From NCBI GenBank assembly GCA_948144175.1, contig CANXME010000532.1, positions 2,235,001 to 2,299,000 of the forward strand: DNA of 64,000 nt, written 5' to 3'. A program made the position numbers and the translations under genes. This document shows, in pieces, positions 1 to 64,000 of this stretch (position 1 is its first letter; every line of letters begins with the position of its first letter). A model generated the notes under the pieces. The model had not been told where the DNA came from, did not search any database, and saw only the letters and a program-made list of their open reading frames with translations. Origin of the DNA: Closterium sp. NIES-65. Taxonomy: Eukaryota > Streptophyta > Zygnematophyceae > Desmidiales > Closteriaceae.

Positions 1-185
1 TACATGCGTCCCCTGCGTCGAGGGGCGACAGCGCGCCGCCCCTCACTCCTCCGAGTTTCCTCCGACAGAGGCTCCGTTGCAAACTCTTCACAAGGACGTG
101 TGGGGCCCCGCCCGCGTCCTTGGCCAGGGGCACGAGCGTTACTTCCTGTTGGTGGTTGACGACTACTCGCGTTACACCACGGTCT
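1..185 (+). pseudogene. Integrase N-terminal core fragment of element H
   Basis: Translates as the copia integrase segment with the first catalytic Asp (HKDVWGPAR) followed by RYFLLVVDDYSRYTTV. It is cut at 185 by element I, whose target duplication GGTCT is 181-185, and continues in frame at 6699 with FPLRSKGDV. Joining across the insertion gives a standard integrase core, so this is an interrupted exon of H and not a separate gene. Confidence 0.85.
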
Positions 186-1064
186 TGTTATGTGATGCTA
201 TCATTTGCATTCACGTCTGTCTGCCTCCCATAATGTGTTCGTGCGTTGCATGTGTGAAATGAGCGTGCGCAAGAATTTGTGTTTTTCTGTGGTTTGGATT
301 TCCTGAGTGTGTGTGGATGATATTTGGCTTGGGCGGATATCTGAAGTGACAGCTCTACTCAATAGCTCACCGACGAACCAAGAATCGTCGCGATCGGAGC
401 ACAACCAAGTAAGTTACGAACATTGGAGTTCGTATGCTTATATATTTTGGTTGCAGCTACTTTGGGGAGTTGTGGCATTGACTCAATATGGGGTACAGAC
501 TTGTGGGGGTTGGGAAATTCGAACCCATCACTGTAGATGCTGCCAATTGGTTGGGAGAAACCAAACCAGGTTGGCAAGTGTGGCCAAGTTGGGTTGAGGT
601 GGATTGTGGAGGTTGGGAAAGTGACAAATGTGAAAGTGGGGTTGCCTATGGGAAAGGAAATTGTGTGGCATGGGGTTTCCTTGGGTTGGGGACTCCTTGG
701 GACCTTCCCTCTCGTCCTCCTCTACTCTCTCACCTGGTTTAGTGCAACTCCAACTCTCTTGTGTGCAACTCTTGTGAACTTGTGAAACTATTGTGAGTGA
801 ATTTAATTTCTATGTGGCAGCATACCCCCTGGTGCGGCGAGAAGCATAACTCGAGATTTACTCCACCTTTCGATACGATTCAAATTGGGAATGATAGCCA
901 CAAACACGGGCTATAACATACTCGAGTTTGAGACGATTCTAACAGTGCACTTTTCGTCGACAACGTTTCTTGTGAAGTCGCGGTTTCTGTCCAGAATTTC
1001 AAGCCAACGATTTTGAGAAATTTAGGCTCCTAATCTTCATAGACTCAGTCATTAGTCTCTAACA
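186..1064 (+). repeat. 5' LTR of element I (879 bp)
   Basis: Direct repeat of 5815-6693 with TG...CA ends and short inverted TGTTA/TAACA termini. It contains no credible gene; short open stretches inside it are duplicated in the other LTR and look incidental. It should carry the element's promoter and polyadenylation signals. Confidence 0.95.
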
Positions 1065-1066
1065 AG

Positions 1067-1078
1067 TGGTATCAGAGC
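1067..1078 (+). other. Primer-binding site of element I, initiator tRNA-Met type
   Basis: TGGTATCAGAGC sits two bases after the 5' LTR. This is the standard primer site of plant copia elements, complementary to the 3' end of initiator tRNA-Met. Confidence 0.9.
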
Positions 1079-1285
1079 TGATTAAAGACTTTGTGGAGAG
1101 TCTACTGAAGTGTGAAGACCCTCCTAGACCCACCATGGCCTGTGGGCGTGCCTAAGTGGAGTTCTGGAGGTTGAATGTGACTTCCGCTAAGGGGAAACTC
1201 TGCCGAAATTTCGTTGGCGCCGAAAGTTGTGAAGATTGTGTGAATCTACATATTGACCAGCAAAAGGGGGAGCTGAAACCTCTGA

Positions 1286-3070
1286 TTGGGAGAAGAGGAG
1301 ATGAATCAAGGGAGTGGAGATGCAGCTGAGAAGAGGAGTAAGCCGCCACCATCCAAGATTGAAGCTTTGGATGGCTCCAACTATGAGGAATGGAACGGGC
1401 GGATGAGGAGCGCCTTCAAGCGCTACAAGCTGCTGAAATTGGCTATTGGAGAAGAGAAGATGCCGGAGGAAGGAGATGCCCGCGATCGGTGGATTGAGCG
1501 GAGCGCGGTGCTGTACGACTTGATTCTTCAGTCGGTCAACAACGACATGTTCCAGCATATCAAGGATTTGGTGGAGCTCGATGACTCGGGACCGAACGCG
1601 TGGAAGCTGCTACGCGACGTGGTTCAACCCAACACGCTGCCGATGGTGATCGTATTGGAGAAGGAGTTGGCTGCCCTCTCCATGCGGCCGGGAGATGATG
1701 TGAAGCCGGTCCTTGACAAGATCAAGGACACCTATGCGAGGATGGCAGCGGCGGGCAGCAAAGTGTCGCAGATGCAACAGTGCACCAAGATCATCTCGGT
1801 GCTCGACAACTCGTGGGACAACCTCATCCCCACCCTCAACGTTCAGCAGGACAAATGGACGCCTGAGTGGCTACGGCAGCAGATCCTGCATGAGGACTTC
1901 CGCAGGCGCCACACTGGAGGTGGTGCTGCCAACAAAACTGCTGAGGGGTATGGAGCTGTAGGAGGCAGCAGGGGGAGAGGGGGAGGGAGAGGCCGAGGCC
2001 GTGGGAGAGGCTTTGGCAGAGGAAGAGGCCGAGGTGACTACAATGAGGGGCATGGGAGCTCTGGTGGCAGGGGGAGCACCCGAATGGAGGGTGCTTGCTG
2101 GTACTGCAAGAAGGCTGGACACCCATGGTTCAAGTGTTTCAGCCGGCCTGAGGGATGGGCGCCCCCAGGCATGAAGCCGCCAAGTGGTGAACGTGCACGA
2201 GGTGGCGCTGTGCAAGGTTCGGGTGCACAAGGTGATGGTGCACAAGGTAAAGCCGACCCTGGGATGTTCCTCATGGTTGAGGATGTGCAAGGGAGTGGGG
2301 GTGATGTGGGTTCAGTTGGGAAGGTTGTGATGCACCCCCTCACTCACTGGGTGATCGATTCAGGTTGCACGAGTCACATGACTCCACGGGCAGATTTGCT
2401 TGATGAGGTGAAGCCCCCTGGGAAGATAAAGTTTGTGGCTGCCGCTTCAGGTGCCTTGCTCCCTGTGATTGGTGTTGGGAATGCCAAGGTTATGGGAGCT
2501 AATGGGGGGCTTGTGGGGCTGGGAAATGTGCTGTTGGTTGAAGGTTTATCCGCTAACCTCCTCTCTGTGCGCCGGCTGCAGAAAAGCAAGGCCAAAGTTA
2601 CGTTCGGCCCAACCTGCTGCCGTGCAAAGCTTGGGAAGTTGCTGCTGTGGAATTTGGAGGAGAAGAGCAGCTGCATCAAGGACTTGTGGCAGCTGCCCAT
2701 CATCCCTTGGAAGGGGAAACCACCAGCAACGGCAAAGGCAGCGGCAGCGGCTAAAGCAACTGCGGGAGGAGAGGAGACTGCACCAACTGCTGGGGCCCTG
2801 GATGCAGTCAAGAAGGTGCAGCAGCCACAGCAATCACATGGTGAGGTGCTTGCTGGTGTGGATGCAACGGCTGCATGGGCAAAGGCTTCTTCTGGGAGTG
2901 GTGAGGCCGATTGGGAGACGTGGCACGAGAGGTTGTGCCACATCAACATTCCGATGCTGCAGAAATTGGTGAAGGATGGGAACCTGAAGGGATTGGAGGT
3001 GAAGGGGGCAGCAAGGGAGATTGGAAGCTGCTACGCGACGTGGTTCAACCCAACACGCTGCCGATGGTGA
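1286..3070 (+). CDS. Element I Gag-protease-integrase N-terminus, first (frame-broken) copy
   Basis: The reading of 594 codons opens with a copia-type Gag (LDGSNYEEWNGRMRSAF) and a Gly/Arg-rich stretch. A canonical zinc knuckle CWYCKKAGHPWFKC follows (CX2CX4HX4C, about 2096-2137), then the protease active site VIDSGCTSHM (about 2350), then the start of the integrase HHCC zinc domain (WHERLCHIN, about 2920). At 3022 it enters the duplicated segment in a shifted frame and stops at 3068-3070. It could still give Gag and protease. The Met at 1286 is the first one giving a complete Gag. Confidence 0.85.
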   Translation: MGEEEMNQGSGDAAEKRSKPPPSKIEALDGSNYEEWNGRMRSAFKRYKLLKLAIGEEKMPEEGDARDRWIERSAVLYDLILQSVNNDMFQHIKDLVELDDSGPNAWKLLRDVVQPNTLPMVIVLEKELAALSMRPGDDVKPVLDKIKDTYARMAAAGSKVSQMQQCTKIISVLDNSWDNLIPTLNVQQDKWTPEWLRQQILHEDFRRRHTGGGAANKTAEGYGAVGGSRGRGGGRGRGRGRGFGRGRGRGDYNEGHGSSGGRGSTRMEGACWYCKKAGHPWFKCFSRPEGWAPPGMKPPSGERARGGAVQGSGAQGDGAQGKADPGMFLMVEDVQGSGGDVGSVGKVVMHPLTHWVIDSGCTSHMTPRADLLDEVKPPGKIKFVAAASGALLPVIGVGNAKVMGANGGLVGLGNVLLVEGLSANLLSVRRLQKSKAKVTFGPTCCRAKLGKLLLWNLEEKSSCIKDLWQLPIIPWKGKPPATAKAAAAAKATAGGEETAPTAGALDAVKKVQQPQQSHGEVLAGVDATAAWAKASSGSGEADWETWHERLCHINIPMLQKLVKDGNLKGLEVKGAAREIGSCYATWFNPTRCRW

Positions 3071-4442
3071 TCGTATTGGAGAAGGAGTTGGCTGCCCTCT
3101 CCATGCGGCCGGGAGATGATGTGAAGCCGGTCCTTGACAAGATCAAGGACACCTATGCGAGGATGGCAGCGGCGGGCAGCAAAGTGTCGCAGATGCAACA
3201 GTGCACCAAGATCATCTCGGTGCTCGACAACTCGTGGGACAACCTCATCCCCACCCTCAACGTTCAGCAGGACAAGTGGACGCCTGAGTGGCTACGGCAG
3301 CAGATCCTGCAGGAGGACTTCCGCAGGCGCCACATGGGAGGTGGTGCTGCCAACAAAACTGCTGAGGGGTATGGAGCTGCAGGAGGCAACAGAGGAAGAG
3401 GGGGAGGGAGAGGCCGAGGCCGTGGGAGAGGCTTTGGCAGAGGAAGAGGCCGAGGTGACTACAACGAGGGGCATGGGAGCTCTGGTGGCAAGGGGAGTAC
3501 CCGAATGGAGGGTGCGTGCTGGTACTGCAAGAAGGCTGGACACCCATGGTTCAAGTGTTTCAGCCGGCCTGAAGGATGGGCGCCTCCAGGCATGAAGCCG
3601 CCAAGTGGTGAACGTGCACGAGGTGGTGCTGTGCAAGGTTCAGGTGCACAAGGTGATGGTGCACAAGGTAAAGCCGACCCTGGTATGTTCCTCATGGTTG
3701 AGAACGTGCAAGGGAGTGGGGATGATGTGGGTTCAGTTGGGAAGGTTGTGATGCACCCCCTCACTCACTGGGTGATCGATTCAGGTTGCACGAGTTACAT
3801 GACTCCACGGGCAGATTTGCTTGATGAGGTGAAGCCCCCTGGGAAGATAAAGTTTGTGGCTGCCGCTTCAGGTGCCTTGCTCCCTGTGATTGGTGTTGGG
3901 AATGCCAAGGTTATGGGAGCTAATGGGGGGCTTGTGGGGCTGGGAAATGTGCTGTTGGTTGAAGGTTTATCCGCTAACCTCCTCTCTGTGCGCCGGCTGC
4001 AGAAAAGCAAGGCCAAAGTTACGTTCGGCCCAACCTGCTGCCGTGCAAAGCTTGGGAAGTTGCTGCTGTGGAATTTGGAGGAGAAGAGCAGCTGCATCAA
4101 GGACTTGTGGCAGCTGCCCATCATCCCTTGGAAGGGGAAACCACCAGCAACGGCAAAGGCAGCGGCAGCGGCTAAAGCAACTGCGGGAGGAGAGGAGACT
4201 GCACCAACTACAGGGGCCCTAGATGCAGTCAAGAAGGTACACCAGTCACAGCAGCCACATGGTGAGGTGCTTGCTGGTTTGGAGGCGACAGCTGCATGGG
4301 CAAAGGCTTCGTCTGGGAGTGGTGAGGCCGATTGGGAGACGTGGCATAAGAGGCTGTGCCACATCAACATTCCTATGCTGCAGAAGTTGGTGAAGGATGG
4401 GAGCTTGAAGGGATTGGAGGTGAAGGGGGCAGCGAAGGAGAT
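1601..4442 (+). repeat. Internal direct duplication (2 x 1421 bp) in element I
   Basis: 1601-3021 is repeated at 3022-4442. The copies carry scattered substitutions, for example in the Gly/Arg-rich coding stretch. The junction lies at a shared word: TGGAAGCTGC at 1601 against TGGGAGCTGC at 4443. Because 1421 is not a multiple of three, the duplication shifts the frame. This fits a template switch at microhomology during reverse transcription. Confidence 0.9.
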
Positions 4443-5616
4443 TGGGAGCTGCCCTACATGCCTTGAGACAAAGTTCACCAAGTTCCCTTTCAGCAGCAGC
4501 ACGGGACCAGCGAAGGCTCCACTGGCACTTGTGCACATGGACGTGGTGGGCCCCACGAGGGCCCCTTCTCTCTCGGGCAGCCGCTATTTCCTGACCATTG
4601 TGGATGACCACACACGTGCGGTGTGGGTCTACCCTCTCAAGACTAAGGGGGAGGTGGCAGCGGCTGTTCTCAAGGAGTGGATGCCGAGAGCACAAAGGGA
4701 GAGCGGACACAAAGTGAAGGTGATCCGCACCGACAATGGGGGAGAGTTCATTGGCGCTGTTTTTGAGGCGGTGCTGAAGAAGAAGGGGATCCAGCATCAG
4801 CTCACGGTGCCCTACAAACCTCAGCAGAACGGCGTGGCTGAGCGGTTCAACCGGACCCTGCAGGAAGGTGCTCGCACTCTCCTTGGGCGTGCAGGGCTGC
4901 CGGATCCGTTTTGGGTGACTGCACTACGGCAGGTCGTTGTGGTGAAGAACAGGGTGCTCGCAACTGTGGGGGACAAGCAGTGGGTCCCCTACACCAAGTG
5001 GTATGGGAGTGCACCAGCAGTCAACATGCTGAGAGCCTTTGGGTGCATGGTGGTGTTTCATGTGCCTAAGGAGAAGAGGGGAAAACTGGAAGCTTCTGGG
5101 AGATGGGGTGTGCACTTGGGGCTCGCTAAGGATCACAAGGGCTGGCTGATTTGGGACTTGACCAGCCAGCAGCTGTTTGTGTCGAGGGATGTGAAGTTCC
5201 TTGAGTCCTTGTACTACAAGGAGTGGAAGCAGCAGCAGCAGAAGCTTCCCACTACACCGCTGATCATTGAGGCTGATGAGGTGCAGCGGCCTTCGAGGCA
5301 AGTGCAGGTCACTGTCTCAGAGGAGGAGATTTCTGGGGTGACTGAGGATGGGGGAGAACCTGAGGTGGAGGAGCAGCAGCAGCAGCAGCAGCAGCCGCAG
5401 CAGCAGCAGCAGCCACAGCAGCAGCAGCAAGATGCTCCACAAGGTGCCGCACGTCCGGCAGACCGTCCTAAGAGGGATGTGCGCCCTCCTAACCGGCTGA
5501 CCTATGCGAGCCGTGGCACGCCAAGTGTGGTACCGGCTGGAAGTGTGGCTGAACAGATGGATGAGGATGAGATAGCGTATTGCTATGGAGCTGCAATGAG
5601 ATGGTTTGGTGGATAG
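2911..5616 (+). CDS. Element I second copy of Gag C-half/protease plus full integrase
   Basis: Homology to the polyprotein begins at 3022, in the middle of Gag; the Met at 2911 lies in an unrelated frame of copy one and is probably not a start. The reading repeats the zinc knuckle (about 3521-3562) and protease (VIDSGCTSYM). It then has the integrase HHCC domain (CHIN, CPTC) and core with HMDVVGP, RTDNGGEF and PQQNGVAERFN. A glutamine-rich tail (about 5370-5430, CAG repeats) and PPNRLTYASR follow before the stop. There is no reverse transcriptase downstream, unlike normal copia order. Translation would need frameshifting or an independent start. Confidence 0.8.
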   Translation: MGDVAREVVPHQHSDAAEIGEGWEPEGIGGEGGSKGDWKLLRDVVQPNTLPMVIVLEKELAALSMRPGDDVKPVLDKIKDTYARMAAAGSKVSQMQQCTKIISVLDNSWDNLIPTLNVQQDKWTPEWLRQQILQEDFRRRHMGGGAANKTAEGYGAAGGNRGRGGGRGRGRGRGFGRGRGRGDYNEGHGSSGGKGSTRMEGACWYCKKAGHPWFKCFSRPEGWAPPGMKPPSGERARGGAVQGSGAQGDGAQGKADPGMFLMVENVQGSGDDVGSVGKVVMHPLTHWVIDSGCTSYMTPRADLLDEVKPPGKIKFVAAASGALLPVIGVGNAKVMGANGGLVGLGNVLLVEGLSANLLSVRRLQKSKAKVTFGPTCCRAKLGKLLLWNLEEKSSCIKDLWQLPIIPWKGKPPATAKAAAAAKATAGGEETAPTTGALDAVKKVHQSQQPHGEVLAGLEATAAWAKASSGSGEADWETWHKRLCHINIPMLQKLVKDGSLKGLEVKGAAKEIGSCPTCLETKFTKFPFSSSTGPAKAPLALVHMDVVGPTRAPSLSGSRYFLTIVDDHTRAVWVYPLKTKGEVAAAVLKEWMPRAQRESGHKVKVIRTDNGGEFIGAVFEAVLKKKGIQHQLTVPYKPQQNGVAERFNRTLQEGARTLLGRAGLPDPFWVTALRQVVVVKNRVLATVGDKQWVPYTKWYGSAPAVNMLRAFGCMVVFHVPKEKRGKLEASGRWGVHLGLAKDHKGWLIWDLTSQQLFVSRDVKFLESLYYKEWKQQQQKLPTTPLIIEADEVQRPSRQVQVTVSEEEISGVTEDGGEPEVEEQQQQQQQPQQQQQPQQQQQDAPQGAARPADRPKRDVRPPNRLTYASRGTPSVVPAGSVAEQMDEDEIAYCYGAAMRWFGG

Positions 5617-5814
5617 TGTTTTGAAACAGACGCTGCAGAGTGTGCTACAGATTTGAGCAAACAGGAGATGTTGGAAGTGGGATGTTGGAAGGAGATGATT
5701 GTCCATTGAGATGAGTGTTGGAAGTGAATGAAGCTTGCGGGAATGAGTGTGCATTGAGGGTGCATGCTTGAGCTATGGCATGTGGGATGATGGTTGGCAG
5801 CCAGAGGGGGAGTT
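5617..5814 (+). other. 3' untranslated segment and polypurine tract of element I
   Basis: Non-coding tail between the stop codon and the 3' LTR. The purine run AGAGGGGGAG directly before the LTR is the probable plus-strand primer site. There is no trace of RT or RNase H coding sequence here, so the loss is not a simple stop codon. Confidence 0.75.
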
Positions 5815-6693
5815 TGTTATGTGATGCTATCATTTGCATTCACGTCTGTCTGCCTCCCATAATGTGTTCGTGCGTTGCATGTGTGAAATGAGCGTGCGCA
5901 AGAATTTGTGTTTTTCTGTGGTTTGGATTTCCTGAGTGTGTGTGGATGATATTTGGCTTGGGCGGATATCTGAAGTGACAGCTCTACTCAATAGCTCACC
6001 GACGAACCAAGAATCGTCGCGATCGGAGCACAACCAAGTAAGTTACGAACATTGGAGTTCGTACGCTTATATATTTTGGTTGCAGCTACTTTGGGGAGTT
6101 GTGGCATTGACTCAATATGGGGTACAGACTTGTGGGGGTTGGGAAATTCGAACCCATCACTGTAGATGCTGCCAATTGGTTGGGAGAAACCAAACCAGGT
6201 TGGCAAGTGTGGCCAAGTTGGGTTGAGGTGGATTGTGGAGGTTGGGAAAGTGACAAATGTGAAAGTGGAGTTGCCTATGGGGAAGGAAATTGTGTGGCAT
6301 GGGGTTTCCTTGGGTTGGGGACTCCTTGGGACCTTCCCTCTCGTCCTCCTCTACTCTCTCACCTGGTTTAGTGCAACTCCAACTCTCTTGTGTGCAACTC
6401 TTGTGAACTTGTGAAACTATTGTGAGTGAATTTAATTTCTATGTGGCAGCATACCCCCTGGTGCGGCGAGAAGCATAACTCGAGATTTACTCCACCTTTC
6501 GATACGATTCAAATTGGGAATGATAGCCACGAACACGGGCTATAACATACTCGAGTTTGAGACGATTCTAACGGTGCACTTTTCGTCGACAACGTTTCTT
6601 GTGAAGTCGCGGTTTCTGTCCAGAATTTCAAGCCAACGATTTTGAGAAATTTAGGCTCCTAATCTTCATAGACTCAGTCCTTAGTCTCTAACA
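5815..6693 (+). repeat. 3' LTR of element I (879 bp)
   Basis: Same length as the 5' LTR, with about six substitutions seen by eye. It is preceded by the purine-rich CCAGAGGGGGAGT and followed by the target duplication GGTCT. Confidence 0.95.
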
Positions 6694-9600
6694 GGTCTTC
6701 CCCTTGCGCAGCAAGGGCGACGTCACTGAGGTGTTGATCGACTGGATCCGCACAGCTCGTCTCCAGCTCAAAGAGAGTTTCGGCTCGGACTTTCCTGTTC
6801 TGCGTCTGCACTCTGACAGAGGCGGGGAGTTTTCCTCTGCCCGTCTGGGAGCCTTTTGTCGAGCACAGGGCATCCGCCAGACCTTCACGCTTCCAGCCTC
6901 TCCACAACAAAATGGGATTGCTGAGCGCCGCATTGGCATGGTCATGGACGTCGCTCGTACGGCCATGATCCATGCGGCTGCTCCCCGTTTTCTGTGGCCG
7001 TTTGCGGTTCAGTACGCAGCGCATCAGCTCAACCTCCATCCCCAGGTCTCCTTGCCAGAGACCTCCCCCACCCTGCGGTGGATGGGGAAGCTTGGCGATG
7101 TGTCTGCGTTTCGGGTCTGGGGATCTCGGGCGTTTGTCCGCGACTTGTCTGCGGACAAGCTGTCCCCCCGTGCTGTTCCCTGCGCCTTCCTTGGCTTCCC
7201 CCCTAACGCGCCTGGGTGGCAGTTTTACCACCCCACCTCGCGCCGTGTTCTGTCCTCCCAGGACGTCACCTTTGAAGAGTCGGTGCCTTACTACCGTCTC
7301 TTCCCCTACCGCACTGCGCACCTCCCCCCGCCGCCGCTCTTCCTTGCGCCAGGTCCTCCCCCGGTAGACCCCCTCCCCCCTCAGGGTCCTGCCCCGTCAG
7401 GTGTGTCCCAGGTAGACGCAGTCGAGCTTGTCGAGGTAGCTGTTGACTTTTGTGCTGCTAGAGGTGCTGAGCCTGCGGGTGCCGGGTCTGGAGGTGCTGA
7501 GCCTGAGGGTGCGGAGCCTGGGGGTGCTGAGTCCGGGGGTGCTGAGCTTGGGGGTGTTGAGTCTGGGGGTGCTAAGTGTGGGGGTGCTGAGTCTGGGGGT
7601 GCTGAGCCTGGGGGTGCTGAGCCTGGGGGTGCGGAGCCTGGGGGTGCTGGGTCTGCTCGTGTGGCCTCTCGCGGTGCTTGGTTGAGGCGGGAGCCACTCT
7701 CTCCGCAGGAGCTGCGCGAGTGGTTTGCCCGGCGCTGGAGTCGTGCTGCTGGAGCTGGAGGTACTACTGTTGCTGCTGGGGCTGCTGGAGTAAGTCCTGC
7801 TGGAGGTACTGCTAGAGCTGCTGGCGGTACTGGAGCTGCCGGTCCTACTAGAGCTGGTGCTGCTGGAGCTACTGGAGCTGCTAGAGCTGGAGATGCAAGG
7901 GGTGTTGGCGCTGGTGGTTCTGCTGGCGCTGGTGCGTCTGAGGGTGCTGGAGTTGGCGCTGTTGGAGCTGGAGGTGTTGCTGGCGCTGGTGCTGCCGCTG
8001 GGGGTACTTGTGCTGTCCGTGCTAGTTTTGGAGGCGCTGCGCGGCCGAGGCCGTACTTCGTTCCGCTCCTTGAGCAGGTTCTTGGTCTCCCGCCCTCTAC
8101 TTGTCCTGCTCCTCCCTTAGAGTGTCCACAGCCTGTCCAGTCGCGGTCACAGTTACAACCCGCCTCCCCTTTACCTGCTCCTTCTCCCTACAATGCTCCT
8201 ACTGGAGGTCTTGCTGAGCGTCGTGAGCCTGCATCTCGTCCTGCGTCGCCTGTTCGTGCTACTCGCACTAGTCGTCGTGCTCCGCGTCTGCATCCTCCTG
8301 CGGTCCCAGGCACACACCAGATGGCACTGCGTCCTTCCACTGCTCCTCTGCGTGTCCTGTTGCCGTCTCCTCCGGAGTCCTCTCTTCCTGTTCTTGCTGC
8401 CCGGAGTCTGACTCACTTCGTGCTGCCAGCCCTACTGTCATGCGTCTCCTGGCCACTGTTGTCACTGACCCTTCCTTTGAGTCCAGTGCTGCGTCTGCCT
8501 TGGTTGCTGAGCTTGTCGACTTTGCTGCTCGCTGTCGTCTAGACTACGCCGCTATTCTTGTTGCTGAGTCTGGGTCTGTCTGTCCTCCGTCCCTCGGGGG
8601 TGAGTGTGCCCTTAGCACGGACGTCCTTTAGGACAGGCAGGAGGAGTTCCAATGTTTTGCTGCTGCTTTGCCTCATCTCGTGTCCACGCTGATTGCCCCT
8701 GAGGGAGACCCGGATGCACCAGACATCCCGACTCCTCGATCGTACGCTGAGGCCATCGAGGGTCCCTACTCCTCTCAGTGGCTATCAGCCATGGACGCAG
8801 AGATGGCTTCCTGGAAGTCCACAGGCACCTACGTCGACGAGGTTCCCCCACCTGGGGCGAACATCGTCAGTGGCATGTGGATTTTCAGGGTGAAGCGGCC
8901 ACCGGGTTCTCCGCCTGTCTTCAAGGCGCGTTACGTGGCTCGAGGCTTCAGTCAGCGGCTGGGAGTTGACTACTTTCAGACCTTCTCTCCCACCCCAAAG
9001 ATGACCACTCTTCGGGTGTTGCTGCACATAGCCGCTCAGCGCCACTACGAGCTTCACTCTCTTGACTTCAGCACAGCTTTCCTGCAGGGCAGCCTGCACG
9101 AGGAGATCTGGCTGTGCCGCCCACCTGGCTTCACTGGGTCGTTTCCTCCTGGTACCCAGTGGAGCCTCCGGCGGCCAGTCTACGGTCTCCGCCAGGCGCC
9201 CCCTGAGTGGCACGACACACTGAGGACTACACTTGCGGCTCTTGGGTTTGCTCCTTCTACAGCTGACCCGTCGCTGTTTCTGCGCACCGACACCTCTTTG
9301 CCGCCGTTCTACATCCTCGTGTACGTCGACGACTTGGTCTTTGCCACTGCTGACACTGCTTCTCTCGCCCACGTGAAGTCGGAGCTGCAGAAGAGACACA
9401 CGTGCACAGACCTGGGTGAACTGCGCAGCTACCTTGGCTTGCAGATCACCAGTGACAGAGCACAGCGCACCATTACCCTGACTCAGTCACACATGGTGCA
9501 GCAGGTTCTTCAGCGCTTCGACTTCAAGTACTCCTCGCCTCAGGCCACTCCTCTGTCTACTCGCCACTCGCTCTCAGCTCTGCCTTCGGATGAGTCCGTA

Positions 9601-10305
9601 GAGCCGAGTGGCCCGTACCCAGAGCTTGTTGGCTGCCTCATGTACCTGATGACCTGCACTCGACCTGACCTTGCATACCCTCTTAGCATCTTGGCACGCT
9701 ATGTTGCTCCTGGGAGACACCGACCAGAGCACATGGCTGCAGCGAAGAGGGTGTTGCGCTACTTGTGCAGTACGTCGGGCATGGGGCTAGTGCTTGGAGG
9801 GCGACGTCGAGTGGTCCTCACAGGTCACGCAGACGCTTCTTGGGCTGACGACCAGGCTACGCAGCGGTCGTCACAGGGTTACACCTTCAGCCTTGGCTCC
9901 GGCTCTGTTTCGTGGCGGTCTACTTGCTCGTCTTCTGTTCTCGGCTCCAGCTGTGAGGCTGAGATCTACACGGGGGCCATGGCTGTACAGGAGCTACGCT
10001 GGCTCACCTACCTGCTGACTGACCTAGGAGAGCCACCTCGTTCTCCTCCAGTTCTGTACGTAGACAACAAGGCCATGCTGGCCTTGTGTTGGGAGCACAG
10101 ATTGGAGCACAGAACGAAGCACATTGCTCTCCGCTACTTCCTTGCTCGTGAGCTGCAGCAGCGTGGTCAGCTGCGCCTTGCTTACGTGGCCTCTGAGGCC
10201 AACACTGCTGATATCTTTACCAAGGCACTTCCGCCTGGTGATCATCAGCGCTTCTGTACTATGCTAGGTCTTGTGCCTACTTGGCCTCACTTGCTCACTT
10301 CTTGA
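6694..10305 (+). pseudogene. Decayed copia pol of element H (integrase, spacer, RT, RNase H)
   Basis: From 6699 the reading holds the rest of the integrase core, including RLHSDRGGEF (second Asp) and PQQNGIAERR (catalytic Glu). It then has the C-terminal WQFYHPTSRR segment and a spacer rich in GGAEP/GGAES five-residue repeats (about 7480-7680). A frame change lies between about 8200 and 8440, and an in-frame TAG at about 8629 replaces the Glu codon seen in related copies (STDVLED). From 8668 the reading is open through reverse transcriptase (GMWIFRVK, YVDD at about 9320) and RNase H (SSCEAEIY, YVDNKA, ANTADIFTKAL) to the stop at 10303-10305. The enzyme would polymerise cDNA in virus-like particles, but this copy cannot make one polyprotein. 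Confidence 0.85.
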
Positions 10306-10502
10306 CCTTGCTTGTACTGTGATCTTTCTATACCTGCACTTGCCTGTTTATCTTTATATATTATCTTGCATGTGAACTGACCTTTTGGCCTTGCTCTTGT
10401 GCTCGGATTGTGTGGTGACGTTGTGATCCACCCTGAGCTTGCTTTGCTTTGCTTGACTGGTCTTGTGACCTCTTGTTCTCCCCCACTTTGCCTATGGGGT
10501 AG
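10306..10502 (+). other. 3' untranslated tail and polypurine region of element H
   Basis: This non-coding stretch contains a block (GTGATCCACCCTGAGCTTG) also found before the 3' LTRs of elements A, B and D. It ends in a G-rich segment (CCTATGGGGTAG) next to the LTR, where the polypurine tract should be. The shared tail marks H, A, B and D as relatives. Confidence 0.65.
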
Positions 10503-10626
10503 TGTCAAACTTATATTATATAGCTTGTCTAGGCTATAGTGGGGTAGACACTATGGGGTACAGTTTCCTTGGGTTTCCTACTTGTACCCAACCTTGTGCT
10601 AGTTCATTCATTCCTCATTCTTCACA
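10503..10626 (+). repeat. 3' LTR of element H (124 bp)
   Basis: Starts TGTCAAACTTATATT and ends TTCTTCACA. It contains the clade core motif GGCTATAGTGGGGTA and the block GGGTTTCCTACTTGTACCC, which recur in variant form in the LTRs of A, B, D, F and G. The expected target duplication to its right would begin GTTGT. Confidence 0.8.
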
Positions 10627-11191
10627 GTTGTACCCATTTTGCATTCCACGTGCGCAGGGGACCCGACCTTGTGCAAGTGGCAAATCAGCAAGGATGGACT
10701 GCCCTTTGCATCCGGAGCGTTTGCGGCATGTGCCATCGCGGCTTTCGGAGGGAAGCGGAAGGACAAAGAAACAACTATAAAGCTGTACCACCTGTCGTGG
10801 CTCGAGCACCTTGTACGTTTACACCGATGCGAACATATGTTGTAGCCACTTTCGTTCAACTAGCCGTTCTAAATGGGCTTCTCCTGCCTTCGCAAATCAC
10901 GGACGCCATTATCAACTGGGAGAAGCGCAAGGGGAAACTGCACAACTCTCCGTGCAAGAACGGCGCTTCTGTGCGGAGGATTCAGAAGCTGGCTTTCGAT
11001 GCCATTGCGGATGCAGTATGCCGGAATGAAGTGCCCTACGACGAGGAGAAGAAGTCCTAGAAGTGGGCAGGCATGGGCTCTGTCTATCATCTTGCGGCCT
11101 GGAATGCCTCCTGGAAGATGAAGCAGCCTCCGAAGACGAAGAATATGAGTCCTCCGCGTCGGAAGCATCGGATAGTGAAACAGATGGGTGA
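10627..11191 (+). pseudogene. Possible 3' portion of a host gene cut by element H
   Basis: I do not recognise this sequence. A CAG at about 10656 could be a splice acceptor. Downstream, one frame codes an acidic Ser/Glu-rich tail (LLEDEAASEDEEYESSASE) ending in TGA at about 11191, and an AATAAA at about 11289 could be its polyadenylation signal. The same frame has a TGA at about 11027, and an overlapping frame is open to 11060, so the reading is either broken or spliced. Element H abuts it on the left, so the 5' part may be displaced beyond the window. It could be chance coding bias. Confidence 0.25.
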
Positions 11192-12548
11192 AGTGCTGAT
11201 AGTGTGTTTAATCCAATTGTGTGTCGTAGACTAGTGTAGTGGTTTAGTGGGGACAGGTTGTGGTGGTTGTTGGTTCAGTGCATATGTGCAATAAATCGGT
11301 GACATATATTTTGGATCTTGCACACCTAGGGGAGACCTTGCGCATGTTGGACACGAGGATGGTTGAAACGCAACTCTCTGCATTTCGCACAGTACGGCGA
11401 CAATTGCGGCGCTAATCGCGGCGACATATGCGGCGGGTTAAATAGGAGCCGTTAGATGCCACACTAGTCTAGCGACGTGGATAGAGGGCAACCGTACAAT
11501 CCGCCGAACCGCTCATCAATGAAACGGGCCTTTTTTTAGACCGACGACAGTGTCCAATGGCTATTTGCCACGTGTGTGATGGAGATGGTCACAGGTGTGT
11601 TATCGTGAGATCCGCGACAATTACGTGTGAACGTGCGATTGGTATGAGTAGTCCTAGTTGGAAAACCCTATCACCGAACGGACGGCGTGTGTAGGTATAG
11701 GTGGATTCCACTACAAATCGAGGGATGACATTTGTATCGGACGGACGGTAGAGATGAGGCGTATGCGTGTGAGATCTGGAGTTTGTCGGCGTATCCGGAG
11801 CGGCCATGTGCCGTGCTGCGGTTGGCAGAGCGGAGTTGCCACTCGACAATCGCGGTCGTACAACTGTGGCCATCTCGACCGTACATGCGGCACGATACGA
11901 TTCGTTATGGTTGGGCATCCACCTGTCATAAAGCGTGATTACACGTGTAGATATTATTCTGACGTGGAATAGTGACTTCATGTATGCTAATCGGCAGCTA
12001 TGTGGCAACGCACAGTTTTAAACGTGGAGTGTCCGCATGGTGACGCAAATGTCACTGACAGGTACATGACGTAGAAGCGACCCCCATGACGCTGTGCGTG
12101 CTGCGGCCATGTTGCGGGAAACGTTGCTAAAAAGCTGCGGGAAAGTTGCGGGAAAACCACTTTCCATGTAACCCTGACCCAGAAGCCTTTGACCTAGACT
12201 TTTTTCTTGCGAAACCAAAGTTGCGGAAAAGCAACTTTGAAGCTGCGGGGAAGCAACTTTTCCGGCTTTGGTTTTTCGCGATGGGGGCTTTTGAAGCTGG
12301 ACCTGAGCAGCAACAGGCTGTCGGGTGAGTGCGTGTGACGTGTAGGATCACGGGTTGCGCGGTACTACTCGCAGATGTTTTTCACTCAAGAGTTGACGTC
12401 ACGCCGTCACTTCCACGTGTGCTCGAGTATCTCGAATGCCTTGCGCCCATCCAGATTCCGCCCATACAGTGTCATACACGCGCATTTAAATCTACTTTTC
12501 CCTTCCCATCCACCCGCCCACTCCTCCCTTCCTACCTCCATATTCCAG
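11192..12548. other. Region without recognisable gene
   Basis: Apart from the AATAAA at about 11289, I see no coding, RNA or mobile-element signal here. Short open stretches on both strands lack domains and overlap each other. The last 60 bases are pyrimidine-rich and lead into the splice acceptor of the LRR exon. Confidence 0.5.
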
Positions 12549-13012
12549 GCAAGTTGCCAAATATCATCAACTGTCCCAAGGAGCTGCTCCTGGCGAACAA
12601 CGGATTCACCGCCGATCTTCCCAGCATGGACTCGTGCGCGGGCGTGGTGGAGCGCATGGACCTGTCGTACAACCAGCTGTCGGGCGCCATCCCCACCATC
12701 GTTGCGGAATTCTCGTTCCTCACCCACCTCTCTCTCTCGCACAACGCCCTGAACGACACCATTTCCGAGGGAATCGCGGATCTGCGCAGCCTGCGCGTGC
12801 TGGACCTCTCGTGGAACAAGTTGCAAGGGTCCATTCCCGCCGCGCTTGGGCTGTCAGAAGCTCTTCAAGAGGTGTACCTTGCGGGGAATCAGCTGGATGG
12901 GACCATTCCCAACACCATGACGACTTACCCTGACTCTTCGTTCCTGCCCGGGAATAAATTGCTGTGTGGTGAACCTGTGAAGCAGTGCGAGGATGCACCC
13001 ATGGAGAAATAG
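12549..13012 (+). CDS. Plant-type leucine-rich-repeat protein, 3'-terminal exon or fragment
   Basis: After a pyrimidine tract and acceptor (TATTCCAG, ending 12548) the reading codes about four LRR units of the plant extracellular type, such as MDLSYNQLSGAIP, LDLSWNKLQGSIP and VYLAGNQLDGTIP. It ends in the typical C-terminal cap FLPGNKLLCGEPVKQC and stops at 13010-13012. Such repeats form the ligand-binding ectodomain of receptor-like proteins and kinases. No kinase or membrane segment follows, so this could be a secreted LRR protein, an LRR-only exon or a gene remnant. Upstream exons were not found in the 1.9 kb to the left. An ATG at 12329 in the same frame exists but lies in poor coding sequence. 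It is convergent with the deacetylase gene. Confidence 0.6.
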
Positions 13013-13244
13013 TAGCTAGGTGCCAACCAGCACTCAAGACTGCAAGCAATTCACCCCTTCTCACCTGACCAATTTTGCTACATCGCATAAGTTTTTGCAG
13101 AGGATGTTACAAGGTTCCCTGATGTAACATCAATATCCTTCTCCTACCTACGGTATATAAATCAGGCTGAATATTCCTGTAATCCTGTGGGCAAACAGCC
13201 TTGGTCTAATAAGAAATGTGCAAGAAGAATAGAGCGCTTGGTTG

Positions 13245-16072
13245 CTACAAGCCATGATCTTGCCATGCCTCAGCTGCTGCTCGGTGCAAGAGGCAGTGCC
13301 GATGGGCCAGCACCTGTAGAGTAAGCAAGGGATGGATGGGTGGATACACGTAACACGAGTCATGCCAGGATGTGCATCGTGCAAATGCAACACATGCTGT
13401 GTTACGGCACACAAAACAGACTGCAGGGAAGAGCACGAAATTGTCAGCTATTGGGGAGGCTGCAAACACTAGGAAGTCCAAGCGGGGCAATGGGGTGAGG
13501 TGAAGGAGCACGAGAGCAAGTGCACCAAGCAGAGGCTGCACGCTGCGCCTGGGTGCTGCGCACTGGGGGCCTGGGGACTGCGCACTGGGGGCCTGGGGAC
13601 TGCGCACTGGGGGCCTGGGGACTGCGCACTGGGGGCCTGGTGGCTGGGGGCTGGCGACTTGCAGAAAGATATCGCGCGAATGTGTGTACTGTCCTGGGCG
13701 TCAAGGCTGTGCCATGGTGCATTGACAGCCGAGCAGACCGCCCTGGCACATGGAAAGCCGGGGGGCATGCTTTGCAGTGCAGATCAGGCACTGCTGGGTC
13801 ACGCAGATAGCACCTGTACTTGCTGAGAGGTGGGAAGGCGATGATTACATGGTCATTAGGCTATTGGGAATAAAAGGCCAACATGTTCTTATGTTGGTGA
13901 GAGATGGGGAGGCAGATAGCACCTGTGAGAGATATTTCCACCTGTGAGAGATATTTCCACCTGTGAGAGATATTTCCACCTGTGAGAGATATTTCCACCT
14001 GTGAGAGATATTTCCACCTGTGAGAGATATTTCCACCTGTGAGAGATATTTCCACCAGGGCTAATTTTTCCACCTGTGAGATATATTTCCACCTGTGAGA
14101 GATATTTCCACCTGTGAGAGATATTTCCACCTGTGAGAGATATTTCCACCTGTGAGAGATATTTCCACCTGTGAGAGATATTTCCACCTGTGAGAGATAT
14201 TTCCACCTGTGAGAGATATTTCCACCTGTGAGAGATATTTCCACCTGTGAGAGATATTTCCACCTGTGAGAGATATTTCCACATGTGAGAGATATTTCCA
14301 CCTGCGAGAGATATTTCCACCTGTGAGAGATATTTCCACCTGTGAGAGATATTTCCACCTGCGAGAGATATTTCCACCAGCAAGAGATATTTCCACCTGT
14401 GAGAGATATTTCCACCTGTGAGAGATATTTCCACCTGTGAGAGATATTTCCACCTGTGAGAGATATTTCCACCTGTGAGAGATATTTCCACCTGTGAGAG
14501 ATATTTCCACCTGTGAGAGATATTTCCACCTGCGAGAGATATTTCCACCAGTGAGAGATATTTCCACCTGTGAGAGATATTTCCACATGTGAGAGATATT
14601 TCCACCTGCGAGAGATATTTCCACCTGTGAGAGATATTTCCACCTGTGAGAGATATTTCCACCTGCGAGAGATATTTCCACCAGTGAGAGATATTTCCAC
14701 CTGTGAGAGATATTTCCACCTGTGAGAGATATTTCCACCTGTGAGAGATATTTCCACATGTGAGAGATATTTCCACCTGTGAGAGATATTTCCACCTGTG
14801 AGAGATATTTCCACCTGTGAGAGATATTTCCACCTGCGAGAGATATTTCCACCAGTGAGAGATATTTCCACCAAAGAGAGATTTTTCCACCTGTTCTTCC
14901 CGTGGATAACCCGTTCTCGCATGAGCAACAGCAGGGTGGTACTCCCCTAGCCCAGCTGGGCACAGCAGAGGTCAAGGGGAGAGGGCAGAAGCTCATAGGC
15001 AGATGGATGGTATGGTGCAATCCTGCTCCAACATGATCAACGAATGGCAGTGCACCCATGCATGGCGGTGCGCCCATGCATGGCGGTGCATGTGGATGGG
15101 CTTAATCCCTTCCTCTGCGCTTCCTCACCCTTACGCCCATGCTGCGCTTCCCACCCCATGCTTCTCGTCCTGCTCGCACATGTGACGCGTCTGACCTGAA
15201 GATCACGGTGGTACCCGCCTCCCACGTATGCCGCCACTGGGATTCCCATGCCCACACACGTGTCCATCACCTGATGGTGGGTGTGCCGTGCATGTCAGAC
15301 GGCATGCACCATGCACATGCAACATGTAACATGCTCCATGCACATACAACATGTAACATGTAACATGTAGCATGCAACATGTAACATGTACATGCATGCC
15401 ACGGAATGGAATAACGGAAAAAAGGGCAGGTTTGAAGTCACTGGAGCAAGCGAATGGGTACGGGGCAAGGCAGTTAAGGCAGTGGGATGAGGGGGAGGAA
15501 GAGAGGGGAATGGAGGGTAAATTGGAAGGATGGGAGATGAGATGCATGGACGGCGCACGGCTGATAGTCGTTGCCGAGTTGGAGAGAAACAGGCTGGCTG
15601 GGGGCTTGGATAGGATGAGTATGCGTTACGCCATGCGAATCAGGCCATGCGCAGAGGAGAAGGCTGACAAGATGTCTCTGGTTATGAGACGTCTCAGAAC
15701 AAGAGGGATGTGGAGAGAAGCAAGCATCACCTGCATGTCTCTGCGAAACAGGCCCTGGTCAGTGAGGCATAGCCTGCGCGGCATGGGGCATGGGCATGGG
15801 CAGGGGCATGGGCAGGGGCATGGTCATGCGGCGAGAGAGGAGTTGGGAAGAGACAGCAAGATGATGGATGGAACAAGAGCACCGACTGAGGGGATTTTTT
15901 AGGCGTCTCTAATCAAGATGATGGAACGATGGCATTGGCAGAGGGAACATGCGCGGTGGAAGTGCGAGACGCGGAGTGGAAAACTGAGATGATACAGGTC
16001 GGTAGAAAAGAGAACGTTACATACAAATGCACACATATAAATTCATGTGCGTATCCACATACACACACATAT

Positions 16073-16133
<61 letters not shown>

Positions 16134-19100
16134 CACACACATACATACATACATACATACATACATACATACATACATACATACATACATACATACATAC
16201 ATACATACATACATACATACATACATACACACACACATACATATGTGTATGAAGGGAGAGAGACAGGGGAGGAGGGCAGGAGGGCGAGAGGGAATGCTTG
16301 CCGAGAGCATCATCTTTGTGTGGGTCGATACCAAGAGACAGATCTCACATCGTACAGCACAAGGTGAGGTCAGCACCCAGGTGACTTTTGAGTCGACTCA
16401 AAAGTCACATCGTACAGCACGAGGTGAGGTCAGCATCCAAGCTCATAATGGAATAGGTTCAAACTCCAGCACCGGCGTACAGCACCTGAAGGAACCTAGT
16501 CACATACTTGCCGAGGGCGTCACCCTTGTGTGGGTCGACACCAGCATCGTACAACACAAGGTCAGGGCGGAATGATGCGAGTACCTGCAGGTGAGGAGAT
16601 GCAGGTGCACGTGCAGGTGATTGGGAATGTGGGTGAGCGGGAATGTGAATGCACAAGTGCGGGGGTGAAGTTGGGAAACAAGGAAAGGTGATTCTATCAG
16701 CACATGTGCACGCTCACGCACAACACAGGTACATAGAACTGTGCAGAGGAGCAGAGGAGCAGGAGCAGACGCACCGAGGGGAGGTGGTGAGCAAGCAGGG
16801 CAAGGTACTGAGCATCCCCCGTTCCCTCTGGTACGTCCACATCCAAGTCGCTGCTCTGATGGCATGGGATGGCATGGCATGGCATGGGATGGCATGGCAT
16901 GGCATGGGATGGCATGGCATGGCATGGGATGGCATGGGATGGCATGGCATGGGATGGCATGGCATGGCATGGGATGGCATGGCATGGCATGGGATGGCAT
17001 GGGATGGCATGGCATGGGATGGCATGGCATGGCATGGGATGGCATGGCATGGCATGGGATGGCATGGCATGGCATGGCATGGGATGGCATGGCATGGCAT
17101 GGCATGGGATGGCATGGCATGGCATGGGATGGCATGGGATGGGAGAGACATTCTGCAAGGGGGTGTCAAAAAGTGCATGTGTCAACGAACGGGAGAATGG
17201 GAAGGAACGGAGACGAGGCACCAACACCAGTTTTACACAACGCTCCTTGCAATGCTAGTACCTCTTCTGAGAATACTCAATAGTGACTCAATCATAGCCC
17301 TTGTTGGCACGTGCTGAGATCGGCCTCAGTAACTTACAAGACAGAATACATGGTAACGAGAAGGTACCATGCACGAGTGAGTGGACTGTAAGAGTGGTAA
17401 TTATTCGCTATCATCATACTTAAACGATCCCTTTAAGGCATCACTCCACTTGTCGATTAATCAGTCATTCCCCCCTTTCAGTATCCCCTTACTCAGCTGA
17501 GCCGTCTCCTCGTAGGAGTACCACCATGCATCACTGTCCAGTCCTTATCGGGAAAACGAAGGCGAACAGAAGGAAGGAGGGGGAAGAGGAGAAGCAGTGT
17601 GCGGCAGCGGCAGGCAGGCAGGCAGGTGGGAGGGAGGGAGTGAATTGCTTGGTGGGGGGGAAGTTGGCGCCACAGTGCATGCATGCTGAAGGTTTGTTGA
17701 GGCGCCTCAAATCTCATCTCACCTGTTTGGTGGAGGGGAAGTTGGCGCCACAGTGCATGCTGAAGGTGAACACACTAGGGCATGCAGACAGCATGGCTGC
17801 TGTGCCGTCACCCTGTGAGAATGGGGGTTGGGGTGTGCGTGGGAATGGGGGTTGGTGGGAGGGAAGGGAGAAGGACATATTGACGGAGGGAGGGTGTGTT
17901 GGGAGTATGGAGGGAAGGGACCGAGTGAGGGAGGAACAGGGGAGGGAGCGAGGTGAGGAGAGGGGAGGAGGGAGGGGAACAGGGAGGGGAAGAGTAGAGA
18001 GAATCTGGAACTTCAAGGGAGAGGGGAGTTGGAGCAGGAGAACGGAGGGACCAGGTGCAAAGGGGGATTCAGGGGTCAGGGGGCCGAGAAGAATGGCCAG
18101 AAGGAGAGAGCAGGAGGGGTGATTGAAAAGGAGCGAGTGGGATCCGAGGGAGCATCACCTGGTGCACATCCAGGTCGACTATTGCCACGCGCTGCACTCG
18201 CTTCATCACCGCCCTCTCGCTCCCACCGCCTGCTGCTCCCTCCAGCAGCTCTCTCCACACGTCGTCCTCCTGCTCGCCCTCACCAGCTGCACCTGCTGCT
18301 GCTGATGGTGCTGCTGGCAACACCAACGGCAATGATGCTGTCTGTGATTGTGATTGCACTGATGCTTCTTGGGTTGGCGAAAGCTCTGCTGCTAGTGGCG
18401 ACGGTGGCAGTGGCGAGGGCGGTGGCAAGGGGTGCAGGGAGGAGGAGGCTGTGAGGGCAGCGGCCGTGACAGCAAGGTCGTTCAGAATGCAGTAGCCCGA
18501 CCCGTGGGCTCGAAACGCATGGTGCGTGCCTGGTGAACGGGCGGGTCGGGGTGGGCGTTGGAGATAGGTGGGCGTTAGAGACAAGGGTAACGTACAATGG
18601 TTACGCCCATACTGTATCCATTGGCATGGCAGGCAGGGACAGGGTGTGCATCTGAGAGGGCATGTTGTCTTGCCATGCACATGCACATACTCTGGTGCCT
18701 GCACCCACGCCTGCACAGGTACCGTACATCAACACATGCACACACATACACACAGATATGTGCACATTGTTGTGGAGAGAGAGTGTTTCGCCCACCAGTC
18801 AATACCAAAAAGGGATAAGGCATTTGGTTCAGGCTGTGCATGGTCCTATGGTCTAGTGGTTATGACGTCAGACTCTGAATCTGAAAGGCCGAGTTCAATT
18901 CTCGGTAGGACCTTTGTTGTACATTTCAATCACATGCAAAGCCACATTCTCTTTTCTAAGGGCGCTTCACCTCTCAGTTCGAAAAGCACGGTTGTTCGAA
19001 CAGGCGAAATGTTACATTATTCGCCACTCCTCGTATGGGTGTTCGTGACGTCGCTAGTCGGAAATTTCGCGAATTTGAAACAGAGTTGTCACACGGGGCA

Positions 19101-22100
19101 CGAAGCTCTCCATTCCGCACGTTCGAACAGAGTTGTTCGAACAAAGTTGGGTTTGGTGACAGGAATTCCGCATGGACGACTGATTTTATTGGTTAGCAGG
19201 CGTCGGGTCGCACACGAATGTTTGCGACCATTGCAAATGTCGCCATGCAGGAGAAAGTTCATCGATAAGGACATTGTTGTTGGGAAACAACAAGGTGAGC
19301 AGTAGTAGAAGAGCACGAAGAGACTGTTTGACTGGATGGGGGAAAAATGAGTCAAACTTGAATGGCAGACGACAGAATTATTTTTTTTGCGACGTTTCGC
19401 GAAGTCGTCCAGCACTTGGCGACGTCGCATGTTCGAACAGGCTGTCACCTCTAGTCACGAGCTGTCACATTCACCAAGGTGTTCAAATTTGTGTTCGGAT
19501 CTCGTCGGGAAACTGTTCGTACGGTGAATTCGTTACGTATGTTCGGATTTGGGCCTTCCAGCCCCGAGGTGATGCGCCCTAACCCACCCAAAAGCCGCAC
19601 TGCCACCACCTGCACCGATCCCTCGCCATTCAACGGCCTACGCACGAGCCCATTCATTATTCTCCCATGCTCTGCTAAGTGCTCCCTCCTGCCGGCCTTA
19701 AAGCTCAAGGCCGAAATTGCAGAGCGCGCCGGGCAAGATTACTTAAGTTGATGAAAGTGATGTTTTGAGTGTTGTTTGGCTGCGAATTGTGGTTACGTGA
19801 AGTGCGATGCAATTTGATTGGCCAACAGTTTTTTTGTCGAACAGGAGAGAAGGAACACCAAGAATATTGTGAGTGCAATTTGGGACTCGAGAACCAAACC
19901 GAGTTTCTCCCTGGGGTTTGCTGAGTCAGCGAAAACCCTAAGGGTGTAGCGAGAAGCTGGGCGAAACTAAACAGCCCAACTTCAACAAAGTCAACCTTAC
20001 TCTCCCACCACCCAACGGGCAACCTTAGTAAGGTTGAACAATTTGGGCCTTGAGCTTTAAATAGCTGAACTGCACCATGTTCTCCTCTCCCCTCTTCACA
20101 TGTACATGTAGGTAGGACAGGCAGAGGGGAGAGGAGGAGACAGACGGAGCCCCCAAGTTCTACACAGGCGTGTGGCTCGTTCCCAACCGCACGATGATCC
20201 GGACCAAGCCTAGTCCGGACCAAGAACTTGTAGTTTGGATAACACTGTACAGAAACTGTAGCATTTTTGGCCGTATGAGGCAAATTCTAGAATTTTTGGC
20301 CAATGTGGTCCTATGGTCTAGTGGTTATGACGTCAGACTCTGAATCTGAAAGGCCGAGTTCAATTCTCGGTAGGACCTGCTTTTTACCATTTTCCATGAC
20401 CGCTCTTTCACACCCCCTCACTGCCTAGCCCGTGCCTTCCACCCCCCTTTCCTCTGGACTCAAATCACATGTCAAGCCACCTTTTCCAGCCCATACAAGA
20501 GCAGCACAGCTGCCCCGCACACGAGCCCATCCACTCTTCTTCCAAGCTCCTCCAGGGTGCTCCCTCCAGTCGGCCTAAAATACCTGACTTCAACACCCTC
20601 TTCCCCTCTCCCGTCTCCACACACTTACTCCACTTCTCAACACGCAGAGGCAGGTGGGGTAGACAGCGGGGAGAGGAGGAGACGAACGTGCCTCATACTC
20701 ACCCTCATCATCCTCCAAAGAAAACTACCTCAGTCAATCAACACATCAACTCACTGCGAGTGCCGATCTCTCACCCCCCTCTCCCCTCACCCTTGTAACA
20801 CTGCCATGCCCCCCCTGCGAAGCTATCAATGAATATCAATCACATTCAGTCAGCTGTATTTTCAGCATCCTTACCACCTCACCCCTCCTCCCCTTCCACC
20901 GCCCAACAAGTGCAGCCTACCTCCTGCCGTGCTGCATGCAAGTCCATGTTCCAGTGCCAGCTGTGCCGTCTCCAACGTGCCTGCCACCTGGGGGAAGGGG
21001 GAGGAGCGAGTGGGGAGGAGAGTGGGGAGGAGAGAGGGGGGACGAGAGTGGGGAGGAGAGTGGGGAGGAGAGAGGGGAGGAGAGAGAGGAAAGAGGCAGG
21101 AGAGAGTTGGGGAGGGGGAGGAGAAAGGTGGGAGGAGGGATCAAGGGAAGACAGAGGTGGGGGGAAGAGAGGAGGGGACGAGCGAGGTGGGGAGACAGGA
21201 TGGAAGAGCAACGGAGCATGAGGAGGTGAGACACTGCACACACATGCTTCACGCAGGAGCAGCCGCCCTCCAACGCCCTGCCACGCATGCAGCTCACTCA
21301 CCCACACACATACCAACACCTCCCGTGCCCCGCCCTCTAACTCCCCTGCCCCCTACCTCAGCGCACCTCGGCGAGAGTTCGTCTAACGAGGGTGGGCGAC
21401 CAGGGGAAGCCAATGCGGCGCATGGCAGCCGAGGGCAGCGCGCCCTGGCAGACCTGCGCCAGGTACTGCGCACAGTGCACCTGGGGGAAGGGGGAGGGGG
21501 AGGGGAGAGGGGGGAGGGGGGAAATGGGGAGGGGGAGGGGAGAGGGGGGGAGGAAGGAAGAGGGGGAGGGAGGAGAGGGTGGGAGAAGAAGAGTGGAGTG
21601 GAGAGAAGGGGAGAAGGGGAATAGGGTGCATGGTGGACTTGAGGTGAGGAAAGAGCTGTGGGCGAAGGTGTGGAAGGTGGAGAGGGGGAGGGGGTAGAAT
21701 GCCGTGTTGATGCACCATAGACATGTGTTGGCGTGCGCGTGGCGTGTGCGTGGCGTGCGTATGGCGTGCGTGTGGCGTGCGTGTGGGGAAGACGCTTCTT
21801 GGGGCGGTGCAGAGAGCTGACAGTGCGTGGTCGGGGTTGCTGAATTCATAATAGCGCGGGGGGATGGGGAGGGAGAGAGCGAGCAACCAGGCGAGGAAAT
21901 CTAGCCAGCAAAACATGGACCAAGGGGGGGTGGGGAGGAGCGGGGAGGAGGGGGGAGGAGGGGGGGGAGGAAGACCACGAGGGGGTTTGGAAGGGAGGGA
22001 GGGACGGGAGGGAATGAAGGGGAGGGAGGGGAGGGACAGACCTACTCGAAGCAGGTCGGAAACGGGCGGCATGGGGTGTGGCGTGACCACCTGGAGAGCG

Positions 22101-22909
22101 AGAGGGTGGTGGAGCGCGAGTGAGAGCGATGACAGCGGGCGGAGGAATGGGAAGCAACATGGATGGGGGAGGAGAAGAGAGGGGGGAGGAGAAGAGAGGG
22201 GGGAGTAAGTGTGCAGGCAGGACGGCGAAGGCGCTGAGAGATGAGGTGAGAGATGAGGTGAGAGATGAGGTGAGAGATGAGGTGAGAGATGAGGTGAGAG
22301 ATGAGGTGAGAGATGAGGTGAGAGATGAGGTGAGAGATGAGGTGAGAGATGAGGTGAGAGATGAGCCACAACAACATCACGTCACTTTCATCCTCTTGGT
22401 ACCACTGCTCATCCCACCAATCAACACGCACATTCCCACTGGCCCCATCAACTTTCCCCCAACAACCCCCCTCCCCCTTCCCCCCTTTCCCCCTTCCCCC
22501 CTTCCCCCTCCCCCCTTCCCTTCCCCCTCCGCGCCTCTGCACTGCGCGCGAAACTCGCCTGCGCGGGGCGCACCACCCCTTCGCGCAGCAGCATGGCGTG
22601 AATTGCCTCGAACACGCCCATTGGAAACCGGTGCCCCGGCGCCAGTTGCGGCGCGCTGAACAGCGCGTGGTGCACCACCGGCAACCCCGCGCAGCCCCCC
22701 GCGCGCGTGCGCCCGTCCGCTCCGCCTCGACCCGCCGGCTCCGCGGGCAACGACTGCGCACGCGCGGAAAAACTCCGCGCGTGAGCGGAGCGGCGGAGCG
22801 GAGGGCCTGGGGAACGCGAAAAGGACGGGGTCGGAGGCGTGCGGGCTTTGCGGACTGGCGGGATGGAAGTAGCGAAATGAAAACCATGGCTGATTGCGCG
22901 CGTGGCCAT
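13245..22909 (-). CDS. Histone-deacetylase-family protein, cyanobacterial type, 11 exons, 460 aa
   Basis: Exons on the minus strand: 22909-22559, 22090-22046, 21480-21367, 20987-20921, 18529-18159, 17812-17723, 16855-16775, 16584-16508, 15773-15731, 15270-15196, 13313-13245. They total 1383 nt and join in frame. Residues 1-about 75 are Arg/Ser/Ala-rich and look like an organelle targeting peptide. The deacetylase fold follows: PGHRFPM (91-97), RRIGFPWSP (about 153-161), AGGTHHAF with His195/His196, zinc ligands Asp313/His315 in VDLDVHQGDGTA, Asp390 in YDAGVDPHKGD, and catalytic Tyr433 in GGGY. All key residues are present. Exon 5 codes a Ser/Pro/Ala-rich insertion of about 80 residues. The family removes acyl groups from lysine or small amines; the substrate is unknown. 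The closest relatives known to me are cyanobacterial and plant 'A1628-like' proteins. Intron 1 uses a GC donor; the others are GT-AG. Confidence 0.92.
13556..13643 (+). repeat. 22-bp tandem repeat in deacetylase intron 10
   Basis: About four near-perfect copies of ACTGCGCACTGGGGGCCTGG plus two G. The long open stretches across it on both strands reflect the repeat and are not genes. Confidence 0.9.
13922..14892 (+). repeat. 19-bp minisatellite, about 50 copies, in deacetylase intron 10
   Basis: Unit CTGTGAGAGATATTTCCAC with sparse variants (CTGCGAG, ATGTGAG, CAGTGAG). Because 19 is not a multiple of three, three units encode 19 residues and all three minus-strand frames stay open with the same peptide repeat. 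That explains the apparent 330-355 codon readings, which are not genes. Confidence 0.95.
15310..15403 (+). repeat. ACATGTAAC-type short repeats near the exon 10 acceptor
   Basis: Irregular head-to-tail ACATGTAAC / ACATGC words within intron 9, beginning about 40 bp upstream (in gene orientation) of exon 10. Confidence 0.8.
15781..15830 (+). repeat. GGGCAT/GGGGCAT repeat next to exon 9
   Basis: Short array of GGGCATGGGCA and GGGGCATGG words immediately upstream, in gene orientation, of the exon 9 acceptor (15774). Confidence 0.75.
16060..16238 (+). repeat. Compound (CA)n / (CATA)n microsatellite in intron 8
   Basis: A (CA)n block at about 16088-16140 is followed by a long (CATA)n block at about 16141-16230. 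Open readings of His/Thr or Cys/Val-Tyr repeats across it are artefacts. Confidence 0.95.
16290..16440 (-). repeat. Degenerate copies of deacetylase exon 8 inside intron 8
   Basis: Minus-strand words of exon 8 (the CCTTGTG-TGTACGATG block and the ATCGACCCACACAAAG...CTCGGCAAG block) recur at about 16297-16376, and a shorter piece at about 16405-16440, beside the true exon (16508-16584). The distal piece still reads DPHKDDALGK but is interrupted upstream, so it is probably not used. Confidence 0.75.
16858..17143 (+). repeat. GGCAT/GGGAT pentanucleotide minisatellite in intron 6, touching exon 7
   Basis: About 57 units of ATGGC or ATGGG. In the gene's orientation the array ends at the exon 7 acceptor: the last unit reads CCAT and the next bases are the CAG acceptor ending at 16856. 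Long open readings of MAWHG or PMPCHA type are artefacts of the 5-bp period. Confidence 0.95.
17645..17697 (-). repeat. Partial duplicate of deacetylase exon 6 in intron 6
   Basis: The 3' part of exon 6 (TTCAGCATGCACTGTGGCGCCAAC and onward) recurs about 75 bp downstream with an extra GCAT, which shifts the frame. The copy (17651-17692) has no good donor and is likely inert. Confidence 0.8.
18842..18913 (+). tRNA. tRNA-Gln(CTG), copy 1
   Basis: The 72-nt cloverleaf has acceptor arms GGTCCTA/TAGGACC with discriminator T, D-loop AGTGGTTA, anticodon stem TCAGA/TCTGA around CTCTGAA (anticodon CTG), and T-arm CCGAG/CTCGG. No CCA is encoded, as expected for a nuclear gene. It lies inside intron 4 of the deacetylase gene on the opposite strand. 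Confidence 0.95.
20307..20378 (+). tRNA. tRNA-Gln(CTG), copy 2
   Basis: Identical over its 72 nt to the copy at 18842, while the flanks differ. It is in the same intron and the same orientation, antisense to the host gene. Confidence 0.95.
22232..22364 (+). repeat. 12-bp tandem repeat in deacetylase intron 1
   Basis: About eleven perfect units of AGAGATGAGGTG. The unit is a multiple of three, so it translates as a four-residue repeat, but it lies inside an intron. Confidence 0.95.
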
Positions 22910-23422
22910 GGGCGCGATGCGCACGAGCAGGGAGGCGACGGGCGGGGATTGCGAGAGTCGCGGTGTTGCGAGCACGGTTGGCGTGGGAAGAGTGGGGTGA
23001 GGCGGTGCGTTCTCTGGGCTGAAAAATCGCGCAACAGTAGTCGAGGTGAGGTGAATGAACATCGTGGATACGCGGTACAAGCTCGGTGGGGTGGAACAAA
23101 AAGCAGTCAACTTGTGGAAAGTAGATTACATTAGAGCCACAACCACAATGCGTTTCTAGCTTTAATTGCTTTAAAACTCAATTCTTCTCACCAGCCTGAA
23201 AATTAATGCATGCACTGCAAAAGAGCCCTTCCTCTTCGCCTAGTAAAGAAATTGCATCTTCAATCAACAGCGTGACTATACGGCGATACCCTAAAAAAGA
23301 TTCACACGTACCGTTCATTGAAGTCATTTGCAACGCAACCCAAAACAATGCAACAACTCGTAATGCAAACCACAATAGAAGGCATTGGTACGGTAAGATT
23401 CATGAGAGGCATCCATTTTTGG
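22910..23422. other. Intergenic: deacetylase 5' flank and gene 1 3' flank
   Basis: No open reading with a domain is seen. About 23300-23422 resembles the segment 26285-26419 beyond the paralogous gene 2, so it is part of the duplicated unit. The deacetylase promoter should lie near 22910-23110; I see no clear TATA box. Confidence 0.5.
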
Positions 23423-25182
23423 CTACTTGGCAAAAATCATCTCATTGGCTTGCCTAAGCCTGCACGCTTGAAACTCATACCCCGCCATCAGCACAACCAT
23501 CAGCAGAGCTGCAGCAGAGAGAGATACTCCACTCAGCCCAGCAGCCTTGGGGGGGGGAGCACCGGTAGTGGCGTCTGGCAGAGAGAGGGTAGGCGGAGAA
23601 AGGGCACGAGCGGGAGGGGAGGGCGAAGGAGCAGGAGTGGAGATGTAAGGAGTGTTGACGTCGAGGCTGTAAGGGTCAGGGAAGGGCCGGGTGGCGTTGG
23701 AGTAGGGGAAGTGGGCGCAGACGGCCGGGTCGAGGGGGCGGCCCGACACGCCCTTGGCGGCCGTCATGTTGACCGCACCGGGCGGGCAGGTGGCGGGGAT
23801 GGTGAGCGGGTCGCAGCAGAGAGGGGTGACAGGGATCAACGTGTTATTCTTAGAGTAGCAGTTGGTGTCCTGCACAGGGCGGTGGGTGGTGGGGGTGGGA
23901 GGTGGGTGGTGGGCATGACAAGTTGAAGCAGCAGCAGTGAGCAGTGAGCAGTGAGCAGCGGCGCACGGGAGAAGCTGGCAAGGTAGCGTTGCACAGCATG
24001 TGCGTGGCATGGGCGAGAGAAACAAGCGCACGTGCAAGCTGCTGCGATGTGAAAGCGAGCGACCGGGTTGACTCCCCGGGAGTGGTACCATGGTCCATGA
24101 CGACGACTCGACCCGCAGATGGGCTCACCGAGACGGTGATGTTGAAGCCGGGGATGTGCTGCGCGATGAGCGGCACGATCATCAGGTCATTTCTTTCTGA
24201 CGGGTAGTAAAACAATGAGCCCACCTCGAATTCCCTGCTCACTGCATGCACGCGCGCCACAGCAAGCCGCAACCAGACAAGAGAATGGAGAACGGAAGGA
24301 TATAGGGATGGAGAGATTCTTAATGAAAGTCGAAAAGCGCGACACGGGCGAAACCACCGTAACGCAAGAACACGGATCTGACCCTTTATATGGCGACAGG
24401 CGTCGAAAATCAAATCAAGGAAGTCCAAACAGATGTGCAGCGTGTACTTGCCGGGCTTGCCCGTGTGTGAGTCTGCCACACATGCCGGCGAGAACGCGGG
24501 AGCAGAAACGGGAGCCCGCGTCGGGGGAATACGGCGGGGAAGAGGGAGAGGAAGGGGGAGAACGGGCGCGGTAAGGCGGGGGGAAGGCAAGCGGCTGGCG
24601 GGTCAAGTGCAGCAGAGCGTTGAAAGGAACGAGTGGGGTTCGCAGAACATGCACTGTTTAGGTTACGGCGTCTCACCGGGATTGCACTGCACGGCGCAGG
24701 CGAGTTGCTCTAAGATTTGCGCGCACGTCTCATTGCCCTTCGTGAAACCACGGATCTGCGCGCACGCGGGCACACTCGCACTCGCGTACACGCACAAGAC
24801 AAGACTGCTGATTCTTATTCCCCAGAGCAGGTGCAGCGTGTCAACGAACGCTGACCAAAACACATGCAGGCAGGCGGCACTGATGCTTCGATCTACATTG
24901 ATGTATTGATTCCCTTATCATCGTGCGCTCACTCACGCTAGCCGGCGGCGCGGAAACACCGAAGAAATCCCGCAAACTAGGCCACAGCGCGGCGGTTACG
25001 TTAACAGCGAGCGACTGAACGGCGAAGTTAAGGTCGGCGCAAGCGTCGGGGCAGCACGACATGTGCGACGCTCCGACACACCGCGTGGGGGGAACTGTTG
25101 GCTTCGTGGGTGGCTTGCCGGTCAGCGGACAGTTGGTTGACGGCAGGCGCGGAGTCGCCGCCAGCAGCGCCGTGAGGAGCAT
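23423..25182 (-). CDS. Secreted cysteine-rich, probably GPI-anchored protein (gene 1), 5 exons, 324 aa
   Basis: Minus-strand exons 25182-24937, 24755-24677, 24472-24383, 24241-24129 and 23869-23423 join in frame (975 nt) with GT-AG introns in phases 0, 1, 1 and 0. The protein has a short hydrophobic leader (LLTALLAA) and a cysteine-rich ectodomain with CC, NETC, LACAVQCNP and LHICLDFLDLIFDAC, and N-glycosylation sites. A Pro/Ser/Ala-rich stalk and a C-terminal hydrophobic segment (SLSAAALLMVVLMAG) follow; the paralogue ends right after this segment, as GPI signals do. The spacing CC...C...CxxxCNP...IC...AC recalls the folate-receptor-type cysteine domain, but that is tentative. Where gene 2 starts with ATGGCCACT, gene 1 has ATTAGGGCCACT, so the start here must be the later Met at 25182, giving a shorter leader. 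Cell-surface location is inference. Confidence 0.7.
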
Positions 25183-25447
25183 CGCCGCAATGAAGCGACT
25201 CGAAGTCTTCGCTAGTGTAGTGGCCCTAATGGCGAGTGCTGGGAGCTGGAGGACCCTCGTTGATCAGCATGTGCTAAGTGGAAACTACACACCGCGGCTG
25301 GAACAGAAGCAGAGGTTGAGTTGAACCGAGGGAGGAAGCGCGGGTCAGGCTGACTGCTGTTGCTGGGTTGCACTACGCTCATGGTGGATGGGTGGCTGTA
25401 ATCGCGTCGCGAGGTGAGAGAATTCTGTGTAAGGGAGACGGCAAGGC

Positions 25448-25965
25448 GAGGAAATGACGGACCGCCGTGTTTGCGCGTTTTCGATTCCTTTCGGCAGTGG
25501 CTTTGACAGCGACTCCCACCGCGCTCGCGCCCAATTCCCGCGGTCAGTTTATATTGCTGTTTCCCGTTTTTCATGACCAAACGTATAGAAGGGCAAATAT
25601 TAAGTTCTCCTGGGTTCAGTATAGAGGCCAGTGGAAAAACTAAAACCCACTCGGATGACAAGCCATTTGGGAGGCATCAACCCTAAACACCTTGCCTCAT
25701 GGTGTTTAGGGTTGATGCTCTCTTCGTGGCATACCATCCATGAGGGTTATATTTTTTTTGTCCCGAGCTGAGCGTTAGCCTGGACTCGACGAATACATTT
25801 TCAATACCCCGTAACCTAAAAACAACTTGTATTTGTGGTCTTAAAAGGGGAAACTGAGAAAGAATATGCCCCAAGGTATTGGACGCGAGCGCAGAGCGTT
25901 GCGCTGTCAAAACCACTGCCCATTGGAATTGGAAATTTGAAAACACGGCGCTCTGTCATTTCCTC
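25448..25965. mobile_element. Mutator-type MITE (518 bp) upstream of gene 1
   Basis: Terminal inverted repeats begin GAGGAAATGAC at both ends; the first 25 bp match with two mismatches. Similarity continues imperfectly for roughly 110 bp, for example GGCAGTGGCTTTGACAGCG against GGCAGTGGTTTTGACAGCG. A 9-bp duplication CGGCAAGGC flanks it (25439-25447 and 25966-25974). Upstream of paralogous gene 2 the same flank has a single CGGCAAGGC (about 51780), an empty site. There is no transposase, so it is non-autonomous. A perfect 18-bp hairpin sits at its centre. Confidence 0.9.
25674..25718. repeat. Perfect 18-bp inverted repeat with 9-nt loop at the MITE centre
   Basis: GCATCAACCCTAAACACC (25674-25691) is followed by TTGCCTCAT and the exact reverse complement (25701-25718). 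It contains one CCCTAAA word, but not as a telomeric array. Confidence 0.95.
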
Positions 25966-25974
25966 CGGCAAGGC

Positions 25975-26419
25975 TCTCCGACCGAACCGCCAAACTTATC
26001 CGCTCTCCTCTCCACCTTTCCCATGTGGATGGGGGTGTGTTTGGTCCCGCTATTTCCGTTGTGTAGGCACTCAGTATGTTCATGGTTTCGTTATTCGTTT
26101 TTCGTGCGCGATCTGATGGTTCATTCATAACAGAAGGGAATGCAGTAACATATAGAAGCCATGTGCTGTGTTAATCCAAATTAACTATAGTGCAAACAGC
26201 ATGATACTTGCATCTTCATTCAACAGCATGATTATTATAGGTCAATACCAGAGATTCCCAAACGATTTGTAGAAGTCATCAGCAAGGAAATCCAATACAA
26301 TGCAACATGCTATGACGCAAAGCACAATAAAAGGTACGGTACGTACCGTACGTCACATCCGCGTGAGGCTCCTTGGCCAAAATCAGACCGTTGCTTGCCT
26401 CAGCCTGCACGCTTGAAAC
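25975..26419. other. Intergenic between gene 1 upstream region and gene 2 3' end
   Basis: The first 25 bases match the gene 2 upstream block at about 51790. About 26285-26419 resembles the gene 1 3' flank. No separate gene is seen. GGTACGGTACGTACCGTACG at about 26334 is a short palindromic patch. Confidence 0.5.
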
Positions 26420-26838
26420 TTATACACCCCCCATCAGCAGAACTGCCAGCAGTGGCAGGACCGCAGCAGCGAGAGAGAGTCCGTCTGCCCCAACAGCCTT
26501 GGGGGGAGGAGGGGGGCTGGGGCCAGCGGGAGGAGGAGAGGCAGATGGGGGAGATAGAGACACGACGCTTGGGGGAGGAGCGGAGAGGTTGGGAGCTGCG
26601 GGAGGAGGAGACGCAGATGGGGGAGACTGAGACACGGCTCTTGGGGGACGAGCACCAGTAATGGGTGCCGGCGGGGAGGAGGTAGGTGGAGAAAGGGCAG
26701 GGGCAGGAGAGGCAGGCACGGGAACAGGAACAGGAACAGGAGTGGGGGGCAAAGGAGTAGGAGTGTAGGGGTAAGGAGTGAAGACATCAAAAGACCCAGG
26801 GAAGGGCCGGGTGGCATTGGAGTAGGGGAAGTCAGTGC
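26420..26838 (-). pseudogene. Gene 2 (gene 1 paralogue), 3' part of last exon
   Basis: Codes the end of the paralogous surface protein: FPYSNATRPFPG, a long Pro/Ser/Ala-rich stalk and a terminal hydrophobic segment (LSLAAAVLPLLAVLLMGGV) at the stop, a classical GPI-anchor signal shape. It is cut at 26838 by element A, whose duplicated target AGTGC is 26834-26838. The exon continues at 49630. Confidence 0.85.
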
Positions 26839-26971
26839 TGTCAAACATATGTTTATATCATATTTGTGGGTAGGCTGTAGTGGGGTAGATTATGTGGGGT
26901 ATAACCCCTTAGGGTTTTCCCTTGTACTCATTCTCTCGATAGTGCAACTCACCCATGCCTAGCTTCTAAGA
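26839..26971 (+). repeat. 5' LTR of element A (133 bp)
   Basis: Begins TGTCAAACATATG, carries the clade core GGCTGTAGTGGGGTAGA and ends CTTCTAAGA, so the 3' end is not CA. Preceded by AGTGC. Confidence 0.92.
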
Positions 26972-27414
26972 TGGTATCTAGAGCATAGGTCTTCAGGACC
27001 TAAGTTTAGGGCCCACCGTTCATCACATTACCTCACCTATGGCTTGCCTGCCTTGCCTATCGCCCGCGCGCGCCTCAGCTGCACGCGCGCAGCCACTTTT
27101 TTTTTCCCCGCGCGCGCCATTTAAATAGCCCGCGCGCAGCCCGTTTTCGGCCCCGCGCGCCACATTAGTCGACCACGCCGCCTACTGTCGTCCCGCGCGC
27201 CGCTTAAATCGCCCGCGCCCAGACGCTTAGGCCCCGCCCGCGCAGCCCGCCGCCACACGCAGCCCGTAGCCGCGCGCAGCCTGTCGCCAAGCACAGGCAG
27301 CAGCCGCGCGCAGCCCACAGCCGCACGCAGCTCGTCACCACGCAAAGCCAGCAACTGCGCGTAGCCCGGAGCCGTGCGCAGCAGCTGCAGCAGCGCGTGC
27401 CTTGCCTGCCTTGC

Positions 27415-28298
27415 GTAGGCGAGCACCACTTCAGCAGCCGCCCCTAGAGCAGCCGCCCCTGGACCCTCAAGCAGCCGCCCCCGGACCCAGAGCAGCCGCC
27501 CCTGGCCCCTGCAGCAGCCGCCCCTGGTGCAGCCGCCCCTGGACCCAGAGCAGCCGCCCCTGGCTCCTACAGCAGCCGCCCCTGGTGCAGCCGCCCCTGG
27601 TGCAGCCGCCCCTGGACCCTCAAGCAGCCGCCCCTGGCTCCTACAGCAGCCACCCCTGGACCCCGTGACGCCGCCTCTGGACCCTCGAGCAGCTGCCCCT
27701 CGACCCAGAGCAGCCGCCCCTGGCCCCTGCAGCAGCCGCCCCTGGATCCAGAGCAGCCGCCCCTGGACCCAGAGCAGCTGCCCCTAGCTCCTACAGTAGC
27801 CGCCCCTGGACCCAGAGCAACCGCCCCTAGCTCCTACAGCAGCCGCTCCTGGTGCAGCCGCCCCTGGACCCTTGAGCAGCCGCCCCTGGACCCTTGAGCA
27901 GCTGCCCCTCGACCCAGAGTAGCCGCCCCTGGCCCCTGCAACAGCTGCCCCTGGTGCAGCCGCCCCTGGTGCAACCGCTCCTGGACCCAGAGCAGCCGCC
28001 CCTGGTTCCTACAGCAGCCGCCCCTGGTGCAGCCGCCCCTGGACCCCGTGACGCCGCCCCTGGACCCCGTCCAGCCGCCCGCCAACACCGGCCCTGCTCG
28101 CCCGGCGAGCGCCGGCCCTTCCCACCACTGGTGAGCACCTGCCTTGTTCGCGCACTGCCGCGCCCTCAGCCTGCCTGCCCGCCTGCCTGCCTGCCTGTCT
28201 GCCTGCCTGCCTGCCTGCCGCGCCTGCCCTGCCCGCGCTGCTGCTGCTACAACTACTACTGGCGGTGGCCAGATGCAGCTCCAGCGAAGTCCACGTGA
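27415..28298 (+). repeat. GC-rich tandem-repeat leader of element A
   Basis: Irregular units of about 15-21 bp built on GCAGCCGCCCCTGGACC fill 27415-28080. A CCTG/CTGC run follows at about 28150-28230. Open stretches of Ala/Pro repeats here are repeat artefacts or leader peptides; no Gag homology is present. Confidence 0.8.
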
Positions 28299-28530
28299 GT
28301 CCCTCACGCCCTAGCAGCTTTGTGAATGGTACGCTGGTTGGGGTTGTAGGGGTGGCCGCGCTACTACTGCTGCTACTGCTACTACTGCTGTTGCTGCTGC
28401 TACTGCTGTTACTACTGCTATTACTGCTACTCCTTCTACTGCTGCTAATGGCGATGGCCATATGCTGCTCCGGCGACGTCCGCGTAAGTCTCTCACGCCC
28501 CGGCAGCTTCATGAGTGGTACGCTCAGAGT
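28265..28530 (+). repeat. Triplet repeat flanked by a duplicated coding segment in element A
   Basis: The stretch coding the (R/K)SLTPxQLxEWY motif occurs at about 28268-28335 (with a TAG) and again at about 28465-28530. The copies are separated by a (CTG/CTA)n array of about 90 bp. Slippage or unequal exchange across the array is likely. Confidence 0.75.
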
Positions 28531-29520
28531 CGAGGGTCTCTGAGTACCGTTCGCTGCCCGTACATCATTCGCACAGGTGTTCGGACTGATCAGCCTTGCG
28601 GGACGCCTGGTCACACAGAGTTTCGCTGCTTCGCCTGTCTGAGCGACGCTTGGCGTACAGAGTTTGGCGACGACGCTGAGCTCCCCGACTGGGTGGAGCT
28701 GCTTAGGCAGAGGGTAGATATCTTTGCTCTTGACTATGATGCTATTCTCACTGCGATGTATGCATTGCCTACTGTTGCTGACCGAGCCTTTTACCTGTGC
28801 GTACCGCCTGACCCAGGTATCGAGTCTACTGCTCTAGGTTGTGGTGAGGCTGTTGCTCTAGGTGCTGGTGAGGCTGCTGCTCCAGGTGCTGGTGAGTCTG
28901 CTCTCTCTGGTACTGCGCTCGCCGAGGCCTTCTACACCTTCACACTTGACTCCGATGCCTCTCGCTCCGTCTTTCGCGACAGCACCACCCTTACGCCGCT
29001 CAATCGACCGGTTGCAGTCTACCTGGCAGACCCCTCTGGGGGTCCAGTCCGTGTGACCTCCACCACTGTCCTCCCTTGTCCTGCTGTCCCGTCCGGCACA
29101 CTGTCGGGTCTTTACCTCCCCTCGTTCTCTACGAACTTGGTGGCGGGTTCTGCGCTCCAGGGCGCGGGTGTTCACCAGTTCACCCCTGCCTACGAGCGTG
29201 TGACGCACTGCACGTGTGCTCAGATGGGTCATCACCTGGCTACCTTCACTCGGCAGCTGGGGTCGGGCCTGTACACACTGACCACTGAGTCCCCTCAGGT
29301 ATCTGCGTCTGCGTCTGCGTCAGGTCAGTTGTCGGCCCCATGCTCGTGTCGCGCCTTGTCGCACCGGACCCTCCTTTGGCACCACCGCCTTTGTCACCCC
29401 TCGGTGCAGCGCCTTCGCAGCATGCATCGCCATGTCCTTGTCTCTGGTCTTCCCCGGGTTCTCCCTCCCCTCCCACTCTCGCCTGCTCCTCCCTGTCTTC
29501 CCTGTGTCGAGGGGCGGCAG
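28462..29520 (+). pseudogene. Element A Gag C-terminus, protease and integrase zinc domain
   Basis: Codes a zinc-finger-like segment CPYIIRTG...CGTPGHTEFRC (CX13CX4HX4C) followed by DAWRTEF. The protease core TFTLDSDASRS has Asp in place of the Gly of DSG. The integrase HHCC domain reads LLWHHRLCHPS...LPCVEGRQR. It ends at 29520, where element B is inserted at the duplicated CGCGC. No Gag body precedes it. Confidence 0.8.
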
Positions 29521-29525
29521 CGCGC

Positions 29526-29665
29526 TGTCAGAATGTTATTATCTAGCCTGTAGTGGGGTGCTCTATAGCGGGTACAACCCAGTTAGGGTTTGGTATATGT
29601 ATCCCAACTGATGCTAGTGAAACCCCTCCTTTCTTCAATTCTGTTTGTGCCTGCTAATTTTGACA
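29526..29665 (+). repeat. 5' LTR of element B (140 bp)
   Basis: TG...CA ends and the core CCTGTAGTGGGGTGCTCTAT. Directly followed by the primer site at 29666. Confidence 0.93.
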
Positions 29666-30740
29666 TGGTATCAGAGCAGGTCGACCCCCTTGGGTCGATC
29701 CTGTGGGTGGGCCCACCACCTAACTGCTTCCGCTGCTACTCTGTCTGTTGCACCCCCCGTGGCGTGCGACGCCTTCTTCCTGCCGTGCGCCGCGAAAAAT
29801 TTTTAAGGTTCTCTGCCCGCCGTGCGCCCCGAGGCGCGCGGCGGTTTCCTACCGTGGGGGACCCGCGCGCAGCCCCCCGCCATTCCCGTCGCGTCGCCCT
29901 GCAGGCCGTGCACGGGCCTGCAGGCCGCGTGTGGCCCGTCTGCCCGCCGCGCGGCCTTGAGGACCCGTGCGCGGCCCCCGCCCTACTCGTCGCGGCGCCC
30001 TGAGGAGCACGCGCGGCCCCTGCCCTTTTTGTCGCGGCACCCTGGGGAGCCGCGCGCACCCCCTGCCCGTCCGTCGCGGTAGAAGCCCTGTCGACCCCAC
30101 GAGCCGCCCCCTAGAGGCCCCTTAGAGGCCCCGTCGGCCCCGGTTACCTCGCGCGCCCACCCACTAGCGGCCCCGCTGGCCCCGCCGACCCCGCGCGCCC
30201 ACCCCCTAGTGGCTCCGCCGGCCCCGTCGACCCCACGTGCCGCCCCTTAGCGGCCCCGTTGGCCCAGTCGACCCCGCGCGCCCACCCCTTAGCGGCCGCG
30301 TCGGCCCCACACGCCGCCCATTAGCGGCCCCGCTGGCCAACTCGACCCCGTGCGCGACCCCCTTAGAGGCCCCGTCGGCACCGTATGCCCCGCGCGCGCC
30401 CATCCCTTAACGGCCCCGTCGGCCCCCCTCAACCCACGCGCCCCCCCTTAGCACCCCACCGCGACACCCACGGCCCCGCCAGAACGAGCCGCCCGAACCG
30501 AGCAGCTCAAACCGAGCCCCCCAGCCCGAACCGAGCCGCCCGACCCGAGCCACCCAGCCCGAACCGGGCCGCGCCGCCCGAACCCAGTCGCGCCGCCCTA
30601 CCCGAGCCGAGCCGCCCTACCTGAACCGAGCCGCGCCGCCCGTACTGAACCGAGCCGCCCTACCTGAGTCGCACTGCCTACTGTTTTGAGGGTGCACCTA
30701 CTGCTACTACTGCTACTCTACTGCTACTCCTACTACTGCT
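29666..30740 (+). other. Primer site and GC-rich repeat leader of element B
   Basis: After TGGTATCAGAGC the leader holds Pro/Arg-coding GC-rich words and irregular repeats of the type GCGGCCCCGTCGGCCCC (about 30100-30450), then CCCGAACCGAGCC words to about 30660. No domain is seen. It ends in a CTACTGCTA-rich stretch before the Gag ATG at 30741. Confidence 0.75.
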
Positions 30741-30795
30741 ATGGCTAGCCCTCCTGTGCTAGCTTTCGATGCTGAGGGCCGCCCAGTGAAGTTCG

Positions 30796-31772
30796 TGCGG
30801 AGATTCACTCTACAACGGCAGTGAGCTAGACTACAGGGTTGGCACGAACTACTAGAGGTGATCTCCGCTTTGCTTGGTTCCTTAGTGCTTGCACATTCAC
30901 AGGAGAAATTGGCAAGAGTTTCCACTAGCAATGTTGGGAATTACAGAATTGAACAAAAGAAGCAATGACAACAATGACTACATCAGGCACCTAGCAACCC
31001 TGCAGCTAGCCTGGTCGACTGCCAGCGCAGCTCGGTCGACCGCCTGCCAACATTGCGTAGAGGAGCCGCGCCAGCACTGCAGAAGGGCGACTTGCCAACA
31101 AGGCTAGTCGACGGCGTGCCCCGTAGAACACAGCAGTGCGCGCGCTCGCAGGTGTGCGCAGGCGATTGGTCCGACTTGCCTCGTTGGGCATCCGTCGGCT
31201 GTTGTCTGCGCCTGACGAGCCACATCGACTTCGGGATACCAGCCCGAAGTCGCCTGCGCCATCGCGATCTCGACGGCATTCGCGTGCCTCCGCAGAAGTT
31301 GTCGAGCAGGTTACCCGGTCGACCTGTTCGACCCCTGGTGCTCTGGTCGACTCCCACGTGCATCCCGTCGACCACTGGGTCTCTCTGGTCGACCACCGGA
31401 TGCTCCTGGTCGACCACACCTCCCGTCATGCTACCCCTTGGTCGACGGACCCCTTCCGTCGACCAGAACTGCTCCGTCGACCTCCCGGTCGAACTGCAGT
31501 TCGACGGAATGATCCGTAGACTTCCCCGTCGAACTGTAGGTCGACGGACTACTTCGTCGACCTCCCGGACGGCTCGCCCGTCGCCCAGGCCAGTCAGTTG
31601 CAGCTGTCGAGCATCCTGGTCGACAGCAACACCACAGCGGTCCGCTGCCGCTCGACGTAACATGTCGAGCATCTATCCCACTGTGAACAGTCGGCTGCTA
31701 CTCCCGTGCATCCGACCAAGTCGTCGGCGTTGCCCAAGCGAGGGCGGGGCCAACACTCCATTCCCGTTAACA
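30796..31772 (-). repeat. 3' LTR of element C (977 bp)
   Basis: Reads TGTTAACGGG...TCTCCGCA on the minus strand. It contains about fourteen GTCGAC hexamers between 31011 and 31625. Confidence 0.95.
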
Positions 31773-31901
31773 CTCCCCTGCCGCGCTCACGCTTGGGCCT
31801 CCAGCCCACACGGCAGTACTCCACGCAGAAAGCTCGTTCTCGGCGTGCACCCCATACACAGCACGCCGTCACCGCACCAGCCGTGCAGAAGGGCACGGCA
31901 C

Positions 31902-32417
31902 CTACTGCTGCACCTCGTCATCGCCGTCGCCGACGTCCACCAAGCGAACTTGGCCGATAGCGACAGAGCACCGGTTGAAAGCCGGAAAATGCAGCGCCTT
32001 CGTCAGGAAATCCGCCGGCTGCTCGGTGGTAGGGATGTAGTTCAGCACAAATTTCCCGCGCCTCACCATGTGCTGCAGCCAGGCGTAGCGTCGCTCCATG
32101 TGCTTGAGGTTGCCCGTCAGCCCCAAGCCCTCAGCGACCGTGATTGCCGACTTGTTGTCGACGCGGAGGATGGTCGGCTTCCCAGCGTCGAGCAGCTTGA
32201 ATTCCGCAAGGAGGAAGCGAAGTCGACGCCCTTCCTTGCCGGCATCCGTGGCCGCCACGTACTCCGACTCGGTCGATGATAATGTCGCGCACTTGATGCG
32301 CGAGCTCGACCAGGAGACGGCGGCCCCTCCGTAGACGAACACGTAGCCTCCCGTGCTCGTCCGGTCCTGCTTGTCGCCCGCGTCGTCGGCGTCGACGTAG
32401 CCGATCAGCTCCAACGA
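31902..32417 (-). CDS. Element C RNase H domain, in frame after the TAA
   Basis: Reads LELIGYVDADDAGD, SSTESEYVAATDAGKEG, RVDNKSAITVAE and EQPADFLTKAL, the complete copia RNase H with its acidic residues, then stops at 31902. A single TAA separates it from the RT part. Readthrough or a one-codon repair would restore a full-length polyprotein; as it stands this copy probably depends on help in trans. Confidence 0.9.
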   Translation of the reverse strand, partial: SLELIGYVDADDAGDKQDRTSTGGYVFVYGGAAVSWSSSRIKCATLSSTESEYVAATDAGKEGRRLRFLLAEFKLLDAGKPTILRVDNKSAITVAEGLGLTGNLKHMERRYAWLQHMVRRGKFVLNYIPTTEQPADFLTKALHFPAFNRCSVAIGQVRLVDVGDGDDEVQQ

Positions 32418-35400
32418 TTATGGTTCACCGCCGAACTCCAGGGCGGTGTCGCGGGTGTCGGCGAGGAAGGCGAGACAACGGTCGACCTCACGCCAATGCT
32501 GGTCGCTCCTCACCGTGAGGCCGCTTCCCAACTTGCTGCAGGCGAACGCAATGTCCGGCCTCGTCGTCGTCGCCGCGAACTGCAGCGAGCCGACCTTCTG
32601 TCGGTACTCCTCCTCTTCGCGCTCCTGAGCCTCCTCGTCGTCGAACGTCAAATGAGCGTAGGCGTCGACCGAGACCGGCGTCTTCGGGACTCGACCGCCT
32701 AGCTCCTCGTCGACGAAGCGCCTGCGCAGCTTGTCGGCGTAGCCCTGCTGGTGCAGCCACAACTTCCTGGCCGGCCTGTCCCGCACGATCTCCAGCCCAA
32801 GGTACTTTTCAACCGGCGAGATCTCACGCAGCTCGAAGGCGGCCTCCAGCAGCTCCTTCAGCTCGTTCAGCATCGCGGTGCTGTTGCTAGCGGCGAGCAG
32901 GTCGTCGACGTAGACCAAGACCCAGCAGGTCACACCGTCGTCGCCGGTCTTGAAGTAGAGCGCCTCGTCGACCTGGCTCTTCTTCCAGCCAGCGCCCAGC
33001 AGCACACCGTCAAGAGCCCTGTACCACAGCAGCGGCGACTGCTTCAGCCCGTAGAGGCTTTTCAGCAGCTTACACACCCGGCCGGTCCCGTCGTCGAAGT
33101 AGTCCGGCTGGTACATGTAGAGCACTCTGTCGAGCTTGCTCTGCAGGAAAGCGTTCTTCATGTCGAGCTGCATCAGGTTGAGGTCGAGGACGGCGACTAT
33201 GCTGAGGAAGATCCTCAGCGTGACGTAGCTGCTCACCGGCGAGTACGTCTCGTCGTAGTCGGCGCCATACACCTGCGTGAAGCCCTTTACGACCAGCCTC
33301 GCCTTCTCGCGCTCGACGGTGTCGTCGATGCGGTACTTGGTCGTCAGCACCCATCGGTTCTTCATAATGTTCACCCCGCGTGGGCGTTCGACCAGCTCCC
33401 AAGTCCCCATAGCGATGAGGCTACGGATTTCTTCTTCCATGGTGGCCTTCACCGCCTCGCCCTTCCAGCTCGACAGCGCCTCCTTCACCGTCATCGTGGC
33501 GATGTCCCAGCGGTGTTCGGGGTCGGCATGCACGTCAGGGTCGAGCTCCGACAGGTCTTCATCCTCCTCGGCATGGTCGTACAGCAGGTCGTCGTCGACC
33601 TCGTCGTACACCGTAGTGAAGGCAGCAGGCGGTAAGCGGGCGTGAAAGCTCAACCGCTCCGGCGGCCGTCGAGCTCGACCTGGGCGTCGCAGCTCAGGCT
33701 TCGTGATCGGCACTTCCATCACGTCGCTGTCGGTGGACTCCCCCGCCGATAGCTCCCCTTTCGTTTCAACTAGAACGTCGTCGACCAGCTGCTTCGACCC
33801 TTCGACCGGCTGTTCCTCTGCTGCTACCTTCGACAATTCTCCTGTCGACCGCTCCGGCTGCCGCTCCCCTATCGAGTGTACCTTTGCCGATGGCTCCTGT
33901 TCGACAGGCTCCCCTGTCTTCGACGGCTTTCCATCGTAGTCGTCGAGCTTGGCGCCTTGTCGTCCGCCGGCGATGCCACTGGCCGGCGCCACAGGCGACG
34001 CCTCCAGGCTCCCCTCATCGTCGGTGGCCGACACAGGTGTCGGCGCAGGCAGATCGGCGACGGGAGACGGAGGAGCAAGAACAGGGGAGGGTGGAAGGAC
34101 CTCCACAGCATCTTCATCAGCAGGCTCGTCGACTTCGGCGAGCAGGGGAACCGTCGCCGTCGAGGTGTCCGTCGGCGGGTGCGCCTGCGTCCGCTCCGAC
34201 GCCGGCCCATACTTCGCCTTCCACACTTCCAGCGACAGCGTCTCATAGAAGATCACCTCGACCGACGTGACCATCTTGTTGTCGGTCAGGTCGAGCACCT
34301 CCCAGCCCTTGCTCGCTGGCGACACACCCAGGTGAAGTCCCCAGCGAGCCTTCGGCGCCAGCTTTCCACCTCGTTGCTGCTCGGGAACCATGAACTGCAC
34401 CATGCAGCCCCACACTCGCACCAGCGTAAGGTCGGGCTTCTGTCCGGTCAGCAGCTGGTACGGAGTCGTCCCCGGCGGCGTCGTCGACCGCTCCAAGCAG
34501 TTGCGCACCCAGACAGCTTGTCGTAGAGCCAGGTGCCACCAATGGTGCTGCACGCCCATGTGCAGCAACATCGTCCGCACGGACTCGACGGCCGTACGCA
34601 TCTCCCGCTCGGCCATGCCATTCTGCTGCGGAGTGTAGGGGCACGTCAGGTCGTGGACGATGCCCTTCCCGTCGACGAAGTTGGTGAACGCCTTCCCGAG
34701 GAATTCCCCCCCTCGATCGGAGCGAAGCGACAGAACCGACTTCTTCGTCTGTCGTTCCACAAGCACCAGCCACTTCTCGAACTCCCGCAGCACGTCGCTC
34801 TTCTTAGCGACCGGCATCGCCCATACAAATCGAGTATGGCGATCCTTCAGCAGCAGGAAGTACAAGCTGCCATCCTTGGCAGCCACCCGAAATGGCCCGC
34901 ACAAGTCAATGTGCACGACAGCCAGCGCCTCCGCTGCATCCGAGCCCTTGGCGGGGAAGGTGTGCCGCGCCAGCTTTCCTCCGACGCACGAGACACATGG
35001 CGGGTCGGCTCCGGTTGACAACGTGATGTCGAGCCCAGTAGCCACACCATGTTTTGCCGAGCTCTTGATCGTGTCGACGTTGACGTGGGCAAGCCGCGCA
35101 TGCATCCTATCGGGGGTCGTCTTAGTCGCCGAGGTGATCGTCCGCAGAGCCACCACCTCGGTCGACTGCAACTGCGTCGGGCAGGGGCGAAGGTCGGTGC
35201 AGAGGACTCGTCCGGTGTAGTGTGCTCGACCAAGCACCTCTCCAGTCGCGTCGACGAGCAGCATCTCATCGCCATCGCCCTGCAGTAGCACGCCGCTCTC
35301 CTTCAGCTGGCCAGCAGACAACAGGTTTGCCTGTATGCCTGGAACGTAGAGTACGTCGGGGATGAGAACTCGCTTCCCGGCCTCCCCTTGCAGAGCGACG

Positions 35401-36896
35401 GTTCCGCGACCCTCGACAGGCTGCAATGCCCCGTTGAACCCACGCACATGCTTCACCCCATCGCTCGGCCCCATGTCAACGAAGACCGATTTCGTCCCCA
35501 TCAGGTGGTGGGAGCACCCGCTGTCGAGCAGCACCGCCATCGGGTTGGCCTGCACAGCTGCTGCCACCGCCTGGAAGTCCTCGCCAGCCTCCGGTGCTAG
35601 CGAGACCATCGGCTCCATTACGCCGACCATCGAGCACGACGCCTCCCCGTCGCCTCGGTTCTTGCCGCTGGAGCTGTCGACGTCCTTTGTTGAGGGCGTT
35701 TTCTTCGACGCTTGCCTCTCCTTGCGCGGCTTCTCAGCTCGACGGGGGCGACGACTGGTCGATCGACCGCGGCCTTCCTTGGTGTCGTCCTCGTCGCTCT
35801 CATCGCGGTCGGGGCACTCGAAGGAGAGATGGTCGGGGTCGCCGCAGACCCAGCACTCCCGCCGTCGACCACCACCTCGTCGACCCTTGTCCCGCATCGA
35901 CCTCGTTTCGTCGACGTCCTTCGTCGACCGCCCACCTCCACTACTACTTCCGCCCGGCTTCCTGCGCTGCTCCCGCTGTGTATTCGACTTCGTCGGTGCG
36001 GCGTAACTCGCCTGCGGAAGGAACTCCGTGGGCTGCTCTGCCTCCTGCATCGCCTCATCCTGGAGAATGTAGCTGGTGATGGAGTCTTCGTCGAGGGACT
36101 CACGCGTACCGGGCACCATCATCATCCTCTTCATGAGATTGTAGTTGCGCGGCAAGCCCTTGACGATGTGGGTGATGTAGGACGCCGTCAAGTATTCGGC
36201 GCCTGCCATTCGCATTTCAGCCAGGATCCGTCGAGCACGGTTGCAGTAATCCGTCGCCGACTCCTGCTCGCCCATCTGAATGTGGGTCATCTTCTCCTCC
36301 AGCTGCCCGATGTACAGGTCGTCCCTGACCTGATACGTCGATATGATGAAGCGCCATGCCTGGTGACCAGCATCCAGTCGCTCTCGACAGCTCCTGAGCG
36401 CCAGCTGTACCACCGGCGAGCAGCACCTCGAGATGACCATGAAGGTGAGCAGGTGAGCAGAACGAAACTCCCCGCGCAGCCCGACATCCTCCTCGGGCGG
36501 AATTGGCACGGTGCCGTCGGCGAAGCCCTTCAGCCCGGCGACCTCCAGCTGAGGTTCGATCGACTCCCTCCAGGTGATGAGGTCCCGTCGACCTTGCAGC
36601 GGAGCGACGGTGATTCGATCCGGCGAAAACTTGAAATAGCCATACGCCGGTGCAATCCCGCCCGCCGTCACATGCGTCGTCGCCGAGAGCCCACCACCAC
36701 TTCGTAGAGGAGAGCGACGTCGAACATCGACGTCGACGTGCGAGCTGCCTGCAGCCGCCGTCGACCGCTGCACTCGTGCCTGGATTCCGTCGACACCACC
36801 GTCGACCTTGATCACTCCTCTATGCCTCGTGCCTTCGCTGCCGCTGACTCGTGCACCACCGTTGACCTCGTCGTCGACGCCACCTTCGTTACGCAC
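32418..36896 (-). CDS. Element C Gag-Pol (Gag, protease, integrase, RT), 1492 codons
   Basis: One long frame. Gag has a basic N-terminus and a body with WRESIEPQLEVAGL, YSTYQV-like and EMRMAGAEY segments. A canonical zinc knuckle CWVCGDPDHLSFEC is followed by protease AVLLDSGCSHHLMG, integrase HARLAHVN...CVSCVGGKL and core HIDLCGPF / LRSDRGGEF / PQQNGMAERE. A Ser/Glu/Pro-rich linker leads to RT with VLTTKYRIDD, QLDMKNAFLQ, LYGLKQSPLLW and YVDDLLA. It ends TALEFGGEP at a TAA (32418-32420). The RNase H domain continues in the same frame after this stop. All catalytic motifs seen are intact. The Met at 36896 is the first in frame after the primer site. Confidence 0.93.
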   Translation of the reverse strand: MRNEGGVDDEVNGGARVSGSEGTRHRGVIKVDGGVDGIQARVQRSTAAAGSSHVDVDVRRRSPLRSGGGLSATTHVTAGGIAPAYGYFKFSPDRITVAPLQGRRDLITWRESIEPQLEVAGLKGFADGTVPIPPEEDVGLRGEFRSAHLLTFMVISRCCSPVVQLALRSCRERLDAGHQAWRFIISTYQVRDDLYIGQLEEKMTHIQMGEQESATDYCNRARRILAEMRMAGAEYLTASYITHIVKGLPRNYNLMKRMMMVPGTRESLDEDSITSYILQDEAMQEAEQPTEFLPQASYAAPTKSNTQREQRRKPGGSSSGGGRSTKDVDETRSMRDKGRRGGGRRRECWVCGDPDHLSFECPDRDESDEDDTKEGRGRSTSRRPRRAEKPRKERQASKKTPSTKDVDSSSGKNRGDGEASCSMVGVMEPMVSLAPEAGEDFQAVAAAVQANPMAVLLDSGCSHHLMGTKSVFVDMGPSDGVKHVRGFNGALQPVEGRGTVALQGEAGKRVLIPDVLYVPGIQANLLSAGQLKESGVLLQGDGDEMLLVDATGEVLGRAHYTGRVLCTDLRPCPTQLQSTEVVALRTITSATKTTPDRMHARLAHVNVDTIKSSAKHGVATGLDITLSTGADPPCVSCVGGKLARHTFPAKGSDAAEALAVVHIDLCGPFRVAAKDGSLYFLLLKDRHTRFVWAMPVAKKSDVLREFEKWLVLVERQTKKSVLSLRSDRGGEFLGKAFTNFVDGKGIVHDLTCPYTPQQNGMAEREMRTAVESVRTMLLHMGVQHHWWHLALRQAVWVRNCLERSTTPPGTTPYQLLTGQKPDLTLVRVWGCMVQFMVPEQQRGGKLAPKARWGLHLGVSPASKGWEVLDLTDNKMVTSVEVIFYETLSLEVWKAKYGPASERTQAHPPTDTSTATVPLLAEVDEPADEDAVEVLPPSPVLAPPSPVADLPAPTPVSATDDEGSLEASPVAPASGIAGGRQGAKLDDYDGKPSKTGEPVEQEPSAKVHSIGERQPERSTGELSKVAAEEQPVEGSKQLVDDVLVETKGELSAGESTDSDVMEVPITKPELRRPGRARRPPERLSFHARLPPAAFTTVYDEVDDDLLYDHAEEDEDLSELDPDVHADPEHRWDIATMTVKEALSSWKGEAVKATMEEEIRSLIAMGTWELVERPRGVNIMKNRWVLTTKYRIDDTVEREKARLVVKGFTQVYGADYDETYSPVSSYVTLRIFLSIVAVLDLNLMQLDMKNAFLQSKLDRVLYMYQPDYFDDGTGRVCKLLKSLYGLKQSPLLWYRALDGVLLGAGWKKSQVDEALYFKTGDDGVTCWVLVYVDDLLAASNSTAMLNELKELLEAAFELREISPVEKYLGLEIVRDRPARKLWLHQQGYADKLRRRFVDEELGGRVPKTPVSVDAYAHLTFDDEEAQEREEEEYRQKVGSLQFAATTTRPDIAFACSKLGSGLTVRSDQHWREVDRCLAFLADTRDTALEFGGEP

Positions 36897-37121
36897 CGGT
36901 CGAGGAGAAGCAGGACGGGAAGGGTGTTCCGTCGCCCACTACGACCGGATGCCCAACTCGGCGATCACTAAGGGGATCGTCCCGTACTCGCCATTCGCGT
37001 GGCGTCTCCTCGCGTCAGCCAAACGTGTCTCCAAAGTGTCAGCTACACCCGCATCAACTGCGAGGTCGACCATGGCGACTATCGTTGCTGCCGGCCTACG
37101 AACGACTTAGTAGGTGCAAAA

Positions 37122-37170
37122 GTCGGCTCCTATCTGAAGGTCGCGTGTTCGATCCACGCTCACCGCACCA
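37122..37170 (-). other. Primer-binding site of element C with extended tRNA 3'-half match
   Basis: The 18-nt primer site is 37153-37170 (minus strand TGGTGCGGTGAGCGTGG). Read on the plus strand, 37122-37170 is a tRNA-like 3' half: anticodon loop CTCCTAT, AAGGTC variable loop, T-arm GCGTG-TTCGATC-CACGC, acceptor TCACCGC, discriminator A and CCA. The anticodon would be CCT (Arg). The 5' half is absent, so this is not a tRNA gene. Confidence 0.8.
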
Positions 37171-38147
37171 TGCGGAGATTCACTCTACAACGGCAGTGAG
37201 CTAGACTACAGGGTTGGCACGAACTACTAGAGGTGATCTCCGCTTTGCTTGGTTCCTTAGTGCTTGCACATTCACAGGAGAAATTGGCAAGAGTTTCCAC
37301 TAGCAATGTTGGGAATTACAGAATTGAACAAAAGAAGCAATGACAACAATGACTACATCAGGCACCTAGCAACCCTGCAGCTAGCCTGGTCGACTGCCAG
37401 CGCAGCTCGGTCGACCGCCTGCCAACATTGCGTAGAGGAGCCGCGCCAGCACTGCAGAAGGGCGACTTGCCAACAAGGCTAGTCGACGGCGTGCCCCGTA
37501 GAACACAGCAGTGCGCGCGCTCGCAGGTGTGCGCAGGCGATTGGTCCGACTTGCCTCGTTGGGCATCCGTCGGCTGTTGTCTGCGCCTGACGAGCCACAT
37601 CGACTTCGGGATACCAGCCCGAAGTCGCCTGCGCCATCGCGATCTCGACGGCATTCGCGTGCCTCCGCAGAAGTCGTCGAGCAGGTTACCCGGTCGACCT
37701 GGTCGACCCCTGGTGCTCTGGTCGACTCCCACGTGCCTCCCGTCGACCACTGGGTCTCTCTGGTCGACCACCGGATGCTCCTGGTCGACCACACCTCCCG
37801 TCATGCTACCCCTTGGTCGACGGACCCCTTCCGTCGACCAGAACTGCTCCGTCGACCTCCCGGTCGAACTGCAGTTCGACGGAATGATCCGTAGACTTCC
37901 CCGTCGAACTGTAGGTTGACGGACTACTTCGTCGACCTCTCGGACGGCTCGCCCGTCGCCCAGGCCAGTCAGTTGCAGCTGTCGAGCATCCTGGTCGACA
38001 GCAACACCACAGCGGTCCGCTGCCGCTCGACGTAACATGTCGAGCATCTATCCCACTGTGAACAGTCGGCTGCTACTCCCGTGCATCCGACCAAGTCGTC
38101 GGCGTTGCCCAAGCGAGGGCGGGGCCAACACTCCATTCCCGTTAACA
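37171..38147 (-). repeat. 5' LTR of element C (977 bp)
   Basis: Near-identical to the other LTR with the same GTCGAC array. Followed in element orientation by the primer site. Confidence 0.95.
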
Positions 38148-41100
38148 GTTCGATACCTGGCTAGATGACCTACACCTCTTCCTACAGCTCACTGCCAAGG
38201 AGGACATCTCACTGTACGATCACGCCCTTAGCCATGCTACTGCTCCAGCTGCAACTGCTGAAAGCACTGCCCGCTCACAGTGGCAGACTCGTGACGCCCA
38301 CGCTCGCTTTGCTATTCGCAACTCCCTGCCGATAGACGAGCGCGAGCACTTTGGCCAGCACAAGACTGCACAGGCACTGTACACCGCTGTCGTTGCCCGC
38401 TACTCCTCACCTGCCTCTGCCGCGCTAGGCCGTCTCTCACTCCCCTACCTGTTTCCCGACCTAGCCTCGTTCCACACAGTCGCTGACCTCATTACGCACC
38501 TCCGTACTAGTGAGGCCCGCTTCCGTGCCGCCATGCCCGATGAGTTTCTTGCCAAGAACCCTCCCCCGCTCTGGCTCACTCTCTACCACCTATTCACCTA
38601 CCTCCCTGACACTCTGCATGCTGTCAGGGATCACTTCCTAGCTTGCTGCCCCACTGAGCTCACCATTGCCCTCCTCGAGAAGGAACTACTTGCAGCTGAG
38701 GCTAGCATAGTTGCTGTAGGTGCCTCTCGTGGCGACCCCCACACCCCTTTCTTTGAGGGGTGTTCCCCTTCCCCCCTTCTTCCCTCTATAGCCTCTACTT
38801 CTACTCTCGACCTCCTTGGCTTAGAGAAGGTCGAGGCCACGTCTGCCTCGGGAGGGCGTCGCAGCGGCAATGGCAAAGGGGGCAAGGGAGGCGGAGGTGA
38901 CGGTGGGGGAGGCGGTGGTGGGGGTGGTGGCGGCGGTGGGGGTGGTGGTGGGACTGGTGGGGCTAGTGGCAGCGGTGTGGGTGGTGGCGGCAATGGCGCG
39001 GGCGGTGGCAGGGGCGGGGGCGGTGGTGGGGGCGGCGGTGGACGCGGCGGCGGCAGGGGAGGAGGTGGTCGAGGCGGTGGTGGCGGCAGTGGTGGTCGTG
39101 GAGGCACTGGCGGTGGCCAGAGCCTACAGCACTCTCCGTCGCCCCAGGAGCTCCGTGAGTGGTACACTCTGCACAGGGGGGGGGTGGTGGCCTTAGCTGC
39201 ACGTACGTCATCCGCAATGGTGACCGCACTGGTCAGACGTGTGGGAGGGCGCACCCCACGCAGCGCTGCTTCTCACGCCTTGACGACGCTTGGCGTACTC
39301 AGTTCCCTGACGCCACTGAGCTGCCCCGCTGGGCTGATCTGATGAAGCAAAGCATTGATATCTTTGCTCTAGACTTTGATGCTATTCTCTCTGCCATGTA
39401 TGTGATGTCTATTAGTGGAGAGGGTGCCCAGTACCTGCGTGTTCCGCCCGACCCGGGCATTCGACCTGGTGAGGCTACCGCTCTAGGTGCTAGAGTGTCT
39501 ACTACCCCAGGTGCTGGTGAGGCTGCTGCTCTAGGTACTGGTGCGCCTGCGCCCCCTGATATTGAGTCGACTGAGGCACTCCACACCTTTAAACTAGACT
39601 CAGGTGCCTCCCGCTGTTTCTTTCGTGACCGCGCGGCTCTTGAGCAGCTTGCTCGGCCCGTTGCAGTCTCTCTCGCTGACCCCTCTGGGGGTCCAGTCCT
39701 TGCGACCTCCTCCACTGTCCTCCCCTGTCCGGCCGTCCCGTTGGGCACACTGTCCGGTCTCTACCTCCCCTCGTTCTCTACAAACTTAGTGGCGGGTAGT
39801 GCAATCCAGGACAGGGGTGTCCACCAGTTCACCCCTGCCTACGAGCGCGTGAGACACGGCACGTGTGCTCGGACGGGCCGTCACCTGGCGACCTTCACAC
39901 GGCAGCCGGGGTCGAACCTATACACACTAACTACTGAGTCCCCTCACGTAGCTGCGTCTGCGTCTGCGTCAGGTCAGCTGTCGGCCCGCTGCTCGTGCCA
40001 CTCTCTGGCGCACGAGACAGTCCTTTGGCACCACCGCCTTTGTCACCCGTCCGTGTAGTGCATTCGGGCGATGCACAAATGGTACCTTGTCTCTGGTCTT
40101 CCCAGGGTTCTCCCTCCCCTACCACCCTCACCTGCTCCTCCCTGTCTTCCCTGTGTCGAGGGGCGGCAGCGCGCCGCTCCTCACTCCTCCTCGTTTCCCT
40201 CGACGACTGCTCCCTTGCAGACGCTCCGCATGGACGTGTGGGGCCCAGCCCGCGTCCGTGGTCAGGGTCAGGAGAGGTACTTCCTGATAGTTGTTGACGA
40301 CTACTCGCGCTATACCACGGTCTTCCCCTTGCGCACCAAGGGTGAGGTCCTTGATGTTTTGATCCCTTGGATCCGCGCTTCTCATCTCCAGCTCAGCGAA
40401 CGTTTCCACTCGGACTTTCCTGTCCTGCGCTTGCACTCTGAAAGATGTGGTGAGTTCTCTTCTGACCTCTTGGCAGCCTACTGTGCAGAGCACGGCATCC
40501 GCCAGTCGTTCACGCTTCCGGCCTCTCCACAACAGAATGGGGTTGCTGAGCGCCGCATTGGCTTGGTCATGGAGGTCGCTCGTACCTCCTTGATCCATGC
40601 GGCTGCCCCCCACTTTCTGTGGCCGTTTTCAGTCCGATACGCCGCACATCTGCTCAACCTTTGGCCCCGTGTCTCCTTGCCGGAGACTTTGCCGACACTG
40701 CGTTGGATGGGAGAGGTTGGCGATGCGTTGCGTTTCAGGGTCTGGGAATCTCGGGCTTTTGTTCGCGATACGTCAGCGGACAAGCTCTCCTCCCGCGATG
40801 TTCCGTATGTCTTCCTCGGCTTTGTCCCGGACACGTCTGGTTGGCAGTTTACCACGCCGCCTCGCGCCGTGTCCTCGCCTCTCAGGACGTCACCTTTGAC
40901 GAGTCGGTTCCCTTCTACCGCCTCTTCCCCTACCGCACTGCCTCGCTCCCTCCCCCGCCTCTCTTCCTCGCGCCAGGTGCTGCTCTAGTAGTCCACCTCC
41001 CCCATGAGGGTGCCGCTCTCTCAGGTGTGTCCCAGGTAGACCCGGTTGAGCCTGTCGAGGTAGCTGTCGACTCTCGTCCTCCTCAGGGTGCTAAGCCTAA

Positions 41101-41529
41101 GTGTGCGGAGCCTGGGGTTGCGGACACTCGGGGTGCTGAGCTTGGGGGTGCAGAGTCTGGGGGTGCTGAGCCTGGGGGTGCAGAGTCTTGGGGTGCTGAG
41201 CCTGGGGGTGCAGAGTCTGGGGGTACTGAGCCTGGGGGTGCGGAGTCTGGGGGTGCTGAGCCCGGGAGTACGGAGCCTGCTGGTGCTGAGTCTGGGGGTG
41301 CTGAGCCTGAGAGTTCTACGCGTGGAGGAGCTCTCTCCTCACAGCAGCTGCGTGAGTGGTACTTACGGTACTGCTGCCTCAGGAGAGGTGCCTCTGAAGC
41401 TAGGGGTACTGCTGGAGCTGGTGCTCGTGCTTCCTCGCCTAGGCGGGAGCTGCCCTCTCCCCAGCGTCTTCGTGAGTGGTACGCACGGCGCTGCAGTCTC
41501 AGGAGTGGCGCTCCTAGTGTCGCGGACCC

Positions 41530-41875
41530 TGCTACTGGTGCTGCAGACCCGGGTGTTGGAGTTGCTGCTCGTGCTAAGGACCCGGGCGTTGGAGCTGCTG
41601 CTGGTACTGCAGACCCGGGAGTTGGAGCTGCTGCTGGTGCTGCGGACCCGGGAGTTGGAGCTGCTGCTGGTACTGCAGACCCGGGCGTTGGAGCTGCTGC
41701 TGGTGCTACGGACCCGAGAGTTGGAGCTGCTGCTAGTGCTGCGGACCCGGGCGTTGGAGCTGCTGCTGGTGCTGCGGACCCGGGCGTTGGAGCTGCTGCT
41801 CGTGCTACAGACCCGGGCATTGGAGCTGCTACTAGTGCTGCAGACCCGGGCGTTGGAGGTGCTGCAGGTGCTGCT
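41530..41875 (+). repeat. 33-bp tandem repeat in the element B spacer
   Basis: About ten units coding a variant of DPGVGAAAGAA in frame with pol. It lies between integrase and RT, where copia proteins are normally linker-like. Confidence 0.85.
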
Positions 41876-43047
41876 GGAGCTGCTGGAGGTTTTGGTGTTG
41901 TCTCTACTGCTTCAGGGGGCACGTCACGGCCGCGGCCGTACTTTGTTCCCCTCCTTCAGCAGGTTCTTTGTCAGTCACCTCCGCCTTGTCCCCCTCTCTC
42001 TGTAGAGTGTCCACCGCCGGTCCAGTCGCAGTCACAGCTACCGCCTGCCTCGCCACTTCCTCGTCCTTCTCCTTACACTGGTCCTACAGGCGGTCTCACA
42101 GAGCGTCGTCAGCCTGAGTCTCGCCCTGTGTCGCGTGTGTCCCGTCGTGAGTCCCCTGTTTCTACTACTTCCACCAGTCGCCGTACTCCGCGTGAGCGTC
42201 CGCCACCAGTCCCTCGCACACACCGGATGTCACTGCGTCCCTCCACTGCCCTACAGCGTGTCCCTCTACCGTCTCCTCCTGAGTCCTCTCTTCCTGCTCT
42301 TGCTGACCCTGAGTCTGACTCTCTTCGTGCTGCCAGTCCTACTGTCACGCGTCTCCTGGCTACTGCTGTCACTGACCCTTCCTTTAAGTCTACTGCTGCG
42401 TCTGCCCTAGTTGCTGAGCTTGTCCACTTTGCTGCTCGCTGTCGTCTAGACTACGCTGCTAGTCTTGTCGTTGAGTCTGAGTCTATCTATCCTCCGTGTG
42501 GCGGGGGTGAGTGTGCTCTTAGCACGGACGTCCTTGAGGAGAGACAGGAGGATCTTGAGTGTCTTGCAGCCGCTACGCCCCATCTCGTGTCCATGCTAGT
42601 TGCACCTGAGGTAGACCCGGATGCACCAGACATCCCGACTCCTGGATCGTACGCTGAGGCGATTGAGGGTCCCTACTCCTCACACTGATAGTCAGCCATG
42701 GACGCAGAGATGGCTTCTTGGAAGTCCACAGGCACCTACGTCGACGAGGTTCCCCCACCTGGGGCGAACATCGTCAGTGGCATGCGGATTTTGAGGGTGA
42801 AGCGGCCGCCGGGTTCTCCGTCTGTCTTCAAGGCTCGTTATGTTGCTCGAGGCTTTAGTCAGCGAGAGGGAGTAGACTTCTTCCAGACCTTCTCCCCCAA
42901 CTTGAAGATGACCACTCTCCGCACGTTGCTGCTCAGCGCGACTACGAGCTTCACTCTCTTAACTTCAGCACAGCCTTCTTGCAGGGCAGTCTGCACGAGG
43001 AGATATCGCTGCGCCGTCCTCCTGGCTTCACTTGGTCGTTCCCTTCT

Positions 43048-43425
43048 TGTGAGGATCTAGGATCGAGCTCAGAAAAGAGAATGTGATTGAATTGAATTGA
43101 ATGATCACCTGGGTACAACACGAGGCTATATATAGGCTCCACACAAAGCCCCGTAACCAGGTGTTACGCGAAGGTTCCGCAGGTCGCGTAGCGTCCCGAA
43201 CAGACCCTTACCGAATTCGGTAGAAGGCAATTTGGTGGCAACCAAAAAGGCCAGAATTCGTTGCACGCAACCTAGCTCGGTGCTATAACTAAAATAAAAT
43301 ATAGGAAAGCACCTAGCCTAGGAAATCAAGCAATTCATGCATGCATATGATTATCCTATGCTAGAAATAGCATAATAAAGTAGAGGCAAGCAAGCATAGC
43401 TGGCATAAGCCGTCGTACTCTCACA
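43048..43425 (+). mobile_element. Solo LTR (378 bp) inside element B RT
   Basis: Begins TGTGAGGATC and ends TACTCTCACA, with inverted TGTGAG/CTCACA ends, and is flanked by CTTCT at 43043-43047 and 43426-43430. Removing it rejoins the RT reading (TWSFP / GTQWSLRR, as in element H). It holds a TATATATAGG box at about 43122 and AATAAA words, consistent with an LTR promoter and terminator. There is no internal region, so it arose by LTR-LTR recombination or belongs to a non-LTR-bearing MITE-like family; TG...CA and a 5-bp duplication favour an LTR. Confidence 0.88.
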
Positions 43426-44805
43426 CTTCTGGTACCCAGTGGAGCCTCCGCCGGCCGGTCTACGGTCTCCGCCAGGCGCCACGTGAGTGGCACGACACAC
43501 TGAGGACTACACTTGCGGCACTTGGGTTCTCTCCTTCTACTGCTAACCCGTCGCTCTTTCTACGCACGGACACTTCGTTGCCGCCGTTCTACATCCTTGT
43601 GTACGTCAACGACTTCCTCTTTGCCACAGCTGACACTGAGTCTCTCGCCCACGTGAAGTCGGAGCTGCAGAAGAGACACACGTGCACAGACATGGGTGAA
43701 CTGCGCAGCTACCTTGGCTTGCAGATCACCCGGGAAAGAGCACGCCGCACCATTACCCTGACTCAGTCACACATGGTGTAGCAGGTCCTTCAGCGCTTCG
43801 GCTTCACCCGGTCCTCAACACAGGCCACTCCTCTGGCTATAGGTCACTCGCTCTCAGCTCTGCCTTCGGATGAGTCCGTAGAGTCGAGTGGTCCTTACCC
43901 AGAGCTAGTTGGTTGCCTCATGTACCTGATGACTTGCACTCGTCCTGACCTAGCATACCCTCTTGGCCTTCTGGCTCGCTACGTGGCTCCTGGCCGTCAC
44001 CGAAAGGTGCATTGGGATGCTGCAAAGAGGGTATTGCGCTACTTGTGCAGTACATCAGGCATGGGGCTCGTGCTTGGAGGAGGGAGCTCAGTTGTTCTCA
44101 CTGGGCACTAAGATGCTTCTTGGGCTGACGACCAGGCTACTCAGCGGTCGTCACAGGGTTACACCTTCAGCCTTGGCGCTGGTTCAGTTTCGTGGTGCTC
44201 TACTCGTTCGTCTTCGGTTCTTAGCTCCAGTTGTGAGGCTGAGATCTACGCCACAGCCATGGCTGCACAGGAGTTACGCTGGTTCACCTACCTGCTGACC
44301 GACCTTGGAGAGCGGCCTAGTTCTCCTCCAGTGTTGTACGTCGACAACAAGGCTGCCATTGCTTTGTGACAGGAGCACAGAGTGGAGCACAGAACGAAGC
44401 ACATCGCTCTCCGTTACTTCCTTGCTCGTGAGCTTCAGCAGCGTGGTCAGCTTCATCTGCGCTACGTGGGCTCACAGGCCAACACCGCTGATATTTTCAC
44501 CAAGGCACTTCAGCCTGGTGATCATCAGCGCTTCTGTACTTTGTTGGGGCTAGTGCCCACTTTGTCTCACTTGTTGTAGGCTTTGCCTGTATTGTGATCT
44601 CTATATATACTCCTCCCTGTCTGCTCTGCTAGGTTGAGATCACCCTTGCTGTCTGTACTTCTTATATATACTTCTGTGAACTGGCCTTGTGGCCCTTTGC
44701 TTGTGCTCGGAGTGTGTGGTGACGTTGTGATCCACCCTGAGCTTGGTTGCCTTTCTTGACTGGTCTTGTGACCCCTTGTTCTCCCCCACTTTGCCTATGG
44801 GGGTG

Positions 44806-44930
44806 TGTCAAACACTATATGTGTTATTATTGTGTAAGCTATAGTGGGTTAGCCTTTAGGGGGTACACAAAGTTAGGGTTTCCTACTTGTACTCCAACTT
44901 TCATAGTGCAATCACTTCTTCTTCGTAACA
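44806..44930 (+). repeat. Foreign LTR-like segment (125 bp) inside the 3' end of element B
   Basis: Starts TGTCAAACACTATATG after a CCTATGGGGGTG tract, has the core AAGCTATAGTGGGTTAG and GGGTTTCCTACTTGTAC, and ends TTCGTAACA. It resembles the LTR of element H (124 bp) more than B's own LTRs. It sits 94 bp before B's 3' LTR, with a second polypurine tract between. Confidence 0.75.
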
Positions 44931-45024
44931 GCCCTCTATGACTACCTCTAGCTTTCGTTGGGCTTTTGAACTGTCTTATGACTGCTTGTTGTGCTAATTA
45001 CACCCCACTTTGGCTGTGGGGGTG

Positions 45025-45164
45025 TGTCAGAATGTTATTATCTAGCCTGTAGTGGGGTGCTCTATTGTGGGTACAACCCAGTTACGATTTGCTATATGTA
45101 TCCCAACTGCTGCTAGTGAAACCCCTCCTTTCTTCAATTCTGTTTTTGCCTGCAAATTTTGACA
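45025..45164 (+). repeat. 3' LTR of element B (140 bp)
   Basis: Same length as the 5' copy with about eight substitutions. Preceded by GGCTGTGGGGGTG, the probable polypurine tract. Confidence 0.93.
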
Positions 45165-48100
45165 CGCGCCGCTCCTCACTCCTCCTTGTTCCCTCCCACA
45201 GAGGCTCCCCTGCAGACTCTCCACCTGGACGTGCGGGGCCCAGCCCGCGTCCGTGGATAGGGCCACGAGCGGTACTTCCTGCTGGTCGTTGACGACTACA
45301 CGCGTTACACCACGGTCTTCTCCTTGCGCACCAAGGGTGAGGTCCCTGATGTTTTGACCCCTTGGATCCGCGCTGCTCTTCTCCAGCTCCGCGAGCGGTT
45401 CGCGACGGAGTTTCCCGTCCTGCGTACGCACTCTGACAGCGGTGGGGAGTTTTCCTCTGACCTCTTGGCAGCATTTTGTGCGGAGCACGGCATCCGCTAG
45501 ACGTTCACGCTTCCAGCCTCTCCGCATCAGAATGGGGTTGCTGAGCGCCGCATTGGCTTAATCATCGAGGTCGCTCGTACCTCCATGATCCATGCGGCTG
45601 CCCCCCATTTTCTGTGGCCATTTGCGGTGCGGTATGCTGCGCATCAGCTCAACCTCTGGCCCCGTATCTCCTTGCCGGAGACCTTGCCCACGCTGCTGTG
45701 GACGGGGAAGGTTGGCGATGCGTCGCGTTTTCGGGTCAAGGGTGCTCGTGCCTTTGTTCGCGATACCACCGCGGACAAGCTCTCCGCCCGCGCTGTTCCC
45801 TGTGTCTTCCTTGGCTTTGTCCCTGACGCGCCTGGTTGGCAATTTTACCACCCCACCTTGCACCGTGTCTTCCCCTCTCAGGACGTCACGTTTGACGAGT
45901 CGGTTCTCTTTTACCGTCTCTTCCCCTACCGCACTGCGCCTCTCCCCCCTCGCCGCTCTTCCTCGCTCCAGGTGCTACCTAGGCAGACCCCCTCCCCGCT
46001 CCCGGTCCTGCTCCTTCAAGTGTGTTTCAGGTAGACCCTCCTCCCTTGACTGCGCCGGTTGAGGTCACTGGTGACTCAGGTCCTGCTCGGGGTGCTGCTT
46101 CTGGGGGTGCTGAGCCTTGGGGTGCTGAGCGTGGGGGTGCTGAGCCTGGGGGTGCGGAGCCTGGAGGTGAGGAGCCTGGGGGTGCGGGGACTGTAGGTGC
46201 TGAGCCTGGGCGTGAGGAGTCTGGGGGTGCTGAGTCTAGGAGTGCTGAGTCTGGGGGTGTTTCACCTGAGGGCGGTGAGGCGTCTTGTGAGTAGTCTCCC
46301 TGGGGCGGCCGTCTCCGTAGTCGCTCCGCCGGTACCTTGTCGCTGCACTCTCGTTGTCGACTCCCTCTCTCCCCACAGCAGTTGCTTGAGTGGTACGTTA
46401 GCCGTCAAGGACGCGCTGCTGGATTTAGGGGCCCTGCTGAGGGAGGCGCTGGAGCTGGTGACTCTACTATTGGAGTTGTTTCTGTTGGAGGTTCTGGAGC
46501 TGCTGAGGATGCTGGAGGTGGAGGTTATGGAGCTGCTACAGGTGCTGGCGCTAGAGGTTCTGGAGGTGCTACGGGTGCTGGCGCTAGAGGTTCTGGAGGT
46601 GCTGCGGGTGCTGGCGGTGAGAGTTCTGAGTCTGCTGTTACGAAGTTTCCTTGGAGTAGCCGCCTTCGTCCGCGTGTGCCTCTCACTTCACAGCAGCTGC
46701 ACGACTGGTACGGTCGCCGTCAGGGTCGCGCTTCTAGAGCTCGGGGCTCTGCTGCTGGAGGTACTTCTGCTAGCGTCACTAGAGCTGGGAGCGGTGTTGG
46801 TCCCGGAGGTGCTCATACCTTAGGTACTGGAGCTGGTGGGGGTGGAGGTGCTGAGCCTGAGGGTACTGCTGCTCGAGACCCTGGGACTGAGGTGTCGGTT
46901 CTGGGAGTGCTGCTGCTCATGGAGTTGGTCCAGTAGGAGCTGGAGCTCAGGGTTCTGGAGCTGCTGAGGGTTCTGGAGCTTCTGGAGGTGCTGGAGCTTC
47001 TGGGGGTGCTGGAGCTGCTGGTGCTGGTGGCACTGCACAGCCACACCTGTTCTTTGCTCCACCGTCTCCGTCGTCTCAGCCACCGTCTGACTCTGTGCTT
47101 CGCCAGGTTCTTAGTCTCCCTTCGTCTATTGGTCTTCCGTTACAACCTGGCTCACCGCTGCCTGCTCCTTCTCCTTACACTGAGCAGACAGGGGGTTTTA
47201 CTGAGCGTCGTGAGCCTGCGTCGCGTCCTGTCTCGCCTGCTCGTTCTGGTAGTTCCGGTCGCCGTGTTCCTCGTTCGCGTCAGCCGGTTGTCTCCGGCAC
47301 CCACCTCGTCCTTCCTCTCCTCCGCAGCGTGTTCCACTACCGTCCCCTCCTGCGTCTTCTCCGCCTACCGTTCCTGAGCATGAGTCTGACCGCACCCATG
47401 CTGCTCACCCTACTGTCACGCATCTACTAGCCACAGTTGTCACTGACCCATCGTCTAAGTCTGCTGCTTCGTCTGCCTTTGTTGCTGAGCTTGTTCACTT
47501 TGCTGCTGCCTGACGTCTAGACTACGCCGCTAGTCTTGTTGCTGAGTCGAAGTCTATCTGTCCTCCGTCCGTCGGGGGTGAGTGTGCTCTTGGCACGGAT
47601 GTCCTTGAGGACAGGCACGAGGACCTTGAGTGTCTTGCAGCCGCTGCGCCTCATCTCGTGTCCATGCTCCTTGCCCCTGAGGGAGACCCGGATGCTCCAG
47701 ACATCCCGACCCCGCACTCTTACGCTGAGGCGATCGCGGGTGAGTACTCCTCTAAGTGGCAGACAGCCATGGATGCAGAGATGGCATGCCACAGGCACCT
47801 ACGTCGACAAGGTTCCCCCTACTGAGGCGAACATCGTCAGTGGCATGTGGATTTTCGAGGTGAAGCGGCCACCAGGTTCTCCGCCTGTCTTCAAGGCTCG
47901 TTACGTTGCTCGAGGTTTCAGTCAGCAAGAGGGAGTTGACTTCTTCCAGACCTTCTCCCCCACCCCAAAGATGACCACTCTTTGGGTGCTGCTGCACGTT
48001 GCCGCTCAGCGTGACTACGAGCTTCACTCTCTTGACTTCAGCACAACTTTCTTACAGGGAAGCCTGCATGAGGAGATCTGGCTGCGCCTCCCTCCTGGCT

Positions 48101-49260
48101 TCACTGGGTCGTTCCCTCCCGGTACCCAGTGGAGCCTCCGGCGGCAGGTCTACGGTCTCCGCCAGGCGCCACGTGAGTGGCACGACACACTGAGGACTAC
48201 ACTTGCGGCTCTTGGGTTTGCTTCTTCGACTGCTGACCCGTCGCTGTTTCTGCGCACTGACACTTCGCTGCCGCCGTTCTACATCCTCGTGTACGTCGAC
48301 GACTTTGACTTTGCTACTGCTGACACTGAGGCTCTTGCCCTGGTGAAGTCGGAGCTGTAGAAGAGACACACGTGCAAAGACCTGGGTGAGCTGCGCAGTT
48401 ACCTTGGCTTGCAGATCACCCGGTAAAGAGCACGCCGCACCATCATACTGACTCAGTCACACATGGTGCAGCAAGTCCTTCAGCGCTTCGGCTTCACCTG
48501 GTCCTCGGCACAGGCCACTCCTCTGGCTACAGGTCACTCGCTCTCAGCTCCACCGTCAGACGAGTCCGTAGAGCCGAGTGGTCCTTACCCAGAGCTTGTT
48601 GGCTGCCTCATGTACATGATGACTTGCACTCGTCCTGACCTCGTGTACCCTCTTGGCCTTTTGACCCGCTACGTGGCTCCTGGTCGGCACCAACCAGAGC
48701 ACATGGCTGCTGCCAAGAGGGTACTGTGCTACTTGTGCAGTACATCAGGCATGGGGCTCGTGCTTGGAGGTAGGAGCTCAGTTGTTCTCTGTGGGCACTC
48801 AGACGCTTCTTGGGTTGACGACCAGGCTACACAGCGTTCGTCACAGAGTTACACCTTCAGCCTTGGCTTTGGTTCAGTTTCTTGGCGTTCTACACGCTCG
48901 TCTTCAGTTCTCAGCTCCAGTTGTGAGGCTGAGATCTACGCCACAGCCATGGCTGCACAGGAGTTACGCTGGCTCACCTACTTGTTGACCGACTTGGGAG
49001 AGCGGCCTCATTCTCCTCCAGTGTTGTACGTCGACAACAAGGCTGCCATTGCTTTGTCTGAGGAGCATAGACTGGAGCACAGAACGAAGCACATCGCTCT
49101 GCGTTACTTCCTGGCTCGAGAGTTGCAGCAGCGTGGCCAGCTTCGTCTGCGTTACGTGGCCACTCGGGCCAACACTGCTGATATATTCACCAAGGCACTT
49201 TAGTCTGGTGATCATCAGCGTTTTTGCACTTTGCTGGGACTTGTGCCCACTCTTCCTCAC
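45165..49260 (+). pseudogene. Element A pol, continuation after element B (integrase core, spacer, RT, RNase H)
   Basis: The integrase continues from 45170 with stops at about 45259 and 45498 and frame changes. Conserved pieces remain: RTHSDSGGEF, MIHAAAPHFLWPF, WQFYHPT. A spacer of GGAEP-type repeats lies at about 46080-46290, then Gly/Ala/Ser repeats to about 47050. RT resumes near 47760 (GMWIFEVKRPPG, YVDD at about 48295). RNase H reads to a TAG at about 49201 in place of the usual Gln/Pro codon. Stops at about 48358 and 48423 break RT. Non-functional. Confidence 0.8.
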
Positions 49261-49496
49261 TTGCTGTAGACCTTGTTTGTACTATGATCTATTTATATAT
49301 ATCTGCATACTTGCTTTGCTACGTAGAGATCACTGTGATGTTTGTGTTGCATATATACCTCTGCATGTGAACGGGCCTTGTGGCCCTTTGTTTGTGCTCA
49401 GTATGTGTGGTGAAGTGTGATCCACCCTGAGCTTGCTTTGCTTTTCTTGACTGGTCTTGTGACCTCTTGCTCTCCCCCACTTTGCCTATGGGGGTG

Positions 49497-49629
49497 GGTC
49501 AAACATATGTTTATATCATATTTGTGGGTAGGCTGTAGTGGGGTAGATTATGTGGGGTATAACCCCTTAGGGTTTTTCCTTGTACTCATTCTCTCGATAG
49601 TGCAACTCACCCATGCCTAGCTTCTAAGA
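49497..49629 (+). repeat. 3' LTR of element A (133 bp)
   Basis: Matches the 5' LTR except for the first base and one other. Preceded by the tail CCTATGGGGGTG, the probable polypurine tract, and followed by AGTGC. Confidence 0.92.
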
Positions 49630-51564
49630 AGTGCAGATGGCCGGGTCGAGGGGGCGGCCCGACACGCCCTTGGCAGCCGTCATGTTGACCGTACTGGGCG
49701 GGCAGGTGGCTGTCAGAATCCCAGCCACTAACCACTGGGATAAAAGGGCTTGTTAAGTAGCGGGTCAGTGCGCCCATAACCCCCCAGGCCAACATGCTAG
49801 TAGCCCTTCCCTAGGATCAATCGGGTATCACCAGTGAACTTTGACACCCCCCCGCACTGGGATGCCCGAAGTGCATACACCGGGATTCGAACCCGAGACC
49901 TTCACTCTGATACCATGTCAGAATCCCAGCCACTAACCACTGGGATAAAAGGGTTTGTTTAGTAGCGGGTTAGTGCGCCCATAACCCCCCAGGCCAACAT
50001 GCCTGTAGCCCTTCCCTTGGATCAATCGGGATCACGAGTGGACCTCTTACAGTGGCGGGGATGGTGAGCGGGTCGCAGGACAGGGGGATGACCGGGATCA
50101 CTGTGGGACCCCCGTAGCACGCTGTGTCCTGCACCTGGTGGTGGGTGGTGGGAGGTGGGGAGGTGGGAACTGGGCATGGCAAGTTCAAGAAGCAGCAGCA
50201 GTGAGGAGCGGCACACGGAAGAAGCTGACAAGAAAAAGGAGCGTGCGTGCAAGCTGCTGTGATATGAACGCGAGCGCCTGGTTGACTACCCTGGAGCGCG
50301 CTGACTTGGGGGCGACGCTCTGACTTGGGGCCGACAATCTGACTTTGGGGCGACGCTCTGACTAGGGGGCGACGCTCTGACTTGGGGGCGACCTGCAAAT
50401 GGACTCACGGAGAATGTGGCGTTGAAGCCGGGGATCTGCTGCACGATGAGCGGCACGATCATCAGCTCGAGCATGTCCTCGGGATATATCTGCTCACGTT
50501 GCCCAACATGGAAATCCCTACTGCACGCGAACGCCGCAACAGAACGGAATTCGACAAGAGATTGGAGATCACTGTAGCCATTGTAATTTCGGAATGGAGA
50601 TTGGAAGGAAAATTCCATAGGGTAGAGCAAAACCACTGTAATTTCGGGATGGAGAGTTTATAAAGGAAAGTCAAAAAGTGTGACAGGAGCGAATCTACTG
50701 TAACACGGGAACGTGTAACGCGGATCTGACATGATATCATTGAGCAGGCGTTGAAAATCGCTGCGTAGTAGTCGATGCCGCAGATCTGCAGCATGTACTT
50801 GCCGGGCTTGCCCGTGAGGTGGTTGCCCGAGTCTGCCACACACGCTGGCGAGAACAACGGAGCAGAAACGGGGGAGGCGGAGGGGGGTGGGAAGGCAAAC
50901 AGCTAGCGGGTGCGAGTTAAGTGCCGCAGTGCGTTGAACGAACGAGTGGGGTTCGTAGAACATGCAGTGTTCAGGTTAACGTTGGTTTGGTCTGCTTGCT
51001 ATCTGTCTCACCGGGATTGCACGCACGGCACAGGCGAGTTGCTCGACGATGTGCGCGCAGATATCATTGCCCTTCATGAGAGTACTGATCTGCACGCACA
51101 CACTCTTACATACAAAACAATTTTTTTTGGAACAATTTTGCAGAGCAGGTGCAGCGTGTAAACGAATGCAGCCCGGAATGCAGGTAGGCAGGCAGGCAGG
51201 CGGCACTGATGCTTCGTCTAGATTGAAACATCGATTTCCTTATCATCGCGCGACCACTTACGCTAGCCGTCACGGAGATACCGGCGATATGCCCCACACC
51301 GGGCAACACCGCGGCGGTAACGTTAATGGCGAGCGCCTGAACGGCGAAGGCATCAGGGCAGCACGACATGCGCGACGCTCCCACACACCGCGTGGGGGGC
51401 ACTGCTGGCTTCGTCGATGACTTGCCCGTAAGCGGACAGTTGGGGTATGCCGTCCCGGCATTGGAACTAGACGGGAGCAGCAAAAGCGTCGCAGCAAGCA
51501 GCGCCGTGAGAAGCTTCGCCGCGTTGAAGCGGCGATTCCAAGTCTTTGCCAGCCAAGTGGCCAT
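49630..51564 (-). pseudogene. Gene 2 (gene 1 paralogue), 5' part with four exons and start of the fifth
   Basis: Start ATG at 51564 gives MATWLAKTWNRRF and the hydrophobic leader LLTALLAATLLLLPSSS. Exon 1 ends at 51262 with a GTAAGT donor. The other exons align with gene 1: KGNDICAHIVEQLACAV (about 51020-51100), TGKPGKYMLQIC (about 50790), LMIVPLIVQQIPGF (about 50440), and DTACYGG (about 50130). Relative to gene 1, exon 2 has lost one base (CAGTGC to CGTGC) and exon 4 about four bases at its start, so the frame is broken independently of the insertions. The TRIM at 49711-50051 and element A at 49629 cut the last exon. A 19-bp tandem repeat (about 50302-50392) fills part of intron 4. Confidence 0.85.
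49711..50051 (-). mobile_element. TRIM (341 bp) with 136-bp LTRs inside gene 2
   Basis: Two 136-bp LTRs (49711-49846 and 49916-50051) both begin TGTCAGAATCCCAGCC and end ACA. They enclose only 69 bp and are flanked by GTGGC (49706-49710 and 50052-50056). On the minus strand a primer site TGGTATCAGAG (initiator tRNA-Met type, 49905-49915) directly follows one LTR, and a G-rich tract (about 49847-49853) precedes the other. Gene 1 shows the uninterrupted site. The LTRs differ at over a dozen positions, so this is older than A and C. The internal domain has a perfect tRNA T-arm (GGGTTCGAATCCC). Confidence 0.92.
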
Positions 51565-51947
51565 GATGGGGAGAGCTGTGAGCCGGACAACGCTCGCTGG
51601 TCAGCAGCAGGTGGCAGGAAATTACGACAGGGCTGGAACCGAACTGAAACAGGGGGCGCCGGACAGGCAGACTGTTGCTGGGTTGCACTTTCACTTGTGT
51701 GTGCTTATGGTTTGTAAGTGTAATCACGTTGCGTTACGAGGTGAGAATCTCGTGTAAGGGGCACAAACAATCTGGGGCCGGCAAGGCTCTCCGACCGAAC
51801 CGCCAAAGTTATCCATACCCCTACCGGGGACGGAACCTGGCCAGGCCACTTTCGCCAGGGGAAACAATAAGGGCAGTGCTTCAGACATTCCTTCTGTAGG
51901 GCTGAGTGCCCCTTAGGATCTTTGGTAGGGTTAAATTCTGAGTAAAG
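51565..51947. other. Gene 2 upstream flank
   Basis: 51672-51762 matches the gene 1 upstream flank (25361-25437), and GGCAAGGCTCTCCGACCGAACC at about 51780 matches 25967 onward, without the MITE. No gene is seen. The boundary with element E's LTR is not certain. Confidence 0.55.
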
Positions 51948-52331
51948 TGATGTAGTAGAGGAAGCAAGTGAAGTCCTTGAACCACCTTGCGCTGGTATGT
52001 GAGGGCAAAGTAAGTTGTTTAAAGCAAAGAGATACAAGATTATACATGAATATAAAAATATGAAGAGACATAGTTATAACTACTTTACTGTTGCTGTTGC
52101 GGTTCGATACAGTGCGACTCGAGAAACTGCTCAATGTCGAGTCAGTTGTGTGTCCTTGCTGTCGCGCTGCATTTGTCAGGTCAAAGGTCGCTGACCTTTG
52201 ACTTTCGCGTAACCTCCAACGGTTACATCAACCTCCGAGGGTTGACTCGTTGGTGCCTCGATATGCTCTGCTTCGCTTGTGTCTTGGTGTTTCGACACGA
52301 CAGAGGCGCTTAAGATTGTTTGTTCCCAACA
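51948..52331 (-). repeat. 3' LTR of element E (left boundary approximate)
   Basis: On the minus strand it begins TGTTGGGAACAAAC directly after GAAGCGAAGGGGAG. No second copy is in the window, so the other end is guessed from the first plausible CA. Confidence 0.55.
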
Positions 52332-52821
52332 CTCCCCTTCGCTTCTGGAGTGTTGCTGATGGTGACGTGGCTTTGTCTAGTCAGCAGCATGCAGTATTCG
52401 AACTTCTGTTTTCCGAGCTTCTTGGTCAAGTAGTCAGCTGCCATCTCGGACGTGGGATAGTAGGATAGTTCAAGTTTCCCCTTCTCGATCTCGTCTTTCA
52501 CTAAGAAATATCGCAGAGCGATATGCTTTGTTCTATTCGCGAATCCACTTTTGTTGGCGATGCGAATTGCAGATTGGTTGTCGCAGAACAGAGTGAAGTT
52601 GGGTAACTCGGCTAACTTCGCTTCTTCCAGCAGCTCGCAAAGATAGAGTCCTTCCTTGGTGGCTGAGCAGAGTGCAATATATTCTGCTTCACGTGACGAG
52701 AGAGCAATTAATTCCTGCTTACTCGATTGCCAGGAGATCGGTCCGATAGGTTCGAGGCGGTAGATATAGCCAGTGCGGGAGCGCCTTTTGTCTGAGTCGC
52801 CAACGTGATCAGGGTCGACGT

Positions 52822-54332
52822 TGTCAGAATATTATGCTCTAGCTTGTAGTGGGGTGCTCTATAGCGAGTACAACCCTTCTAGGGTTTGCTATTTGTATCC
52901 TCATTCTTGCTAGTGCAGCCCTCTTCTTCCTTCTAAACTTTCTCATGCTATCAGAGCAGGTCGATCCCCTTGGATCGATCCTGTGGGTGGGCTTAACACC
53001 TCCCTGCTTCCGCTGCAACTACTACCACTACACTCGGTGCCGCACGCCCCGTGGCGTGTGGCAGTTTTCTTCCCGCCGTGCGCCCCGAGGCGCGCGGCGG
53101 TTTTCTTCCCGCCGTGCGCCCTGAGGCGCGCGGCGGTTTTCTGCCCGCCGTGCGCCCCGAGGCGCGCGGCGGTTCTCTGCCCGCTGTGCGCCCCGAGGCG
53201 CGTGGCGGGCTTTGGCCCCGTCAACCGGCGCTTCGCCCTCGGGAGGCGCCGCGACGAGCGACGGGGACCCGTTCGTCGCCCCCCGTCGCCCGTCGTGGCC
53301 TGCACGCGGCCCGTATAGGCAGCGGGCGGCCCGTACGGGCTGCGCCAGGCCAGCGCGCGACCCGTACGGACTGCGCCAGGCCAGCGTGCGACCCGTACGG
53401 GCTGCGCCAGGCCCGCGCACCACCCGTACGGGCTGCGCCAGGCCCGCGCGCGGCCTGTACGTGCGGCGCCAGGCCCGCGCGCGGCTCGGGCCGCCTGCGC
53501 GCGGCTCGGGCGACCCTACCTGCGGCCCTGGCCTCGACCCCGTCGCCCTACCTATTGCTCGGGCCCGTCGCCCTACCTACGGCACCGCCTCCCCCCCCCC
53601 CCCCCCCCCTTTTCCCGTCGCCCGTCACGGCTCCTTCGGGGGGTGGCGGATGTGTACTATTCCCTGCTCCTCCTCCTCCTCCGTCTCCCTGTGCTGCAGC
53701 TGCCGCTGAGGGGGGGTGGACTTGTTGGAGCCGGTGGAGTGGTACTAAGGGGGGGTGAAGGGGGAGTGGAGCTAGGGGTGTAGCAACGGGTGTGTGTCAG
53801 GGGGAGTGGGATCGTTTGGGAAGCTGAATAAAGGTTGCCGTCGTGTCGCCAACAGCACCTGTATTCCGGGGAATTGCTCCGGTAGCCCAGTCGTAGCCAC
53901 CGCCCGTGGGTCCGTTGCTCGTCTGCCGCTACTTTAGCCGCGGGGCCAGTTACTCCAGTATTCCGGAGCGTTGTTCCGGTAGCCGCTGTGCCAGTGTGCC
54001 TCCTGTTGCCCGTGTGTCTGTAGCTTCAGCCGTCGCCTCCTATCTCCTCTCCTCTCACTCTCTCTCCTCCTCCTCACTTGCCAGTTGTGACTACCACTAG
54101 CTTTGCTCATAATTGTGAACTTAAACTATTGCTTCCTTAACTTGTGCTCAGAATGTGTGGTGACATTGTGATCCACCCTGGGCTTGTACTGCTTTGCTTG
54201 CTCTGCTGATTACACCCCACTTCGGCTATGGGGGTGTGTCAGAATATTATGCTCTAGCCTGTAGTGGGGTGCTCTATAGCGAGTACAACCCTTCAAGGGT
54301 TTGCTATTTGTATCCTCATTCTTGCTAGTGCA
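52822..54332 (+). mobile_element. Element D (1511 bp), non-coding short-LTR copia derivative
   Basis: 96-bp LTRs at 52822-52917 and 54237-54332 run TGTCAGAATATT...CTAGTGCA, flanked by GACGT (52817-52821, 54333-54337). Removing D rejoins element E's RNase H (SYV|DPDHVGD). A primer-like site TGCTATCAGAGC (one mismatch) starts at 52946, 28 bp after the LTR end. The inside holds the leader repeats and the conserved tail (GTGATCCACCCTGGGCTTG, CTATGGGGGTG) of the B family but no Gag or Pol, so it is a large internal deletion derivative that moved in trans. The LTRs differ at two positions. Confidence 0.9.
53050..53215 (+). repeat. 36-bp tandem repeat in element D leader
   Basis: About four and a half units that in one frame read FLPAVRPEARGG. 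A second array of about 32 bp (CCCGTACGGGCTGCGCCAGG) follows at about 53310-53470, then a poly-C run at about 53588-53609. The open reading of 235 codons is repeat-derived and matches no protein I know. Confidence 0.85.
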
Positions 54333-57300
54333 GACGTAGCTGATTAATTTAGTCGGTGTAGTTGTGTTCTTTTAGTAGGTTAGGCCGATCGTTGAGGTAC
54401 TGACGAAGTAGTGGAGAGCGCGGTCGAGCTCCGCCAGGTGTTCTGCTTCAGGTCTTTTGAGGTAGGTGGCGAGCTGGCTTGCGGAGTAGAATAGATCTGG
54501 GCGGGAGGTGACGGCTGTGAAGAGAAGGCTGCCCAGCTTTCTCTGGTAGTCGCGTATCCCGACGGATTTGAGTAGAGAGGGTCCTTCCTTGAGGTTTCTT
54601 GTCGTGTAGCGGTAGGGCGTAGAGATGGTGGTAGGTGTGAGCGCGAAGCGTTTGGCGATGGTGTCGGTGTACTTAGCGGCGTTGAGGTAGATCGCGCCTT
54701 CTTCTTCCCGAATGTTCAAGCCGAGGTACTGTGTGACGGTAGAGGAGACCGTAAGTGTGAGGTCCCTCTGAAGCTCCCCTTCGAACCAGGTGGTGATGTC
54801 GTCAGTAGAGCCGATGTAGAGTAGGTTGTCTACGTAGACGATCAACAGAATGTAGTCGGTGTCTTTAGTGAGTCGGTACATTCCTTGGTCGTGAGGTAGT
54901 TGGCGGAATCCGATGCGAGTGAGGCGATCGTATAGGTACTGTTGCCATAGCCGCGGAGCTTGCTTGATCCCGTAAAGTGATTTCAGTAGTTGATAGACTT
55001 GGTTAGGTTCCCCGTTGGTACCGTGTGGGAGCTCGACGAAGATTTCCGCGTCGACGGGTGCGTAGAGGAACGCGTTGGCGACATCGATTTGCCGTAGCTT
55101 CCTTTTCTTCATGGCGGTGATCGCGAGGAGGATTCGAAGTGAGGTATGTCGGCTGACCGGGGCGAATGTCTCGGTGAAGTCCCGTACGTGCTCCTGATCG
55201 AATCCACGCACAACCCAGCGTGCTTTGAACTTCTCAATTGTGCCGTCTGCTTTTGTTTTAACGCGGAAGACCCATTTCCCGGTGAGAATGGTCTTGTTCC
55301 TTGCCACGCTGATGGGGACAACTTTCCAGGTGTTCCGTTCCTCCAACGCTTTTAACTCTCTGTCCATGACTTCACGCCATTTTTCCCTGTGTTCCCCCCC
55401 CAGAGCCTGCTGAACCGTTGCAGGCTCCTTAGGGAGAGTGTTGCCATGGACTGCGGTGACGAGTCCGAGAATCTGCAGTCCAGTCTGTGAGTAGCGGGGA
55501 AGAGTTGCGTCCTCGGGATAAGTTGCTTCATCTCCCGCTTCTGGATCGGGTATGAAATTCGGTCCTATTCGTTCTTCTTCGTTGGTGTTGACCGTCGCAG
55601 GTGTTACGTAACCGTTGTCGGCAAAGTGGTAGAAGGTTTCGGCGTTGGCGCTTTCGCGAGGGTTGTCTTCGTCCATGGGAACGTTTACGGAGCAAAACGG
55701 GAGAGGTCTGGCTTCTTCTGATGCGTTGTCCACATTCTGCTCGTCCCAGTCTGCTTCGTCCGCTGCTGAGGCGAAGGCTCGGTCACCACGAAGACCACCT
55801 GTGGGATCTTCATTTCCTTGCAAGTTGGCAAGGTACGTCCGGAGCGTGAGCCATTCGTAGAAAATTACGTCACGTGCTGCTAATGTTTCCTTGGAGTGGA
55901 CGTCGAAGATTTTCCACGCGTGGTAGTTCTTTTCGATGCCCAGGTGTAGTCCCCACTGTGCTCGTTGCGAAAATCGGCACGCTCGCGCTTCTGGGGGTCG
56001 GTACTGTACCATGCACCTGAAAACTCGTAACATTTTTGTGCTGCCCTGTTTCCCTGTCCATAGCAGATGCGGTGACGCGTTGTTCGGAAGTGAAGACGAC
56101 GACAGCAAATTGTGCAGCATGACAGCGTGGTCCATTGCTGCAGGCCATTGGTGGCTGGGTAGCCGCATGCCACGTAACAGTTTGCGCATGGTGTTCTGCA
56201 AGGTCCTGTTCATTCTTTCTGCTACTCCTTGCTGCTGATGGGCGTAGGGAAGGGAGATGAGCTGCTTGATTCCCCTTTCCGCCAGGTACTGCTTGAATCG
56301 CTGAGAAGTGTACTCTCCCCCTCCATCTGTCTAGAAGCTTTTCAGTTGTACGCCCGACTCTCTCTCTACTACTGGTAGCCAGGCAACGAAGGCTGCGAGT
56401 GCCATGTCGCGGCTAGGTAGGTTTAGGTGCCAGACGTAACGGGTGGCGGCGTCGATGGAGGTGATCGTGTAGTTGTATGTGACTTGTCCTGGTTCCCGAT
56501 TGAACAGGATATCGCTGTACACCTTCTCGAGTGGTGCGTACGAGGGAGCGCTTGGGTTGTGATGTGACGCGAATGGTCGATGCGGTAAATCGCCTTCAGG
56601 GCAGGTGAAGCACGTTCCTCGTGCTCGTTGAAGTTCTCGTCCGTCGAGTAGTAGTAATGAGTCCTTGTTAAGGACTCCTGCTCTTATTGTGTTGTTTAAC
56701 ACAGTGTTGCTTGGGTGTCCCATGCGTGCGTGCCAGATGTCTTCGGAGGCGCGGTGTCCGGGTGAGCGTTGATACGCCTCGGAGTTGGAGTAGAAGCTGG
56801 CGGTGAAGTTTGTGCTTCTATGGACTTCCCGTTGAGTCGGATTCAGCTGTTGTGTGGGTGTTGGTGGTGCTTCGTTAACGAGGACTGGTGTCGTTGTTCC
56901 TGCTACTGCCGATGATGTCTCCGCTGCTGCCGATGTTGTCACTGCTGCTGCCGATGATGTCTCTGCTACTGCTGATGTTGTCACTGCTGCTGCCGATGAT
57001 GTCTCTGCTGCTGCCGATGTTGTCACTGCTGCTGCCGATGATGTCTCTGCTGCTGCGGAAGTTGTTGCTGCTGCTGCCGAATGGTGTGTTGTTACTAACG
57101 CACGTGTTCGTTCTGCTTCAGGAATGGTATGTGAATACCAGAAGCCTTCCGGACTGAAGTCGGGGTCGAGATCCGGCGGGTGCGTCCAAGATGTGAAGGT
57201 GACCATCCCGTCACTGTCTGCGGTGCCCAGGTCTGGGACGAAATCGAGAATGAAGACATTGTTCTTCAGGACCGCCTTTCCGATGTAGAGGCCGCCCTTC

Positions 57301-58485
57301 CCGTGGCACAACTTGAACTCCTGGGTGGTACTGTCCGCTTCCAGATGTATGCCTTTCGCCATCAACTGACTGACGCTCAGTAAGTTGTAGCCAAGTCCTT
57401 CTGCTATTAGGACTTTGGACATTTGCAGTATGACATTCGTCTCTCGTGACTGAAGTTGCACTACTCCTTGTCGTCGTGTGCGCAGGTTCTAATTATTGGC
57501 GACGGTGATGATGACTTCTCGTTGAAGTTGGTGCTCGCGTTGAAGGAAACGTCCTGAAGAGCACATGTGTTGTCCGCAGCAACTGTCCAAGAACCATGTA
57601 TCCTTCCCGGACGGCTCGCTTTGGGCGATGGCGGCGTACGTCGGGTTTGGTTGAAGTGACTCGCGGCGAGGCGTGCTGTTGTCGAGTTGTTCTTCTGGTG
57701 AGTAATATGGTGGTGACTCAGTTACGCAGGAGTCACTCAGCCTTGCCATGCATCTGACGATGTTTCTTGTTCCTTTCGCAGGTTGTCCCGTTGATGTTGT
57801 TGAGACGTGTACTGAAGTTGTCGGATTTGCTTGCGTTGAGGCGACTTGACTGCTTGAAGGGCGAAGTTGGCGTTGTCGATTTGGGCAGTGCGTACGAGGA
57901 TGCCCTGAAGTCTTGCAGAGGTGGCAGAACGGAGGTATGATTTTCGGTCGATTGTTGTTGTTGTGGCGGCGTTGAATGTGAAACGCGAAATTCGGGCACT
58001 GACACCTTTCTCTTGTGTCCTTCTTCTTGCAGGTCCATGTCTTGCTGTTCGGCGTGGATTTCAGCGCAAAGTGCTGCTTCAGAGATTTCCCGTGGGCTCG
58101 TAGTATGGCGCGAGTGGAGCGCCGGTGAGGACCAAGACCGCCGATGACAACCGTGACGAAGGCGTCCTCTGAAATCGATCCTCCACATCGAAGAAGCTTA
58201 TCGCGCAGCTCGCGGCAGCGACTGATATACGCCATTCCCTTTTCGCCTGGTTTCATTTCAATTGTAGTTAGCTGCGCCATCAACCAACTTTGGTTTACGC
58301 TGTCTGTTGCTTGATACAGGCTCTTCAAGTGATTGTACGCGAGCTCCGCGGAGTTGCCGTAGCCTCGGTAAGACCGTATGTTTTGTTGTTGAGTTGGAGT
58401 GATGTTCCTCAGTAGTATTGTGTACTCCATCATTGATTGATAGGTGTACTGCTGCTTCTCATACTGTGTGCCATTTGTTGGGTAT

Positions 58486-58608
58486 TGTCAAATCATAATG
58501 TTGTGTAGGCTGTAGTGGGGTAGCCTGTATGGGGTACACATTTCTAGGGCTGCATATTTGTACCACATTCCATTCCTTAGTGCATTCATTCTCGTTTCAG
58601 TTTTCTCA
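58486..58608 (+). repeat. 5' LTR of element F (123 bp)
   Basis: Carries the clade core GGCTGTAGTGGGGTAGCC and GGGGTACACA. Inferred from family similarity and the adjacent primer site, since the partner LTR is not in the window. Confidence 0.75.
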
Positions 58609-58739
58609 TGGTATCGAGCAGGTTCCCTCGTGGGAACTGTGCCCAGGGCCCACCAAGTGGAAAGTTTATTTTCCTGCCCGGAGCGCGCTCAGCCCGAGTC
58701 GCGCTCCCCTCTCTGACTTCGTCGAGCTGCCCTAGCGGC

Positions 58740-59480
58740 TACGTCGCGCCGCCTTAGCGGCCCCTGATTCGTCGCCCTACCTACGGCCCCGGCCCCATCG
58801 CCCTACCTGCGCCCCGGCCCCGTCGCCCTACGTGGGCCGCGGCCCCGTCGCCCTACCTGCGACCCCGGTCCCGTCGCCCCACCTACGACCCCGGTCCTGT
58901 CGCCATACCTGCGGCCCCTGCCCCGACCCCGTCAACCTACCTGCGCTCTGGCCCCGACCCCGTCGCCCTACCTGCGCCCTGGCCCCGTCGCCCTACCTGC
59001 GACCCCGGCCCCGTTGACCCACCTGCGACCCCGGCCCCGTCGCCATACCTGCGGCCCCTGCCCTGGCCCCGTCGCCCTACCTGCGCCCTGGCCCCGGCCC
59101 CGTCGCCCTACCTGCGCCCCAGCGCCGTCGCCCTACATGCGACCCCGGCCCCGTAGCCCCACCTGCGACCCCGGCCCCGTCGCCATACCTGCGGCCTCGG
59201 CCCCGGCCCCGTCGCCCTACCTGCGCCCCGGCCCCGTCGCCCTACCTGCATACCGGCCCCGTCGCCCTGCCTAAGGCCCGGCCCCGCCGCCCTACCAGCG
59301 GCCCCGCCGCCCTACGTGCAGTCCCGCCGCCATACCTGCGGCCCCGCCGCCCTACCTGCGGCCCCGCCGCCCTACCTAGGGCCCCGCCGCCTTACCTGCG
59401 GCCCCGCCGCCCTACCAGCGGCCCCGCCGCCCTACCTGCGGCCCCGGCGCACTACCTGTGGTCCCGGCCCCGTCTCCTAC
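58740..59480 (+). repeat. GC-rich tandem-repeat leader of element F
   Basis: Irregular units on CCCCGTCGCCCTACCTGCG, later CCTACCTGCGGCCCCGCCG. They translate as YLRPRPRRPT-like repeats with no domain. Same position as the leaders of A, B and D but a different unit. Confidence 0.85.
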
Positions 59481-59686
59481 CACCCGAGCCGCCCGAGTAG
59501 CCGAGGAGCCGAGCCGTGGGTGCCGCTGAGCCGCAGTTGCTGCCGAGCCACCCGAATCACCCGAGCCGCCGTGTTGCCAAGCTCCTGTGCTGCCGAGCTG
59601 CCCGAACCGCCCTGTCTGGTAAGAGCAGCGCCTCTTTCACTGCACTGCTTCTACTGTACTGCTAGCGCTGCTAGTCTACTGCTATC

Positions 59687-59911
59687 ATGGCTACCCCCAG
59701 TGTTCTCGCTTTTGAAGCAGAGGGTCCGGCCATTGACTTTGACGTCTGGGTAGATGACCTGCAGCTTTTCCTACAATGCGATAGGGCAGACGGTCTCTCC
59801 CTCTTTGACCTCACCTCTGGTGCCTCTCCTGCCTTTGCTGCCGATGCCGACGCCATTGTTTGCTCGCACTGGGCCACTCGAGATGCTGCTGCACGTCTTG
59901 CTGTGCGTCGC
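59687..59911 (+). pseudogene. Element F Gag N-terminus, cut by element G
   Basis: MATPSVLAFEAEGPAIDFD then VWVDDLQLFLQ matches the start of element B Gag (MASPPVLAFDAEG...WLDDLHLFLQ). The frame reaches LAVRR and is then interrupted by the G LTR at 59912; the TGA read there belongs to G. Confidence 0.85.
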
Positions 59912-60022
59912 TGAGAAAATATGAACGAGAATGAAATGACTATGAACGAAGTGAGTACAAATAGGAAACCCTAATTTGGGTTGTACCCCCTATGGGATAC
60001 CCCACTATAGCCTACAGAAACA
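59912..60022 (-). repeat. 3' LTR remnant of element G (111 bp)
   Basis: On the minus strand reads TGTTTCTGTAGGCTATAGTGGGG...TTCTCA. The first ~15-20 bases typical of the family (TGTCAAA...) are missing, and a pyrimidine-rich pol sequence takes the place of the purine tract, so the deletion junction lies inside the LTR. Confidence 0.75.
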
Positions 60023-63000
60023 GGAGGGGGAACAGCGTCAACGTAGGTGCCTGTGGACTTCCAGGAAGCCATCTCTGCATCCATAGCTGCCTGCCACTGA
60101 GAGGAGTAGGGACCCTCTATCGCCTCCGCGTAAGAGCGCGGAGTCGGGATGTCTGGTGCATCCGGGTCTCCCTCAGGGGCTAGCAGTACAGACGCGAGAT
60201 GAGGTGAAGCGGCGGCCAGACACTGGAACTCCTCCTGTCTGTCCTCAAGGACGTCCGTGCTAAGGGCACACTCACCCCCGACGGACGGAGGACAGGCAGA
60301 CTCAGACTCAGCGACAAGACTGGCAGCGTAGTCTAGACGACAGTGCGCAGCAAAGTCGACAAGCTCAGTGACAAGGGCAGACGCAGCAGACGACTCGAAG
60401 GAAGGGTCAGTGACAGCAGTAGCAAGGAGACGCGTGACAGTAGGACTGGCAGCACGAAGAGAGTCCGACACCGGGTCGGCAAGAGCAGGAAGAGAGGAAG
60501 CAGGAGGAGAAGGCAAAGGGGCACGCAGAGGAGCAGTGGACGGACGCAGTGACATCCGGTGCGTGCCAGGGACAGGAGGAGGACGCGACCCGCGACCACT
60601 AGCGCGCGCAGTACGAACAGGCGACGCAGGACGAGACGCAGGCTCACGACGCTCAGTAAGACCTCCAGTCGGACCAGCGTAGGGAGAAGGAGCAGGCAAA
60701 GGGGAGGCAGGCTGTAGCGGTGGCTGTGACTGGACAGGCGGCGGACCCTCTAAGGGAGGAGGAGGAGGACCAGGAGAAGGTGTAAGACCAAGAACCTGCT
60801 GCAGGAGCGGAACGAAGTACGGTCGGGGCCGCGCGGCGACGCCAGAAACAGCAGGGACAGGACTAGTACCCCCAGCAGGAGTACCCGCTCCAGCAGCACC
60901 TCCAGCAGCACCTCCAGTAGCTCCAGAACCTCCAGTAGCACCACCAGGAGCACTGACAGGCGGACCTCCAGCGGCAGTCCCAGTGCCAACACCCTCAGCA
61001 GCACCAGCTCCAGGAGAAACCGCAGACCCAGCAGCTCCAGTACTCCCAAGACGAGCACCTCCGGGACCCGCGGCAGTGGCACCCTCTGCAGGCGAAGAAA
61101 CTCCAGCACCAGCAGCACGCCTCCAGCGCCTAGCAAACCACTCACGCAGCTCCTGTGGGGAGAGTGGCTCACGGCGAGACGAAGCACCTCCAGGCACAGC
61201 ACTCCCAAGCTCAGCACCCCCAATCTCAGCACCTCCAGGCTCACCACCCCCAGACTCCGCACCCCCAGACTCTGCAGTCCCAGGCTCAGTACCCCCAGGC
61301 TCAGCACCCCCAGGCTCAGCACCCCCAGACTCCGCACCCCCAGGCTCAGCACCCCCAGGCTCAGCACCCCCAAACTCCGCACCCCCAGGCTCAGCACCCC
61401 CAGGCCCAGCACCCCCAGGCTCAGCACCCGCAGCAGCACCAGAGTCACCAGTGACCTCGACAGGCTCGACCGCGTCTACCTGGGACACACCTGAAGGGGC
61501 AGGACCCTGAGGGGGTAGGGGGTCTACCGGGGGGGGACCTGGTACCAAGAAGAGCGGGGGCGGGGGAGGGACGGAGTGCGGTAGGGGAAGAGGCGGTAGT
61601 AGGGTACCGACTCGTCGAACGTGACGTCCTGGGAGGACAGAACACGTCGAGAGGTGGGGTGGTAGAACTGCCACCCAGGGGCGTCGGGGGGGAACCCCAG
61701 GAAGACGCAGGGAGAAGCGCGAGGGGACAGCTTGTCCGCAGACAGGTCGCGGACAAACGCCCGAGATCCCCAGACCCGGAACGCCGACGCATCGCCAACC
61801 TTCCCCGTCCACAGCAGGGCTGGGGAGGTCTCCGGCCTGGAGACCCTGGGGTGGAGGTTGATCTGATGCGCTGCGTACCTGACCGCAAACGGCCACAGAA
61901 AATGGGGGGCAGCCGCATGCATCATGGACGTACGGGCGACGTCCATGACCATGCCAATGCGGCGCTCAGCAATCCCATTTTGCTGCGGAGAGTCCGGAAG
62001 CGTGAAGGACTGGCGGATGCCTCGCGCACGATAGTAGGTACGTAGAAGGGTAGAGGAGAACTCTCCGCCTCTGTCCGAATGTAGATGCAACACAGGAAAG
62101 TCGGAGCCAAAGCTCTGCCTGAGCTGAAGACGAGCTGCGCGGATCCAGTCAATCAGCACCCCAGTGACCTCACCCTTGCTGCGCAAGGGGAAGACTGTGG
62201 TGTAACGCGAGTAGTCGTCAACAACGAGCAGGAAGTAGCGCTCCTGACCCTGTCCAAGGACGCGGGCTGGGCCCCACACGTCCATGTGAAGCGTCTGCAA
62301 CGGGGCCTCTGTCGGAGGAAACTGGGAGGAGTGAGGGGCAGCACGCTGGCGCCCCTCGACATAGGGAACACAGGCAGGGCCAGGGCCCTGAGGAAGGGGA
62401 GGGAGGGACCGGGGAAGACCAGACACAAGAAGACGGGAGGCCATACCTCTGAGCCGAAGCAGAGAGGGGTGGCCAAGGCGGTGGTGCCAGAGGAGGGTCT
62501 CGTGAGACAGACGACGACACGAACAGGGGGCAGACTCAGGGCCAGACCTGGACGCTGCAGCAAACACCTGACCAGACGAAGGGACCCTACCAGACTCAGT
62601 ACCTGGAGGAGAAGCAGTGGTCAGTGTGTACAGGCTCGACCCCGGCCGACGTGTAAACGTAGCCAGGTGGCGACCTGTGCTAGCCTCCGTGCAGTGTGTC
62701 ACCCGCTGACGAGCAGGAGTGAACTGGTGGACACCCACATCCTGTAGGTCAGCACCACTCACCAGGTTCGTCGAGAACGAGGGGAGGTAGAGACCAGACA
62801 GGGTGCCAGAGGGGGCCGCCGGACACGGAAGGACCGTGGAGAAGCGAGACAGGACAGGCCCTCCAGAGGGGTCAGCCAGGGACACCGCAACCGGCCGACT
62901 CAGCGGCGTGAGAGTGGTGCGGTCCCGAAAGAAGGAGCGAGACGCTCCAGAGTCAAGGGTGAAGGTGTGAGAGGCCGAAGCCGACACAGTACCTGAGAGG

Positions 63001-63436
63001 GCAGACTCACCAGTACCTGAGAGCACAGACGCACTGGCACCTAGAGCAGCAGCCTCACGAGTACCTGACGCAGCAGTACCAATGCCCGGGTCGGGCGGGA
63101 AACACCGGTAACAGTCATCCTCATCACTACCAGTCACAACATACATAGCAGAAAGAATAGCATCAAAGTCAAGATCATAAATAGCTACACCAGCCCTAGA
63201 CAGCTCCCCCCAGCGGGGGATCTCAGCGGCCTTCGGAAACTGCTGAGGCCAGGCGTCGGTCAGGCGGCCAAAGCAGCGGCGGGCTGTGTGGGTGCCTCCA
63301 CACCTCTCCCCCGCACGGTCGCCGGTGCGAAGAACGTAGGGGCAGGGACCAAACGCACCACCACGCTGACGCTGCAAGTACCACTCACGGAGCTGCTAAG
63401 GGGCGGGGACGGTGCGAGAGCGCTGCTGCTGCTGTG

Positions 63437-63467
<31 letters not shown>

Positions 63468-63935
63468 CTGACCACCCCCAGAGCTGCTCCGCTGAGACGA
63501 GCCACCCCGACCCCCGCCGCCACCGCCACTCCCGCCTCCACTGCCACCCCCGTCTCCACCGCCACCGCCCCCAGCGGCACCCTCACCCCCGCCTCCTCCG
63601 CTACCTCCTCCGCCGCCACCTCCGCCTCCACCGCCTCCACCAGTACCTCCACTCCCGCCACCACCTCCACCGCCACCCCCACTCCCCCCGCCACCCCCAC
63701 CTCCCCCGCCACCGCCCCCTCTAGCTCCACCCGCTCCCTTGCCCCCTTTGCCCTTGCCATTGCGGCGTCTACCGCTGGGGGCAGACGCCGCACCGACCGA
63801 CTCAAAACCAGCGAGGTCGGCCGCAGCGGCAGAGGCGACAGAGGGCAGCAGGGGGGAAGGAGAACACCCCTCAAAAATAGGGGTGCGAGGGTCACCCCGA
63901 GAGGCCCCTACAGCGACGATGCTCTTCTCAGCCAC
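60023..63935 (-). pseudogene. Element G Gag C-terminus, protease, integrase, spacer and RT start
   Basis: From 63935: Gag end (KSIVAVGASRGDPRTP), a long Gly-rich stretch (about 63490-63730) and a Gln run. A TAG at about 63395 follows, then CPYVLRTGDRAGERCGGTHTARRC (CX13CX3HX4C), protease TFTLDSGASRSFF, integrase LLWHHRLGHPS (Gly for Cys), core HMDVWGPAR / LHLHSDRGGEF / PQQNGIAERR, and the WQFYHPTSRR segment. A frame shift in a C-run at about 61570 precedes the spacer of GGAEP/GGAES repeats (about 61190-61440) and the RT N-terminus (SQWQAAMDAEMASWKSTG), which ends at the deletion. Confidence 0.85.
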
Positions 63936-64000
63936 TAGCAGGGACTCCTCAAGGAGGTCGACAGTGAGGGTGGTGGGACAGACAGAGAGAAACTGGTCCC

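Follow-up and report, generated by a model that had tools for sequence, protein, structure and literature searches.

Does the junction between the LTR and the primer binding site of a very small LTR element fold like a tRNA, or is its likeness to a tRNA of another kind? This question is raised by a TRIM in the Closterium sp. NIES-65 genome, lying in a stretch of 64,000 nucleotides of contig CANXME010000532.1, the whole of which is called the window here. A preliminary description of this DNA had claimed that the junction folds like a tRNA and that the element may be transcribed by RNA polymerase III (Pol III) or may mimic a tRNA. We analysed the anatomy of the element, its family in the genome, the fold and the sequence of the junction, and the chimeric copies in which a part of the junction is exchanged.

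The TRIM of the window and its family

The description of the locus as a TRIM was confirmed. The element is complete, is shorter than 1 kb with no room for mobility proteins, and has two 136-bp LTRs, a primer binding site (PBS) and a polypurine tract (PPT), with an exact 5-bp target-site duplication (TSD), GCCAC, at its ends (Table 1). The 5′ and 3′ LTRs are identical in 125 of 137 aligned columns. We take the PBS word to correspond to the 3′ end of the initiator-Met (iMet) tRNA.

Table 1. Positions of the TRIM and of its parts in the window
Feature	Position	Strand	Basis
Complete TRIM, 341 bp	49711..50051	-	LTR pair, internal domain, TSD
TSD, 5′ side, GCCAC on minus strand	50052..50056	.	exact repeat at element ends
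TSD, 3′ side	49706..49710	.	exact repeat at element ends
5′ LTR, TGTAAGAG...TTCTGACA	49916..50051	-	LTR-LTR alignment
3′ LTR, TGTCAAAG...TTCTGACA	49711..49846	-	LTR-LTR alignment
Internal domain, 69 bp	49847..49915	-	sequence between LTRs
PBS TGGTATCAGAG	49905..49915	-	directly inside 5′ LTR end
PPT GTGCGGGGGGG	49847..49857	-	directly before 3′ LTR
A box in U5, window copy TGGTTAGTGG; family form TGGTCTAGTGG, one base lost here	49930..49939	-	motif
B box GGTTCGAATCC (T-loop word), internal domain	49883..49893	-	motif
Stem 1, 5′ arm CCCAG	49940..49944	-	covaries in family
Stem 1, 3′ arm CTGGG	49925..49929	-	covaries in family
Middle stem, 5′ arm ATTCTGA (LTR end)	49918..49924	-	without covariation
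Middle stem, 3′ arm TCAGAGT (PBS side)	49904..49910	-	without covariation
T-like stem, 5′ arm TCGGG	49892..49896	-	family alignment
T-like stem, 3′ arm CCCGG	49880..49884	-	one C-G pair broken in 12/40 copies
TTTT, 5′ LTR, directly before stem 1 and A box; putative end of R	49947..49950	-	TTTTATC in family
TTTT, 3′ LTR; putative Pol III terminator	49742..49745	-	46/49 copies
CAA motif, 5′ LTR, putative transcription start region; window reads CAAACC	49955..49957	-	CAAGCC in family; chimera switch point

Two other features adjoin the element. A copia-like element on the plus strand (window 47536-49610), with an RT-like frame followed by an RNase H-like end, directly adjoins the TRIM in opposite orientation, and tandem repeats of 19-bp period, CTGACTTGGGGGCGAC-like, lie just outside the TRIM at 50278-50392.

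The family is large. The word TGGTATCAGAG followed by GGTTCGANTCC within 8-30 nt was found at 3380 places in the 874-Mb genome and the reversed control at none, and a pattern free of both boxes, TTATGGGCGCACT with the PBS 45-70 nt behind it, was found at 3172 places. The 100 matches listed of these 3172 form the 100-junction sample used below, which was thus chosen without reference to the A or B box. In 53 fetched loci 56 TRIM-type junctions were present, and the second LTR was recognisable in 49 copies. An exact 5-bp TSD stands at the LTR ends in 35 of the 49 and is absent in 14 (shifted control, 4 of 1880). The identity between the two LTRs has a median of 0.978 and a range of 0.820-1.000 in 47 copies; the copies are therefore young and related, and conservation within the family is weak evidence. 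Three internal subfamilies (a, b and c) can be told apart, and 3 bp between the PBS and the B box are missing in some copies.

Some copies depart from the common form. The LTRs of two of them (L050, L059) end in CTGAGA rather than CTGACA and still have exact TSDs, so the terminal CA may be dispensable. A PBS with an extra C (TGGTATCCAGAGCG) occurs in several of the matches listed (e.g. C43:221343, C43:274541 and C73:1230383), as if a sub-lineage had amplified with an altered primer site.

Fold and sequence of the junction

The three arms which had been noticed on the minus strand are present at 49880-49944 in the order given, the LTR/PBS boundary lies inside the middle loop as claimed, and all three hairpins are contained in the minimum-energy fold of the 85-nt junction. 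The further claim, that the junction folds like a tRNA, did not hold. The fold energy is not exceptional (z -1.21; 28 of 200 shuffles were as good), and ARAGORN gave no tRNA at the window TRIM and none in nine TRIM loci. The Rfam tRNA model RF00005, with its cut-off of 29 bits, scored only 13.7 in the window; its match uses the middle hairpin as D arm and has almost no anticodon arm. In six other TRIM loci the model was absent at E<=10, and as a positive control it gave 53.1 bits to a genuine tRNA gene from this genome. A cloverleaf recognised by tRNA models, as in a tRNA gene, was thus not found in the TRIM, and the lack of an acceptor stem was noticed earlier and is agreed.

Conservation of the stems between copies, the check which the preliminary description had proposed, was analysed in 40 distinct junctions, two rows of which (L032, L055) carry other LTRs, and the outcome differs from stem to stem. 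Stem 1 (CCCAR/YTGGG) is conserved: 97.5% of its cells are paired and double-sided changes are seen at three pairs, counts which the relatedness of the copies inflates. Its closing pair is A-U in 28 of the 40 junctions and G-C in nine, and the G-C form is seen in two internal subfamilies (10 type a copies and one of type c); in the 100-junction sample the closing bases are A/T in 85, G/C in 8, A/C in 3, G/T in 3 and C/C in 1. The T-like stem fails in part, one pair being broken in 12 of 40 with no change on both sides. In the 7-bp middle stem only 3 of 40 junctions have the outermost pair, 5 of 40 have another pair broken, and double-sided changes are absent. Its conservation is hardly informative, since an exact or near-exact PBS was the criterion for choosing the sampled copies, and this middle arm is simply the U5 end plus the PBS.

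A folded RNA mimic, in which the tRNA-like region would bind reverse transcriptase, Gag or the primer, would account for the covariation of stem 1 and for its G-C form in two subfamilies. We regard this mimic as very unlikely, because there is no acceptor stem, the breaks of the T stem are uncompensated, the tRNA model is weak in the window or absent in the other loci, and stem 1 is by eye not in register with a tRNA D stem; moreover, the many copies with its double change may go back to just one or two events, and two of the 40 rows have other LTRs. Stem 1 probably has an additional role at the RNA level near the PBS. A fold of the whole tRNA is ruled out by ARAGORN, the tRNA covariance model, the ordinary energy and the two stems without covariation. 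The tRNA-likeness of the TRIM lies in its sequence, not in a folded structure.

The usual A box of the family, TGGTCTAGTGG, is identical to the A box of a nuclear tRNA gene found in this genome (locus L079), which ARAGORN labels tRNA-??? and which is by eye a tRNA-Gly(GCC) gene with a short intron. The LTR word CCAATGGTCTAGTGGT matches CCAGTGGTCTAGTGGT of this gene in 15 of 16 bases; in the internal domain the match is 16 of 16 for CGGGTTCGATTCCCGG of one subfamily and 15 of 16 for CGGGTTCGAATCCCGG of the remaining subfamilies. Local alignment of the junction to the gene scored 28.5 for L038, a copy found by a pattern containing the B box, and 25.5 for L003, which came from a similarity search with the window element, while 500 shuffles of the L038 junction had a mean of 8.4 and a maximum of 17. 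Among dinucleotide shuffles of L003, a typical copy, an exact A and B pair at 30-100 bp occurred in 0 of 100,000 and an exact B box alone in 71. An accidental likeness of the U5 end, the iMet PBS and a short inverted repeat to tRNA arms would suit the unexceptional 85-nt fold and a middle arm made only of U5 end and PBS; with homology of both halves above all 500 shuffles and no shuffle holding both boxes, such an accident is hardly credible.

The words CCARTGGTCTAGTGGT and CGGGTTCGATTCCCGG of the L079 gene stand in the TRIM in equal order and at near-equal spacing; the TRIM differs from the gene in having no acceptor stem or anticodon arm and is not a tRNA gene. To judge from the sequence, the D half and the T half of a tRNA gene flank the U5 end and the PBS, which take the place of the anticodon arm. 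The pair TGGTCTAGTGG and GGTTCGANTCC at a gap of 25-50 was found at 3293 places in the genome and the reversed control at none, and among the matches listed one is a real tRNA gene, that of L079. Two tRNA-Gln (CTG) genes lie in the window itself, at 18842-18913 and 20307-20378, with equal model scores and 1465 bp apart.

A- and B-box-like words at tRNA spacing had also been claimed. This is right for the family, whose two commonest forms have their boxes 44 or 47 bp apart; in the window the A box, TGGTTAGTGG, is one base shorter than TGGTCTAGTGG and fails the exact A-box test. The exact A box TRGYNNARYGG is present in 83 of the 100 junctions of the box-independent sample and the 1-nt-short form of the window copy in six, so that a perfect A box may be unneeded or the short copies may stem from few sources. 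Among the 30 nearest whole-element relatives including the window copy, a sample biased towards its closest kin, the B box is exact in all 30, the A box in 24 and TTTT is present in 28.

The proposed split promoter and the chimeric LTRs

LTR elements are generally taken to carry their promoter inside the LTR, where it is regenerated at both ends. For the Closterium family we consider it probable, from the features of the sequence, that a non-autonomous TRIM is mobilised by copia and transcribed by Pol III from a type-2 (tRNA-type) promoter which the LTR/PBS/internal junction divides in two. TFIIIC would bind both the A box, which lies in U5, and the B box, which follows the PBS in the internal domain, and Pol III would start at the CAA of the 5′ LTR, about 18 nt upstream of the A box. 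It would pass the first TTTT, which would be too near the start to stop at, read the PBS and the internal domain and terminate at the TTTT of the 3′ LTR, and the resulting RNA would begin and end with the same sequence of about 10-12 nt, a repeat (R) that would serve strand transfer. This reading is built on the anatomy of the TRIM, the homology of both halves, the box spacing, the motif positions and the copia chimeras; the transcription steps (TFIIIC binding, the CAA start, passage of the first TTTT and the stop at the second) are proposed by analogy with Cassandra.

As 3′ and solo LTRs have no B box, the whole promoter would be present only at the 5′ LTR beside the internal domain. A fuller version, for which the chances seem to us about even, is a Pol III promoter which exists only as a junction: the LTR would supply the A box and the sequence past the PBS the B box, with reverse transcription rewriting the intervening stretch from the host primer tRNA in each cycle. 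The 5′ end alone would then be a promoter, and the TTTT by the A box would both act as terminator in the 3′ LTR and define an R of about 10-12 nt.

For plant tRNA genes, the available part of PMC11700998 describes transcription starts at CAA motifs and stops at downstream poly(T). In the 100 junctions the start-like motif is CAAGCC in 83, AAAGCC in 10, TAAGCC in 5 and another in 2, the 15 with AAA or TAA being a point against the proposed start, and TTTTATC is present in 91. Of the 49 copies, 46 have TTTT ahead of the U5 hairpin in the 5′ LTR and 46 have it there in the 3′ LTR. In the body between the LTR TTTTs of these copies there are five TTTT words (two being T4 itself) versus 44 expected from composition, a scarcity which is one weak test at the level of the family and not an independent one per copy, as the copies are related.

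The subfamilies were compared column by column. The mean U3 difference between them is 0.12-0.14 per column, and each A-box column of the 3′ LTR is below 0.1. The 5′ LTR of type b has raised differences in U5, with 0.23 in the A box, probably due to the inclusion of a chimeric row (L034/L035). The B box differs between subfamilies only at its free position, which is no evidence because L031-L060, most of types b and c, were found by a pattern requiring the B box.

These observations bear on an ordinary Pol II TRIM, in which captured fragments of a tRNA gene or a SINE would make the boxes mere passengers and transcription would come from Pol II promoters in the LTR or from read-through. In its favour, canonical TRIMs are taken as Pol II-transcribed in the available text of PMC10886601, and the LTRs of SMART bear a TATAAAA box by that of PMC3281118. 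The Pol III half of the earlier reading draws its support from sequence (boxes homologous to a host tRNA gene, their spacing, CAA and TTTT); its mimic half is not supported, given the missing acceptor stem and the two stems without covariation. Against passenger boxes stand the A-box columns, which stayed alike between subfamilies while U3 diverged, and an LTR in which no clear TATA box is seen by eye. Taken with the chimeras below, we judge this Pol II reading unlikely.

Only nine junctions have a spacing of 14-44 nt; six are different short forms and three are TRIM/copia chimeras, which represent two independent insertions. The first (C2057, L071) has the TSD ATGGG and two identical LTRs; the second, in C10 and C2096, is one insertion in duplicated sequence with the TSD TAGCT. 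In both, TRIM U3 and internal domain are joined to a foreign LTR end behind ACA, where the normal LTR continues AGCCCTTTT, so that the switch point (ACA/AGCCC) lies 5 nt before TTTT. Both outer LTRs of each insertion bear the switch, as is expected if it arose in reverse transcription.

The genome has 105 places that match the first foreign end, CATTCCCTGTTCTCTTATTCTCACA, at <=2 mismatches. The 14 exact ones outside L071 comprise five pairs 6.8-7.0 kb apart, one pair 3.2 kb apart and two single ones. One example (L075/L076) has LTRs ending in CATTCCCTGTTCTCTTATTCTCACA, the TSD AGGGG and the PBS TGGTATAGAGC, with no B box behind the PBS. It encodes gag-pre-integrase and integrase domains, and its RNase H tail is by motif presumably copia-type; the copia label is based on these domains and this tail. 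The second foreign end, ACATTCCTCATTTCTTCACA, occurs at 2087 places at <=1 mismatch. Copia-type LTRs and the TRIM have similar termini, TGTCA...ACA.

The position of the joint suggests a TRIM RNA that extends to the CAA and served as acceptor near the proposed 3′ end, without fixing the exact end, as the breakpoints share a 2-nt microhomology (CA) and may mark sequence rather than an RNA end. The donor probably contributed less than a full R-U5. The tally of chimeras covers the nine short-spaced junctions, four long-spaced ones and the 100 listed of the 3172 standard-spaced. In the four long-spaced junctions, which are longer U5 variants, the A-box region is not replaced in any (printed part), and the 100 standard-spaced all keep it, often with point changes. 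The A box was thus replaced by a copia end in just two independent insertions (3 of 9 short-spaced and 0 of 4 long-spaced junctions) versus 3172 standard junctions, 100 of them listed, which argues against the Pol II reading; in its favour, the clean chimera L071 without an A box, with TSD and identical LTRs, did integrate, whichever promoter its parent RNA may have used.

Copies truncated at the presumed start were also surveyed by eye. No pile-up was seen at AACAAG, a point against the split-promoter reading: about 5-6 of 22 rows are copia-like joints there, and a control anchor in U3 gave about five copia-like joints in the 100 listed of 101 rows, the rest being mostly changes within the G run. 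Targeting of the Pol III start by copia, or SINE-like copies beginning at the start, was rejected, as the joints are no commoner than at the U3 control. One locus (L035) considered as a copy beginning at CAA looks by eye like a nested copia insertion instead.

Another mixed form was seen by eye in L032, L036 and L046 (partly in L055), with the order copia LTR, PBS, TRIM internal domain, TRIM LTR, PBS-like word and copia leader. In L032, L036 and L046 one or two TRIM units stand at the copia LTR/PBS border, with differing copia LTR types. The form may have arisen by template switching of reverse transcriptase or by recombination of a one-LTR circle at the PBS, and both fit.

Comparison with known small elements

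Pol III transcription has been proposed for Helenus, a TRIM with a tRNA-like sequence inside its LTRs (TRIMp3; Kojima 2024, PMC10886601, in the available text, as for all statements on Helenus here). The plant element Helenus-1_SMo has an LTR of 120 bp and an internal part of 85 bp. Helenus and the Closterium family share tRNA-derived A and B boxes, PBS, PPT, a 5-bp TSD (for Helenus in plants and fungi) and close size. The tRNA-like sequence of Helenus lies in the LTRs, whereas the LTR of the Closterium family holds only the A-box half, the B-box half being in the internal domain, with the U5 end and the PBS in place of the anticodon arm. The family thus has the two boxes and the 5-bp TSD of Helenus, and its tRNA-derived sequence is not contained in the LTRs; by the LTR-based definition it is not Helenus but would work like Helenus. 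The distinction from plant Helenus-1_SMo, an element of similar size, is provisional, as it is drawn from the definition of Helenus.

With Cassandra, as far as the available texts of PMC7215508 and PMC10853983 describe it, the TRIM shares the PBS word TGGTATCAGAGC (PMC7215508), tandem LTR-internal units and, on the reading proposed here, a Pol III promoter and a short R; the Cassandra transcript has an 18-bp terminal duplication, as told in the available part of PMC10886601. The promoter of Cassandra is of 5S type and inside the LTR, while the one proposed here is of tRNA type and split. No match to the 5S rRNA family was found in window 49600-50150 or in six TRIM loci. Asteraceae have Cassandra-like TRIMs which lack the 5S promoter and carry TATA boxes, by the available text of PMC10853983, a parallel to the exchange of promoter parts in the chimeric LTRs. 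SMART, with FRetro129, is likewise a very small TRIM with a putative copia partner of differing LTR; its LTR has a TATA box, and the words 'polymerase III' do not occur in the available text (PMC3281118).

Among the matches listed, no precedent for dividing a promoter between LTR and internal domain was found in titles and abstracts. If the split-promoter reading is true, a promoter divided over LTR, primer site and internal domain would be another way in which a 0.35-kb element could do without a Pol II promoter and still be transcribed in one direction, and the family would offer a naturally occurring case of an extremely short R. Chimeric LTRs, though rare, give a genomic route to TRIM RNA ends and helper elements, and the A/B box test can be applied to further TRIMs with seemingly promoterless LTRs.

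Further observations concern sequence elsewhere in the window and the assembly. Long overlapping minus-strand frames at window 13861-15077 come from a tandem repeat, WKYLSQVEISLTGGNISHR-like. The rbcL translation from this assembly matches Rubisco large chains of form I best (9chz, followed by 4hhh) and is by eye of streptophyte type; many rbcL copies of equal score were found on contigs C75, C97, C162, C1848 and others (24 matches in all), which are presumably plastid sequence assembled several times.
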